From a virus: DNA of 44,689 bases. The notes under the pieces are model-generated. The model ran no database searches, was not told where the DNA came from, and worked only from the letters and a program-made list of their open reading frames with translations. The stretch lies in IMG/VR virus record IMGVR_UViG_3300042330_000397, positions 1 through 44,689 of that record. One strand, 5' to 3'. Positions 1-44,689 of the stretch are shown piece after piece (the first letter of the stretch is position 1; each line of letters begins with the position of its first letter). Made by a program: the position numbers and the translations under genes.

Positions 1-1082
1 TCTATTTTTGATTTATTTAATTTAATTGTAAAATCATTAGATATATTTTCTATACTATTATCTAATTGAGAAACCATTAAATGTTTTATAGTTTCTATTG
101 CCATTCTTTGAGAATTAGCTGAATGAATAGTTTCTATTGCCATTCTTTGAGAATTAGCTGAATGAATAACAGGTCTATTACGAACAGGTACAATAGATGA
201 TATGTGAACGTAAGGCCCTAATTCTAAAGATTCCCAAGAAAGATATACTTCTAATGCCATACAAAATCCCATTACATGTTCTTCTGATATTATTGGAGTA
301 CTTCTATATGTAGCTAACACATCTTGACCTAAGCAACTACTTGACCAACCATGTTTTTTTGCTTGCAAATGAGAAAACATATATCCTATATTATGTTCTT
401 CAGGAGAAACTCTAGTTCTAGTACCAACATCTAAACAAAAACAAGGATTACTTTTAGTTATTAGAAATGTATATTTTGAATCTATAAGTTCTTTGTATAG
501 TCTTTCTCTATATATATTATTATTATGTTTTAATTTTATTTTTAAATAAATATCATACATAGTATGTTGTTTTCCATTACTATTAGTTACAGTTTGTTCT
601 GGAAAATAAACAATAAATTCTGTAGGTGAAAAACTTACTCTTTCTGCTCCAAAATAATCAGTAATTACTTTTTTATAATCTACTATTGTAACAGGATTAT
701 TTTCTTCTAATACAACTTTATTTTCAATAATTGTATTTGATAATTTTTCATATTTAGTTTGAGCATATAATAAAAGAATATCATCCCAAATATCTTGACT
801 ATGTTCTCTTATTTGTTCACAAGAATTAAATATATCAATTGTAGGTTGAGGTAATGATTTTATAATTTCTGCAATATATTCAGGGTCATTATATCTATCA
901 CTATCTAAAGGTAATAAATCTGAATCATCACAAGACCAAACAATATTTTGTGTACTTTCTTTATTTAATTGGTTTATAGTACAAGATTTATTTGATTTAA
1001 TAAAAATTTCATATAATGAGTTTATATCTATTCCAACACTATTATCACAACCACTTATAGATTTTAATAAAAAATAATTCAT
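1..1082 (-). CDS. Partial unknown protein, possible E2-like (ubiquitin-conjugating-like) domain
   Basis: The reading frame opens with ATG just after a strong hairpin and stays open to the window edge, giving 360 visible codons without the C-terminus. The first ~110 residues look helical and acidic. The middle part (about 120-240) alternates strand-like segments and leads into FSHLQ...HGWSSSCLGQ, which faintly resembles the His-Pro-His...Cys-Leu-Gly region of bacterial E2-like proteins. The preceding gene on the same strand has a ubiquitin-like layout, which is the main reason for raising this. An in-frame 13-residue duplication (IHSANSQRMAIET twice) lies near residues 306-331. The function is otherwise unrecognised; the E2 idea is inference only. 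Confidence 0.5.
   Translation of the reverse strand, partial: MNYFLLKSISGCDNSVGIDINSLYEIFIKSNKSCTINQLNKESTQNIVWSCDDSDLLPLDSDRYNDPEYIAEIIKSLPQPTIDIFNSCEQIREHSQDIWDDILLLYAQTKYEKLSNTIIENKVVLEENNPVTIVDYKKVITDYFGAERVSFSPTEFIVYFPEQTVTNSNGKQHTMYDIYLKIKLKHNNNIYRERLYKELIDSKYTFLITKSNPCFCLDVGTRTRVSPEEHNIGYMFSHLQAKKHGWSSSCLGQDVLATYRSTPIISEEHVMGFCMALEVYLSWESLELGPYVHISSIVPVRNRPVIHSANSQRMAIETIHSANSQRMAIETIKHLMVSQLDNSIENISNDFTIKLNKSKI
89..166 (-). repeat. 39-bp perfect tandem duplication inside the partial CDS
   Basis: Two identical 39-bp units lie head to tail and keep the reading frame, so the protein carries IHSANSQRMAIET twice. Identity of both copies suggests a recent slippage event or an assembly artefact. 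Confidence 0.95.
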
Positions 1083-1098
1083 TGTTTTTTATAAATTA

Positions 1099-1130
1099 AA
1101 CTTTCTCTCAACAAACGTTGAGAGAAAGTT
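1099..1130 (-). terminator. Strong hairpin, probable terminator
   Basis: A perfect 14-bp stem (aactttctctcaac / gttgagagaaagtt) with a 4-nt loop is followed on the minus strand by a T-rich stretch. It separates the 131-aa gene from the next gene, whose start lies 17 nt further on, so it may also act as an attenuator. Confidence 0.75.
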
Positions 1131-1139
1131 GTTAAAAAA

Positions 1140-1535
1140 TTATACACCTAATGCTCTTCTAATTGCTTCAGCTTGTTCACGAACACTACTATCAGAACTA
1201 TCTTCTGATGAATGGTCTCCGTCTTCAATACTTTGTAATACTTCTTCAAAAGCTGTATCAAACTTTTCTTTCAATTCAGCAATTACAGAAGCTATATCAA
1301 TAGTTTCAGCAGCACCTTTTGATTGTGCTGGAGTAAGTACTAAAGTAAATTCTCCTTCTGGAAGAATAGCTTCAGCAATAACTAATTGATTTTTAGTTTG
1401 AGCTACGGTAGCAACCATTGCTTCGTTCAATAATGAACTAATTTCATTTCTTAATTCTCCCCAAGTTGTTGCACTTGAAGTAACTGAACTTGATTTGTTT
1501 GTCTTTGTTGAAAAGACGGTTATTTTTCTAGCCAT
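1140..1535 (-). CDS. Small protein with ubiquitin-like (beta-grasp) layout and acidic tail
   Basis: The 131-residue protein starts with RKITVFSTKTNK and a second strand ending SSATTWGEL, followed by a helix. Near residues 59-73 it has LPEGEFTLVLTPAQSKG. This strand-strand-helix-strand pattern, with 'LPxGxFxLxLTP', resembles phage ubiquitin-like proteins. After the SKG the chain continues for ~57 residues with an acidic Ser-rich linker and a C-terminal helix, so there is no terminal Gly-Gly and classical conjugation is not indicated. It overlaps the primase gene by 16 nt. The fold call is inference. Confidence 0.7.
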   Translation of the reverse strand: MARKITVFSTKTNKSSSVTSSATTWGELRNEISSLLNEAMVATVAQTKNQLVIAEAILPEGEFTLVLTPAQSKGAAETIDIASVIAELKEKFDTAFEEVLQSIEDGDHSSEDSSDSSVREQAEAIRRALGV

Positions 1536-2491
1536 TTTTTTAAATTATATTTTGTATTTTCTATTCCATATGACTTTATGTAGTCACTAATGTCTTTTTC
1601 ACCTGATTCTATCGGAATAAATAAAGGAATCAAGGTTGGATATTTATCAATCACTGTATTAGCAGCTTCTAATCCTGCTTTATCATTGTCAAAATTTAAA
1701 TAAATTGTAGAATATTTATCTATTAAATTAGGTAAATGTTGTTCCCATTTAGATAATGCTTCGGAATGTGGAGCAACTGCTTCCATACCAAGTAAGTCAT
1801 AGACCATAACATCTTTTTTACTTTTTGTTATAATTAATGTGCTGCTTTTGTATGAGAGTTGCTCCATTCCTTGAAGCATAGAAGAGTTTATATTACTAAT
1901 AAATCTATAATCTTCTCGTAAATAATGGTATAATTTCCATTTACCTTCTTCAAAATACCCTAAACAAGGGTCACTAGCTTTGTGACTATATTTTTGAATA
2001 CCATCAATCCAATATAAACTTACACTATAGACATGATGTCTTTTGCAAATTGTTGCGGTTAAGTGAAATGATTTTAGATATTCAATATCTTGTTTAGTAT
2101 ATTTTTGAAGTTTACATTCTATTTTTCTTTCAAGTTTGACTGTTTTTGGACTATATACAAAGTCTGTTTTATAATTAAGTTCTTTACGATTTCCTAAAAA
2201 ATCCGTATATACCATTTCTAGTACCTTCGGGTAAGGTATATTATATATATCTTTAAGTATAGTAAAGCAATTATATACTTTGTTTCCTCTTGCAAAATCA
2301 GTTAGCCACCAGTATCCAGATTTTTGAAAAAATTTGCATCCAGCACTAACGTCATATCTTGCAGGATTTTTATATAGTCCTAAAGGTTCAGGACTTAAAC
2401 CTGTATAGTAAAACCAAATATCCTCCTGATTTATTCTACTCACTAAATAATTAGGAGTTAGGTATTCAGGCATATCATTTATACTATACAT
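1520..2491 (-). CDS. DNA primase, Toprim type
   Basis: Makes RNA primers at the phage fork. The N-terminal ~100 residues keep the outline of a DnaG zinc-binding domain (NPARYDVSAGCKFF...WLTDFARGN) but lack the zinc cysteines. The C-terminal third is a Toprim domain: LIITKSKKDVMVYDLLGM (near 218) with the strand and acidic position, then YLNFDNDKAG (near 262) giving the DxD pair, then KDISDYI (near 300). At 323 residues it is short compared with DnaG and lacks a helicase-binding domain. It lies in the replication block between the SSB-like gene and the ubiquitin-like small gene, matching a single replication operon. Confidence 0.8.
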   Translation of the reverse strand: MYSINDMPEYLTPNYLVSRINQEDIWFYYTGLSPEPLGLYKNPARYDVSAGCKFFQKSGYWWLTDFARGNKVYNCFTILKDIYNIPYPKVLEMVYTDFLGNRKELNYKTDFVYSPKTVKLERKIECKLQKYTKQDIEYLKSFHLTATICKRHHVYSVSLYWIDGIQKYSHKASDPCLGYFEEGKWKLYHYLREDYRFISNINSSMLQGMEQLSYKSSTLIITKSKKDVMVYDLLGMEAVAPHSEALSKWEQHLPNLIDKYSTIYLNFDNDKAGLEAANTVIDKYPTLIPLFIPIESGEKDISDYIKSYGIENTKYNLKKWLEK

Positions 2492-2507
2492 AATTTTAAG
2501 TGTCTAA

Positions 2508-3047
2508 TTAAAATGCTTCTGCTACAGGAGCAAAATCATCATTGTTTGCAGTTGCAGTTGCAGTAGTTTTTGTAATTTTTTCAGTATTACTAACTTTTAG
2601 AGTTCCTGCATCTTTAGCAATAAACCCTACATATTTAGGAAAACCAATATTGTTTTTATCGTCTACTAACAATTTAATTTCAAAGGTTTTTCCTTCATAA
2701 TTAGTACCTGCAATACGAATTACTTCATTAGCATATTGTTCAAATGTAGATACATTTCCGATAACAATATCTGCTTCAGGAACAAACTTAGAAAGAATAT
2801 GTTTAATACGTTTACCCATATTAACAATTTTACTTTCAGCATTTGCATCTGATTCATCTACAGGCCATTCTACGTGTCTAAAAGTTTCACCTTTAGTGCC
2901 TTTAAAATGAAAAGCTAGAACCATTTTACCAGTTCCGTCTTTCTTTACGTTTTCGTAATTAATTTTTTCAATAATTACACCATTGTGGATTCCTCCATCA
3001 AAATAGTTGTTTTCGTTAACCGCTAGGTCTTTTGATATTCCGTACAT
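2508..3047 (-). CDS. SSB-like replication protein
   Basis: This 179-residue protein has a strand-rich core that could be an OB fold (GVIIEKINYENVKK...KMVLAFHFKGTKGETFRHVEWPV), a Thr/Ala-rich linker and an acidic hydrophobic end (DDFAPVAEAF). That layout, core plus flexible linker plus acidic tip ending in Phe, is typical of single-stranded DNA-binding proteins that recruit partners through the tail. It sits beside primase and RecT. A second protein with a similar tip (LEKAF) is encoded near 20.5 kb. The name is inferred from layout and context, not from a recognised signature. Confidence 0.55.
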   Translation of the reverse strand: MYGISKDLAVNENNYFDGGIHNGVIIEKINYENVKKDGTGKMVLAFHFKGTKGETFRHVEWPVDESDANAESKIVNMGKRIKHILSKFVPEADIVIGNVSTFEQYANEVIRIAGTNYEGKTFEIKLLVDDKNNIGFPKYVGFIAKDAGTLKVSNTEKITKTTATATANNDDFAPVAEAF

Positions 3048-3053
3048 ACTTTA

Positions 3054-3341
3054 TTAATTTACTTGTGATTCAACAAAATCTGGAGTTGCAAAAGCTTCAG
3101 TAAAAGGTGTCGAAGGAGCTATATCTACAGCAACTTCATTTGAAGCTAAAGTTTCTGTAGTTGCAGTATCATCAACAATAACGTATGTTACATGTTGTTT
3201 ACGACTAATTTTTAAACCAAAAGCTTTCATTATCTTTTTGATTTCTGTTTCAGGTAGCTCATATTTAGCAGCTAACTCTTTACGTGTCATTTTTGTTTCG
3301 TTGACAGCGTGTACGAATTCTGATTTAATTATCTCTTTCAT
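3054..3341 (-). CDS. Small helix-turn-helix-like protein
   Basis: The first ~45 residues (TRKELAAKYELPETEIKKIMKAFGLK) read as a helix-turn-helix of the sort found in small phage regulators. The remaining half is low-complexity and acidic, ending FTEAFATPDFVESQVN, reminiscent of the tail of the neighbouring SSB-like protein. It starts 2 nt after the stop of recT exon 2 and ends 6 nt before the SSB-like start, so it is translated within the same operon. Role unknown; a DNA-binding accessory factor is a guess. Confidence 0.65.
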   Translation of the reverse strand: MKEIIKSEFVHAVNETKMTRKELAAKYELPETEIKKIMKAFGLKISRKQHVTYVIVDDTATTETLASNEVAVDIAPSTPFTEAFATPDFVESQVN

Positions 3342-3343
3342 TT

Positions 3344-3530
3344 TTAACTTATTATTTTTACATCTCCATCTTCTGTAACGGTTACATTCTTAGCATCTGT
3401 TACATCAATCATTTCTTCAACTGTATATAAACCCATTATCATATCTGGGGCAATTCTATTTGCTCCTAACGCTAAACACCTAGCGTACAACATATGTTTT
3501 GGCATTTTTACCCAATTGTCTTTAGTAGTC
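3344..3530 (-). CDS. recT: RecT-like ssDNA annealase, exon 2 (C-terminal part)
   Basis: This open stretch has no start of its own. It reads TTKDNWVKMPKHMLYAR, then CLALGANRIAPDMIMGLYTVEE, which is the conserved end of RecT-family proteins (Trp...Pro-x-x-Met-Leu-x-x-Arg...Pro-Asp...Gly-x-Tyr). Joined to exon 1 it gives a 203-residue protein. The 3' splice site is placed after the G preceding ACTACTAAAG so that the frame is restored; the junction could shift by a few bases. Confidence 0.75.
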
Positions 3531-4446
3531 CCAATTTGTTAACCTAAAAGCTCTTTATCTTTTAGCTCTACAGATTTATCATTTACTGTAGTTCGGACTA
3601 TATCTTTATTAAAATTTATTATTGACGAATGAGAAACATTAAATTTTTTAGCAATACTACGACAACTATAATTTTGTTGCAATAATTGTTTAATTTCTTG
3701 TTTATGTTCTTCAATTGTTTTAGCTGTTCTTTTTTTAGAAAATTTATTAAAATTTAAATCAAGTTTGACACAATCTTCTTTATATGTTTTATCATTAAAT
3801 AAATTAGTAAGTGTGTTACGTTCAATTTGATATATTTTTTCTATAAGCTCTCTTGGAATATTATATTCAAGCATTAAATGAATAAGTTTTAAATCTCGTT
3901 CATAAAATACTGAATTTGCTTGAAAAGAAGTTTTTTTTCTTTTTTTAGAATGAATATTATTGTCTTTTACAGACATCCATTCTAAATTTTCAAGAGTGTT
4001 ATCATTTCTTACTTTATTAATATGATTAACACTTGGTAAATTATTAGGATTTGGTAAAAAAGCTAAAGCAATAAGTCTATGTACACCTATTGTTTTTCTT
4101 TTATTTAAGTTGTTTGTTATTTTAACAATTTTATAACCATTTTGGTCATATCCTTTTAAAATTTTTCCAGTTTTTGTTTTAATTCTTCCTAAATTACTAG
4201 CTAAATAATTGTTAAAACCTAAAATAGGTTTCCATTCTTCTTTTTTATACATTTTAATATTGGGATTTCGTGGGTATATTATATTCTATTTTTAAATAGT
4301 TTCAATACCTAGTCTCTACACCTTTTATAATTATTTAAATTATAACTTGGCTCGGTATTATCCTTACAAATATAATACATTTTTTACAAAATGTCTATAA
4401 TTATTGATGGACTTTCACCGAATTAACCCAATTTACCCAGAGCTAA
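3531..4446 (-). ncRNA. Group I intron in recT
   Basis: The intron separates the two recT exons. Core elements visible on the minus strand are AATACCGAGCCAAG (Q-like, at 4346-4359), GTGTAGAGACTAGGTA (R-like, about 4308-4323) and TATACCCACGAAATCCC (3' side of P7, at 4262-4278). A short P1 helix AGAGT/GCTCT places the 5' splice site after T4447. The HNH gene lies downstream of the core, in the 3' part. It differs from the other three introns here, which share a T4 td-like 3' end, so it belongs to another group I subclass. Exact splice sites need RNA data. Confidence 0.75.
3539..4252 (-). CDS. HNH homing endonuclease (NUMOD4 + HNH), intron-encoded
   Basis: The N-terminus EWKPILGFNNYLASNLGRIK is a NUMOD4 domain. 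The HNH centre follows at about residues 60-95: VHRLIALAFLP, then SVNHINKVRNDNTLENLEWM, with His, Asn and His/Asn catalytic positions in place. The C-terminal ~100 residues carry a helix-turn-helix (CRSIAKKFNVSHSSI) that probably reads the target DNA. Such enzymes cut intronless alleles and spread the intron by homing. It lies wholly within the recT intron and its stop nearly touches exon 2. A TATATTTG box lies ~115 nt upstream. Confidence 0.9.
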   Translation of the reverse strand: MYKKEEWKPILGFNNYLASNLGRIKTKTGKILKGYDQNGYKIVKITNNLNKRKTIGVHRLIALAFLPNPNNLPSVNHINKVRNDNTLENLEWMSVKDNNIHSKKRKKTSFQANSVFYERDLKLIHLMLEYNIPRELIEKIYQIERNTLTNLFNDKTYKEDCVKLDLNFNKFSKKRTAKTIEEHKQEIKQLLQQNYSCRSIAKKFNVSHSSIINFNKDIVRTTVNDKSVELKDKELLG

Positions 4447-4871
4447 ACTCTTAACCCTGCTCGAACTGCATCACTCCAATAAAAACTTGCAGTTTCAACA
4501 ATATTTCCTCTATAGAATTCTATAGTTGTAACTCTATCTTTAATTTCAGTTCCATCAGGATTGTTACCTTTAACTATAACTTCACAATCTTGAGTAGTTT
4601 TCATAGATATTCCATTCTTCCACATTAAAGCACCTAATGCTTTTGCAGATAAAGCTAGTCTACCTTGAATTGAATAAATTTGATGAAAAGCTTGCATCGG
4701 TTTCATCCCTAAGTCTTTACCGTATTGAGCAATAGCAAATGCTTGTTCAATAGTTTTAATATTAGAAGGAAGTACTTTTGAATCTATCAAAAGTTGTAAT
4801 TGTTCCATTTCATTAGCAGGAACATGCTTTGTGATTTGTTGTTCTTCTTGAACAACGATTGCGTCTATCAT
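4447..4871 (-). CDS. recT: RecT-like ssDNA annealase, exon 1 (N-terminal part)
   Basis: Promotes single-strand annealing during phage recombination and replication. The segment IEQAFAIAQYGKDLGMKPMQAFHQIYSIQGRLALSAKALGALM (near 42-84) fits the RecT N-terminal half, and EFYRGNIVETASFYWSDAVRAGL leads to the intron. Unspliced, it would stop three codons later and lose the conserved Trp...Met-Leu-x-x-Arg block, so splicing is required for function. The start overlaps the dnaB stop as ATGA, indicating translational coupling. Confidence 0.75.
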
Positions 4872-5065
4872 ATTGTAAATTGTATTTGTCCTTGTTGAGG
4901 TGGAGAATCATATATTCTATTAATAGCTAAGTTATGATACATAGCTATCTCACATAGTTCTCCTTCCCTTTGTTTTAAAATTTGAGTAATCAGTAAGTTT
5001 TTAGTGTCTAAACGTTTATATCTACTTAAGTCATACATTTCTGGTCTGTGTAAAGCAAGTACTAA
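4868..5065 (-). CDS. dnaB: DnaB-type replicative helicase, exon 3 (C-terminus)
   Basis: Reads LVLALHRPEMYDLSRY, then LITQILKQREGELCEIAMYH, the last strands of the DnaB RecA core with the conserved 'xLHRPE' segment and 'KQRxG' (arginine-finger region). It follows exon 2 (...ADSVMQCAT) in phase. Together the three exons give a 311-residue protein. The last codons overlap the recT start by 4 nt. Confidence 0.85.
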   Translation of the reverse strand, partial: LVLALHRPEMYDLSRYKRLDTKNLLITQILKQREGELCEIAMYHNLAINRIYDSPPQQGQIQFTI

Positions 5066-5215
5066 CATTTGTTATCGTATAAGCTCTTTATCTTATACAT
5101 CACTAATTTTATATATATTTAGTGTTCAGACTATATCATAATAACCCTTTAAGTTTTGATAAACATAAGATTATTTTCTGCGCTCGTGCGATTTTACTAT
5201 CTTCAACATCACTTG

Positions 5216-6274
5216 TTAAGATTCCATATCGTAGTCGTTGAACTTTTCCACTATTTCTAATGGACTTAGCTGCTGATTGTCCTGATTTTCAGGAGTTTCC
5301 AGACAATTCACAGAATTTATTGCGACCTTGTACTTCATTGAAGGCATTACATATTTTTGAATTATATCAAAAAACTTTTCTTTATAGTATTCAGGAATAA
5401 AAATTGCATATTGATTTTCTAATTGTTCTTGAGAACGACAATATATTCCATATTTTCCCATTAAAAATCCACAAAGATTTTCAACTTCTGATTTAGAAAA
5501 ACCATTTGTGAACAATATACATCCATTAGTTAAATTAGAACCATCATCCATATACCATATAGCCAAAGACAAATCATTAAAATTTTCTATAATAAAATCC
5601 ATCGGAACTATTTTTTTATCTTTATACCAAATATGTCTAATTGTATTAAATGCTAAATTTTGTTCAGTAATTACTGCACAATATGAAAAAGTTTTATTCA
5701 ATTTTTTATGAAATCTTTCTCCTTCACTATATTTACATTTTATATTATATGATTGTAACAATGACATTTTCCACAAATTATATTCTTTTTGGTGTAAAGA
5801 ATGTTTAATAGCGTGTAATGAATTTTTATTCTTTTGTCCTGAAAATTCTCCTCTAAAATTATTTGCTTGGTAACCGTCTCCTAAAAGAGAGCCTGTTAAA
5901 AAACATAAAGCTTCTTGAGAAAGATTTATGCTTGGTTTAGAATGACTTGCATATTTAGGTTTTATAGTTTTAATTAATTTAATGTTTTTTAGTTTAAACA
6001 TTCTATATAATTGAGATGTACTACATTGAATTAAATCTGCTAATTCATACCCTACATATTTTTCAGGATTGTTTATAGTTAAAAATCTTTCATAAACCGA
6101 TTCTAAATCTCTATTTTCAAGGAATATTACATTTTTAGTTTTAATATTTTGAGATACTAAAACTCTTCTAATAGATTCATTACTTCGTCCAATTAGTTTT
6201 TCTAAATCAGGAATAGTATATTGAGACCAATCTGATATGTTTAAATCTTCCAATAATTTTTTAGTTGTAGCCAT
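5216..6274 (-). CDS. LAGLIDADG homing endonuclease, intron-encoded
   Basis: Two LAGLIDADG motifs are present: LCFLTGSLLGDGYQA (near 122-136) and LAIWYMDDGSN (near 236-246), the layout of a single-chain monomeric enzyme with an acidic residue closing each motif. The first ~110 residues carry two helix-turn-helix-like segments (IPDLEKLIGRSNESIRRVL; YELADLIQCSTSQLYRMF), unusual additions that may help DNA binding. The last ~30 residues (CLETPENQDNQQLSPLEIV...) are simply the translated intron core and may not be functional. A full TTG-N20-TATATTTG promoter precedes the start. Confidence 0.9.
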   Translation of the reverse strand: MATTKKLLEDLNISDWSQYTIPDLEKLIGRSNESIRRVLVSQNIKTKNVIFLENRDLESVYERFLTINNPEKYVGYELADLIQCSTSQLYRMFKLKNIKLIKTIKPKYASHSKPSINLSQEALCFLTGSLLGDGYQANNFRGEFSGQKNKNSLHAIKHSLHQKEYNLWKMSLLQSYNIKCKYSEGERFHKKLNKTFSYCAVITEQNLAFNTIRHIWYKDKKIVPMDFIIENFNDLSLAIWYMDDGSNLTNGCILFTNGFSKSEVENLCGFLMGKYGIYCRSQEQLENQYAIFIPEYYKEKFFDIIQKYVMPSMKYKVAINSVNCLETPENQDNQQLSPLEIVEKFNDYDMES

Positions 6275-6294
6275 ATATTTGTATTTTTATACTA

Positions 6295-6325
6295 CAAATA
6301 TAATATAAATAGTTGGTAGATGCAA
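6295..6325 (-). promoter_or_regulatory. Bacteroidota-type promoter for the LAGLIDADG gene
   Basis: TTG, 20 nt, then TATATTTG fits the Bacteroidota primary-sigma consensus (TTTG-N19-21-TAnnTTTG). It ends ~21 nt before the endonuclease ATG and lies inside the intron, so the endonuclease can be transcribed independently of dnaB. Confidence 0.6.
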
Positions 6326-6338
6326 TACTTATTTTATA

Positions 6339-6887
6339 AGTCGCACATTGCATTACGCTATCAGCACCAAAAATATAACTAGGAAGAATACCTGTAGTAC
6401 CAACATCACTACGTTCACCATCTTCTATTTTACGATTAAGTTGAGATAAGAATATATTAATACATTCTAATTTATTTTTTAATCTTACTCCAGCAAGCAT
6501 TAGATTAGTAATTTTCTCTTCTTCAGTTCGTTCACTAGCAGATGTTATTAGTCTTGTATGGTCTACAATATTAACAATAGTTTTTCCTGGAAACAATAAT
6601 GCTACTTCTTCAACTTTAGATTCCCATTGTTTGTAATTAACAGGAATGTCTCGAAAATACATAGGTATATCTCTTAACTCGTTACCAGCATTAACAAGTG
6701 AGGCATATGTATCTTCTCCTAAAGGTGCGTTAGCAGATAACATTTCTTTTACAGGAAGCATTGCATCAGCAGAATACATTCTAGCTATATTTTGCCAAGA
6801 TTTCATCTCAAATGACCAGTATATAAATACCAAGTCTTTATAAGTGATAGCTAAATCTTTAACTAATATAGTAACAAACGCACTTTT
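6339..6887 (-). CDS. dnaB: DnaB-type replicative helicase, exon 2 (central RecA core)
   Basis: Begins KSAFVTILVK, the second half of the Walker A motif begun in exon 1. Further on are FIYWSFEMKSWQNIARMYSA (motif 1a with the catalytic Glu), TIVNIVDHTRLI (Walker B region; VDHTRL stands where 'iDYLqL' is usual) and NIFLSQLNRKIE...R (motif H3), ending FGADSVMQCAT. This is the ATPase core of the hexameric helicase that unwinds the fork. Exon length is 183 codons exactly, so both introns lie in phase 0. Confidence 0.85.
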
Positions 6888-7916
6888 CAATTGTGTTATC
6901 GTTAACCTCTTTATGTTAACTTCTATATATTACTATATAGTTCAGACTATATCTTCAACTTTACAGTTGAGGGATGCTCGTGTTAGCATTACTGTCCACA
7001 GCATTATCTGTTTGGATTTGGCTATTAGTCGTTGAACCTTCAAATTCATTACTGAATAAGCTCGGCTGCTGATTGTCCTTCTGTCTTTCAAGAATAGGAG
7101 TTTCCAGCAATTCTTCCCTTTTATTGTCGGCACGTTTTAATGTATAACCGTTTATAACACATTCAATATTTTTTTGCATTTTTCTTTGTACTTTATAGTT
7201 TGCTACATTTATATATTGTGCAGCTTCACAATAATTATTACAATTTTTTTCAAAAATACCATCTTTACTAATTTCTACAATACCAAAAAATCTTCTATCA
7301 TTTTCAATATTTTTAGAAATTTCTTCTCCTTTGTAAAAAAGTTGAAACCCGTTTATTTGTTTATATATTTTTCTAACGGTCCTATTTACTGTAGAATTGC
7401 TACATTTTACAAAAATTGCAGTTTCTTTAATAGATGGTTTTTCTGTAATAAAATTTCCTTTTAAGTCATATATCATTATAGGTTTTGTAGATTTGCTTAC
7501 AATTCTTTTTGTTCTATATCCTTCTTTTAAAGTAAATTTTAATTTTTCAATAGATTCTGGAGAAAGTTTATTTCGTATAATATCTTTTGTAAGATTATAT
7601 TCAGGATTTATAATTTCGCATAACAATGCTTCATTTCCTAATAACGATTCTTCTTTACAAAATTTTAAAATTTCAACTCTAAAACTTTCTTTTCCATATT
7701 TATTAAATGCATTTTGCAAATATTGATTTTCGTGGCGATTATGCCTTAATAATGAAAAATGTTTATGTAGTCGTTCATATAAATTTATAGAACTTCCTAT
7801 ATATTTTTTATCATTTTTTATGTTATAAATCATATAAACTCCTGTTTTATGATTCCAATTAAAATTTACCATATTCAAAGATAAACTTTAATTTTCAGTT
7901 ATGCAAGTAAATTTCC
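6888..7916 (-). ncRNA. Group I intron 1 of dnaB, inside the Walker A codons
   Basis: The 1,029-nt insertion follows GTC GGT (Val-Gly) and precedes AAA AGT (Lys-Ser), so splicing rebuilds ARSGVGKSAF. Core elements on the minus strand are AATTGCTGGAAACTCC (P), GGACAATCAGCAGCCGAGC (Q), GTTCAACGACTAATAGC (R) and AAGATATAGTCTGAA (S, at 6941-6955). The 3' end AACGATAACACAATTG matches the pattern of the other td-like introns. The endonuclease frame runs through P, Q and R and stops just before S. Confidence 0.85.
6961..7872 (-). CDS. GIY-YIG homing endonuclease, intron-encoded
   Basis: The catalytic domain starts at once: TGVYMIYNIKNDKKYIGSS (GVY...YIG), then NLYERLHKHFSLLRHNRHEN with the conserved Arg, and a Glu near residue 58 (GKESFRVEIL). 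NUMOD1-type repeats (MIYDLKGNFITEKPSIKETA) follow at ~140-180 and ~195-250. The end (ELLETPILERQKDNQQPSL...) is translated intron core. I chose ATG at 7872; a TTG two codons earlier is possible. A TATCTTTG box almost touches the start, so any transcript from it would be nearly leaderless. Confidence 0.9.
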   Translation of the reverse strand: MVNFNWNHKTGVYMIYNIKNDKKYIGSSINLYERLHKHFSLLRHNRHENQYLQNAFNKYGKESFRVEILKFCKEESLLGNEALLCEIINPEYNLTKDIIRNKLSPESIEKLKFTLKEGYRTKRIVSKSTKPIMIYDLKGNFITEKPSIKETAIFVKCSNSTVNRTVRKIYKQINGFQLFYKGEEISKNIENDRRFFGIVEISKDGIFEKNCNNYCEAAQYINVANYKVQRKMQKNIECVINGYTLKRADNKREELLETPILERQKDNQQPSLFSNEFEGSTTNSQIQTDNAVDSNANTSIPQL

Positions 7917-8105
7917 ACCGACACCACTTCTTGCAGGTATAACTATTTGGTCTCCTTTATAAATACCAGTTATTTTATCATTCAGTTTTTCGCTAAATGT
8001 TTTAAATGGTCTTAATTCTCCTGACTTATACTTACGTATTATTTCATTGGTTTCGTCTACAACATCTGATATATGTTGTAATCCACTAATAGAGAGCTTT
8101 ACCAT
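7917..8105 (-). CDS. dnaB: DnaB-type replicative helicase, exon 1 (N-terminus)
   Basis: Encodes 63 residues ending GDQIVIPARSGVG, the first half of Walker A. The spliced protein of 311 residues has only ~50 residues before the RecA core, so the usual DnaB N-terminal domain is missing or supplied in trans. The start overlaps the previous gene by 20 nt. Without splicing, translation would end four codons into the intron (after NLLA). Confidence 0.85.
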
Positions 8106-8718
8106 AACTCCCTCCTTCTGATTCTCTAATTTTCTTTATGCTATCCCAAACTTTACCAGCAATAAATTTATCTATTTTCATGTTTAATAAATTCTTTTCT
8201 ATAGCAAACGTCATAATCTCTTTGACTTCTGAATGCTTAACTTGAGAATTTTTAATAGCTTTTATATACAGTTTTTCCATTTCGTCTAAGTCAACTGTTT
8301 TAGTAAAGATTTTGTTACCACTTATTGTAAATGTATCAGGATACAATTGCAATAGTTCTTCAAAAGCTTCACCGCCATTTATAAACATTAAATCAACAAA
8401 CTTACTTGTTAATATCAATTGGTCGAAAGCACAATCATCCGATAAAGAAATGACATATTCTTTTGTCACTAAATCTCTTATCTCGTCTTTAGTCCAACCA
8501 GCTCCTTCATTACTCCATTTATATATTAATCCTCCTTTGGTAAACTTTAGAGACACTCCTTGTTTTACCATTTTTTCAGTATATAAAAGATATAACAATA
8601 AAAACTGGTTGGTTTTTAACTTGTTTTTACATAAAAAGTTTATGTAATTTTCTGGGTCATCTAACAACATATTTGTTTTTAATTGAATCTCTATTCCGAG
8701 ATTAATTCCCCTTAACAA
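8086..8718 (-). CDS. Unknown replication-block protein, possible helicase partner
   Basis: The 210-residue protein is mostly helical and acidic with no motif I recognise. It has a possible winged-helix stretch near residues 35-90 (NQFLLLYLLYTEKMVKQGVSLKFTKGG...KDEIRDLVTKEYV). Its end overlaps the start of dnaB by 20 nt. A loader or the detached N-terminal domain of DnaB is a reasonable but unproven idea given the short DnaB. A second candidate start is the Met at residue 17 (MLLDDPENY). Confidence 0.65.
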   Translation of the reverse strand: MLRGINLGIEIQLKTNMLLDDPENYINFLCKNKLKTNQFLLLYLLYTEKMVKQGVSLKFTKGGLIYKWSNEGAGWTKDEIRDLVTKEYVISLSDDCAFDQLILTSKFVDLMFINGGEAFEELLQLYPDTFTISGNKIFTKTVDLDEMEKLYIKAIKNSQVKHSEVKEIMTFAIEKNLLNMKIDKFIAGKVWDSIKKIRESEGGSYGKALY

Positions 8719-8729
8719 GTGACTAATTT

Positions 8730-9095
8730 TTATTTACTATATTTCAACAACAATTCTTTTTCTAAACTAGCTAAGTCTTTTTTATCAAATTCTAATGCTA
8801 AAACTATATCATCATATATTTGATTATATGTAGTAACTGGAATCTGTCTAGGTTTCCAAGTATAAACAGATGTACCATTTGAATAAAATGATGAGTTGTA
8901 ATAACCCAAATTAGAAAGTTGTGTACTTAAAGCATTTAATTTAGCGTTTAATTCTTTCTGTTCGTTACTAATAGTAGTATAATTTTCTATTAATTTAGCT
9001 ATTTTAGATGGAATAGCTACTTCTTTCTTTTTATCTACTGCGTCAGATATTTTTTTAGCTAATATTTGTATAGCTTCTTTACTTACTCTTGCCAT
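8730..9095 (-). CDS. Hypothetical coiled-coil protein
   Basis: A 121-residue protein with a heptad-like helix (KELNAKLNALSTQLSNLG) in the middle and a Lys-rich end. No family recognised. It lies 11 nt before the next gene in the replication operon. Confidence 0.6.
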   Translation of the reverse strand: MARVSKEAIQILAKKISDAVDKKKEVAIPSKIAKLIENYTTISNEQKELNAKLNALSTQLSNLGYYNSSFYSNGTSVYTWKPRQIPVTTYNQIYDDIVLALEFDKKDLASLEKELLLKYSK

Positions 9096-9105
9096 AATTT
9101 TTTAA

Positions 9106-9288
9106 TTATTTATTTTTTTCAATTTCAAAATCTTCTTCAATTTCAACTATTTGTTCCTGTTCCGCTATCCAGTAAGCTGTTGATATACTCTTCACTGAAT
9201 ATTTCTCCATAAGTTCCTTTATTGACAAATTCTGATGTATTAACGATAGTATCTCTGTAATTTCTGATTCTTGTGTCATATGATTCAA
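9106..9288 (-). CDS. Possible small helix-turn-helix protein overlapping the DnaA-domain gene
   Basis: The 60-residue frame overlaps the end of the DnaA-like gene by ~146 nt in another frame. It contains LSIKELMEKYSVKSISTAYWI, a credible helix-turn-helix. Without it a short gap would separate the flanking genes. A shorter start at the second Met is possible. Such deep overlap is unusual, so the call is tentative. Confidence 0.35.
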   Translation of the reverse strand: MNHMTQESEITEILSLIHQNLSIKELMEKYSVKSISTAYWIAEQEQIVEIEEDFEIEKNK

Positions 9289-9640
9289 AATTAATTAATT
9301 CTTTTTGTTTAACATCTAAGCCATTGTTTATAGTTGAAATAGCATGTATAATAGTTGCGTGGTCTCTACCACCAAAAATCAAACCTATATTTTTTAATGA
9401 TAAGCTTGTATATTTTTTAATAAAATATTGACTTAACATTCTGGCTATAACTATTTCTCTTTTTCTAACAGGACTAATCATCAATGCTTTATGGACATTT
9501 TCTCCTTGACTTATTATATCTATAATAAAATCAATAATCTTATCATCAAATGATTTATTATTTTTCAATAAAGCGTCTATGCGTAAATTAACTAAATTAG
9601 ATAACTTACTTAATTCTAATAATTCTTCATCTACTGTCAT
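9143..9640 (-). CDS. DnaA C-terminal (domain IV) like DNA-binding protein
   Basis: Residues ~57-105 contain KREIVIARMLSQYF, SLSLKNIGLIFGGRDHATII and HAISTINN, closely following the DnaA domain IV signature (R..vvxAR..A.yL...sl..IGxxFGGRDHxTVxHA) that contacts DnaA boxes. The AAA+ ATPase of DnaA is absent: the protein has only 165 residues, with an unrelated helical N-terminus and an ~60-residue tail. It may be an origin-binding or transcription factor, or may compete with host DnaA. It overlaps the helicase gene stop by 14 nt. Confidence 0.75.
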   Translation of the reverse strand: MTVDEELLELSKLSNLVNLRIDALLKNNKSFDDKIIDFIIDIISQGENVHKALMISPVRKREIVIARMLSQYFIKKYTSLSLKNIGLIFGGRDHATIIHAISTINNGLDVKQKELINFESYDTRIRNYRDTIVNTSEFVNKGTYGEIFSEEYINSLLDSGTGTNS

Positions 9641-10756
9641 TTATTAATTGTTTTAATTGGTCTAAATCATCCATCCATAAACATAAAGTTCCTTTACTAG
9701 CTTTCTTTAGCCAAACTTCGTCTTGTGAATTTTTAATGTATAGATTAACAATGAATGCTTTTTTACCTTCTTGTGCTCGAATTAACCTTCCTACACGTTG
9801 TGTGGATTGTAATTGCTTACTTGTTCTACTACAAATGATTCCCATATCAGCATCAGGTGCATCAAATCCTTCATCCATAGATTTAGCAGTACACATACAA
9901 TTTACTCTAGTTCTTTTATCAGTAAATTTAGCTAAGTTTAAACGATTAGTTTTAACTCCATTTTTTGAATGAAAACTAACCGCCTTGTCTCCTATTTGAG
10001 CAGCTAACTCTTCAGCAAAATCTACTGATTCACTAAAACAAATAATATGTTTATCTAATTTAGCTAATTCTTTAGCAGTAGTCAATTTAGAATGAGTATT
10101 ATAAAGAAAAGCTTTACGTTCTCTCATATTCTTATTCCATTGAATAGCACTAATCATTAATCTTTGTTCAGATATATTTAAATCTTCAGCTCTTTGGTGT
10201 CTAGCATCTCTACTTAATAAACATTGCATAGCTATATCAAAATCATGATTAAACATTGCAAAATGTTGATTGAAAGCTTTATGTAATTTATCATATCGCT
10301 CTCTATCAACTTCATCTAAGTCTATTCCAAAGTTAACTACTTGGTAATCACTTACCCAACCATTTTCTTTACATTCTTGCATGGATACATGACCACATGA
10401 TTTAATGTGTCTACTATTTAAAAATGCAATATGGTGTTGTTCAAGAGTTGCTGATAATCCTAAAAACCAAGTATATTTTGTATCACCTATTACTTTACTG
10501 AATAGATAAGCATCTTTATTACTATATCTATGTAGTTCATCTGCAATTAATAAATCACACACTCTAGGTAATTTTACATATGTGTTCACTACAAATACTT
10601 GAACGTTTTTTAATTTAAACTTGGCAATTAATCCTGTTTTAGGTTTAACCCAAGCATTTTTTAATGTAGTTGTAGGAACAACGATATGTATAACTCTGTT
10701 TGCATCTCTAAGATTGCATTTTTGAATGGCTAATATAGCCAATCTTCCTTTTCCGA
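9627..10756 (-). CDS. SF2 (DEAD/UvsW-like) helicase, exon 2
   Basis: Carries every helicase motif after Walker A: VVPTTTLKNAW (Ia), LLIADELHRY (II, DELH), GLSATLE (III), HIICFSESV (IV), MDEGFDAPD (V) and QRVGRLIRAQ (VI). The start of this exon, FGKGRLAILAI, is the second half of Walker A. Proteins of this type remodel forks and recombination intermediates. Joined with exon 1 the product is 404 residues. The unspliced exon could only start at an internal TTG and would lack the P-loop. Confidence 0.85.
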
Positions 10757-10981
10757 CATTTTGTTAACATATAAGTTCTTTATCTTATATTTCATTAGTT
10801 TCTTTTGTTATGCTAATGTTCAGACTATATCATCTGTGAGCGACAGCCCATCAGTCGGTATTTCGTGGTAGATTTTGTTACATTCATATCTACTAGTCGT
10901 TAAACGTCTATGTTACTTTAATTGTATTCACATAGTTCGTAATTGATTACCTACTTCTAGGCTTTCCAATTTTAAACCGAT

Positions 10982-11758
10982 TTATACTGGACTTCGGTAA
11001 TACTTATATTCTTTGTAAAATCCTCTTTTTAAATTTCTAAAACAATTGCCTTTTAATCCAAAATATAATCCTGCCTCAACTAAAGATGAAAATTCTAATA
11101 ATATATTTTCTTTTTTGAAGAAATGTTTCATTATTTGACTTTTTTTAGTAGATTCTAATTTAGTATATTTTTCTTTACTATATCTAAATTGATAATTATG
11201 ATGGGTTCCTTTTTTTAATTTACATATTCTACTAATATGTTTATCTGAAGAAGGAGAATTTAAATATCTAGTTGCTTCTTTTATAGAAATACAAGTAGTT
11301 AAATAATTTCCATTTAAATCAAAAATATCTACTGATATTTCTTTATCTTTATTTTTAGGATTTAATGTAGGTAAGTTTTGTTCTTTTAATTTTTGATTTT
11401 TTAATTTTAAAGTTGCAGATATTTTATTTTTAGTGTTTTGTGAAACAATTAATCCTTTATTGTTTTGAGCAATTTGTCTAATATTATATTTTGGTTTTAA
11501 TTTATTTATATAATACTGCTCTCTTTCTGTAATATTTTCACAATATTCTAAAACTTCAAAAATAAAATTTTCTTCACCATATTTATGATAAGCATTTTTT
11601 AAATAAGACGATGAATGCGTTTTATTTAAAAGTTTATTTTTGTGAGTATGATACCTGTTATATACATTTACAGAACTACCAACATATTGTTTTTTGTTGA
11701 TAATATTTGTAATTGCATATACTCCTGCTTTAAATTCACATTTGTTTTTACATAACAT
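10982..11758 (-). CDS. GIY-YIG homing endonuclease, intron-encoded
   Basis: Starts FKAGVYAITNIINKKQYVGSSVNVYNR, the GIY...YVG pair followed by the conserved Arg region, and EENFIFEVLEY with the metal-binding Glu near residue 70. A NUMOD3-like segment (NKGLIVSQNTKNKISATLK) and a NUMOD1 segment (DIFDLNGNYLTTCISIKEAT) follow. At 258 residues it is similar to the dnaB intron enzyme in outline but clearly divergent. Unlike that one, its frame ends before the intron core. Confidence 0.9.
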   Translation of the reverse strand: MLCKNKCEFKAGVYAITNIINKKQYVGSSVNVYNRYHTHKNKLLNKTHSSSYLKNAYHKYGEENFIFEVLEYCENITEREQYYINKLKPKYNIRQIAQNNKGLIVSQNTKNKISATLKLKNQKLKEQNLPTLNPKNKDKEISVDIFDLNGNYLTTCISIKEATRYLNSPSSDKHISRICKLKKGTHHNYQFRYSKEKYTKLESTKKSQIMKHFFKKENILLEFSSLVEAGLYFGLKGNCFRNLKRGFYKEYKYYRSPV

Positions 11759-11776
11759 AATTTTTGTTTTATGTTA

Positions 11777-11784
11777 CAAATATA
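11777..11784 (-). promoter_or_regulatory. TAnnTTTG box upstream of the GIY-YIG gene
   Basis: TATATTTG lies ~19 nt before the endonuclease ATG, within the intron. No TTG is seen at the right distance upstream, so this is half a Bacteroidota promoter. Confidence 0.4.
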
Positions 11785-11800
11785 AGCATTTTTTTCTTTT

Positions 11801-11885
11801 ATCCAGTTGCAGCAGTACAATATGCACGAGCATTTAATTTTATCCATTCATCAATAATTCCTTCTTGTCTTTTATCTCTTGTCAT
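11801..11885 (-). CDS. SF2 helicase, exon 1 (N-terminus)
   Basis: Encodes MTRDKRQEGIIDEWIKLNAR, then AYCTAATG, ending at the first half of the P-loop; the intron then supplies an in-frame stop. Joining T to TC of exon 2 gives ATGFGKGRLAIL, a proper Walker A. The 'Q...W' part before it fits the Q-motif region of SF2 enzymes. The start overlaps the phosphoesterase stop by 14 nt, supporting this start codon. Confidence 0.8.
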
Positions 11886-12396
11886 TTAATAATTCCTCTA
11901 ATAATTTAGGTTGATAATCAATGACTTCAGCACATACATTTATATATCGTGCATCTCTATAATATTCTAATTCTTCATTTTGTAAAGAAATAAAGTTACT
12001 ATGAGTATGCCCATGAATATTAATATTAAATCTATATTCTAATTCTTTTGGATGAATAGGAATATGACTAAATATAATATTTTGACCTTTAAATGTTTTA
12101 TATTGTACTGCACATACATTGTTAACATATTTTAATAATTCTGGAACATGTTGTGGTTCATCGTGATTACCTAGTATTACTTTTTTAATACCGTTAAGTT
12201 TATCTAACAATGGATATGGACCAATTTTTTCCATTGTTATGTCTCCAAGTATCCAAGTAACATCACGTTTCCCCACAACTTTGTTCCAATTATAAATAAT
12301 ATGTTTGTCATGTTCTTCTGCTGTCTCAAACCCTCTACGTTTAGCCATGTTTAGGTGCGAAAGATGAAGGTCAGAAATATAACGAATTACTGACAT
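11872..12396 (-). CDS. Calcineurin-like metallophosphoesterase
   Basis: All metal-binding motifs are present: YISDLHLSH (near 6-14), WILGDIT (near 48), ILGNHDEP (near 74), FSHIPIHP (near 109) and INIHGHTHSN (near 126). The compact 174-residue form resembles small phage and bacterial phosphoesterases acting on nucleotides or RNA ends; the substrate is unknown. It overlaps the NAMPT-like gene by 10 nt and the helicase exon by 14 nt, so all three are co-translated. Confidence 0.85.
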   Translation of the reverse strand: MSVIRYISDLHLSHLNMAKRRGFETAEEHDKHIIYNWNKVVGKRDVTWILGDITMEKIGPYPLLDKLNGIKKVILGNHDEPQHVPELLKYVNNVCAVQYKTFKGQNIIFSHIPIHPKELEYRFNINIHGHTHSNFISLQNEELEYYRDARYINVCAEVIDYQPKLLEELLNDKR

Positions 12397-13283
12397 AAGC
12401 GATTACGAATTTCAGTTAAAGTTGTTTGTTTAACTAATTGACCATCTTTAAATATTGTTGTAAGTAAACCTTCAGATTCTTGTTGCCAAGTTTGTTGGTC
12501 TTTACAAATAATAGGTTTAATAGTACCGTCAGCAGGTTTTCCTAAAGATTTATATGTTTCCATACTACCATCATAACACACTTTCAATAAACCTTTTTTA
12601 GATTTCTTAGTACCATCATCGGTAATAGGGTCTTTAAAGATTTCTCTTGGTTCTATTACATCAAATAATTCTGGTTTCATTCCCATAGCTGTATCAACGA
12701 CTTCTTGAGTAGTAATCTCACCATAAGTAGCTTTCATTGCAAATCCGAAAGTATCACGAGTGTTGTACTGATAAGTATAGCTACCAATGCCCAAAACAAT
12801 ATTTGTTGATGCAAAACCTTTAGCTTTAAGTCTTTCACAAATCTCTTTAGCTCTATTTAAAGTAATACTATCACCATAAATAGCTCCAATATGTGGGTCT
12901 AATACTTTATAACCTTGTGCATTTACAGTACCACCAAATACATCCCAAAGTAGTTCTATTACTCCTTTAAATTCTGGTCCTTTATTAAGATGTGGATAAC
13001 CTTTGCTATCTATTCCTTTTACATAACCACAAATAATATCTACAGGATCACCACTATCAGGTCTAATAACTAACTTACCATCTCTAGCTAGTACTTCTTC
13101 TTTAATAGCTGGTAGATATTCAGTTAATACTTTCCATAAATCCCAAGTATCAGATACAACAGATAATATACCAGTTGGATACAAATCTAACAAACGTTTA
13201 AAGGTTGCTATTTCACTTTCTTTCGTACCCATTTGATATTTTATATCAGACTTATCAAGGTCTGTAAGATTTAAAATTTTCAT
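12387..13283 (-). CDS. Nicotinamide phosphoribosyltransferase (NAMPT/NadV), C-terminal half only
   Basis: NAMPT makes NMN from nicotinamide and PRPP for NAD salvage. The sequence follows the family from SVVSDTWDLWKVLTE through LVIRPDSGDP (near 70), GAIYGDSITL, VLGIGSYTYQ and DPITDDGTKKSKKGLLKV to the end. Full-length enzymes have ~460-490 residues. Here 298 remain, and the N-terminal domain with part of the active site (including the catalytic His just before the start of similarity) is absent. The start overlaps the polymerase stop as ATGA, so this is a settled gene, not a raw deletion. It may be a regulatory or two-part enzyme, or inactive. Confidence 0.8.
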   Translation of the reverse strand: MKILNLTDLDKSDIKYQMGTKESEIATFKRLLDLYPTGILSVVSDTWDLWKVLTEYLPAIKEEVLARDGKLVIRPDSGDPVDIICGYVKGIDSKGYPHLNKGPEFKGVIELLWDVFGGTVNAQGYKVLDPHIGAIYGDSITLNRAKEICERLKAKGFASTNIVLGIGSYTYQYNTRDTFGFAMKATYGEITTQEVVDTAMGMKPELFDVIEPREIFKDPITDDGTKKSKKGLLKVCYDGSMETYKSLGKPADGTIKPIICKDQQTWQQESEGLLTTIFKDGQLVKQTTLTEIRNRLCQ

Positions 13284-15145
13284 AATAATTTTAATTGATT
13301 TTTTTGTTCAATAGCTTCAATAATTTCTCTAGCTTTATAAATATAATAAGAATAATCAATATTATATTCTTTAATTGGAATTTGATATGATTTATTAAAG
13401 TAAGTTACTTTCCATTCTTTAATTAATTTTTTACCATTCATTAAAGGAGCTTCAACTTGTGCAGTACTTCCATCACTATATTCTTTAATCAAATATCCTC
13501 CTTTTTTAGATACAAAATATCTAACAATTTTAGATAAAGATTGTCTAGTAAGAACATTATCAGTTACTTGATATAATACAAATTTAGATTTACCTTTTTC
13601 AGGTGAACTTCCAGCTTTAACTCCAGCACAAAAATCAAATATGTTAGTATGTTCTTTAATTGTTTTTTCAATTGGAATATCATTAACAAAATGATTAAAT
13701 ACAGCTAACGGTATAATACTATGAGATTTGTTTTTATGTAATGGAATGTTTTCAAATTCAAATTTTCCTTTACGTTTATCTTTACCATTAGTAAATACAC
13801 CTATATAGTTATTAACATCGCTTATGACCATTTTACTATAAGTATCATGCTCTAAAGGTATAGTTGTTAACTTTTCCCACCATTCACATATAGCCATATA
13901 TTTGTCTATATCTTCATTAGGTATTAAGAATTCACAACCATCAGTATTAATCATAATTACTTTACTATTAGGTATTTGAGTAGTTACTTCTTCAACTAAC
14001 ATAGATAATAATAATTGACCATTAACACATATAGTTAACCCTACTAAAGGGTCTTTAAGAAAACTAAATTTATCATTCATTAAACCATAACTAGCGTTTA
14101 ATAGAATTTTTAATATATAATTTTTAGGGTTAGTTTTAGGTATTACTTTTCTTTTAAGATAAAATCCTTTATATAAATCTAAAAATATATCTTTAGGTAA
14201 ATGTGCAGGACACAATCCATTTTGAAAAGCTAAATGAGGATAATAACTTGTTGCATCTACAGTTTTAAGTGTATGTGTATCAGTTGTTTTAACAATAACA
14301 TTTTTAGGTGCAGCATGTAATCCTCCTAAACCATAATCAATATTAATACCTTGATAAGGAATAGAAAATTCAAAGTCTTGTCCTGGTGTTAATTGTAAAC
14401 CATTAAACGCATTTAATACAAGATTAAAACGTTCAGTATTAAACTTTATATAAGGAAAAATTATATCTTTTACATTAATAAGACTTCTTTCAGTTCTATA
14501 TTCTTGTAATTCTTTTTTAGGAATACCAGTAGCTTCAGATAAATAATGTAAAAATAATTTTTTAGCCATGTCAGGTTCAGTAGAATTCATTAAATTAACT
14601 CCTTCACTGTCTGTTAATGATTTACGTAATTCTATTTCATGATAATAATCATGATATAGTTTTTTAGTTGCAAGAACATCATTTTCATTATAATAAAGAA
14701 CGTTTTCTAATGTTAACTCTTTAGGCATGTCTTCTATATTAACAGCATCCATACCAAATTCACACCATTTCAACCCAGTTCTTTTTGCTTTTACACTTAA
14801 ACTTAATGTTTTAAATAAATCCAATTGTGGAATAGTTAATTTCCATTCAGGATAATCAGGTCTTTTATCTTCTCCATAAATTATTAAATCTGAATAAGCT
14901 CTTAACTGTTCAGTTGTTGAGTTAGGATTTTTAATAAAATATTCTATTATTTGACTATCATAATGTAAATTATTATAACCAACTAATCCTGAAATTTCAT
15001 TTAATAAAAAATTAAAAAAAGAATTTCTATCATCAATATCTTTATTGATAACAAAAACTCTTTTTTCATCTGTATCTTTATGGATAAATGTTGCAGTAAA
15101 TATTTTAGGAAAAACTTCTAAATCATATATCCATATTTTTTTCAT
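13280..15145 (-). CDS. Family B DNA polymerase with 3'-5' exonuclease
   Basis: The exonuclease domain has IYDLEVFP (Exo I, D8/E10), LVGYNNLHYDSQ (Exo II, near 54-65) and YYNENDVLATKKLY (Exo III, near 150). Polymerase motifs are VDATSYYPHLAF (A, near 297), KILLNASYGLMND (B, near 345) and INTDGCEF (C, where Asn-Thr-Asp stands for Asp-Thr-Asp). At 621 residues it is compact, in line with crAss-like phage polymerases. It heads the segment containing NAMPT, phosphoesterase and helicase, all with overlapping start and stop codons. Confidence 0.9.
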   Translation of the reverse strand: MKKIWIYDLEVFPKIFTATFIHKDTDEKRVFVINKDIDDRNSFFNFLLNEISGLVGYNNLHYDSQIIEYFIKNPNSTTEQLRAYSDLIIYGEDKRPDYPEWKLTIPQLDLFKTLSLSVKAKRTGLKWCEFGMDAVNIEDMPKELTLENVLYYNENDVLATKKLYHDYYHEIELRKSLTDSEGVNLMNSTEPDMAKKLFLHYLSEATGIPKKELQEYRTERSLINVKDIIFPYIKFNTERFNLVLNAFNGLQLTPGQDFEFSIPYQGINIDYGLGGLHAAPKNVIVKTTDTHTLKTVDATSYYPHLAFQNGLCPAHLPKDIFLDLYKGFYLKRKVIPKTNPKNYILKILLNASYGLMNDKFSFLKDPLVGLTICVNGQLLLSMLVEEVTTQIPNSKVIMINTDGCEFLIPNEDIDKYMAICEWWEKLTTIPLEHDTYSKMVISDVNNYIGVFTNGKDKRKGKFEFENIPLHKNKSHSIIPLAVFNHFVNDIPIEKTIKEHTNIFDFCAGVKAGSSPEKGKSKFVLYQVTDNVLTRQSLSKIVRYFVSKKGGYLIKEYSDGSTAQVEAPLMNGKKLIKEWKVTYFNKSYQIPIKEYNIDYSYYIYKAREIIEAIEQKNQLKLL

Positions 15146-15147
15146 AA

Positions 15148-15351
15148 TTATTTAATTTTAGTTCTATCTAATGATATATTTTTACAAAATCTAATTTCAT
15201 GATTGCTAAGAGTCCAAATCTGACCATCATCCATAGCACAAGTAAACAGAAGATTATGTTCTTGACTATAATCTATAACTAAGAATGCATAACCTTCCAT
15301 ATTATCTGATATTCTACAAATAGGTATCATTGGATTAAGTTGCAATATCAT
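15148..15351 (-). CDS. Hypothetical small protein
   Basis: A 67-residue strand-rich protein (CRISDNMEGYAFLVIDYSQE...QIWTLSNHEIRFC) just before the polymerase gene and overlapping the next gene by 4 nt. It looks like a small barrel; no family recognised. Confidence 0.65.
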   Translation of the reverse strand: MILQLNPMIPICRISDNMEGYAFLVIDYSQEHNLLFTCAMDDGQIWTLSNHEIRFCKNISLDRTKIK

Positions 15352-15665
15352 TTAAATTTTACAATTTTTATTAATTTTTTAAGACATTCAAGTTCTGCTT
15401 CTTCGTAGGTTTTATAATGTTCTATACCGTTCCATTCTATTTTATCTTCAACAAAATAGTATTGATAAGAATAATTATTCCAATCGTGTTGCCAATAAGT
15501 AGCAATATGTGAAGCCAAATTATACTTCTCTCTAAACCATTTTAAAACCAAAGCTTGTTCTGAAACTCTTTCAGCACTATTTAATGGTAAATCATCTAAC
15601 TCTTCTATTGTAGTAGCAGAATAATGTATATAACCAAGTTTTTTTAATTCTTTAAATATTTTCAT
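15348..15665 (-). CDS. Hypothetical protein common in gut phages
   Basis: A 105-residue protein with a helix ending LKWFREKYNL, a strand pair rich in Trp/Tyr (TYWQHDWNNYSYQYYFVE) and a helix with EAELECLKKLI. This arrangement is frequent in small Bacteroidota phage proteins of unknown role. It overlaps the genes on both sides. Confidence 0.7.
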   Translation of the reverse strand: MKIFKELKKLGYIHYSATTIEELDDLPLNSAERVSEQALVLKWFREKYNLASHIATYWQHDWNNYSYQYYFVEDKIEWNGIEHYKTYEEAELECLKKLIKIVKFK

Positions 15666-16107
15666 TTGTTATGTATTTAAAAGTGAATCCACCACATTGT
15701 TTTTGTTTGTTTCTACAACATTTAGAAATAGAACCACAATCTATATTCAGTTGTCTTGATGCTTCTCTTGCAGACTCAAACTCTTGTATTAAATTGTTCT
15801 CTAAGTCATATTGTCCTACTTTTTTTCTAAGTTTTGTAGCACATTTTTTTCTTTCCTCTAAATTTTCATATCTTTTTTTATGACCTTCTGTATTAGTATA
15901 TTTACCTCTTTTTACACCTGTCATTGATTTAGATATTGCTTGTTTTTCTTCATCACTTCTTTTTCTACCAGTTAAAGCATTTTTAATTTTATTTTTAGTA
16001 GAATCATTATGACCTACTTCTTCACCTCCCTCTGATAAATTACAGAGAAGATTGGTGTTGGAGTAATAAGCAATCCCACTCTTTTGAAGTTTGATTTTCT
16101 TTGCAGG
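15652..16107 (-). pseudogene. 5'-truncated GIY-YIG/NUMOD homing endonuclease remnant
   Basis: One continuous frame of 151 residues opens directly after a stop and has no ATG until residue 62. It reads GIAYYSNTNLLCNLSEGG (end of a GIY-YIG domain), GRKRSDEEKQAISKSMTGVK (NUMOD3) and GQYDLENNLIQEFESAREAS (NUMOD1). The GIY...YIG catalytic start is gone and no intron core lies next to it. A shorter product from the internal ATG would keep only the DNA-binding modules. Best seen as the remains of a mobile gene. Confidence 0.75.
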
Positions 16108-16153
16108 CTATAAAACCATCATCATCTAAGTATAAATCGTTTATGCTTGGCAT
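16040..16153 (-). CDS. Possible 37-aa peptide at the edge of the endonuclease remnant
   Basis: Reads MPSINDLYLDDDGFIACK, then ENQTSKEWDCLLLQHQSSL. The start overlaps the preceding gene stop and the end overlaps the endonuclease remnant in another frame. It could be the 5' part of a phage gene cut short by the remnant's insertion. Not recognised. Confidence 0.35.
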   Translation of the reverse strand: MPSINDLYLDDDGFIACKENQTSKEWDCLLLQHQSSL

Positions 16154-16461
16154 TGTTCCTCCTTTTGATTTAAGACATTTTCACATTGTTTGGCAAATGC
16201 CTCCCAATTTGTTTTTTCTTGGTTATTTTCTCTTTTTGCTATTTCGTGAGCAGAACGAATTATCTCTTTTAAACTTTCTATTTCTTTTTTATTTTTTTCA
16301 GCAAAAACAAGCATTGATTTTAAGTACACATTCTCTAAATTTAAATACTTATTTTCTAATTCAGAACATACTTCAATAGCATTATCTATGTGTACTGTGT
16401 AGCTTAAATCTCCATCTGCATCTTTTACTCTAAATGCGTTTAATTTTTCTTTATAATTCAT
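16141..16461 (-). CDS. Hypothetical coiled-coil protein
   Basis: A 106-residue protein dominated by a long helix from ~residue 30 (EVCSELENKYLNLENVYLK...EIESLKEIIRSAHEIAKREN). Starts within the end of the next gene upstream (11-nt overlap). No family recognised. Confidence 0.6.
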   Translation of the reverse strand: MNYKEKLNAFRVKDADGDLSYTVHIDNAIEVCSELENKYLNLENVYLKSMLVFAEKNKKEIESLKEIIRSAHEIAKRENNQEKTNWEAFAKQCENVLNQKEEQCQA

Positions 16462-16924
16462 TTTTACCTCCTTTTAGCGCATTGTCTGCTATTTCTCTAA
16501 ATTGGAATATCGCTTGCATATCATTAACATAGTTTATATCTAAGGCATATATCTTCATTAATCCCTCTTTCAACCTTTCGTTTTCGGCTTGTAGTTGGTC
16601 AATTTGGAACTTTTGCCTAAACTTTACATTTTCGTGATGTTCCCAATTCATTTTATCTCTATATGGGTTATCCTTATCTAAGCCATTAGAATATTGAAAC
16701 ATTTGCTTATTTCTAGCATCAATACTGCCTTGTTCCCATGCTTCTGCTAGTTGCATATCATGGTTTTTCATTTCCTCCACCCACTTCTTAGGGTCAGGTA
16801 TATCTAGTCCTAGATAGGTAAGTAGTTTATTGCATCCATAATTAAATGCTTTTAGTGGTACTTGCGAATCGTATGGGTTGCTTTCCTCAATCCATTGTTC
16901 TATTGGTGTCTTGTTATGTTCCAT
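16451..16924 (-). CDS. Hypothetical protein with central coiled coil
   Basis: A 157-residue protein; the N-terminal part is Trp/Pro-containing (PIEQWIEESNPYDSQVPLK), the middle is a charged helix (IDQLQAENERLKEGL). G+C looks higher than in the replication genes. Function unknown; such genes sit in the variable region of gut phages. Confidence 0.6.
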   Translation of the reverse strand: MEHNKTPIEQWIEESNPYDSQVPLKAFNYGCNKLLTYLGLDIPDPKKWVEEMKNHDMQLAEAWEQGSIDARNKQMFQYSNGLDKDNPYRDKMNWEHHENVKFRQKFQIDQLQAENERLKEGLMKIYALDINYVNDMQAIFQFREIADNALKGGKNEL

Positions 16925-16926
16925 GA

Positions 16927-17262
16927 TTATTGTTCCTCGTTCTTATAAGGGTTAGTTGGGTTTATTTCAGTTACAAAGAAATCATTTTGAATTAACACAT
17001 TGCTTTTTAATGATTCTCTAAGTTTATTGCAAGCTTCCTCCCAAGCATCGGCTTTTACTTGCTCTAGGTCGATTGGTTTTAGCCACCATGTATTAGTGAA
17101 ATATATTCCTTCTTCTTTTGGCAACTCTTGGCTGCAATAAACTTTAATAAAGTATTCGTCTTTCATATTGTGCCTAATTTTTATTGCACTTGTTGAAGCT
17201 GAAGTTCCTTGCCCTTCATTTGGATTTGATAAGTCCACTACTTGTTGATGTTTGTTTTTCAT
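16927..17262 (-). CDS. Hypothetical protein next to the cassette array
   Basis: A 111-residue protein with YFIKVYCSQELPKEEGIYFT and LEQVKADAWEEACNKLRESL in a strand-then-helix order. It is the first gene downstream of the array's last attC-like site. A later start at the Met before KDEYFIKV is possible. Function unknown. Confidence 0.6.
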   Translation of the reverse strand: MKNKHQQVVDLSNPNEGQGTSASTSAIKIRHNMKDEYFIKVYCSQELPKEEGIYFTNTWWLKPIDLEQVKADAWEEACNKLRESLKSNVLIQNDFFVTEINPTNPYKNEEQ

Positions 17263-17280
17263 TTTTTTTATTTTTTATTT

Positions 17281-17352
17281 CGGGTGTTACTTGTATTTGT
17301 GGATATGCGAAACTTTTTTAAGTAAAGTTTCGGGAAGCGATTTGTTAGTGGC
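17281..17352 (-). repeat. Distal attC-like site (degenerate)
   Basis: The outer core on the minus strand, GCCACTAAC, is the exact reverse complement of GTTAGTGGC at the start of the same cassette, as expected for an integron cassette. An internal 9-bp hairpin (cgaaacttt/aaagtttcg) is present. The other end should read GTTRRRY but reads GTAACACCC, so the site is decayed at that side. Confidence 0.6.
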
Positions 17353-17357
17353 AAGTG

Positions 17358-17573
17358 CTAATGACCGCCTGTCCACCATCTGTATATTTTGTTTTTACTT
17401 AGGTCTGTAAATCTTGCAATCATAATTGTTACTAAAATAAGATTGATTAATGGAAGCCACCATGTTTCAGGTGCGTACCACCATTTTCTTGTGTTCATGC
17501 TCCAAACCATGTAGCACCTTGTTACCCATACACTACATAAGTAAAAACAAATAATTACTACTCCTAATATCAT
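17358..17573 (-). CDS. Cassette gene 1: small two-pass membrane protein
   Basis: ATG gives 71 residues: MILGVVIICFYLCSVWV is one membrane span and WWLPLINLILVTIMIARF a second, ending with a basic RWWTGGH tail. A GTG nine codons upstream lies within the attC-like site and is less likely. It is a typical single-gene cassette, without its own visible promoter. Function unknown. Confidence 0.7.
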   Translation of the reverse strand: MILGVVIICFYLCSVWVTRCYMVWSMNTRKWWYAPETWWLPLINLILVTIMIARFTDLSKNKIYRWWTGGH

Positions 17574-17595
17574 TTTCGTTTCAATTGCCGCACCA

Positions 17596-17690
17596 GCCAC
17601 TAACAGCGGTTTTGCGCCACCGCTGGACAGTTGGTGCGCTGTTTAAAGTTTATCTAAAGCGGCAGCGCAAAGCCGCAAACCGTTACAGGC
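17596..17690 (-). repeat. attC-like site A
   Basis: On the minus strand it opens GCCTGTAAC and closes GTTAGTGGC. Inside, arms such as GCGGCTTTGCGC and GGTGGCGCAAAACCGC pair imperfectly, with an unpaired spacer, as in attC sites that fold as single strands. It is more GC-rich than the phage. The two outer cores match cassettes 2 and 1 respectively. Confidence 0.75.
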
Positions 17691-17695
17691 AAGTG

Positions 17696-18418
17696 TTAGC
17701 ACCCTGCACATTCAAAACTTTCTAACATACAAGGCAACAAATTATTCGGATATTCGTGGTTTAAGGTAATTCTCATAAACGTTCTTCTTTTACCTTTTTC
17801 AATCAATAGTGTTTCGTGTGGTGTATTACTTGTCATAAAATAAAGAGTGTCTTTTTCAAATACCACTTTTCTATCATCAGTTAATTGGTCTTGCATACTT
17901 GTAAAATCGCCTTCTGCACCAACTTCACCATAAAATTCCCCTTGCCAACCTTGACAACCAATTTCAGTAGATACTGCAAATATTCCACCTTTCTTTTCGG
18001 TAATGTAATCACCAATAGGAATTTCAATGTCGTAAGGCAATTCCCAGTCCTTTACAACTTTTAATACAGGATGGAATTTTGCACCACCCCAAGTAGTCGT
18101 AGTTCCGCCCCAAGTTGCCATTTTAAAATTAGGGTCAACGCAAAAATTCCCGTCTGCGTGGATACCTTCTCTACGCAGAAAATCGGACTTTGAAAAGAAC
18201 CGACTATCAATAGTTACATAGTGTGTATTTACACCTTCGCATTGTGGTATTTGCTTTACTACTTCGTTTAAAATATCTTCCCAAAGTTCAAATCCGACAG
18301 GTAATTTTATTCGTTTACCGTTATTTTCAAAAGGCATTACAGAAAGTTTTAAATCCCCAAATTGTGGGTCAGGTAAATTCATTTTACATAGTTTCTTAAT
18401 TGTTGTTTGATGTACCAT
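17696..18418 (-). CDS. Cassette gene 2: putative 2OG-Fe(II) oxygenase-like protein
   Basis: The 240-residue protein contains GIHADGNF (His-x-Asp, near 86) and, about 115 residues later, SNTPHETLLIEKGKRRTFMRI, giving a distal His and an Arg in the spacing of Fe(II)/2-oxoglutarate oxygenases. Between them are Gly/Trp-rich strands (ATWGGTTTTWGGAKFHP). Overall the double-stranded beta-helix reading is plausible but not proven, and the substrate is unknown. Base composition is clearly less AT-rich than the replication genes, suggesting capture from a bacterium. It is bounded by matching 9-bp cores gttacaggc/gcctgtaac. Confidence 0.7.
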   Translation of the reverse strand: MVHQTTIKKLCKMNLPDPQFGDLKLSVMPFENNGKRIKLPVGFELWEDILNEVVKQIPQCEGVNTHYVTIDSRFFSKSDFLRREGIHADGNFCVDPNFKMATWGGTTTTWGGAKFHPVLKVVKDWELPYDIEIPIGDYITEKKGGIFAVSTEIGCQGWQGEFYGEVGAEGDFTSMQDQLTDDRKVVFEKDTLYFMTSNTPHETLLIEKGKRRTFMRITLNHEYPNNLLPCMLESFECAGC

Positions 18419-18468
18419 TTTTTATTTATTTAATTGTTTAAAATTCGTTCTAATTAACCCACACCGAT

Positions 18469-18565
18469 GCCTGTAACAGCGGTTTGGCAAAAGCTGCCAT
18501 TAAAATTTGTGCGAAAATTGAGCATCCGTTAGGCAGCCTTCGCCAAACCGCAAAACGTTATATGC
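18469..18565 (-). repeat. attC-like site B
   Basis: On the minus strand it starts GCATATAAC and ends GTTACAGGC. A perfect 10-bp pair (gcggtttggc/gccaaaccgc) with an extra A-rich bulge and a second pair (agctgcc/ggcagc) make the folded stem. This is the clearest attC-like fold of the array. Confidence 0.8.
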
Positions 18566-18569
18566 TATT

Positions 18570-18755
18570 TTAAGACAACAATACAAGCATACCCAATCCT
18601 AAAATGACAATAAAAGCGGATAATAAAATCCACCAATGTGTTTTATTCGGAAAATTATTTTTCCTTTTTAAAGGTGGCAATTTGCTTGCCCAATCACTTA
18701 TGCTTGTATCGTGTATTTTACTTGATATTTCTTTTATCTTATTTGCTGGTATCAT
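18570..18755 (-). CDS. Cassette gene 3: small tail-anchored membrane protein
   Basis: From ATG the 61-residue product is basic and soluble at first (PANKIKEISSKIHDTSISDW...KRKNNF) and ends with WWILLSAFIVILGLGMLVLLS, one membrane span at the very C-terminus. A longer frame upstream runs into attC site C and was not chosen. Cassette cores gttatatgc/gcatataac match exactly. Function unknown. Confidence 0.65.
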   Translation of the reverse strand: MIPANKIKEISSKIHDTSISDWASKLPPLKRKNNFPNKTHWWILLSAFIVILGLGMLVLLS

Positions 18756-18782
18756 ATTCTTTAAATTTACGAAAGAAAAACA

Positions 18783-18918
18783 GCATATAACAGCGTGTAT
18801 AAAAAATGGCGGGTTTCGTACCATTTAATACCATTTGTGCTGATATGAACTGTATTGCTTTGAAGTTAATTTTGTGCTTTAATTCCGCCACTTCTTATAC
18901 ACGCAAAACGTTAGGGGC
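18783..18918 (-). repeat. attC-like site C
   Basis: On the minus strand it starts GCCCCTAAC and ends GTTATATGC. Outer arms gcgtgtataa/ttatacacgc pair over 10 bp, with inner tggcgg/ccgcca. At 136 bp it is the longest of the sites, with a long unpaired spacer. Confidence 0.75.
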
Positions 18919-18922
18919 AATG

Positions 18923-19126
18923 CTATGCGAACTCCGATAGAAGCTGGTCAATAACTTCATCAATTTGTTTACCATTCCCTTTATTATCTTCCAACATAGA
19001 CTTGAAGAACTCTTTATAAATAATATCAGTCAATATTGTTTCAGTTGTTACTTCGGGATAACCAAACTCTTTCAAGTTCTTTACACCAGCTTTTAATAAA
19101 TGTTCTCTGATTTGTTCGTTTGTCAT
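18923..19126 (-). CDS. Cassette gene 4: hypothetical small helical protein
   Basis: A 67-residue acidic helical protein (TNEQIREHLLKAGVKNLKEF...QIDEVIDQLLSEFA) occupying nearly all of its cassette. It is the first gene of the array in reading direction. No family recognised. Confidence 0.65.
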   Translation of the reverse strand: MTNEQIREHLLKAGVKNLKEFGYPEVTTETILTDIIYKEFFKSMLEDNKGNGKQIDEVIDQLLSEFA

Positions 19127-19144
19127 TTTATTTGAATTTATGAG

Positions 19145-19175
19145 AAGCCCTACCTATAACAGCACATAAGCAAAA
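19145..19175 (-). repeat. Half attC-like / array entry site
   Basis: The minus strand reads TTATGTGCTGTTATAGGTAGGGC, written here as one half-site: the right side of an attC (GCTGTTA...) without a partner arm. Its core would have to be GTTAGGGGC to match cassette 4; instead it has a 5-nt insertion. It may be the point where the array entered the phage. Confidence 0.45.
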
Positions 19176-19210
19176 GCAAAGTGCAAATATATTATTTTAT
19201 TTTAAATAAA

Positions 19211-19236
19211 AACTCCGAGCCATAACACTCGGAGTT
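19211..19236 (-). terminator. Rho-independent terminator after tmRNA
   Basis: A perfect 9-bp stem (aactccgag/ctcggagtt) with an 8-nt loop is followed by TTTTATTT on the minus strand, ~200 nt past the tmRNA 3' end. The intervening ~200 nt hold no convincing gene, only an imperfect hairpin around agttctttt/aaaagaac. Confidence 0.75.
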
Positions 19237-19442
19237 CACACATTTTTCCCTTAAATACCTTTGTTATGAAGGCAATGTGACTTCTCAACAGTCCTTACTA
19301 CTGGGCTTTGTCATTAATATATATAAAATATATCTTTGATTTAGGTGTTCGTGTCACTAATGAGAAGTGTTCTTTTTTTGTTTCATGAATAGGTAGTCTC
19401 CTATCGTTGCAATATCTCTTTGCACACCATCCAAAAGAACTT

Positions 19443-19791
19443 TGGTGGAGGTAGGGGCATCGAAGCCCCGTCTTGCTCAATAACTTATTAATAACTTTAA
19501 TATATGCTTAGGTTTGTATTTCTTTTAATTTGTAATACTTCAAATAGGCTAACCGAAGTTAGCTCCACCAATCCATTTTAAGTTTGGACAAACTTTAAAC
19601 TACGCTGCGATAGCTTCTTCAATCTTTGCAAGAAAGATGATTTTTGCTAAAGTGGTCTCACCAAAAGCCTTGCTTTCAGTTGACATTGTGTTGTTTTTGC
19701 CTGTTAAAGCTTGATAGACTATTTAAGTCAGCACTATCATAGACTGCATAATTACTAATCGTTCTGTTGCCAATCAATACCTGTTACCCCC
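19443..19791 (-). ncRNA. ssrA: tmRNA (transfer-messenger RNA)
   Basis: tmRNA rescues stalled ribosomes and tags the unfinished protein. The 5' GGGGGTA pairs with 3' TACCTCC (one G-U), followed by A and CCA, forming the acceptor stem. Just before it GGGGCTTCGATGCCCC is the T arm. About 130 nt from the 5' end a short frame reads GETTLAKII...AKIEEAIAA then TAG. The beginning GET and the small-residue end match Bacteroidota tags, though this tag (~20 residues) is longer than usual. A 349-nt length is normal for tmRNA. Hairpins after the stop (gctaac ttcg gttagc) fit its pseudoknot region. It reads toward the cassette array. Confidence 0.8.
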
Positions 19792-19964
19792 ATAAATGTT
19801 CGTCTCTCCGAACTGTCACGACAACTTTTTATATGGTTTTCGTTAATCATAGTTGTTTATTGTTATAACTTTTACATTCAGTTAAAGTTTGGTAAATAAA
19901 TAAATAGAAAAAAATACTGTTTTAATTTTATTTTTTTAGTTTATTGAATGTATATAAAAAACAA

Positions 19965-20273
19965 CTAAACTTCTTGTTCTGCTTTAATCAACATTTCTGC
20001 TTTAGCAGCATATAATTTTTTGCGAGCATTTAACTCAACATCTAATTGTTCTAAAAGGTCTGTATGCAAATCACTAATGTCTAAACATTTTTTAACTTGA
20101 TACATTGCTTTTTCCTTAAGACTAAAATATTTATTAATCAAAGAACTTGATATTTTTCTTGCTTCAATTAATTCAGCATCATTTAAAGTATTTATGGCTA
20201 CTAAACTACCGTTTTTCTTTTTCCAAAGACGTTCATCTTCATTGTCTTTAGCTTGAATTTCTACTGCTTGCAT
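19965..20273 (-). CDS. Hypothetical helical protein
   Basis: A 102-residue charged protein: ERLWKKKNGSLVAINTLNDAELIEARKISSS, then a long helix (LLEQLDVELNARKKLYAAKAEMLIKAEQEV). It shares the opening style 'WKKKNGSLVAI..LNDAEL' with the 109-residue protein at 24.8 kb (WKQRNGELISIDDMDINHL), so the two are probably paralogues. The terminator 5' to it separates it from the SSB-like gene. The ~170 nt between this gene and the tmRNA hold no gene. Confidence 0.65.
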   Translation of the reverse strand: MQAVEIQAKDNEDERLWKKKNGSLVAINTLNDAELIEARKISSSLINKYFSLKEKAMYQVKKCLDISDLHTDLLEQLDVELNARKKLYAAKAEMLIKAEQEV

Positions 20274-20303
20274 TATAATTTTGTTTTAAGGGTTTAAAAA
20301 AAT

Positions 20304-20333
20304 AAAAAAAGAGGACATTACATCCTCTTTTTT
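20304..20333 (-). terminator. Rho-independent terminator
   Basis: aaaaaagagga/tcctctttttt stem with a 7-nt loop and T-runs on both strands, placed directly after the stop of the 148-aa gene on the minus strand. Confidence 0.8.
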
Positions 20334-20344
20334 ATTGTTTATAT

Positions 20345-20791
20345 TTAGAATGCTTTTTCTAATTCTTGAGGAGCAAAAGTAACTGCTTCAGCATTAATAA
20401 CTGTAGCATTATTTTGTTTCAATTGACGATTAGCATAGGTAATTGCATTTTCGTTAGAAAATACTACACATGAGTAAGTATTTACTGTTCTAGCAGATTC
20501 ACCTTCTCCAATAGTATAATCAGTTGTTGATAATGTATGGAAACTTCCTTCTACTACATCACCAGCTTTTAAATCATTGAAAAGAACATCAGCTTTAATT
20601 TCAACACCATCAGTTGTTACACCTGTTCCCCAAATGTTTCTAGTTCTAATAGAACTGTTTGATTTAACATTTACTGTTCTTCCATTAATTACAGTTTGCT
20701 TATCCAATTCTTTGAATTGAACAACTTGATACTGGCGACTGTTTTTTGCAGTTTTCATTTCAGAAACTGCTACTACTTGAATTAAGTTCAT
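20345..20791 (-). CDS. SSB-like / OB-fold protein, possible second ssDNA-binding protein
   Basis: The 148-residue product begins MNLIQVVAVSEMKTAKNSRQ with strand-rich segments (YQVVQFKEL, VKADVLFNDLKAGDVVEGSF, NTYSCVVFSNE) that suggest an OB fold, and ends APQELEKAF, an acidic tip similar to that of the protein at 2.5 kb. It is monocistronic between two terminators, which often goes with high expression. The function is inferred from layout. Confidence 0.65.
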   Translation of the reverse strand: MNLIQVVAVSEMKTAKNSRQYQVVQFKELDKQTVINGRTVNVKSNSSIRTRNIWGTGVTTDGVEIKADVLFNDLKAGDVVEGSFHTLSTTDYTIGEGESARTVNTYSCVVFSNENAITYANRQLKQNNATVINAEAVTFAPQELEKAF

Positions 20792-20874
20792 AATTTTGAT
20801 TTTAATTTGTTATTTATTTGTTTTTAATTAATGTTATTTCTAATTGTGGTTAACATTAGACCATTTTTAAAAAA

Positions 20875-20924
20875 CCTATACTATATCTTGAATCTACATT
20901 TCTTCTAATTAGATATAGTATAGG
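20875..20924 (-). terminator. Rho-independent terminator with long stem
   Basis: A perfect 13-bp inverted repeat (cctatactatatc/gatatagtatagg) with a 24-nt loop is followed by TTTTTT on the minus strand, right after the stop of the 117-aa gene. Confidence 0.75.
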
Positions 20925-20933
20925 ATTTACATT

Positions 20934-21287
20934 TTATTTTCTTTTTACAGCTGTTTTAGCTATAATTTTTTTAGCAACAGTTTTAGGTGCAGAAATTTCA
21001 TCTTCTCTAACTGAAATATTATCAGGAAACAATTCGTTTCCTAAAGTTAACAAATCAAAGAAGTTTTGTTCTGCTGCTTCAGCTTCGTATTGAGCTTCTA
21101 AGATAGCAGCAGTATTAATAGGAAATTGTCCTTTTAATGTATCTACTTTACCTTCAGCAGCTACTTTACGCTTTTCAGCATCTAAAGTATCTTTAGCTAA
21201 TTGGATTGCTGATTCACGAGCATTCATTGCACTTTTAGATGCATCTTTTGAGTCCTTAGACTGTTGTAATCTTTGTAAATAAGTCAT
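20934..21287 (-). CDS. Hypothetical coiled-coil protein with basic tail
   Basis: The 117-residue protein is helical almost throughout (SKDASKSAMNARESAIQLAK...AAILEAQYEAEAAEQNFF), with a Lys-rich end (KKIIAKTAVKRK) that may touch nucleic acid. No family recognised. Confidence 0.65.
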   Translation of the reverse strand: MTYLQRLQQSKDSKDASKSAMNARESAIQLAKDTLDAEKRKVAAEGKVDTLKGQFPINTAAILEAQYEAEAAEQNFFDLLTLGNELFPDNISVREDEISAPKTVAKKIIAKTAVKRK

Positions 21288-21304
21288 TTTTAAATGATTT
21301 TTTG

Positions 21305-21508
21305 TTAATTGTATTTTCTAAGCGTTAAAAGTTTATGTTTAACTTTTTTCGATAGAATGATACGGGTAAATTGGGAAACGATTTTGTCACTAAGTGCTGG
21401 CTTAGCAACAGTTGTTTGCGAACTTACCATTTGTGGAGAAGTCTTTCTCTCATTATTCCAAACGGCTCTTAGCTCACTAACTGTCTTTATACGAGTTTTT
21501 GTGCTCAT
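21305..21508 (-). CDS. Hypothetical small basic protein
   Basis: A 67-residue product, very rich in Lys, Arg, Ser and Thr (MSTKTRIKTVSELRAVWNNE...KKVKHKLLTLRKYN). It lies 2 nt downstream of the next gene's stop and 17 nt before the one after. Function unknown. A plus-strand frame overlaps it but has no context. Confidence 0.55.
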   Translation of the reverse strand: MSTKTRIKTVSELRAVWNNERKTSPQMVSSQTTVAKPALSDKIVSQFTRIILSKKVKHKLLTLRKYN

Positions 21509-21510
21509 AA

Positions 21511-21834
21511 TTATCTTGTTTTATAAGGATAATGGTCAATACATTTTACTTTACCAGTAAAACTATGTCCTCTTTTTCCTTTGGTTAAAATTCTACCTAA
21601 TTTCATAACAATACCTTCTTCATTTTTAACAACTTCAGGTACAATTTGAATGTATTTGCTAATAATACTAATACCGTAAAAAGGATTACGTACATTTTTT
21701 TGCATATAACTTCTTCTTTGTGACCTGTTTGGTGAAACTGAAGTAGTATCACTATGATTATATTGTTTATTTCCATTGTCATCTAACATTGGAGAACCGT
21801 CAATATTACGTAAATATCTTAATGGTTTATTCAT
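21511..21834 (-). CDS. Hypothetical basic protein
   Basis: A 107-residue protein with NIDGSPMLDDNGNKQYNH, a basic patch (SPNRSQRRSYMQKN) and Lys-rich strands at the end (KLGRILTKGKRGHSFTGKVK). The pattern suggests a nucleic acid or ribosome contact but no family is clear. Starts inside the previous gene (8-nt overlap). Confidence 0.6.
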   Translation of the reverse strand: MNKPLRYLRNIDGSPMLDDNGNKQYNHSDTTSVSPNRSQRRSYMQKNVRNPFYGISIISKYIQIVPEVVKNEEGIVMKLGRILTKGKRGHSFTGKVKCIDHYPYKTR

Positions 21835-22003
21835 GAGTTAAAATTATGTAAGTTGAAAAATTAGCTAAAAAATTAGCAGTATTTACTTTTAAATTATTGT
21901 TAATACGAATATAAACAATGTTTTCATCATATAAATACTGTCTAATTTTTTTTTTATTTGTTTTAAATGAAGCAGTTAAGAAAGAAGCATCTGTTATTTT
22001 CAT
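21827..22003 (-). CDS. Hypothetical small protein
   Basis: From the ATG overlapping the previous stop (ATGA) the product has 58 residues: MKITDASFLTASFKTNKKKI, then two strands. A TTG start nine codons earlier is less likely. Unknown function. Confidence 0.5.
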   Translation of the reverse strand: MKITDASFLTASFKTNKKKIRQYLYDENIVYIRINNNLKVNTANFLANFSTYIILTHE

Positions 22004-22164
22004 GATACATTTACTTTTAATCCTCCCCAATTAGGTAAATTTTTTGAATACGATAAAATTACAGCCATAAATTCATTTCTAAGTTTTTTAGCTGAAAAAG
22101 TGTTTTTTAATTCATTACTTGAATTAATGATTTTGTTTTTTTCTTGTCTTTCTAAAAGTGTCAT
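22000..22164 (-). CDS. Hypothetical 54-aa protein
   Basis: Reads MTLLERQEKNKIINSSNELK, then NTFSAKKLRNEFMAVILSYS and ends NLPNWGGLKVNVS. ATGA overlap with the next gene and close spacing to the previous one support it. Function unknown. Confidence 0.55.
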   Translation of the reverse strand: MTLLERQEKNKIINSSNELKNTFSAKKLRNEFMAVILSYSKNLPNWGGLKVNVS

Positions 22165-22169
22165 ATTAT

Positions 22170-22391
22170 TTAAGAGTTCTGTTGTTGTTTAATTTTTTGA
22201 AATTTGTCTACTTCAATCATAGCAGCATGATAAGATGCTACACTTAATATTCCATTTGCAATAGAACATAATCCTATTACAATAAATGTATTTGTTGATA
22301 ATGGAGCTTTAATAAGCAGCATTGTACCAACAATACATGTTATACCTGTTAATAAACTAAGTATAAAAAATGCTAAAATAAATCTTTTCAT
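22170..22391 (-). CDS. Small two-span membrane protein
   Basis: A 73-residue protein: FILAFFILSLLTGITCIVGTML and a second span NTFIVIGLCSIANGILSVASYH, with a charged Lys/Gln C-terminus. The topology (two spans, short loops) is seen in holins and in many small phage membrane proteins; no lysis gene is adjacent, so holin is only one option. Confidence 0.6.
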   Translation of the reverse strand: MKRFILAFFILSLLTGITCIVGTMLLIKAPLSTNTFIVIGLCSIANGILSVASYHAAMIEVDKFQKIKQQQNS

Positions 22392-22397
22392 TGTTTG

Positions 22398-22634
22398 TTA
22401 TTTTATATTAATAAGTGGATAACAATCTTTTAAAGCATGTATAACATCTTCATAAGATACTGTATCAGTTGATGAACCTGATGGAGCTTCTTCTATACAA
22501 GTTTGTATAGCAGCTTCAACATGAAGTTTAGCAAATTCAATCGCTAATTTAATAGCAAATTCATTGCAACTCATACCAATTGGTTGATATAACTTATTTC
22601 CTAATTCTTCTGCTGTTGGTATTGGTTTACTCAT
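22398..22634 (-). CDS. Hypothetical protein
   Basis: The chosen ATG gives 78 residues (MSKPIPTAEELGNKLYQPIG...AIKLAIEFAKLHVEAAIQ). A purine-rich GGAGGGAG just upstream acts as a ribosome-binding site and makes the longer start five codons earlier unlikely. The start overlaps the upstream small gene. Unknown function. Confidence 0.6.
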   Translation of the reverse strand: MSKPIPTAEELGNKLYQPIGMSCNEFAIKLAIEFAKLHVEAAIQTCIEEAPSGSSTDTVSYEDVIHALKDCYPLINIK

Positions 22635-22767
22635 CTTCTCCCTCCTCATCTAAAAATTTTTGATATAAAATATCAGCTTCTGGACCAGATAATTGTTCTT
22701 CAATGTCTGTTTTGTTTTCACTTGTTGTATATTCATTATCAACAAGCCATTTGGTAAATTTACTCAT
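22627..22767 (-). CDS. Hypothetical 46-aa acidic protein
   Basis: Reads MSKFTKWLVDNEYTTSENKT, then IEEQLSGPEADILYQKFLDE and EGEDE. It shares the start MSK and an 8-nt overlap with the next gene. Its acidic sequence and arrangement look real though it is too short for similarity judgement. Confidence 0.55.
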   Translation of the reverse strand: MSKFTKWLVDNEYTTSENKTDIEEQLSGPEADILYQKFLDEEGEDE

Positions 22768-22787
22768 TTTGTTTTTAATTAATTGTT

Positions 22788-22951
22788 AGTGGAGAGAATA
22801 GGACTCGAATCTATACTAGAGACAAGCAGTCAGCCTAAATAATCTTTCTGTCTTAGCTTTACATTTAAGTTAGATTAATTAATTAGGTTAGGGATTATGT
22901 CTATTCCCACATTTAACATACCACTGCGTATACCAATTCCGCCATCTCTTC
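22788..22951 (-). tRNA. tRNA-Leu-like sequence with an ~80-nt insertion (possibly decayed)
   Basis: The 5' half GAAGAGATGGCGGAATTGG with ATACGC has the acceptor strand, TG and the GCG...CGC D arm typical of tRNA-Leu. The 3' half has GATTCGAGTCC (T loop) and TCTCTCC+A, pairing with the 5' strand except one A-C. Between them lie ~80 nt too many, including a gggaat...atccc hairpin, and the anticodon stem cannot be placed. T-stem closing pair is also mismatched. Either an unusual intron or a broken gene. Confidence 0.4.
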
Positions 22952-23598
22952 AAGTGTGGGCATTTCACCTACATAGTTTTTATTCTCGGACTATACCATT
23001 TATTTGAAAATTAGCACCCTCTTGTTTTATATAAACCTTCCTGCCGTATACATTTAAGTTAGGTTGATTAAATAAGAGTAGGGTCACGTAATTAATTTAT
23101 TTTCACTGATGGGCTTTAATTAAGAGGCTTCACCTTCAATTTTAGTGTTAATTAACTACTTGCTGAGAACTCGTTTGTGTTGTATAGACATACATTGTTC
23201 GTATCTATATTTCATGGAATAGTTTTCTTTCTCAAGGGAACAACACATCTACCATTACTGATAGTATTTTATGAATTGTAAATATTCAATTAGAATTAAT
23301 TACTTTCTGATTTATTAATTAATATTCTCCGCCTATTAGACGTTATTAAAAGTTAATTATTTATAATTTAAAGGACTTCGTTAACCTTACATTCAGTTTA
23401 TGTATTATCCTGAATGGTTTTGCTCTATGATACACATTGAGCAGTAAATACATTAGAGGTTCAATATAGTGTGTACAGGCACTAGCATACAATTAAATGT
23501 TCTGTTCTGTTCCTATTACTAAGACAATAACATTTACTACAAGTGAAGTAGCTATGGTAATACGACACCATATTATTTAATTTCCTTTTAACGTAGTA

Positions 23599-23630
23599 TT
23601 GACCTCTAAATAAGTTGACCTCTAAATAAG
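23599..23630. repeat. 16-bp tandem duplication
   Basis: ttgacctctaaataag occurs twice without spacer, just beside a 17-bp inverted repeat. Confidence 0.9.
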
Positions 23631-23720
23631 TATGCAATTGTAATACCCGAACTTTCTTACCAGTAAGTTGACTCTTTCTTACAATCAGCGGTATCGTGGA
23701 TATATTACAATTGCATACTT
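23628..23720. repeat. 17-bp perfect inverted repeat around a 59-nt loop
   Basis: aagtatgcaattgtaat and attacaattgcatactt are exact reverse complements. The loop itself holds a small cttaccagtaag hairpin. As RNA this makes a very stable tRNA-sized structure. Confidence 0.85.
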
Positions 23721-23972
23721 AGGAACTAATTATATGTAAGACTCTCTTGTTAGCATAAGCTAAGATTGGCATGTTACATTAATTAGGTAGTTTCACATCT
23801 TATCACAGAATGGCAACTCAACGAGTAATCTCTGCTATTTAAGAAGTCTTTATATCTACTTGAGTTGTGGTGCATTATATCCTTTGTGTAAGTTGTAGTA
23901 AAAACTATACAATCACCTATTACTAGGCAAATTTAAGATTTTTATGTTACTACAACTATACACATTGGAATA

Positions 23973-24185
23973 TTATCTATTTATTCTTAATAACCATAAC
24001 ACTATATGTGCGATAATTAACACAACAATTACAACAGGCCATAAGAATATTATTATGTATACTATTTTATTGCTAGTAGTTGTATAAGTTGTATTTTTAG
24101 AAGTTATTGAATCTAAAGATATAAATACTCCTATACCTATTGAAAGGTATAAGAGTATTGCAAGGATTATTTGAATTATTACCAT
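23973..24185 (-). CDS. Small two-span membrane protein
   Basis: A 70-residue protein: MVIIQIILAILLYLSIGIGVFI, a Ser/Thr-rich loop (TSKNTTYTTTSNK), then IVYIIIFLWPVVIVVLIIAHIV and a basic end. It follows another small membrane protein with 3 nt between them. Function unknown. Confidence 0.65.
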   Translation of the reverse strand: MVIIQIILAILLYLSIGIGVFISLDSITSKNTTYTTTSNKIVYIIIFLWPVVIVVLIIAHIVLWLLRINR

Positions 24186-24188
24186 AAA

Positions 24189-24404
24189 TTAATCTCTAAA
24201 AACAGGTTTAACATTAATTTCGTAATATTCAAAAAGTGAGGGGATAACCATCCACCAATGAAAGAACATTATGTATATTACAAACCAACCTGGATTTGAT
24301 ATAACTTCTTTATATGGCAACCATAATAATCCTATACCTGATAGGATTAAGAAATACAATACAGTTAATGCAATGTATGATAAGATGTAGATAATAACTT
24401 TCAT
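24189..24404 (-). CDS. Small two-span membrane protein
   Basis: A 71-residue protein: IIYILSYIALTVLYFLILSGIG, then a short loop and WFVIYIMFFHWWMVIPSLFEYY, with several Trp at the membrane edge. Pairs with the following membrane gene in one operon. Function unknown. Confidence 0.65.
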   Translation of the reverse strand: MKVIIYILSYIALTVLYFLILSGIGLLWLPYKEVISNPGWFVIYIMFFHWWMVIPSLFEYYEINVKPVFRD

Positions 24405-24406
24405 AA

Positions 24407-24544
24407 TTAATAAGCTTTAAGGATGAAAGGTGCTTCATTAATTGGTTTAGACGGATTTCTAGGTTTATCAACACTAGTTGCTTGTCTAATTGGTCTAACT
24501 GTTTGGCTAGAACCAGTGTAAATTGGATGTGAATTTGCGTACAT
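24407..24544 (-). CDS. Hypothetical 45-aa protein
   Basis: Reads MYANSHPIYTGSSQTVRPIR, then QATSVDKPRNPSKPINEAPF and ends ILKAY. Pro/Ser-rich and unstructured in appearance. It lies 2 nt before the membrane gene, which supports translation. The ~270 nt upstream hold a tRNA-like element and one hairpin. Confidence 0.5.
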   Translation of the reverse strand: MYANSHPIYTGSSQTVRPIRQATSVDKPRNPSKPINEAPFILKAY

Positions 24545-24615
24545 GATTTTTATTATTATTGTTGATGTTTAAATTGTTTAATTGGTTATTATTGAATTTT
24601 ATTTTAAACTTTTGT

Positions 24616-24681
24616 TGGTGTCTTAGCAGGAATTAAACCTGCATTTTTACAGTATAGCCATTATTTGACTTTATAAGACAC
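24616..24681 (-). tRNA. Short tRNA-like element with 8-bp acceptor stem
   Basis: GTGTCTTA pairs perfectly with TAAGACAC, followed by CA. GCAGG TTTAATT CCTGC is a textbook T arm and AGTC...GGCT a possible D arm. But only ~12 nt (TACTGTAAAAAT) remain for the anticodon arm and variable loop; CTGTAAA resembles a tRNA-Tyr anticodon loop (GTA) without a stem. Hence a 66-nt minimal or degenerate tRNA. Just upstream (24,711-24,792) is another hairpin with 9-bp ends ttgtaatac/gtattacaa. Confidence 0.45.
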
Positions 24682-24815
24682 TTTTAAAATCCCTCTGCAT
24701 TTAGTTGTAATACTATAGGTCGTTGATGAAAAGACTTTACCATATTTTACAGCATAACATGATATGTTATGTATTGGTATTACAATTGCTAACCTTACAG
24801 TTAATGCATTGGGTT

Positions 24816-25145
24816 TTACCATTGATTACTTCTTGATTCATCATCATAAAAGTTTTTACCTAAACCATTATTAGCAATTTCAGCTTTTTGTACTTTTTTA
24901 TGAACAGTATTATATATTATTACTATCTCATGGTTTAAAGCAACATAATCAGATTTACCTAGTATATCAGACACATAACTTATTTTATTACCATAATGTA
25001 AATTATTAAACCATTCAATTTTATGTTTGTTACTATTCTTCACAATCATTTTAAGTACATTACGTAGGTGATTAATATCCATATCATCTATAGATATTAA
25101 TTCACCATTACGTTGTTTCCAGTAAACTATTTCTTTACTGCTCAT
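24816..25145 (-). CDS. Hypothetical protein, probable paralogue of the 102-aa protein at 20 kb
   Basis: A 109-residue protein beginning KEIVYWKQRNGELISIDDMD, then INHLRNVLKMIVKNSNKHK. The 'WKxxNGxLxxIxxLxxxHLxN' opening matches the protein at 20 kb. Helical, charged; unknown role. It overlaps the next gene by 11 nt. Confidence 0.6.
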   Translation of the reverse strand: MSSKEIVYWKQRNGELISIDDMDINHLRNVLKMIVKNSNKHKIEWFNNLHYGNKISYVSDILGKSDYVALNHEIVIIYNTVHKKVQKAEIANNGLGKNFYDDESRSNQW

Positions 25146-25386
25146 TTGATTGATTTTCTAAAGCATTAAGTTCACATTTGTTTTGTAAATCTTGTAAATT
25201 TTCAGCTTTTATTAAAGCCCATTTTAAAATACTTACTAATTCATCAATATCTTTACCATCTCTGTTTATAGTATAGATTATGTGTTCTTTTAATTTGTCC
25301 ATTTTGTTTTGCATATTATTACAACTTGCCAGTTGCTTGTTAAATTTGTTTTGAGTTTGAATATTAAATGTTGCTATAAATAACAT
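25135..25386 (-). CDS. Hypothetical helical protein
   Basis: An 83-residue product with helices KMDKLKEHIIYTINRDGKD and ELVSILKWALIKAENLQDLQ. Internal Met codons near residue 24 or 28 are alternative starts. Function unknown. Confidence 0.5.
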   Translation of the reverse strand: MLFIATFNIQTQNKFNKQLASCNNMQNKMDKLKEHIIYTINRDGKDIDELVSILKWALIKAENLQDLQNKCELNALENQSNEQ

Positions 25387-25742
25387 ATCCCCTAACTAAA
25401 TTTAAACATTCTCTGAATGTTCTGTTTTAACAGCATAGGATTGAAATATGTTATTTATAGACTGGTTTGAGCTACCATGCACCACTTGTATTTATTATTG
25501 TTTGTACTCTATGAAAGGAACATAAAAGAGTTTATTTGTTATAGTTTATTGATTGTTAGTAAACTATAAGTGTTATAGATATAAGTTTGTGAAATGTTGG
25601 TGCTTGGAGAAACAGCTTAAAAACGTTTTGGGCTGTCTCTCTATCAAGCACTTAGCGTACGCAACACACTATTTTACTTTAAGTTATGCTATATAACTTG
25701 TTGATTATCATTTAAATATTAATGACAAGGGTAAATTGAAGT
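25387..25742 (-). other. Non-coding stretch with several hairpins
   Basis: No gene seen. Hairpins include aacattc tct gaatgtt near 25407, atagttta/taaactat near 25543-25570, and a large one near 25607-25660 whose ends gtgcttg/caagcac enclose a second helix (gagaaacagc/gctgtctctc) and are followed on the minus strand by CA. The last one has tRNA-like ends but no T loop. It may be a leader or a small structured RNA. Confidence 0.45.
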
Positions 25743-25780
25743 AAAAAGGCTTGAGGATTATTCATCCCCAGCCCTTTTTT
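25743..25780 (-). terminator. Rho-independent terminator
   Basis: aaaaaggcttgaggat and atccccagcccttttt pair with two mismatches around a short loop and are flanked by T-runs on both strands. It ends the monocistronic gene next to the divergent region. Confidence 0.8.
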
Positions 25781-25781
25781 T

Positions 25782-26060
25782 CTAACGTAATAACGTAGCA
25801 ATAGCCATTGCAATGTCTGGATTTGCTTTCAATAAGCTAATCTTATCATTAACAGCCATTCTGTTGTCATTGCTGAAACCAACTACATTAGTATATGGTT
25901 TATCATCAACGATTACGTCTTCTAAGCAGATGTGAGTGTCGTTAGCACTTGGTTCTTGTTTTGACCAATGTTTGCCATTGATTAAATACATTTGTTTACC
26001 TGCATTACTTCCTTTGCTTGGTACGATAGCAGCAACTGCCTCGATTAATTCTTTGTTCAT
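25782..26060 (-). CDS. Hypothetical protein, first minus-strand gene after the divergent region
   Basis: From ATG (MNKELIEAVAAIVPSKGSNA) the 92-residue product continues with KQMYLINGKHWSKQEPSAND, a strand-rich middle and a helical end (PDIAMAIATLLR). A longer alternative start lacks an ATG. Placed alone between the divergent promoter region and a terminator, it could be an early gene. Function unknown. Confidence 0.65.
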   Translation of the reverse strand: MNKELIEAVAAIVPSKGSNAGKQMYLINGKHWSKQEPSANDTHICLEDVIVDDKPYTNVVGFSNDNRMAVNDKISLLKANPDIAMAIATLLR

Positions 26061-26187
26061 ACTTGTTTTATTTAAGGGTTTAATTCGATACGGGGTATAA
26101 TACTTCCGCAAGACTGACAGGGGAGTAAGTTGTTACCTGCATCACGCTCACACCGATTTCCAATTTTTTAAAAAATTAAAAAAATTA

Positions 26188-26416
26188 TTTTTTATAAGTC
26201 ACACACCTTATAATCACCTTTTATAAGTTCATAGACTTATAAGTGATGGATAGGTATTGATAATCAACAACTTATAATCCATGTTCATTTCACTCTGACA
26301 TAACACATTGATAGTCAATGACATGATGTAGTAAAATATAGTATTAATATATACTATAATTTGAGTAGTGATGTCTCTGATTATCAACAATATACAACTG
26401 ACCAAAATGAACATGG
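26188..26416. promoter_or_regulatory. Divergent regulatory / candidate origin region with dyads and TTATAA repeats
   Basis: The left part has at least five TTATAA-centred repeats (ttataagtcac, cttataatcac, ttataagttca, cttataagtga, cttataatcc). Two crossed inverted repeats follow: ttgataatca (26257) with tgattatcaa (26378), and ccatgttcattt (26279) with aaatgaacatgg (26405). Between them are palindromes cattga tag tcaatg and a tatagtat...atactata dyad. All minus-strand genes read away on one side and plus-strand genes on the other. Iteron- and operator-like; an origin role is inference. The remaining ~100 nt on each side show nothing clear. Confidence 0.6.
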
Positions 26417-26505
26417 TTCAAAATAATGTTTTTCCTAAATAATTAGTTGTTAGAAAAGTTATTAATATTTATTCACAAATATGCTAATAATCGTATTTAT
26501 GTTCA

Positions 26506-26513
26506 TATATTTG
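26506..26513 (+). promoter_or_regulatory. TAnnTTTG box for the rightward operon
   Basis: TATATTTG lies 13 nt before the first plus-strand ATG. The matching TTG at -33 is not evident, so a regulated or partial Bacteroidota promoter. Confidence 0.5.
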
Positions 26514-26526
26514 AACCATAATATAA

Positions 26527-26742
26527 ATGGATATGGATATAAGAGAAATATTAAAGAATGTTAAAGAAATAGATTATGAGCAAGAATATATTAAATGTAA
26601 AGAATCTCCTTATTATTTTGCTACTAATTATTTATATGTAGAAGGAGTAGATGGAGTAAAACAGAAATTTACAACTATATATTCAGAAGAAGAATTTAAT
26701 AGTCTTTGTATTCCAACACTTGTAAGAAAAAGAAGAAAATAA
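26527..26742 (+). CDS. Hypothetical small protein
   Basis: A 71-residue charged protein (MDMDIREILKNVKEIDYEQE...ESPYYFATNYLYVEGVDG) ending RKRRK. The segment 'YIKCKESPYYFATNY' resembles the N-terminal region found in some phage terminases and replication proteins, but that is too weak to name. It is the first gene rightward of the divergent region. Confidence 0.6.
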   Translation: MDMDIREILKNVKEIDYEQEYIKCKESPYYFATNYLYVEGVDGVKQKFTTIYSEEEFNSLCIPTLVRKRRK

Positions 26743-26773
26743 AAGTAGATATAAAAACTTTCAAAAGAAAGAT

Positions 26774-27037
26774 ATGGAATCAGTAACAATTAGTTTGGAA
26801 AAGTATGAAAATATGTCTAAAGGAATAGACAGAAAAGTTAAAGAATTACACGAATTTTTAAAAAAGTATGAAAATGTTTATGATGAATTACATAAAAAAT
26901 ATCTTTTTAAAGAAAAACAACTTGATGAACTTATGAAAATATTGGTAAATAATTTAGGGATTAATATTCAATTCGACCTTAAAGGAGAACCTAGAATATT
27001 AAACAATCCTATGAATTTTAATTACGCTAGTAAATGA
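26774..27037 (+). CDS. Hypothetical coiled-coil protein
   Basis: An 87-residue product, mostly one helix (EKYENMSKGIDRKVKELHEF, LKKYENVYDELHKKYLFKEK). It overlaps the RepL-like gene by 4 nt (ATGA), so the two are coupled. Function unknown. Confidence 0.6.
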   Translation: MESVTISLEKYENMSKGIDRKVKELHEFLKKYENVYDELHKKYLFKEKQLDELMKILVNNLGINIQFDLKGEPRILNNPMNFNYASK

Positions 27038-27555
27038 GTAAACACACACCTGATGGATTAAAATCTGCAATCTCACCTTTCTTGGAAAACCTAGTTATAC
27101 CTACTGTAGCATTATATAAGGTAGAAGCTAGAATAGACCCTACTAACATTAAGGTTGCAGATGGAGTAATAAATTCTGTAGGTATAGTGGACCAAGTTAA
27201 AAAAACATTTATTGTTGAAAAAGATAGAAGAATTAACTTGTATTATGAAAATAATGGTGTAGATTTGAGACCGTATTACAGTAAGTTATCTAAAGAAGGA
27301 AGGATGTTACTAGATTATTTATTGTTGTATTGTTTAAGAGAAGATAAATTACATTGTTATATTGATTCTCAAGAATTTATGAAGATATATGGTGTATCTT
27401 CCAGAACTACAGTATGGAATAGTAAAAAGAATTTAGTAGATATTGGATTTATAGCAGCTACATCTTATACAGGTTGGTATTGGATAAATCCTAAATTCTT
27501 CTTTAAAGGAGAAAGACTTAAATGTGATGCATTAAAAGATAATAGAGAAATATGA
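27034..27555 (+). CDS. RepL-like winged-helix protein (replication initiator or regulator)
   Basis: The C-terminal half (about 85-165) reads SKEGRMLLDYLLLYCLREDK, then FMKIYGVSSRTTVWNSKKNL and YTGWYWINPKFFFKGERL. This follows the plasmid RepL winged helix: a start helix, a helix-turn-helix with 'G(V)SxRT', then strands ending in 'INPxxFxxGxR'. RepL-type genes are known in crAss-like phages and linked to plasmid-like replication. The repeats 600 nt upstream would be suitable targets. A transcription regulator with the same fold cannot be excluded. Confidence 0.6.
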   Translation: MSKHTPDGLKSAISPFLENLVIPTVALYKVEARIDPTNIKVADGVINSVGIVDQVKKTFIVEKDRRINLYYENNGVDLRPYYSKLSKEGRMLLDYLLLYCLREDKLHCYIDSQEFMKIYGVSSRTTVWNSKKNLVDIGFIAATSYTGWYWINPKFFFKGERLKCDALKDNREI

Positions 27556-27737
27556 ACAACTTTAATATTAGCATTAAACCAGATAATCTATCAATAGATG
27601 AATGGTGTGCAGAAATCCAAGTTAAATATGACCAAGGATTAGATTATAAGGCAGTTAATAAATATTATACTGATTTAAAAAAGCCTAAAAGTAATACTGA
27701 ATACTCTCAAATAATGAAAAACAAATGGAAGAAATAA
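27552..27737 (+). CDS. Hypothetical small protein
   Basis: A 61-residue product (NISIKPDNLSIDEWCAEIQV...KPKSNTEYSQIMKNKWKK) overlapping both neighbours by a few nt. Function unknown. Confidence 0.55.
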   Translation: MNNFNISIKPDNLSIDEWCAEIQVKYDQGLDYKAVNKYYTDLKKPKSNTEYSQIMKNKWKK

Positions 27738-27823
27738 TAAAACTGGCTTGTCAATTAATGATGCAAGGTATTGAATATAATATAGTTATAGGAATAAACG
27801 AAATAAATTTAGAATTAAAATAA
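27725..27823 (+). CDS. Hypothetical 32-aa peptide
   Basis: Reads MEEIIKLACQLMMQGIEYNI, then VIGINEINLELK. It starts within the end of the previous gene and stops 6 nt before the GroES-like start, filling the gap. Short, so only moderately supported. Confidence 0.4.
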   Translation: MEEIIKLACQLMMQGIEYNIVIGINEINLELK

Positions 27824-27829
27824 ATAACA

Positions 27830-28222
27830 ATGAAAGAACCAAAAGGAAGATTAGCTGTTAATTCAGAAGGATTATTAGCAGAAACGAATGAACTTGATAT
27901 TACTAAAATAGACAAGTTAGCAAAATTAGAAGGAGAAGTTCAAGAAGGACGTATAGTTCTTCAACCACTTCCACAAAAAGAAAAGATTATTGGAGGTATT
28001 ATACTTCCTGGAGTATTAGGAGAGTTTAGGTGTGCAGTAATTACTAGCTATCCAAATTCTAAATTTAAAAGAGGAGACGTAGTTGCTCTTAAACTTTCAG
28101 ATTTTCCTGGAGGAATGCCACCACAAGTTGACTTTTTAGAAGGAGTTCCTTGTACAATTCTTTTTGAATCTTTTATTTGGTACAAATATGCCTACAGAAT
28201 TGAAGACGAATCAGCAATATAG
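27830..28222 (+). CDS. GroES-like co-chaperonin (phage gp31-like)
   Basis: Residues ~40-130 follow the GroES barrel: GRIVLQPLPQKEKIIGGIILPG, then EFRCAVITSYPNSKFKRGDVVAL and VPCTILFESFIWYKYAYRI. The GGIILP sequence is the mobile-loop end that docks on GroEL. An N-terminal extension of ~38 residues is extra. T4 and other large phages encode such proteins to fold their capsid protein with host GroEL, which fits its place ahead of the virion genes. Confidence 0.65.
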   Translation: MKEPKGRLAVNSEGLLAETNELDITKIDKLAKLEGEVQEGRIVLQPLPQKEKIIGGIILPGVLGEFRCAVITSYPNSKFKRGDVVALKLSDFPGGMPPQVDFLEGVPCTILFESFIWYKYAYRIEDESAI

Positions 28223-28388
28223 ACTTGAAGCTGTAGAAGTGGGTTTGGCTATTGAAGTCAAACCTAACTTCTTGCTTTTTAGTAGCATAAGTCCAGAAAG
28301 ATTTACTTTTGAGACTTTTGAAGAGTATAAGTTTAGACAAAAAATTACTAAAAGGACAACTAAAAAGTACTTAAATCCTAAAAATTAA
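28188..28388 (+). CDS. Hypothetical small protein
   Basis: The ATG chosen gives 66 residues (MPTELKTNQQYRLEAVEVGL...FETFEEYKFRQKITKR) overlapping the GroES-like gene by 35 nt. An upstream start would overlap more. The 'FETFEEYKFRQKI' portion is common in small Bacteroidota phage proteins. Unknown role. Confidence 0.55.
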   Translation: MPTELKTNQQYRLEAVEVGLAIEVKPNFLLFSSISPERFTFETFEEYKFRQKITKRTTKKYLNPKN

Positions 28389-28402
28389 TTATCTTTGTGG
28401 CT

Positions 28403-29035
28403 ATGAATGAATTGTTTACTGTTGATTATGCATTAAATTATGAAGGTTGGACTTACGACAAAGACGTAGCTCCTTATAATGTATATAAGCTTGAACAATT
28501 TACGATTAGGGTAAGAAGAAACGATTTTTACTTAGTGTTACATATAACTAATGGATGTGGAGAGGTAGTATTTTATGGTAGAATTTATACAATATCAGAG
28601 TATAAGGTTAAGGTGAAAAGGCATTTATATAAATGGAAATGTAGACCCTCAGTTAATATTAATCCTAGTCCTTCTACTCAACCTCCTGTAGGAATACCTA
28701 GAGTTATTAATTTAACTTATTATGAATATGAAGCAATTCCTCCAACTAATATATTAGAAATATTAGGAGAAGAAAGTGAATTGGTTAATCCTACTATTAT
28801 TCCTGATATAGTTCTTACAACAACTGTAGGACTTCCTCAATATTTAACTATAGGAGGAACTGCTCCAATTGTAGGTAATTATACTGATAATTTAATATTT
28901 AGAGGTTTAACTTCAGGTATTTTGTTTACAGTAACTTTAAATATAACAGTTATTTTAGCAGAAGGATATATTATATTAGAAGATGGAAATTATATAATAC
29001 AAGAAATAAATAATGGTTTAATATTATTAGAATAA
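28403..29035 (+). CDS. Putative virion protein with Ig-like / putative-Ig-type strands
   Basis: Residues 1-85 form a strand-rich unit (NVYKLEQFTIRVRRNDFYLV, HITNGCGEVVFYGRIYT). After a Pro-rich hinge (PSPSTQPPVGIP) a second part reads like an Ig-type domain (LPQYLTIGGTAPIVGNYTDN, FTVTLNITVILAE), ending in short repeats (YIILEDGNYIIQEINNGLILLE). Likely a minor virion or fibre component. A TATCTTTG box sits 5 nt before the ATG, arguing against the GTG start 2 codons upstream. Family not recognised. Confidence 0.6.
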   Translation: MNELFTVDYALNYEGWTYDKDVAPYNVYKLEQFTIRVRRNDFYLVLHITNGCGEVVFYGRIYTISEYKVKVKRHLYKWKCRPSVNINPSPSTQPPVGIPRVINLTYYEYEAIPPTNILEILGEESELVNPTIIPDIVLTTTVGLPQYLTIGGTAPIVGNYTDNLIFRGLTSGILFTVTLNITVILAEGYIILEDGNYIIQEINNGLILLE

Positions 29036-29038
29036 AAA

Positions 29039-29632
29039 ATGTCAAATAAAAAAATATCAGAAATGGATTATAAGCAGTTATCTGCTGATGACCAATTTCC
29101 AACAGTAAATGCTTCTCTTCCTCAAGAAAATAATTATGCATTAGGTGCAGACATCCCACTACTTGTAGGTATTTCAGTATGGAACTCAAGTGCTACGTAT
29201 GCTGTAGGGCATTTAGTAATTTACAATAGCTCTACAGTATCAGGTATATTTAGAGTAGTTACTACTACTTCAGCAGGAGATGCCCCAGAAGGTACAGGTG
29301 CTGCAAAATTTGTATCATATGCTTTAAGTTGGATTAACACTGCTCACGTAGACAATGATAACATTAGTTATGAAAGAACTGGAGTTTTAACTGTTTCTCT
29401 CACTGGAGCAGCAACTGAGAATTTTACTATTAATAGTAGTTTAGTAACATCATCTACTTCTCATAAAGTAACAGCAACCTTGTTTAGAACTCAAGCAGGA
29501 GGAAGTAGTGTTTCTGAAGATATTTTAATTAAATCTTTAGGTATAACTTCAGGTTCTATTACTTTTTATATAGAAAAAACAACATCTGGTTCATTAGGAA
29601 GTGTAAAAATAGCGTATACTATAGAAGGATAG
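29039..29632 (+). CDS. Putative fibre/head-decoration protein
   Basis: The 197-residue sequence begins with the adaptor-like ISEMDYKQLSADDQFPTVN, has VWNSSATYAVGHLVIYNSS (a carbohydrate-binding-type segment common in fibres), and continues in Ser/Thr/Gly-rich strands to the end. N-terminal adaptor followed by beta repeats is the usual phage head-fibre or tail-fibre plan. Which structure it decorates is unknown. Confidence 0.6.
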   Translation: MSNKKISEMDYKQLSADDQFPTVNASLPQENNYALGADIPLLVGISVWNSSATYAVGHLVIYNSSTVSGIFRVVTTTSAGDAPEGTGAAKFVSYALSWINTAHVDNDNISYERTGVLTVSLTGAATENFTINSSLVTSSTSHKVTATLFRTQAGGSSVSEDILIKSLGITSGSITFYIEKTTSGSLGSVKIAYTIEG

Positions 29633-29908
29633 ATGAATAATTTCTTAAAATCTAAAATAAAAGAGTTAGCTTTGAAACATAAACTGACTCAAACTCAAAT
29701 AAACGATATATTCTATTCTCAATTTAAACATGCAGCTAAAGTAATGTCAGAAGATTCAGTTTTACCTGAAGAAGATAGAAGAAGTATTAAAATAAAAGGC
29801 TTAGGAACATTTGAATATAATATGTTTAAAGCTAAAAAAATGACAAAAGTTAAAAAAGAAAAAGAAAATGCAAGAAAGAACATGGTTAAAAGCTCTTCCC
29901 AAGATTGA
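29633..29908 (+). CDS. HU/IHF-like DNA-binding protein
   Basis: A 91-residue protein. FLKSKIKELALKHKLTQTQI, then NDIFYSQFKHAAKVM and DRRSIKIKGLGTFEYNMFK match the HU/IHF order: two helices, then the 'IKIxGxGTF' strand before the DNA-binding arms. The tail is Lys-rich. crAss-like genomes carry an IHF-type gene near the terminase. Could help packaging or nucleoid organisation. Confidence 0.65.
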   Translation: MNNFLKSKIKELALKHKLTQTQINDIFYSQFKHAAKVMSEDSVLPEEDRRSIKIKGLGTFEYNMFKAKKMTKVKKEKENARKNMVKSSSQD

Positions 29909-30095
29909 GAAAGAGTTAGAATTAATTAAGATTTGTGTGGACACATTGCAAGTTATTGCAATTTTACCTACAACACCAACGACAAGTACAATACAATCAA
30001 ATGCTGAGAATATCTTAATGAGGTATTTCCAACAATTAGATGTATTGACGAGACCAAATGAGAAACCAATTAAAGTAGAATTAGATGATAACTAA
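29868..30095 (+). CDS. Hypothetical protein between HU-like and phosphoesterase genes
   Basis: A 75-residue helical protein (LPKIEKELELIKICVDTLQV, ...NAENILMRYFQQLDVL) starting 40 nt inside the HU-like gene and ending 11 nt into the next. Tight overlaps on both sides support it. No family recognised. Confidence 0.6.
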   Translation: MQERTWLKALPKIEKELELIKICVDTLQVIAILPTTPTTSTIQSNAENILMRYFQQLDVLTRPNEKPIKVELDDN

Positions 30096-31107
30096 AGAAA
30101 TGATTTCTTTTGTGCAAAAAATGCACACCTTAAACGTCAAAGACAGCTATTCAGAATTAGCTGAAAAGTTAATTGATGCTTATCCTACAATGTCACATCG
30201 TACTGCGAGAAGACATGTGTCTCTTATCATTAATAGTTTAGAGCCTACACCTGAAGAGGTAGCTATGCCTGAAACTTTTTCTGATAAGAAAGTTGGAACA
30301 TTTAATTGGAGAGATGCTGTTCAGCATGTTCAACAAGGACAAAAACTTTTTAGTACTGCTAAAAGTAGTCAAGATAAAGCTAAATTTCATATTGATACTG
30401 ATGAACCTATTTATGTACTTGCTCTTGGTGATGCTCACTTTGGTAGCTGGGGAACTGATTATGAAGTACTTAAGTCTATTACAGATGAAATTTTAAACAC
30501 TCCAAATTTATATGTAATCCTCTTAGGAGATTTATTACAAATGTCAATTAAGTTAAGAGGAGTTCTTGAAGTAGCTGATAATGCTCTTCCTCCAAAATAC
30601 CAAATGATGCTACTTGACAGTTGGTTAAAAGAAATTTCACACAAAGTTATTTGCTCTACGTGGGATAATCATGCTGTAATGAGAGAAGAAAATGTTACAG
30701 GTTATTCTAAATATGCAGAAATCTTTGAAAGACATCATATTTATTTTAATGGAATTGGACATTTAGATTTAGGAGTAGGAACTCAAACTTACAAAATAGC
30801 TGTATCTCACTTTTTTAGAGGATATTCTATTGAAAATCCTTGTCATGGAGGAATGAGATATATGAGAAGAATGGCTAATGATAGAGAAATAGCAATGGCT
30901 GGAGACTCTCATAATCCTGGAATTATTAAATATGTAGATGGAGATAAAAATAGATGTGTTGTAAATAGTGGTACTGCTCAAACAAATAGTGGTTACGCTA
31001 AACGTTTCTTTTCTCTTCATACTTCTTCAGCATTTCCAGTTATTAAATTAGACCCTCATACTCATAACTTTACACCTTATTGGAATTTAGAGGAGGCTTT
31101 AAAATGA
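30085..31107 (+). CDS. Helix-turn-helix plus calcineurin-like phosphoesterase
   Basis: The first ~60 residues hold SYSELAEKLIDAYPTMSHRTARRHV, a helix-turn-helix. From ~108 the metallophosphoesterase motifs follow: LALGDAHFG, VILLGDLLQM, CSTWDNHAV (for GNHD), IAVSHFF and MAGDSHNPG (for GHTH). Gene order next to the terminase is typical of crAss-like phages, where it is part of the packaging/virion block. DNA or RNA repair at packaging is a guess. Distinct from the small phosphoesterase at 12 kb. Confidence 0.8.
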   Translation: MITKEMISFVQKMHTLNVKDSYSELAEKLIDAYPTMSHRTARRHVSLIINSLEPTPEEVAMPETFSDKKVGTFNWRDAVQHVQQGQKLFSTAKSSQDKAKFHIDTDEPIYVLALGDAHFGSWGTDYEVLKSITDEILNTPNLYVILLGDLLQMSIKLRGVLEVADNALPPKYQMMLLDSWLKEISHKVICSTWDNHAVMREENVTGYSKYAEIFERHHIYFNGIGHLDLGVGTQTYKIAVSHFFRGYSIENPCHGGMRYMRRMANDREIAMAGDSHNPGIIKYVDGDKNRCVVNSGTAQTNSGYAKRFFSLHTSSAFPVIKLDPHTHNFTPYWNLEEALK

Positions 31108-31367
31108 AATTTATAAAACTAGAAGTATTAACTTATGCTATAGATGCAAATGAACCTGTTATAGATTATGCAGCTTTAAATTTACCTGAGCCTAAAGAAG
31201 AAAAAGAACTATCTTGGCAAGAAAGAGCTTTTAATATTAAAGTATTAGAAGATGAATTATCAATGATATACAGTGAAATTGATGAACAAGTAGTTCTTAG
31301 ATTTTATGATGATAGAACTATTATTGTTAAAGGAACACTTAATCAAATAATAAATTTATTACAATGA
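31104..31367 (+). CDS. Hypothetical protein
   Basis: The chosen ATG sits in ATGA with the phosphoesterase stop, preceded by AGAGGAGG, and gives 87 residues (MKFIKLEVLTYAIDANEPVI...LSWQERAFNIKVLEDELSMI), followed by a strand pair. A GTG/ATG 8 codons upstream is unlikely. Function unknown. Confidence 0.65.
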   Translation: MKFIKLEVLTYAIDANEPVIDYAALNLPEPKEEKELSWQERAFNIKVLEDELSMIYSEIDEQVVLRFYDDRTIIVKGTLNQIINLLQ

Positions 31368-31681
31368 TACCAAAATCGTTTAATGTACTAGGACATACTT
31401 ATAAAGTAGTGATTGACAATAATATCTGTCATGAAAACAACTGTCATGGAATGTTTGACGATAAAATTAATACCATTTACCTAGCGACAAAATACAAATC
31501 GTCAAAAGGTAGATGGTTAAATTACAAAATTGATGCGGTAGAACATACTTTTTACCATGAATTAGTTCACTGCATATTGATGAATATGGGTGAAATGGAA
31601 CTATATGAAAATGAAAGATTTGTAGATTCTTTTGGTGGAATTCTACATCAGATAATGATAACTAAAAATGAAAATACTTAA
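31364..31681 (+). CDS. SprT/ImmA-type zinc metallopeptidase-like protein
   Basis: A 105-residue protein. FYHELVHCILMNMGE (near 63-77) is an HExxH zinc site; ENERFVDSFGGILHQ may give the third ligand (Glu or His). An N-terminal strand unit (FNVLGHTYKVVIDNN) precedes it. Small phage proteins of this type sit beside terminases in crAss-like genomes. Proteolytic activity and target are unproven. Overlaps its neighbours by 4 and 14 nt. Confidence 0.7.
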   Translation: MIPKSFNVLGHTYKVVIDNNICHENNCHGMFDDKINTIYLATKYKSSKGRWLNYKIDAVEHTFYHELVHCILMNMGEMELYENERFVDSFGGILHQIMITKNENT

Positions 31682-32297
31682 ATTGAATGATGATTTAGAT
31701 TTAGAGATTCCTACAGAACTACTTGAAATAGAAACGTTTAAAACTTTAATTAAACGAAGCAAAATTGGTAGAGGTGATACAGATGGTCGTAAGAAAGTTG
31801 TAGCTAAAAAAGAATTAGCTTATGTCTTTCATATGGCTGACCCTAATTCTAAATACTACAACTATTCTGAAGAAGAACGAAAAATTAAACTTAAAGCAGA
31901 CCTTTTTGAAGGAATTGTAGAGTGGGAACCTGATGAAGAAGTTCAAGCTTGCATTAATAAATACAGAGAGTTATCTAAAACTCCATCACTTCATGCAGTT
32001 GATAGTATGCTTAATTCACTCCATGAGTGTAATGATATTATCATAGAAATTACCAAACAATTAAAGCAAGATTTAAAAGATGGTAAACATAAAAGTGGTA
32101 TAAATAATAAGAGAGGTCAAATCGTATCGGGAACAGAGCTAATGTTGAACGATTTGACTGCTCTCTTGAAAGTAAGTAAAGAAATTCCAAATCATATAGA
32201 AGTATTAGAACGTTTACAAAAAAAATTACAAGAAGAAAGTAAGACTGCTGCTACTAAGATTAAAGGAAACATATACGTAACTGATAGAGAAAGATAA
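31668..32297 (+). CDS. Candidate small terminase or terminase-associated protein
   Basis: A 209-residue helical protein (KELAYVFHMADPNSKYYNYS, ...LHECNDIIIEITKQLKQDLK, LEVLERLQKKLQEESK) that ends at the first base of the terminase ATG. Position directly upstream of TerL and the helical coiled-coil end suggest a TerS role. No helix-turn-helix typical of TerS is clear, so this rests on location only. Confidence 0.55.
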   Translation: MKILKLNDDLDLEIPTELLEIETFKTLIKRSKIGRGDTDGRKKVVAKKELAYVFHMADPNSKYYNYSEEERKIKLKADLFEGIVEWEPDEEVQACINKYRELSKTPSLHAVDSMLNSLHECNDIIIEITKQLKQDLKDGKHKSGINNKRGQIVSGTELMLNDLTALLKVSKEIPNHIEVLERLQKKLQEESKTAATKIKGNIYVTDRER

Positions 32298-34336
32298 TGT
32301 TTAATATAGATTTTAGTCATATAAATACAGAAGAGTTTTCTCCTGAAGCTAACCGATTTAAACTTAACAGTTTAAGAGGAAATGATTGCTATATTGATGC
32401 TCCTAAAGGAAGCATTAGTTGGAATGAATATTGGGATTTACAAGAACATTATTGTAAAAATGGTTATTCTGTAGGAGGAATTAAAATAACAGGAGAACAT
32501 TATTTCTATTTAAACTTTTGTCAAATTAAATTAACAGCAGTTAACTTAACTGGAGAAAGAGTAACTAAAAAGAAAGTAGAAAAGCAAGTTACGTTTCCTT
32601 CTTTTTGGGATAGTGATTGGTATTACTTTACTGAATGTGAATTAGCTAGAGAAGCTGGTGAACATATGATTATTCTTAAGCCTAGACGTAGAGGATATTC
32701 TTATAAAAATGCTGCTAAGTGCGCATACATGTATAGTTTTACTAGAAATTCTACTTCATTAATTGTAGCTGAACTTTCTACATATTCTGAAGAAACTATG
32801 GGTATGGCAGTAAATTATTTAGGTTTTTTACAACAATATACTGATTTTGGTAAAAACAGATTAGTTAATAAACCTAAAGAAGAAATCGAAAGTGGTTTTG
32901 AACAAGATGGTATTAAACAAGGATATAGAAGTAAAATATTAGCTTTTACTACAAAAACTAATGCAGGTGTTCTTAGGGGAAAAGATGCAAATATAGTTTT
33001 GTTTGAAGAAGCAGGAACATTTGGAAATCTGTTAGCTACATATAATGCAACTAAAGCTCTTGTTCAAGAAGGTACAAACGTTTCTGGACAAATGTTTGTT
33101 TTTGGAACTGGAGGAGACTTTGCTGGAGGTCAAGTTGACTTTGAAAAAATGTTCTATGACCCTGAAACTTATGGGTTTAGAAGTTACCAAAATATTTATG
33201 ATGAAGGAAAATCTAATACAACTATTGGATATTTTTTGCCCGATTATTATTCTAAAGGTGGATTTATAACTAACGGTATATCTGAAGTAGAACCTGCTAA
33301 AGCTTCTATTGAGCAAGAAGTTGAAAGACTTAAACGCAGCTCTAAAGATAGAAATGCTCTTGATGCGTATCTAGCGGAATTTCCACGTACTCCTCAAGAA
33401 GGGTTTATTAAAATAGGAACTAACATTTATCCTAAAGCTGAATTAAATCAACAAATAAATGAAATTCGTTCAAGGAAAGAACTACAACATTTAGGAACTA
33501 CAGGTATTTTTTATACTCATACTGACGGAAAAGTTAAGTTTGAACCTAAAGATGATTTAAAACCTATTCTTAATTTTCCTTATAAACCTGATGTAGATGG
33601 TGTAGGTTGTGTAATTCAATATCAACCTCCTTATATATCTAATGGTGTAGTGCCTCCTGAATTGTATTATATAGCAGTTGACCCTTATGCTATTGATAAA
33701 GGAAAAGATAAAAAATTAAGTAAAAGAGATTCACTTGGTACAGCATATGTGTTTAAAAGAATTAATAATTTTTCTAAACCTTATGACATTATTGTTTGTG
33801 AATATGTAGCTAGACCAGATAGACATGATGATTTTAACAAATGTCTTTTTGATATGGCTGAATATTACAATGCTAAAATTGTATATGAAAACGATAGAGA
33901 TGGTGATATAGAATCTTATGCCAGGATTAATAAAAAGCTGCATAGACTTGAATTTGAATTAACTGTTTATGATAGTAGTGACGCTCCACGTAAGCAACTT
34001 GGAAGACGTTATGGGGTAAGTATGAGTAACTTAGAAGTAAAAAAGACTGCTGTAAGTTATCTTAGAGATTGGCTACTTGCACCTAGAGATGTTGATGTTA
34101 ATGGAGTAACTGAATTAAACTTACACAAAATATATAGTATTCCTCTTCTTGAAGAAATATTAAAATTTGATTATGAAGGCAACTTTGATAGACATTCAGC
34201 AATGCTTGTTGCAATGCTTTATAAAAAAGAACTGTATCTTAAACCACCAGTAACTCAAATTAAAACTTCACCTTATGATGACGAGTTTTTTAGAAGATTT
34301 GACTCTAGATTTGGTAATACTGAAATGAATTTGTAA
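32297..34336 (+). CDS. terL: Terminase large subunit (DNA packaging ATPase/nuclease)
   Basis: Packages DNA into proheads and cuts the concatemer. ATPase: IILKPRRRGYSYKNAA (near 124-139) is the Walker A with an Arg-rich, Lys-poor form; NIVLFEEAG (near 231) the Walker B with catalytic Glu; FGTGGDFAGG the coupling region. Nuclease: YIAVDPYAID (near 456), IVYENDRDGD (near 527) and the C-terminal EEILKFDYEGNFDRHSAML with the last acid. At 679 residues it fits crAss-like TerL. It is followed by the portal gene with its own promoter-like box. Confidence 0.9.
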   Translation: MFNIDFSHINTEEFSPEANRFKLNSLRGNDCYIDAPKGSISWNEYWDLQEHYCKNGYSVGGIKITGEHYFYLNFCQIKLTAVNLTGERVTKKKVEKQVTFPSFWDSDWYYFTECELAREAGEHMIILKPRRRGYSYKNAAKCAYMYSFTRNSTSLIVAELSTYSEETMGMAVNYLGFLQQYTDFGKNRLVNKPKEEIESGFEQDGIKQGYRSKILAFTTKTNAGVLRGKDANIVLFEEAGTFGNLLATYNATKALVQEGTNVSGQMFVFGTGGDFAGGQVDFEKMFYDPETYGFRSYQNIYDEGKSNTTIGYFLPDYYSKGGFITNGISEVEPAKASIEQEVERLKRSSKDRNALDAYLAEFPRTPQEGFIKIGTNIYPKAELNQQINEIRSRKELQHLGTTGIFYTHTDGKVKFEPKDDLKPILNFPYKPDVDGVGCVIQYQPPYISNGVVPPELYYIAVDPYAIDKGKDKKLSKRDSLGTAYVFKRINNFSKPYDIIVCEYVARPDRHDDFNKCLFDMAEYYNAKIVYENDRDGDIESYARINKKLHRLEFELTVYDSSDAPRKQLGRRYGVSMSNLEVKKTAVSYLRDWLLAPRDVDVNGVTELNLHKIYSIPLLEEILKFDYEGNFDRHSAMLVAMLYKKELYLKPPVTQIKTSPYDDEFFRRFDSRFGNTEMNL

Positions 34337-34341
34337 ATTTG
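34310..34341 (+). promoter_or_regulatory. Bacteroidota-type promoter ahead of portal
   Basis: TTTG, 20 nt, TAAATTTG agrees with the TTTG-N19-21-TAnnTTTG consensus and lies in the last codons of the terminase gene, 17 nt before the portal ATG. It would raise expression of portal and scaffold over terminase. Confidence 0.55.
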
Positions 34342-34358
34342 TAAACTAATATGTAATA

Positions 34359-36698
34359 ATGGAAAATAGTAGTACAGTAGGAGTAATGTTTGATATGCCC
34401 AATCAAAACCTCACTTATAATGAGAAGATGCGTGATGAAGCTAAATGGGGAAAATTAACTATTAACGCCATTATAGGTAGGTCAACATTTACAACTAATA
34501 CTTGGAAGTTATGGCTTAAAAAATTATATGATTATTATAATGGTAACATTAATATTGATGACTATAAACTAATTACCGAACCTTTTGGTAAACCTATTGA
34601 AGGTGAATGGGCTGACGTAGAAAACTATCCTATTATTAAAACTAAAGTAGATTTACTTAGGTCAGAATATAACAAAAGACCTAAAAGAGATATGGTGTAC
34701 GTTGTTAATGATGATGTAATTACTAACAGAACAGAAGCTTTAAATGCAGCTATTAATTCATCAATTGAAGAACTTTTTGTAGCTACTCTTAACCAACAAG
34801 GAGTTCCTACTGGAGTTCCAGCTGAAAAACCAGAAACTCCAGAAAGAATTAAAGAACAATTTGAAGCTAGTTATTTAGATAAAAGAGCTATCAATGGACA
34901 GAACGCTATTAATTATATTAAGGTTCATCAACATTTAGATGAAAAATTTGATTTAGAATTTTTTCATTGGTTAGTGGCAGGTGAGGTTTACTCTCACACT
35001 GATATAGTAAACAACGAAACTATATATGAAGTAGTAAACCCATTAGATATTGACTTTGATAAAGACCCTGATTTACAATTTGTTGAAGATGGTGACTGGG
35101 TAGTTAGACGTAAATATATGCATCCTTCTTCTATTGTAGATATTTTCTATGATGATTTAACTAAAGAAGAAATTAAAATGATTGATACTCTTGCTATACA
35201 AGGACCAGCAATTACTTCTAATTCAGCAGTTTATTGGGATAGAAGTACTGGTTTTAAACAATGGTCGAGACTTATTGAAGTAATGCACGTATGTTGGAAG
35301 AGTCGTAAAAAGATAGGAATTGTAGATTTTATAGATGAATATGGTCAACCTCAATCTTTAGAAGTTGATGAAGTTTACACTGCTGGACCTAATGAAACTC
35401 TTACTTGGTATTGGGTAAATGAAGTTTGGGAAGGTTATCGTATTGGAACTCAAATGTTTAAAAAAATTAGACCTGTTGTAAATCAAAGAGGAAATCTAGA
35501 TAATCTTTCTAAATGTAAACTGCCTTATAATGGACGTATCCTTTCTAACGTTAACTCAACTAATATATCATTAGTATCTTTAGGTATTCCTTATCAAAAA
35601 TTATATAATGCTACTTTTCATCGTCTTAAATTAGCTATGGCTAAGATGAAAGATGATATGGCTTTAATTGATATTAACTGGAAACCTATTGGTTGGTCAA
35701 TGGATAAATGGTTAGAAATGTCTGATAGAGTAAGTATGTTGTTTGTAGATTATAGCAAAGATTCTGTCAAAATGAATGCTACTCACCAAACACGTCTTCA
35801 ATTAGCTAGTCAAACTATTAATATGTACACTGAACTTTTAGCATTTATTAAACGTGAATGGGAAGAAGTTTGTGGAATAAGTCGTCAACGTGAAGGACAA
35901 ATTAATTCTTCTGAAACAGTTGGAGGTGTGGAAAGAGCAGTATTGCAAAGTAGTTTAATTACTGAAACTTACTTTACTTTGTTTGACCAATTTAGAAAAC
36001 GTGATTTACAAGGAATTCTTGATTATTCTAAGTTAGCTTGGATTAATGGAAAAAAATCTAGTTTTGTTATGCCTGATTCTACTGGCCCTATTTATATGGA
36101 ATTAGATGGAACATCTCATTGTGAAACTGAATATGGTATAGGTATATCTGATTCTAGTAAAGAACAAGAAAGAGCTAATACAATTAAACAACTTGCTCAA
36201 CCTATGATGCAAAATGGTATTCAAGCTTCTGCTATTGCTGAAGTTTTAGATTCAGAAACTATATCTGAAGCTAAAGTTAAGTTAAAAGCTGCTGAACGTA
36301 AGTTGCAAGAATATCAACAAGTAGTTGCTCAACAAGAACAAGAAGGTCAAATGGCAATTGTAGAAAAACAAAATGAAGTTGTTGACAGACAACATCAATA
36401 TAACTTAGAAGCTATTGATAGAAAAGGTGAGTGGGAAATGCGTAAAGCTGAACTTACTGCTTTAGGTATGGATGAAGGTGATGACAACACTGCAATAGCT
36501 GAAGCCATGATTGAAGCTGGTCTTAAAGAAAAAGAACTTGGTCTTAAAAATAAAGAAATTGATAGTAATATTCAAAATGACCTTTCAAGACAACAACACG
36601 AACGTAATATGAAAATGGAAGAAATGAAAATTAAACGTGAAGAAATGAAGAGTAAAGAAAAAATTGCAAGTATGAAACCAAAGCCTAAAAGTAAATAA
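34359..36698 (+). CDS. Portal protein
   Basis: The 779-residue protein follows TerL directly. It has the portal-like order: N-terminal helical region (WKLWLKKLYDYYNGNINIDD), wing strands (DWVVRRKYMHPSSIVDIFYD, YTAGPNETLTWYWVNEVWEG), a stem/clip region (GIPYQKLYNATFHRLKLAMA) and a crown with a long coiled coil (KAAERKLQEYQQVVAQQEQE). The Lys/Glu-rich C-terminus ends KPKPKSK. Twelve copies form the DNA gate at one capsid vertex. Its length and tail agree with crAss-like portals. Confidence 0.85.
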   Translation: MENSSTVGVMFDMPNQNLTYNEKMRDEAKWGKLTINAIIGRSTFTTNTWKLWLKKLYDYYNGNINIDDYKLITEPFGKPIEGEWADVENYPIIKTKVDLLRSEYNKRPKRDMVYVVNDDVITNRTEALNAAINSSIEELFVATLNQQGVPTGVPAEKPETPERIKEQFEASYLDKRAINGQNAINYIKVHQHLDEKFDLEFFHWLVAGEVYSHTDIVNNETIYEVVNPLDIDFDKDPDLQFVEDGDWVVRRKYMHPSSIVDIFYDDLTKEEIKMIDTLAIQGPAITSNSAVYWDRSTGFKQWSRLIEVMHVCWKSRKKIGIVDFIDEYGQPQSLEVDEVYTAGPNETLTWYWVNEVWEGYRIGTQMFKKIRPVVNQRGNLDNLSKCKLPYNGRILSNVNSTNISLVSLGIPYQKLYNATFHRLKLAMAKMKDDMALIDINWKPIGWSMDKWLEMSDRVSMLFVDYSKDSVKMNATHQTRLQLASQTINMYTELLAFIKREWEEVCGISRQREGQINSSETVGGVERAVLQSSLITETYFTLFDQFRKRDLQGILDYSKLAWINGKKSSFVMPDSTGPIYMELDGTSHCETEYGIGISDSSKEQERANTIKQLAQPMMQNGIQASAIAEVLDSETISEAKVKLKAAERKLQEYQQVVAQQEQEGQMAIVEKQNEVVDRQHQYNLEAIDRKGEWEMRKAELTALGMDEGDDNTAIAEAMIEAGLKEKELGLKNKEIDSNIQNDLSRQQHERNMKMEEMKIKREEMKSKEKIASMKPKPKSK

Positions 36699-36703
36699 AA
36701 ATT

Positions 36704-37264
36704 GTGGCTTTAGGTAGTATATATGTGTTGAAAAATCCAATATCTAAAAAGATAAGATATGTAGGACAAACAACAACTTCTTTGGAAACAAGATTGAAAG
36801 GCCACTCTTATGATGCTTTGAGCAAAAGTAGAAGATTAGTGTGTACATGGATTAAAGGATTGTTTGATAGAAGGCTTAATCCAATTATAGAAGAAGTTTG
36901 TAAATGTGATGTTAAAAAATTAGACAAATTAGAAAAATTTTATATAGCTAAATATAATGAGTTGGGATTTGAATTATTAAATTTAACAAATGGTGGAAGT
37001 GGAGATTATATTAAAGAATCTATTGCTATAAAACAAAAGAATAAACAACGTAAATTACGAAATGGTATAATTATAGTTGATAAAAATTATATGTTTGAAG
37101 TAATAAAAAATAAAATTTTAATCGAAGAGTGCTTAAAAACTAATAAAATTCAAGAAGATTTTTCTAATTTAAAAATAAAAAATAAAATAATAATGTACAA
37201 TACTACTCAAAATAAAGCTACTTGTGAATTATTAAGAGATGTGTCCACTAAATTAGACACATAA
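36704..37264 (+). CDS. Free-standing GIY-YIG homing endonuclease
   Basis: Begins GSIYVLKNPISKKIRYVGQT with GIY-YIG spacing, then TRLKGHSYDALSKSRRLVCTWIKGL with the conserved Arg, the catalytic Glu (PIIEEVCK) and LLNLTNGGSGD. The start is GTG, 5 nt after the portal stop. The flanking genes are both intact and no intron core is visible, so it is not in an intron. It ends with short, unrelated residues (RDVSTKLDT). Such elements act on neighbouring alleles. Confidence 0.85.
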   Translation: MALGSIYVLKNPISKKIRYVGQTTTSLETRLKGHSYDALSKSRRLVCTWIKGLFDRRLNPIIEEVCKCDVKKLDKLEKFYIAKYNELGFELLNLTNGGSGDYIKESIAIKQKNKQRKLRNGIIIVDKNYMFEVIKNKILIEECLKTNKIQEDFSNLKIKNKIIMYNTTQNKATCELLRDVSTKLDT

Positions 37265-37343
37265 CATAGTGTTATATATATAACTATTGTTGGAATAACA
37301 ATACCGACAAGACGATGACAGTAAAAAGTAAAAAATAACATAT

Positions 37344-37351
37344 TAACTTTG
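37344..37351 (+). promoter_or_regulatory. TAnnTTTG box before the scaffold gene
   Basis: TAACTTTG lies 9 nt before the ATG in the ~95-nt gap between the GIY-YIG gene and the scaffold-like gene. No TTG at -33 is seen. Confidence 0.4.
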
Positions 37352-37360
37352 TATTAGAAA

Positions 37361-38437
37361 ATGACAGACACAATTGACAATGAAGGATTAGACCTAGACT
37401 TAGATTTTGATATAACTAAGGTAGATGTAAATCCGAAAGGTGTTGCTCCAAAGATGGAGTTAGAACCTGAAGAGACTACGGTTGTTGAACCAGTAGTAGA
37501 AAAGAAAACCAGAAAAAAAGTTGAAAAAGTTGAACCAGTAATTGAAGAAGTTGCACCTGAAGTTCCAGAAACTACAGAAAATCCAGCTGAATCAACATTG
37601 ATTTCATCTTTAGCTGAAAAGATGGGTTTTGAATTAGGAGAAGATGATGTTTATGAAGAAACAGAAGATGGTTTAGTATCCTTTATGCAAGCAACTGCTG
37701 ATAAATTAGCAGATAGCAAATTAAACGGATGGTTAGAAGCATTGCCTCCTGTAGCTTCAGAGTTCTTTGATTATATTCAAATGTTAGGTGATGACGCAAA
37801 TGAAGAACAAATTCAAAAGTTCTTTTCATCTGTTAAACCTGAGATTGATTATAAATCAGTTGACTTAAACAATGAAGATGCTCAAAAAGCAATTATGAGA
37901 ACCTTCTATAAAAAGATGGAATATGATGATAATGAAATTTCAGAAGCTATTGAAGATTTAGAAATTGCAGGTACATTAGCTAAATCAGCTAAAGTAGCTT
38001 CAACTAAATTAGCAGCTAAACAAGATTCTGAAAGAGCAATATTATTAGAACAAACAAAAGCTGAAGATTTAGCTAAAAGAGAAAAAATTAATAAATATTG
38101 GAATACTGTAGATAGTACTATAAAAACAGGTAAAGTTCATAACTTTAATATACCTGTAACAGAACAAAAAGCAACTCTTGAGTATATGTCGAAGCCTACT
38201 AAATCAGGTCTTCCACAATTACAAGAAGATTTGAATAATATGACTGTTGAAGATAGAATAGCACTAGCTATAGCAGTTCGCAATAAATTTGATTTAAATA
38301 AATATATTTCAACAGCAGTAAAAACTGCACAGGCATCAACATTAAGAGCTAGACTTTCTGGTAATAATGTAAAACTTAAAAGTGGTGTTGGTAGCGGAGG
38401 TAGTGCATCTGAAGAAATAGTATTTGACCTTAAATAA
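37361..38437 (+). CDS. Scaffold-like capsid assembly protein
   Basis: The 358-residue protein lies between portal and major capsid genes, where scaffolds usually are. The first ~90 residues are strongly acidic and disordered (LDLDFDITKVDVN, EPEETTVVEPVVEKKTRKK). The centre is helical (FFDYIQMLGDDANEEQIQKF; AKVASTKLAAKQDSERAIL), and the end is Gly/Ser rich. No sequence family is clear. A capsid-inner or cargo role is the other option. Confidence 0.65.
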   Translation: MTDTIDNEGLDLDLDFDITKVDVNPKGVAPKMELEPEETTVVEPVVEKKTRKKVEKVEPVIEEVAPEVPETTENPAESTLISSLAEKMGFELGEDDVYEETEDGLVSFMQATADKLADSKLNGWLEALPPVASEFFDYIQMLGDDANEEQIQKFFSSVKPEIDYKSVDLNNEDAQKAIMRTFYKKMEYDDNEISEAIEDLEIAGTLAKSAKVASTKLAAKQDSERAILLEQTKAEDLAKREKINKYWNTVDSTIKTGKVHNFNIPVTEQKATLEYMSKPTKSGLPQLQEDLNNMTVEDRIALAIAVRNKFDLNKYISTAVKTAQASTLRARLSGNNVKLKSGVGSGGSASEEIVFDLK

Positions 38438-38468
38438 AGAAACACTCTAAAAAACAAATAAATAAAAA

Positions 38469-39917
38469 ATGGCACAATTTCTAATGGACCAAGTGTGGAA
38501 CGAACAAATGAAGTCTAATGACGCATCGTTTGCTCGTTTAATTAACGCACAGCCTGACAAAATCGCTCCTGTACTCACACATATGATGGGTCAAGAGAGT
38601 TCACGTTTTCCACTTATGTATCTTTCTGAAGGTATGCAAGCTATTCAAGAAGTAGACGGTGACGAGTTCGAGTACGACGTAATAGGTCGTATGTTAAAAG
38701 CAGTTCCTTTACAGTTACCTGCATCAGGTTCTTACTCTACATCTTTTGGTGTAAGTGGAACTGAAGGTACTTTGTATTTCAACGAAGGTATCTTTCCTGT
38801 AGGTTACACAATTCTTTCACCTTTAGGTTATCAATTGAGGATTACTTCTCGTGATAACGCTAATGGTAACTGGGCTTACAAAGTTAAACTAGTAGCTAAA
38901 AACTTATCTGAGTCTTTACCTGCAACTGAACTTGCATCTGGTGCATTGTATGCATGTGGTTGGAACTCGGTAGCTAGTTTTGGTTCATTTGGTAGCTTGT
39001 CTACAAGTACTGCTCCTGTTAAAGTAAGGGGTGATGTTGGTACAATTCGTAAAGGTTATGCTTACGAAGGTAACATCAAACACCGTAAAGCTAAAACAGT
39101 TGAGTTAGATACTAAAGGTGGAGGTACTAAAGAAATGTACTGGCCTTATGAAGAGTATCAGCACAATTTAAGTTTCCGTGTTGAATGTGAAACTAACTAC
39201 TGGTATTCTAAATCTAATCGTGATGCTTATGGTGTAATTAATGAGCGTGACGAACAAGGTAATCCTATCGTAAGGGGTTCTGGTATGTTTGAACAAATCA
39301 CTAACAAAGATACTTATGGTACTTTGACTGCTGATAAAATTGACCAAACAATCCGTGATACTTTTTACGGTATGTCTGATGCTGAAAATAAAGTTATTAC
39401 TTTGTTTACTGGTGTTGGTGGACGTATGGCATTTGATAATGCAATGAAAGCTGAATTGTCAAATAGAGGTTATATCAAATTAACTGACAACAAGTTTGTT
39501 GGTGGTTCTGGATACAACTTGAGTTTAGGTGGATTCTTTGATACTTATCAACATGTTGATGGTTACAAAGTTATTATCAAAACTGCATCTTTGTTTGATA
39601 ACGGACCTCAAGCTTTAGCTTCTCCTAAACATCCTAATTACCCTAACCTTCCTCTTGAATCATTCAGGATGACATTTGTAGATACTTCTACTTATGATGG
39701 TATGAGTAACTTGGTTATGGTATCTAAAAAAGGTCGTGCTATGTTACGTGGTATGGTTAAAGGTATCAACGAAGCTGCTTCTGGAACTAGTTTTTCTGCT
39801 AATGATGTGATTTCTACTGATAAAGACGGTAGCTCAGTTCACTTCTTGAAAGCTGGACAAGTAGTACTTAGAAGGTTTAATACTTCAATTGATATGACTT
39901 GCGTTGCAGGTTTGTAG
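38469..39917 (+). CDS. Major capsid protein (HK97-fold, crAss-like)
   Basis: The 482-residue protein begins MAQFLMDQVWNEQMKSNDAS, FARLINAQPDKIAPVLTHMM, and includes FPLMYLSEGMQAIQEVDGDEF. These closely resemble crAss-like major capsid proteins. A body of strands with a long helix (ENKVITLFTGVGGRMAFDNA) follows, and the last part has VHFLKAGQVVLRRFN, a P-domain type end. Codons here use more C/G third positions than neighbours, in line with high expression. A terminator directly after the gene limits read-through. Confidence 0.9.
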   Translation: MAQFLMDQVWNEQMKSNDASFARLINAQPDKIAPVLTHMMGQESSRFPLMYLSEGMQAIQEVDGDEFEYDVIGRMLKAVPLQLPASGSYSTSFGVSGTEGTLYFNEGIFPVGYTILSPLGYQLRITSRDNANGNWAYKVKLVAKNLSESLPATELASGALYACGWNSVASFGSFGSLSTSTAPVKVRGDVGTIRKGYAYEGNIKHRKAKTVELDTKGGGTKEMYWPYEEYQHNLSFRVECETNYWYSKSNRDAYGVINERDEQGNPIVRGSGMFEQITNKDTYGTLTADKIDQTIRDTFYGMSDAENKVITLFTGVGGRMAFDNAMKAELSNRGYIKLTDNKFVGGSGYNLSLGGFFDTYQHVDGYKVIIKTASLFDNGPQALASPKHPNYPNLPLESFRMTFVDTSTYDGMSNLVMVSKKGRAMLRGMVKGINEAASGTSFSANDVISTDKDGSSVHFLKAGQVVLRRFNTSIDMTCVAGL

Positions 39918-39932
39918 TTTTAAAATATAAAA

Positions 39933-39966
39933 AAGAAGGAGGTGTAAAAGCCTTCTTCTTTTTTTA
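39933..39966 (+). terminator. Terminator after the major capsid gene
   Basis: aagaagg/ccttctt stem with an 11-nt loop followed by a T-run of nine. Confidence 0.8.
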
Positions 39967-39996
39967 AGAAAAAAGAAAATTTAAATAAAAAAGAAA

Positions 39997-40875
39997 ATGA
40001 AAACGATAAAGATTCAAAGAAAAGAAGTACGTCGTCATGGTGTACACGTTAGTCTGACACAAGAAAGGTCAGCAATTATTGGTAGTTATTTACTAAAATC
40101 TGGAGCTGTAGGTACAGGAATTACTTTTGAACAAAGTAAGAAATGGATGCCAGGAATTTTAGGAATGGAAAGTTCTGACCCTAAATTCAGAAGTGAAGTA
40201 AATAAATACTTTAACAATATTATGGTTTCTATTCCTTATGAAGGAAAAGAATTCAACATCACTTTAGATGAATCTGGAGAACCAGAAAATCTAGAGGATT
40301 ATTTAAAGTATCTTTTTGTAAAAGGTCATCCTAAAGTAGCTGAATCAAAAACTATTTGTGATATGGACCAATACAAAGAATACTACATTGAAGACCAAGC
40401 TTTAGAATTGACAAAGAAAACTAAGAAGTTAAGGTCTAAAACTGATGCAACGATTAAATTTGCAGAGTTAATCAATGATGAAGTAAAACTTGATTGGGTA
40501 GCTAGAGAATTAACAAATAAATATCCTAAAGAATTAGGCTCTATTACAATGTTAACTAACTTACCTAAAGAAGAAAAAGAATTGAAAGTATCTGAAATCT
40601 TTGAAAAAGACCCTCAATACTTTATGGATGTAGTAAGTGACCCAGATTTATTATTTAAAGCTCAAATAGCTTCAATGGTAGAAAGTCAAATATTACAAAA
40701 AGTTGGTAACGAGTATGTGTATGGTTCTGAACCTTTGGGTAATTTAGAAGCTGCCATTGCTTATATGAAGAATCCTAATAATTCTGAACCTTATGTTATT
40801 ATGTTAGCAAAACTTAATAGTATGGGAGTAGGTTTTAAACAAAAAGAAAAAGTAATAAAAGAAAAATCAAAATAA
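39997..40875 (+). CDS. Conserved virion protein after the capsid gene
   Basis: The 292-residue protein starts with a basic segment (KTIKIQRKEVRRHGVHVSLT) and is helical and charged throughout (KFRSEVNKYFNNIMVSIPYE, YKEYYIEDQALELTKKTKKL), ending in Lys. Its place directly after the capsid gene matches the conserved crAss-like block of neck/ring or auxiliary proteins. A precise role is not readable. Confidence 0.6.
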   Translation: MKTIKIQRKEVRRHGVHVSLTQERSAIIGSYLLKSGAVGTGITFEQSKKWMPGILGMESSDPKFRSEVNKYFNNIMVSIPYEGKEFNITLDESGEPENLEDYLKYLFVKGHPKVAESKTICDMDQYKEYYIEDQALELTKKTKKLRSKTDATIKFAELINDEVKLDWVARELTNKYPKELGSITMLTNLPKEEKELKVSEIFEKDPQYFMDVVSDPDLLFKAQIASMVESQILQKVGNEYVYGSEPLGNLEAAIAYMKNPNNSEPYVIMLAKLNSMGVGFKQKEKVIKEKSK

Positions 40876-40884
40876 AAAATTGAG

Positions 40885-40901
40885 CCGACGAGTTTAGTCG
40901 G
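40885..40901 (+). promoter_or_regulatory. Short hairpin between virion genes
   Basis: ccgac/gtcgg with a 7-nt loop lies 19 nt before the next ATG. No T-run follows, so it is not a usual terminator; an RNA processing or stability element is possible. Confidence 0.4.
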
Positions 40902-40919
40902 TTTCACATAAAAAAGAAT

Positions 40920-41990
40920 ATGAATATAAAAGAAATGCATATAGCTATTGGTACTGAAATGAATAAAATCAATTCAGCACTGTTCGAGAATATTCTCGAG
41001 CAAGAGGTAGACTTTGCACTTAATACTAATATTCTTAGATTTGTTAAACAACGTTACGGAGCTGCTTCTAATTTAAAAGGAAAAGGTTTTGAAATGAGTC
41101 AGAAAAGAATTGATGATTTGAGAACACTTATTGTTTCAAATTATACGGCAAAAGCTTTTCTTCCTCCAAGCTATGACCCAGACATAAATGAAAAAGTTAA
41201 TTTTTATTTTCCTGGTGATTATATGTTTGCTGTAAACTCTAGATTTAGAGTAGCTGCTGATGAATGTAATCCTTTAGTTTCAACTACAAGTACAGTATCT
41301 AATAACTTAGACATGTTAGATATTAATGCACTTGGTATAACTAATTGGGCTAACTTTAGAATTAAAAATAATACAGATAGTTATATACTTTCTTTAGGAG
41401 CAAATGCTACTGAATATAATGCAACTGATGATTTAACTTATATTATAAGAGTAATACTTCAAAAGTTAAGACAACAATATAATTATTCTCAATATGAGTT
41501 TTATTATGAATATTACCACGGTAATTACTATAAAGATAAATTAATCATAGTTAACAAAACAACAACTGATTGGGAATACGCAGTAGATGGAACAACATAT
41601 ATTGATTTTACAAATTCAACCGAAGCTGCTCTTACTTATTATAGTAATACTTACAATTCATCAACAAGTGGTAAATTAGTACAAGAAGATGATATATTTG
41701 CAATGCAAGCTGACCCGTTTAACAAAACAACGTTTGACTTTCCATTGTTTTTTACATCTAACTTTAATTATAATGTTTTTATTGATAAAAATATATTTGT
41801 TGTAACAGATGTAATTTTATCTTATCTTCGTAACCCAAGAACCGTAAGTTATTTTTTATCACAAGATTGTGATTTGCCAGAGCAAACACATTCAGAGATT
41901 GTAAGTATGACGGTTGACTACCTCCTTGAAGCAGTGCAAGCTGGTGAAAGATATAAAACGCATCAAGAAATTGTTGCGACTAACGAATAA
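40920..41990 (+). CDS. Conserved virion protein, candidate neck/ring protein
   Basis: The 356-residue protein starts MNIKEMHIAIGTEMNKINSA with a helical region and includes a Gly/Tyr-rich strand area (YSQYEFYYEYYHGNYYKD). The end is helical: SEIVSMTVDYLLEAVQAGER. The N-terminal helices plus C-terminal helical 'VDYLLEA' segment are reminiscent of head-completion (ring) proteins of crAss-like phages. The exact ring position is unknown. Confidence 0.6.
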   Translation: MNIKEMHIAIGTEMNKINSALFENILEQEVDFALNTNILRFVKQRYGAASNLKGKGFEMSQKRIDDLRTLIVSNYTAKAFLPPSYDPDINEKVNFYFPGDYMFAVNSRFRVAADECNPLVSTTSTVSNNLDMLDINALGITNWANFRIKNNTDSYILSLGANATEYNATDDLTYIIRVILQKLRQQYNYSQYEFYYEYYHGNYYKDKLIIVNKTTTDWEYAVDGTTYIDFTNSTEAALTYYSNTYNSSTSGKLVQEDDIFAMQADPFNKTTFDFPLFFTSNFNYNVFIDKNIFVVTDVILSYLRNPRTVSYFLSQDCDLPEQTHSEIVSMTVDYLLEAVQAGERYKTHQEIVATNE

Positions 41991-42025
41991 TTTTTTTAAT
42001 TAATAACAAATAAATAAACAAAACA

Positions 42026-43363
42026 ATGTTAAAAACTGTTTTATTCGGAAATGCTTCAGCTTATACAAGTGCTGCAAATCCTGCTCTTTTAGCTGCTGGT
42101 GAGGTAGGAGTTTACTCTATTGCTGAAACTGGAGCTTTTACGTTGATTACTACTACTTGTAGTGCAGCGCAAAAACAACTTCCTATCATGATTGCCCAAG
42201 GTGGTGTGACTGGTGGAAACTTTAAGAACGTAATCATATATCCTAACGGTATCGTTAAAGCTGCTGCTACAGCTCTTCCTTATGTAGCTGCTGTACCTAA
42301 CGTAGATGTTATAGGTTATACTGGTGCTGGTTCTGACACTATTCAAGCTGGTGTGTCTGGTTCTTACAATTTAACTGTAACTAACACGACTCAAGGTACT
42401 GTTCCAGTTCCTTTTAACTTAGCTTCAACTTTTTATCAAACTTCTGCTCAAGCAACTCCTTTTCAAGTAGCTTACGATTGGGCTAAGTTAATTAACGGTA
42501 AAACTTTAAACACTGCATTATATCCTTATGATAGGTTTGTGTTTGCTCATGTATTAACTAATCAAGCTTCTGCTCAATTAGTTACTTCTGCTCCTGCTAA
42601 CATTACTGGAACTGTAGTTAATGGTTCAACAACCCTTACTTTATCTGGTTCTACTGCTGGTGGTACTACTGTACTTGCTGCTGGAGATTACGTTCGTATT
42701 GGACATGCAACTACTACTACTTTACCTGTTTACAAAATAGCAGCTATGGTTTCAGCAACTGTTGTAACTCTTGACGCTCCTTATGTAAATAATACAGTTG
42801 CTATTGGAACTAGTATTGCAAGTGTAGCTTTAGGTAAATTAAATGCTGTGCCTGACTCTTCTGATTTAGCAGGTGTTAGATGTATGGCTTTTGGTAATTG
42901 GTTTAATGGTAGTACATTTAAAGAATTAACTCCCAACACTTCTATTGCTACTGGTGTATCTGGAAATGCTTTAGGAACTGTAGTTGTACACAATGGTGTT
43001 ACTGCTCAAAGTTATGTAAATGCTTCTGGTGCAATTACTAGTGGAGTTTTCTCTATTGGTTATGGTATCGGATACCAAGCTCAAAAAGTTGAGTTTACTG
43101 TACAAGGATACCAAGGTAATATGAACAGAAGTTGGTTGCCTTACCCTGTTCAATATTTTGCTTCAGCTAGTTCAGTATATGATGGATATTCTATAATTAC
43201 TAGAAGTTTTCCTCAAAATGCAGCTAATGATGGTAATTTTAAATCTGAAACTCAAACTGTTCAAATATTTTGTGTGAACGCTGGTGGTTCTGGAACTGTT
43301 GCAACTAATGCTTTAGTTGATGCAAAAATTCCTACAATTTTAAGCTCATATATTAGCGCATAG
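42026..43363 (+). CDS. Abundant virion protein (auxiliary capsid or tail-type)
   Basis: The 445-residue protein is dominated by short Gly/Ala/Thr/Ser strands with few charges. Segments include LPIMIAQGGVTGGNFKNVII, NITGTVVNGSTTLTLSGSTA and AGDYVRIGHATTTTLPVYKI. Codon choice is uniform and GC-richer than its neighbours, in the manner of highly expressed virion genes. It is bounded by its own strong terminator. Position and composition suggest a decoration (auxiliary capsid) protein; I cannot exclude a tail component. Confidence 0.6.
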   Translation: MLKTVLFGNASAYTSAANPALLAAGEVGVYSIAETGAFTLITTTCSAAQKQLPIMIAQGGVTGGNFKNVIIYPNGIVKAAATALPYVAAVPNVDVIGYTGAGSDTIQAGVSGSYNLTVTNTTQGTVPVPFNLASTFYQTSAQATPFQVAYDWAKLINGKTLNTALYPYDRFVFAHVLTNQASAQLVTSAPANITGTVVNGSTTLTLSGSTAGGTTVLAAGDYVRIGHATTTTLPVYKIAAMVSATVVTLDAPYVNNTVAIGTSIASVALGKLNAVPDSSDLAGVRCMAFGNWFNGSTFKELTPNTSIATGVSGNALGTVVVHNGVTAQSYVNASGAITSGVFSIGYGIGYQAQKVEFTVQGYQGNMNRSWLPYPVQYFASASSVYDGYSIITRSFPQNAANDGNFKSETQTVQIFCVNAGGSGTVATNALVDAKIPTILSSYISA

Positions 43364-43393
43364 ATTTCTGTTTTAATTGTTTAATATAAGAAT

Positions 43394-43425
43394 AGCTCTT
43401 ACGGAAACGTAAGAGCTTTCTTTTT
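43394..43425 (+). terminator. Terminator after the abundant virion gene
   Basis: Perfect 10-bp stem (agctcttacg/cgtaagagct), 4-nt GAAA loop, then TTCTTTTTTT. Confidence 0.85.
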
Positions 43426-43449
43426 TTATTTATTTTAATAATTTATATT

Positions 43450-43457
43450 TATCTTTG
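43450..43457 (+). promoter_or_regulatory. TAnnTTTG box for the fibre genes
   Basis: TATCTTTG lies 20 nt before the next ATG, directly after a terminator, so a new transcript probably starts here. No TTG at -33. Confidence 0.5.
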
Positions 43458-43477
43458 TAACATAATTATAATTAATA

Positions 43478-43906
43478 ATGACATTAACTAAAAATACATT
43501 AGGTAATTCTCCACTTCAAAATGAAGATAGAATTATTATAGAAAGAAAAGGAGTTCCTTCGGAAACTTCTTTATTAAAATTTAGACAATACGCTAATGGG
43601 TTAATTCCTTCAACAAAGTCTATATCTACAAATGCAGAAATTGATTTGTCTAATGCTGTACTTTTTGATTTTACACTTACTGCAAATGGAACAATTACAT
43701 TAGTAAATGCAACAGCTGGAGTATATGTTTTTATTATTCGTCAAGATAATGTAGGTTCACGTACAATAACGTGGCCGTCAAATGTAAAATGGGCAGATGC
43801 ATCAGCACCAACTCTTACAACTACAGCTAACGCTTGGGATATAATAACATTAATATTTGATGGAATATATTTTAGTGCAGCTCCAACTCTTAATTTTATA
43901 GTATAA
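43478..43906 (+). CDS. Short fibre-type protein
   Basis: The 142-residue protein has an adaptor-like N-terminus (LGNSPLQNEDRIIIERKGVP) and a strand-rich C-terminal part, STNAEIDLSNAVLFDFTLTA through VGSRTITWPSNVKWADASAP to FDGIYFSAAPTLNFIV. The 'RTITWPSNVKWADASAPTLT' segment is common at the ends of phage tail and head fibres. The end overlaps the start of the next gene by 1 nt. Confidence 0.65.
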   Translation: MTLTKNTLGNSPLQNEDRIIIERKGVPSETSLLKFRQYANGLIPSTKSISTNAEIDLSNAVLFDFTLTANGTITLVNATAGVYVFIIRQDNVGSRTITWPSNVKWADASAPTLTTTANAWDIITLIFDGIYFSAAPTLNFIV

Positions 43907-44689
43907 TGATAGCTCCTTTTAGTTTTATAAGTAATTCTGGAGCATTAGGATTAAAAATGGCACAAGCACATTACGATAGAGTAATTGCAGATGGAGGAGT
44001 TGTGCCTGCTGGTGTTATAGCTTTAGCAGCTACTATAAATACTTTTGCAGCAGCTCGTAACGTAAATACAATTGGAGCATTTAATAATGCTTTTCCTGTA
44101 TTTTTAGACCCTCATTACACTGGTTATAAACTAGGAGCAGGAACAGGAGTTACTTTGGGTCAAGCAGCCGAAAAAGTTTATGCTTTGAATCCAATTGCTG
44201 ATTCTATAAAAACAGACCCAATAAAACAACCATTATTACTAACATTTAACAATAGAAATTATTACAATGCAATATCAGATGCAGGTAATAATAGATGCGA
44301 TACGCCTGCTGTATCTGCTAATGATTTAACTGGTGATTTTGAAATAATTTCTGAAACGCAAGTTTACTTTGATACTAATTATACTATATGTTCTAAAGGT
44401 GGGCCTGGAAATGTTAATTTTGTACATTATATTGGTTTAGGGCAAATTGCTTTACTTGTTACTCTTGACGGTTCAACATATATTGAGTATAGGTCAACTG
44501 TTAATTTAGCAAGTGTAGGTTATAGTTCAGGAGATATAATTAAACTTAAAGTTACAAGAAATCAAACTACTGGTGAGATTAAGTTTTTTCACGGTAATTC
44601 TTACACGCAACTAGGCGCAACCGTTTCTGGAACTACAATTCCATTATACAATTCATTTGGAAATTTAATTATAGGAAATTTTGGTAATG
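43906..44689 (+). CDS. Lectin-like (LamG/concanavalin-fold) fibre protein, partial
   Basis: The frame starts at the ATG overlapping the previous stop (TAATG) and is open to the window edge (261 visible codons). The N-terminus (LKMAQAHYDRVIADGGVVPA, GVIALAATINTFAAA) is typical of phage tail proteins with internal variable domains. From ~residue 120 it reads LTGDFEIISETQVYFD, GQIALLVTLDGSTYI, YSSGDIIKLKVTRNQTTGEI and NSFGNLIIGNFG, the strand order of a laminin-G/concanavalin domain that binds sugars. Probably binds host capsule or glycans. The C-terminus is missing. Confidence 0.7.
   Translation, partial: MIAPFSFISNSGALGLKMAQAHYDRVIADGGVVPAGVIALAATINTFAAARNVNTIGAFNNAFPVFLDPHYTGYKLGAGTGVTLGQAAEKVYALNPIADSIKTDPIKQPLLLTFNNRNYYNAISDAGNNRCDTPAVSANDLTGDFEIISETQVYFDTNYTICSKGGPGNVNFVHYIGLGQIALLVTLDGSTYIEYRSTVNLASVGYSSGDIIKLKVTRNQTTGEIKFFHGNSYTQLGATVSGTTIPLYNSFGNLIIGNFGN

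Follow-up and report, generated by a model that had tools for sequence, protein, structure and literature searches.

A crAss-like phage genome carries an integron-type cassette array with no integrase in the record, and its cassettes most probably come from a pool held by Bacteroidota phages. We put a probability of roughly 0.78 on this reading, in which phage integrases without the I2 insertion acted in trans or the array was imported as a block. The array lies within the window, by which we mean the whole stretch of 44,689 nt that was analyzed, a linear IMG/VR fragment covering perhaps half a genome. In the mechanism we propose, each cassette would consist of one gene and a site able to fold when single-stranded, and a tyrosine recombinase would cut at G|TT, free cassettes as circles, and insert them at an attI site or at another attC; because a cassette is released as a circle and reinserted, its two ends should match. 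The pool would be common to Bacteroidota phages, with genes reversed relative to attC in comparison with bacterial arrays. The most likely enzymes would be phage integrases related to IntI and Xer and lacking I2, with a co-infecting phage supplying the activity in trans or a host homologue providing it; alternatively, the block may have been put together in another phage and then imported.

The 9-bp cores at 17344–17352 and 17596–17604, at 17682–17690 and 18469–18477, and at 18557–18565 and 18783–18791 are exact reverse complements, as the initial annotation had reported, and all six 9-mers were located at these places. If GTTA/TAAC is taken as given, the probability of three 9/9 matches is ~1e-9. 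All features of the array are on the minus strand. Cassette 1 (17344..17604, 261 bp) holds a membrane-protein-like gene (17358–17573) between GTTAGTGGC and GCCACTAAC, cassette 2 (17682..18477) holds a gene for a 240-aa protein (17696–18418), and cassette 3 (18557..18791) holds a gene for a 61-aa protein with a membrane-like C-terminus (18570–18755). Folded sites between units had been described, and these are attC-type sites of 95 bp (17596..17690), 97 bp (18469..18565, phage subtype), and 136 bp (18783..18918). The description of the array as three units was correct for the cassettes with exact ends but stopped short, since a fourth unit (18910..19160; gene 18923–19126, 67 aa) is present and the array closes in a half attC-type site (TAAC A GCACATAAGC; 19157..19175, by sequence inspection), its oldest end. 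The ends of unit 4 disagree (GTTAGGGGC vs. GTTATAGG...), and it is therefore best regarded as a hybrid or decayed cassette.

A rule-based finder for the pattern AAC, spacer, stem, spacer, GTT returned exactly three sites in the 44.7-kb window (scores 21.0–24.6; next best 15.7), all inside the array and all with spacers of 5 and 1 nt, and returned no site at ≥13 in 10 Markov-shuffled windows. We also built a covariance model, R1, from 42 bacterial (Bacteroidota) sites only. Over the whole window, R1 detected the 95-, 97-, and 136-bp sites with E values of 5e-10, 1.8e-14, and 2.5e-14, respectively, and otherwise only one antisense echo, even though two of the three sites are without the 19-mer described below. 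The proposal of an integron-like array formed from circles is thus upheld by the 9/9 ends of three units and by a covariance search with a model built here. On the gene strand, the layout is TAAC, a 5-nt spacer, a stem of ~20 bp with a variable loop, a 1-nt spacer, and GTTA, and the sites fold as single strands on that strand, in line with the fold suggested earlier (z of −2.4, −3.8, and −2.0 in the order given). Class 1-type extrahelical bases were not identified in the sites; the spacer asymmetry of 5 and 1 nt is present, compared with spacers of 5 and 6 nt in R388. Plasmid R388, used as a negative control, gave no R1 sites, and one weak match was all that R1 gave in further controls on Tetrasphaera phage TJE1, on 20 Bacteroidota IntI regions, and on the surroundings of pol in close crAss-like relatives. 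A search of the window with Rfam returned no attC family, only tmRNA and group I intron matches. No integrase was found in the window record, in agreement with the initial annotation; with three tandem sites detected by the model built here, the array has the makeup of a CALIN.

The genome around the array was described as crAss-like, and its terminase, portal, and head protein match PHROG families, with the terminase at 31–34% to those of cr60_1, cr125_1, CrAssphage, and Flavobacterium phage FpV4. The cassette genes are GC-richer than the phage, as had been noted (0.357 in the array vs. 0.292 in the rest of the window). Close relatives lack the array: in five with a polymerase that is ~76% identical, g20345, g19965, and a structured RNA with a terminator are followed directly by pol. 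The flanks in the window keep the order and orientation of these relatives, with g21511-g20934-g20345-g19965-terminator on one side and pol on the other, and the phage-backbone terminator segment bordering the array (19200..19296, minus strand) is 72% identical to the segment directly before pol in L216, L217, L218, L220, and L227. Because array-less relatives share its neighbors, the array together with a few other genes forms a variable interval of a crAss-like backbone. This arrangement also makes an assembly chimera very unlikely, although the contig is metagenomic: both flanks are crAss-like in the order and orientation of the relatives, so two false joins would be required, and attC-type sites are present in other crAss-like contigs as well. 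A tmRNA-like gene adjoins the array at window positions 19443–19791 on the minus strand (Rfam RF00023, 52.7 bits; ARAGORN makes no call), in an interval where close relatives have tRNA-like genes instead.

Exact copies of a 19-mer taken from the middle site are present in 44 viral contigs and in at least 118 genome contigs, of which nearly all belong to Bacteroidota. In one single-contig Bacteroidota genome (G014), a region of ~500 kb (C1:3475737-3985800) holds at least 150 attC-type sites, and those listed are all on the same strand. Of 137 cassettes from bacterial and viral loci, 96 have front and back cores with 8 or 9 of 9 positions in common, whereas shuffled controls averaged 13 such cassettes and never exceeded 22. 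Stem covariation in phage sites scored 0.83, vs. 0.20 when shuffled and ≤0.11 when slid; such strong covariation is what would be expected if the folded single strand matters. By R1, about nine sites are present in an isolated phage, Flavobacterium phage hattifnatt9-1, and there is a weak match in a Polaribacter phage among the published phage CALINs. The approximately nine sites of hattifnatt9-1 lie in its early region (L004:2122-6597), which is annotated with hypothetical genes and a methyltransferase; no integrase was found in this phage.

Cassettes are shared between phages as units. Cassette 1 recurs in viral contig L137, where it is also 261 bp long and is 79% identical, and the alignment begins and stops at the cassette ends with nothing alike beyond. 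Cassette 2 has a homologue in huge phage LR756504.1 (68% aa), and the site at 18469..18565 has an 84% identical counterpart in huge phage LR756502.1. Unit 4 has homologues in viral contigs L130, L126, and L305 (81% aa), the last of which also carries an integrase. The front of this unit shows 90% identity over 51 bp with a cassette front of hattifnatt9-1.

Gene direction relative to the site differs sharply between bacterial (56:4) and viral (6:47) cassettes (Fisher, 3e-20), and integrase-bearing phage loci share the viral polarity (53 vs. 5). The window cassettes are of the viral type, opposite to bacterial arrays, and we assign them to the phage pool on account of this polarity. Bacterial and phage loci agree in the side of the sites on which the integrase lies, so what has flipped in phage cassettes is the gene rather than the site.

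Integrons are usually regarded as bacterial devices, and the initial annotation had invoked a host integron integrase in trans. Capture of bacterial cassettes into the phage by a canonical host IntI with an I2 helix now seems improbable. In its favor, IntI1 recombined five of six phage attC sites tested (Qi et al. 2023, PMC9892861), and a true IntI (TIGR02249 over cut-off) is present in 105 of 395 Bacteroidota genomes. However, no recombinase exceeded the TIGR02249 integron-integrase cut-off in 22 genomes picked for carrying these sites, and at the true IntI loci of 20 Bacteroidota genomes, the structural finder and R1 gave nothing convincing, with one weak R1 match, on which basis we rejected those loci as the source of the arrays. 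The gene polarity in the window is that of phages, and the homologues of cassettes 1, 2, and 4 sit in phages.

The recombinases that do adjoin arrays in the 22 site-carrying genomes (285–610 aa) also differ from a canonical IntI. They align with IntI before and after the I2 position, and the insertion itself is absent from the bacterial and the phage enzymes. In nine genomes (G003, G004, G005, G008, G009, G011, G014, G017, and G021), integrase and sites are on one contig, with the integrase first and then the array, co-directional with the cassette genes; genome G016 departs from this arrangement. A matching TATATA...GTTA site follows the gene at bacterial integrase loci L258, L261, and L264. 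In the integrase tree, IntI forms a single clade nested among I2-less array enzymes. The phage sequences cluster together in one clade (95/87) that is separate from XerC/D. The best family match of both phage and bacterial array-linked recombinases is to XerA/XerC-type tyrosine recombinases (NF040815, PDB 4a8e), at 184.9 and 217 bits against a cut-off of 220; unlike those recombinases, they occur in linkage with attC arrays and with an attI-like site, and they group with IntI, away from Bacteroidota XerC/D. An I2-bearing IntI beside an array, as in canonical IntI-type integrons, was found neither in the window nor among the array-linked recombinases, which in bacteria and phages alike score below the TIGR02249 cut-off. 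The window is better accounted for by a phage-type integrase working in trans, or by import from another phage, than by a host integron integrase.

Phages carry such integrases themselves. A related recombinase is present in 4 of the first 44 viral contigs and adjoins an array in three, and a scan with the phage recombinase yielded 487 relatives in viral contigs, from which 80 loci were retained. At 44 of these 80 loci R1 detected sites, 100 in total, and every one of them lies upstream of its integrase and on the same strand. In 53 of 64 loci, the stretch separating the integrase from the last cassette holds a conserved attI-like site, TAAC-TA...ATAT, compared with 0.2% in shuffles, and five locus sets have identical attI/integrase DNA and different adjoining cassettes, indicating cassette turnover at attI. 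The attI beside phage integrases is probably not a prophage attP, given that the neighboring cassette varies among identical attI/integrase pairs and that a similar motif is found beside bacterial array integrases. With the one terminase model used, seven integrase-bearing contigs (54–311 kb) have a terminase gene; the phage status of the others rests on IMG/VR. As a rival reading, the sites might be hairpins of RNA such as transcription terminators, which would likewise come after genes and fold, but the circle rule, the polarity, the attI junctions, and the cassette-exact homology would then be meaningless, and we give this explanation practically no credence.

Several points count against our preferred reading: no integrase was found in the window, which spans perhaps half a genome, or in the crAss-like relatives of its phage, the integrase-side junction (17281..17343, minus strand; native gene 16927–17262 follows) lacks the attI-like motif, unit 4 fails the end-matching test, and the sites show no extrahelical bases of the class 1 type. 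The same junction and relatives, the truncated distal site, and the hybrid unit 4 are consistent with a dead block, a single import from another phage by ordinary phage recombination with no integrase acting in this lineage. We consider this the less likely course, though one to be taken seriously, as three cassettes have perfect ends, cassette 1 stops exactly at the TAAC where attI sits in other phages, and an independent cassette whose ends match is present at another place in a crAss-like relative. We favor an array built by a recombinase that would have acted in trans or in another phage. The cassette of the crAss-like relative (G467, L272:1501-2235) stands alone at a different genome position between GTTATATGAA and TTCATATAAC, and G465 (L273) has a further site.

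Parts of integrons are known from phages, namely 17 CALINs and three complete integrons (PMC9892861). The 17 CALINs were found in 10,705 genomes via IntegronFinder/HattCI, and no crAss-like phage is mentioned in that study (Qi et al. 2023, PMC9892861). The CALINs in virulent phages resemble the window in being arrays of single-gene cassettes with attC and without an integrase, and some of their sites recombine with IntI1 (PMC9892861). In contrast to them, the Bacteroidota site family falls outside the models used there, is abundant in phages, has reversed gene polarity, and is accompanied elsewhere by phage-encoded integrases. The window array is a further variant of the phage CALINs of Qi et al. 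(2023), and the more important result is the I2-less integron encoded by phages. Shared with sedentary chromosomal integrons with IntI are attI, tandem cassettes, matching ends, covarying folded sites, and an integrase at one array end; the differences are that the integrase here is without the I2 insertion and is co-directional with bacterial cassettes.

Earlier work holds that integrases moved to single-strand recombination by acquiring I2 (PMC7790495), that integrons cannot function without it (PMC8138268), and that IntI is defined by it (PMC9668308), and its helix has been seen as the step to recombining single-stranded hairpins (PMC7790495, PMC9668308). IntegronFinder defines IntI by the I2 domain, the published taxon-specific attC models are without a Bacteroidota class (PMC9668308, PMC8352920), and few complete integrons are reported in Bacteroidetes by IntegronFinder 2.0 (PMC9024848). 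Because of this definition and these models, systems such as the present one may have been missed or filed as CALINs. Our literature search, which left preprints and most subscription papers outside its reach, retrieved no description of phage-encoded I2-less integrons or of integron cassettes in crAss-like phages.

Judged from their sequences, Bacteroidota phages seem to exchange genes by way of integrons that they encode themselves. We lean toward the view that they encode a distinct integron class, with a short, I2-less IntI/Xer-like integrase, attI, and reversed-gene attC arrays, and that the window phage draws on this cassette pool. As IntI with I2 nests among I2-less bacterial array integrases, this system may be a surviving remnant of a time in integron evolution before I2, with phages as one branch; a viral branch of integrons is mentioned as a speculation in PMC7790495. 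Strongly covarying hairpin attC sites adjoin I2-less integrases in bacteria and phages, and therefore two questions become testable, the need of I2 for recombination of folded attC and the viral integron branch.

The likely role of the cassettes is to provide optional genes, which in other phages often serve DNA modification. Ten larger phage cassette proteins were tested, and five were DNA methylases, with one Mom, one RNA ligase, and one exoribonuclease, which suggests counter-defense and nucleic-acid functions. Phages, including very large and crAss-like ones, would thus have a route for swapping single genes such as DNA methylases. The cassette 2 protein had no Pfam or NCBIfam match, and the label "oxygenase-like" given to it earlier is unproven, since an AlphaFold prediction without an alignment had a mean pLDDT of 32, too low to use. 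Single-protein pattern scans for cassette 2 and one flanking gene found no relatives, and Pfam matches of ~0.05 for the small proteins were dismissed as noise.

Several further observations concern these cassettes and genomes. The cassette 2 homologue is located outside any array in a 636-kb phage (L002:5971-6936) and has repeated WGGA/WGD segments. One 120-aa cassette protein (M(S/G)L(D/G)VYL(T/N)RK...) is found in the arrays of four phages (L303, L151, L135, and L130). Many phage cassettes begin with a conserved leader upstream of TAACAGCGG (viral loci L123, L134, and L140-L165), which may form a hairpin that takes in the core (GTGCTGGGCGGTTTATCAGCAC or CCTGCTGGGCGGTTTATCAGTAGG), with apparently compensating changes. 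Elsewhere in the window, there are a group I intron, detected with Rfam, that has a homing-endonuclease-like frame and three other frames that appear GIY-YIG-like on visual inspection (5107–6274, 6961–7878, 10982–11758, and 36704–37264). Among the relatives, an intein-like sequence with an opposite-strand reading frame splits a radical-SAM-like gene (L216:849-3445), several tRNA-like pieces include one apparently split by an endonuclease-like gene (L227:6770-9001), and the DNA polymerase gene of L220 carries an insert of ~0.9 kb (L220:7870-8794) that its relatives lack.
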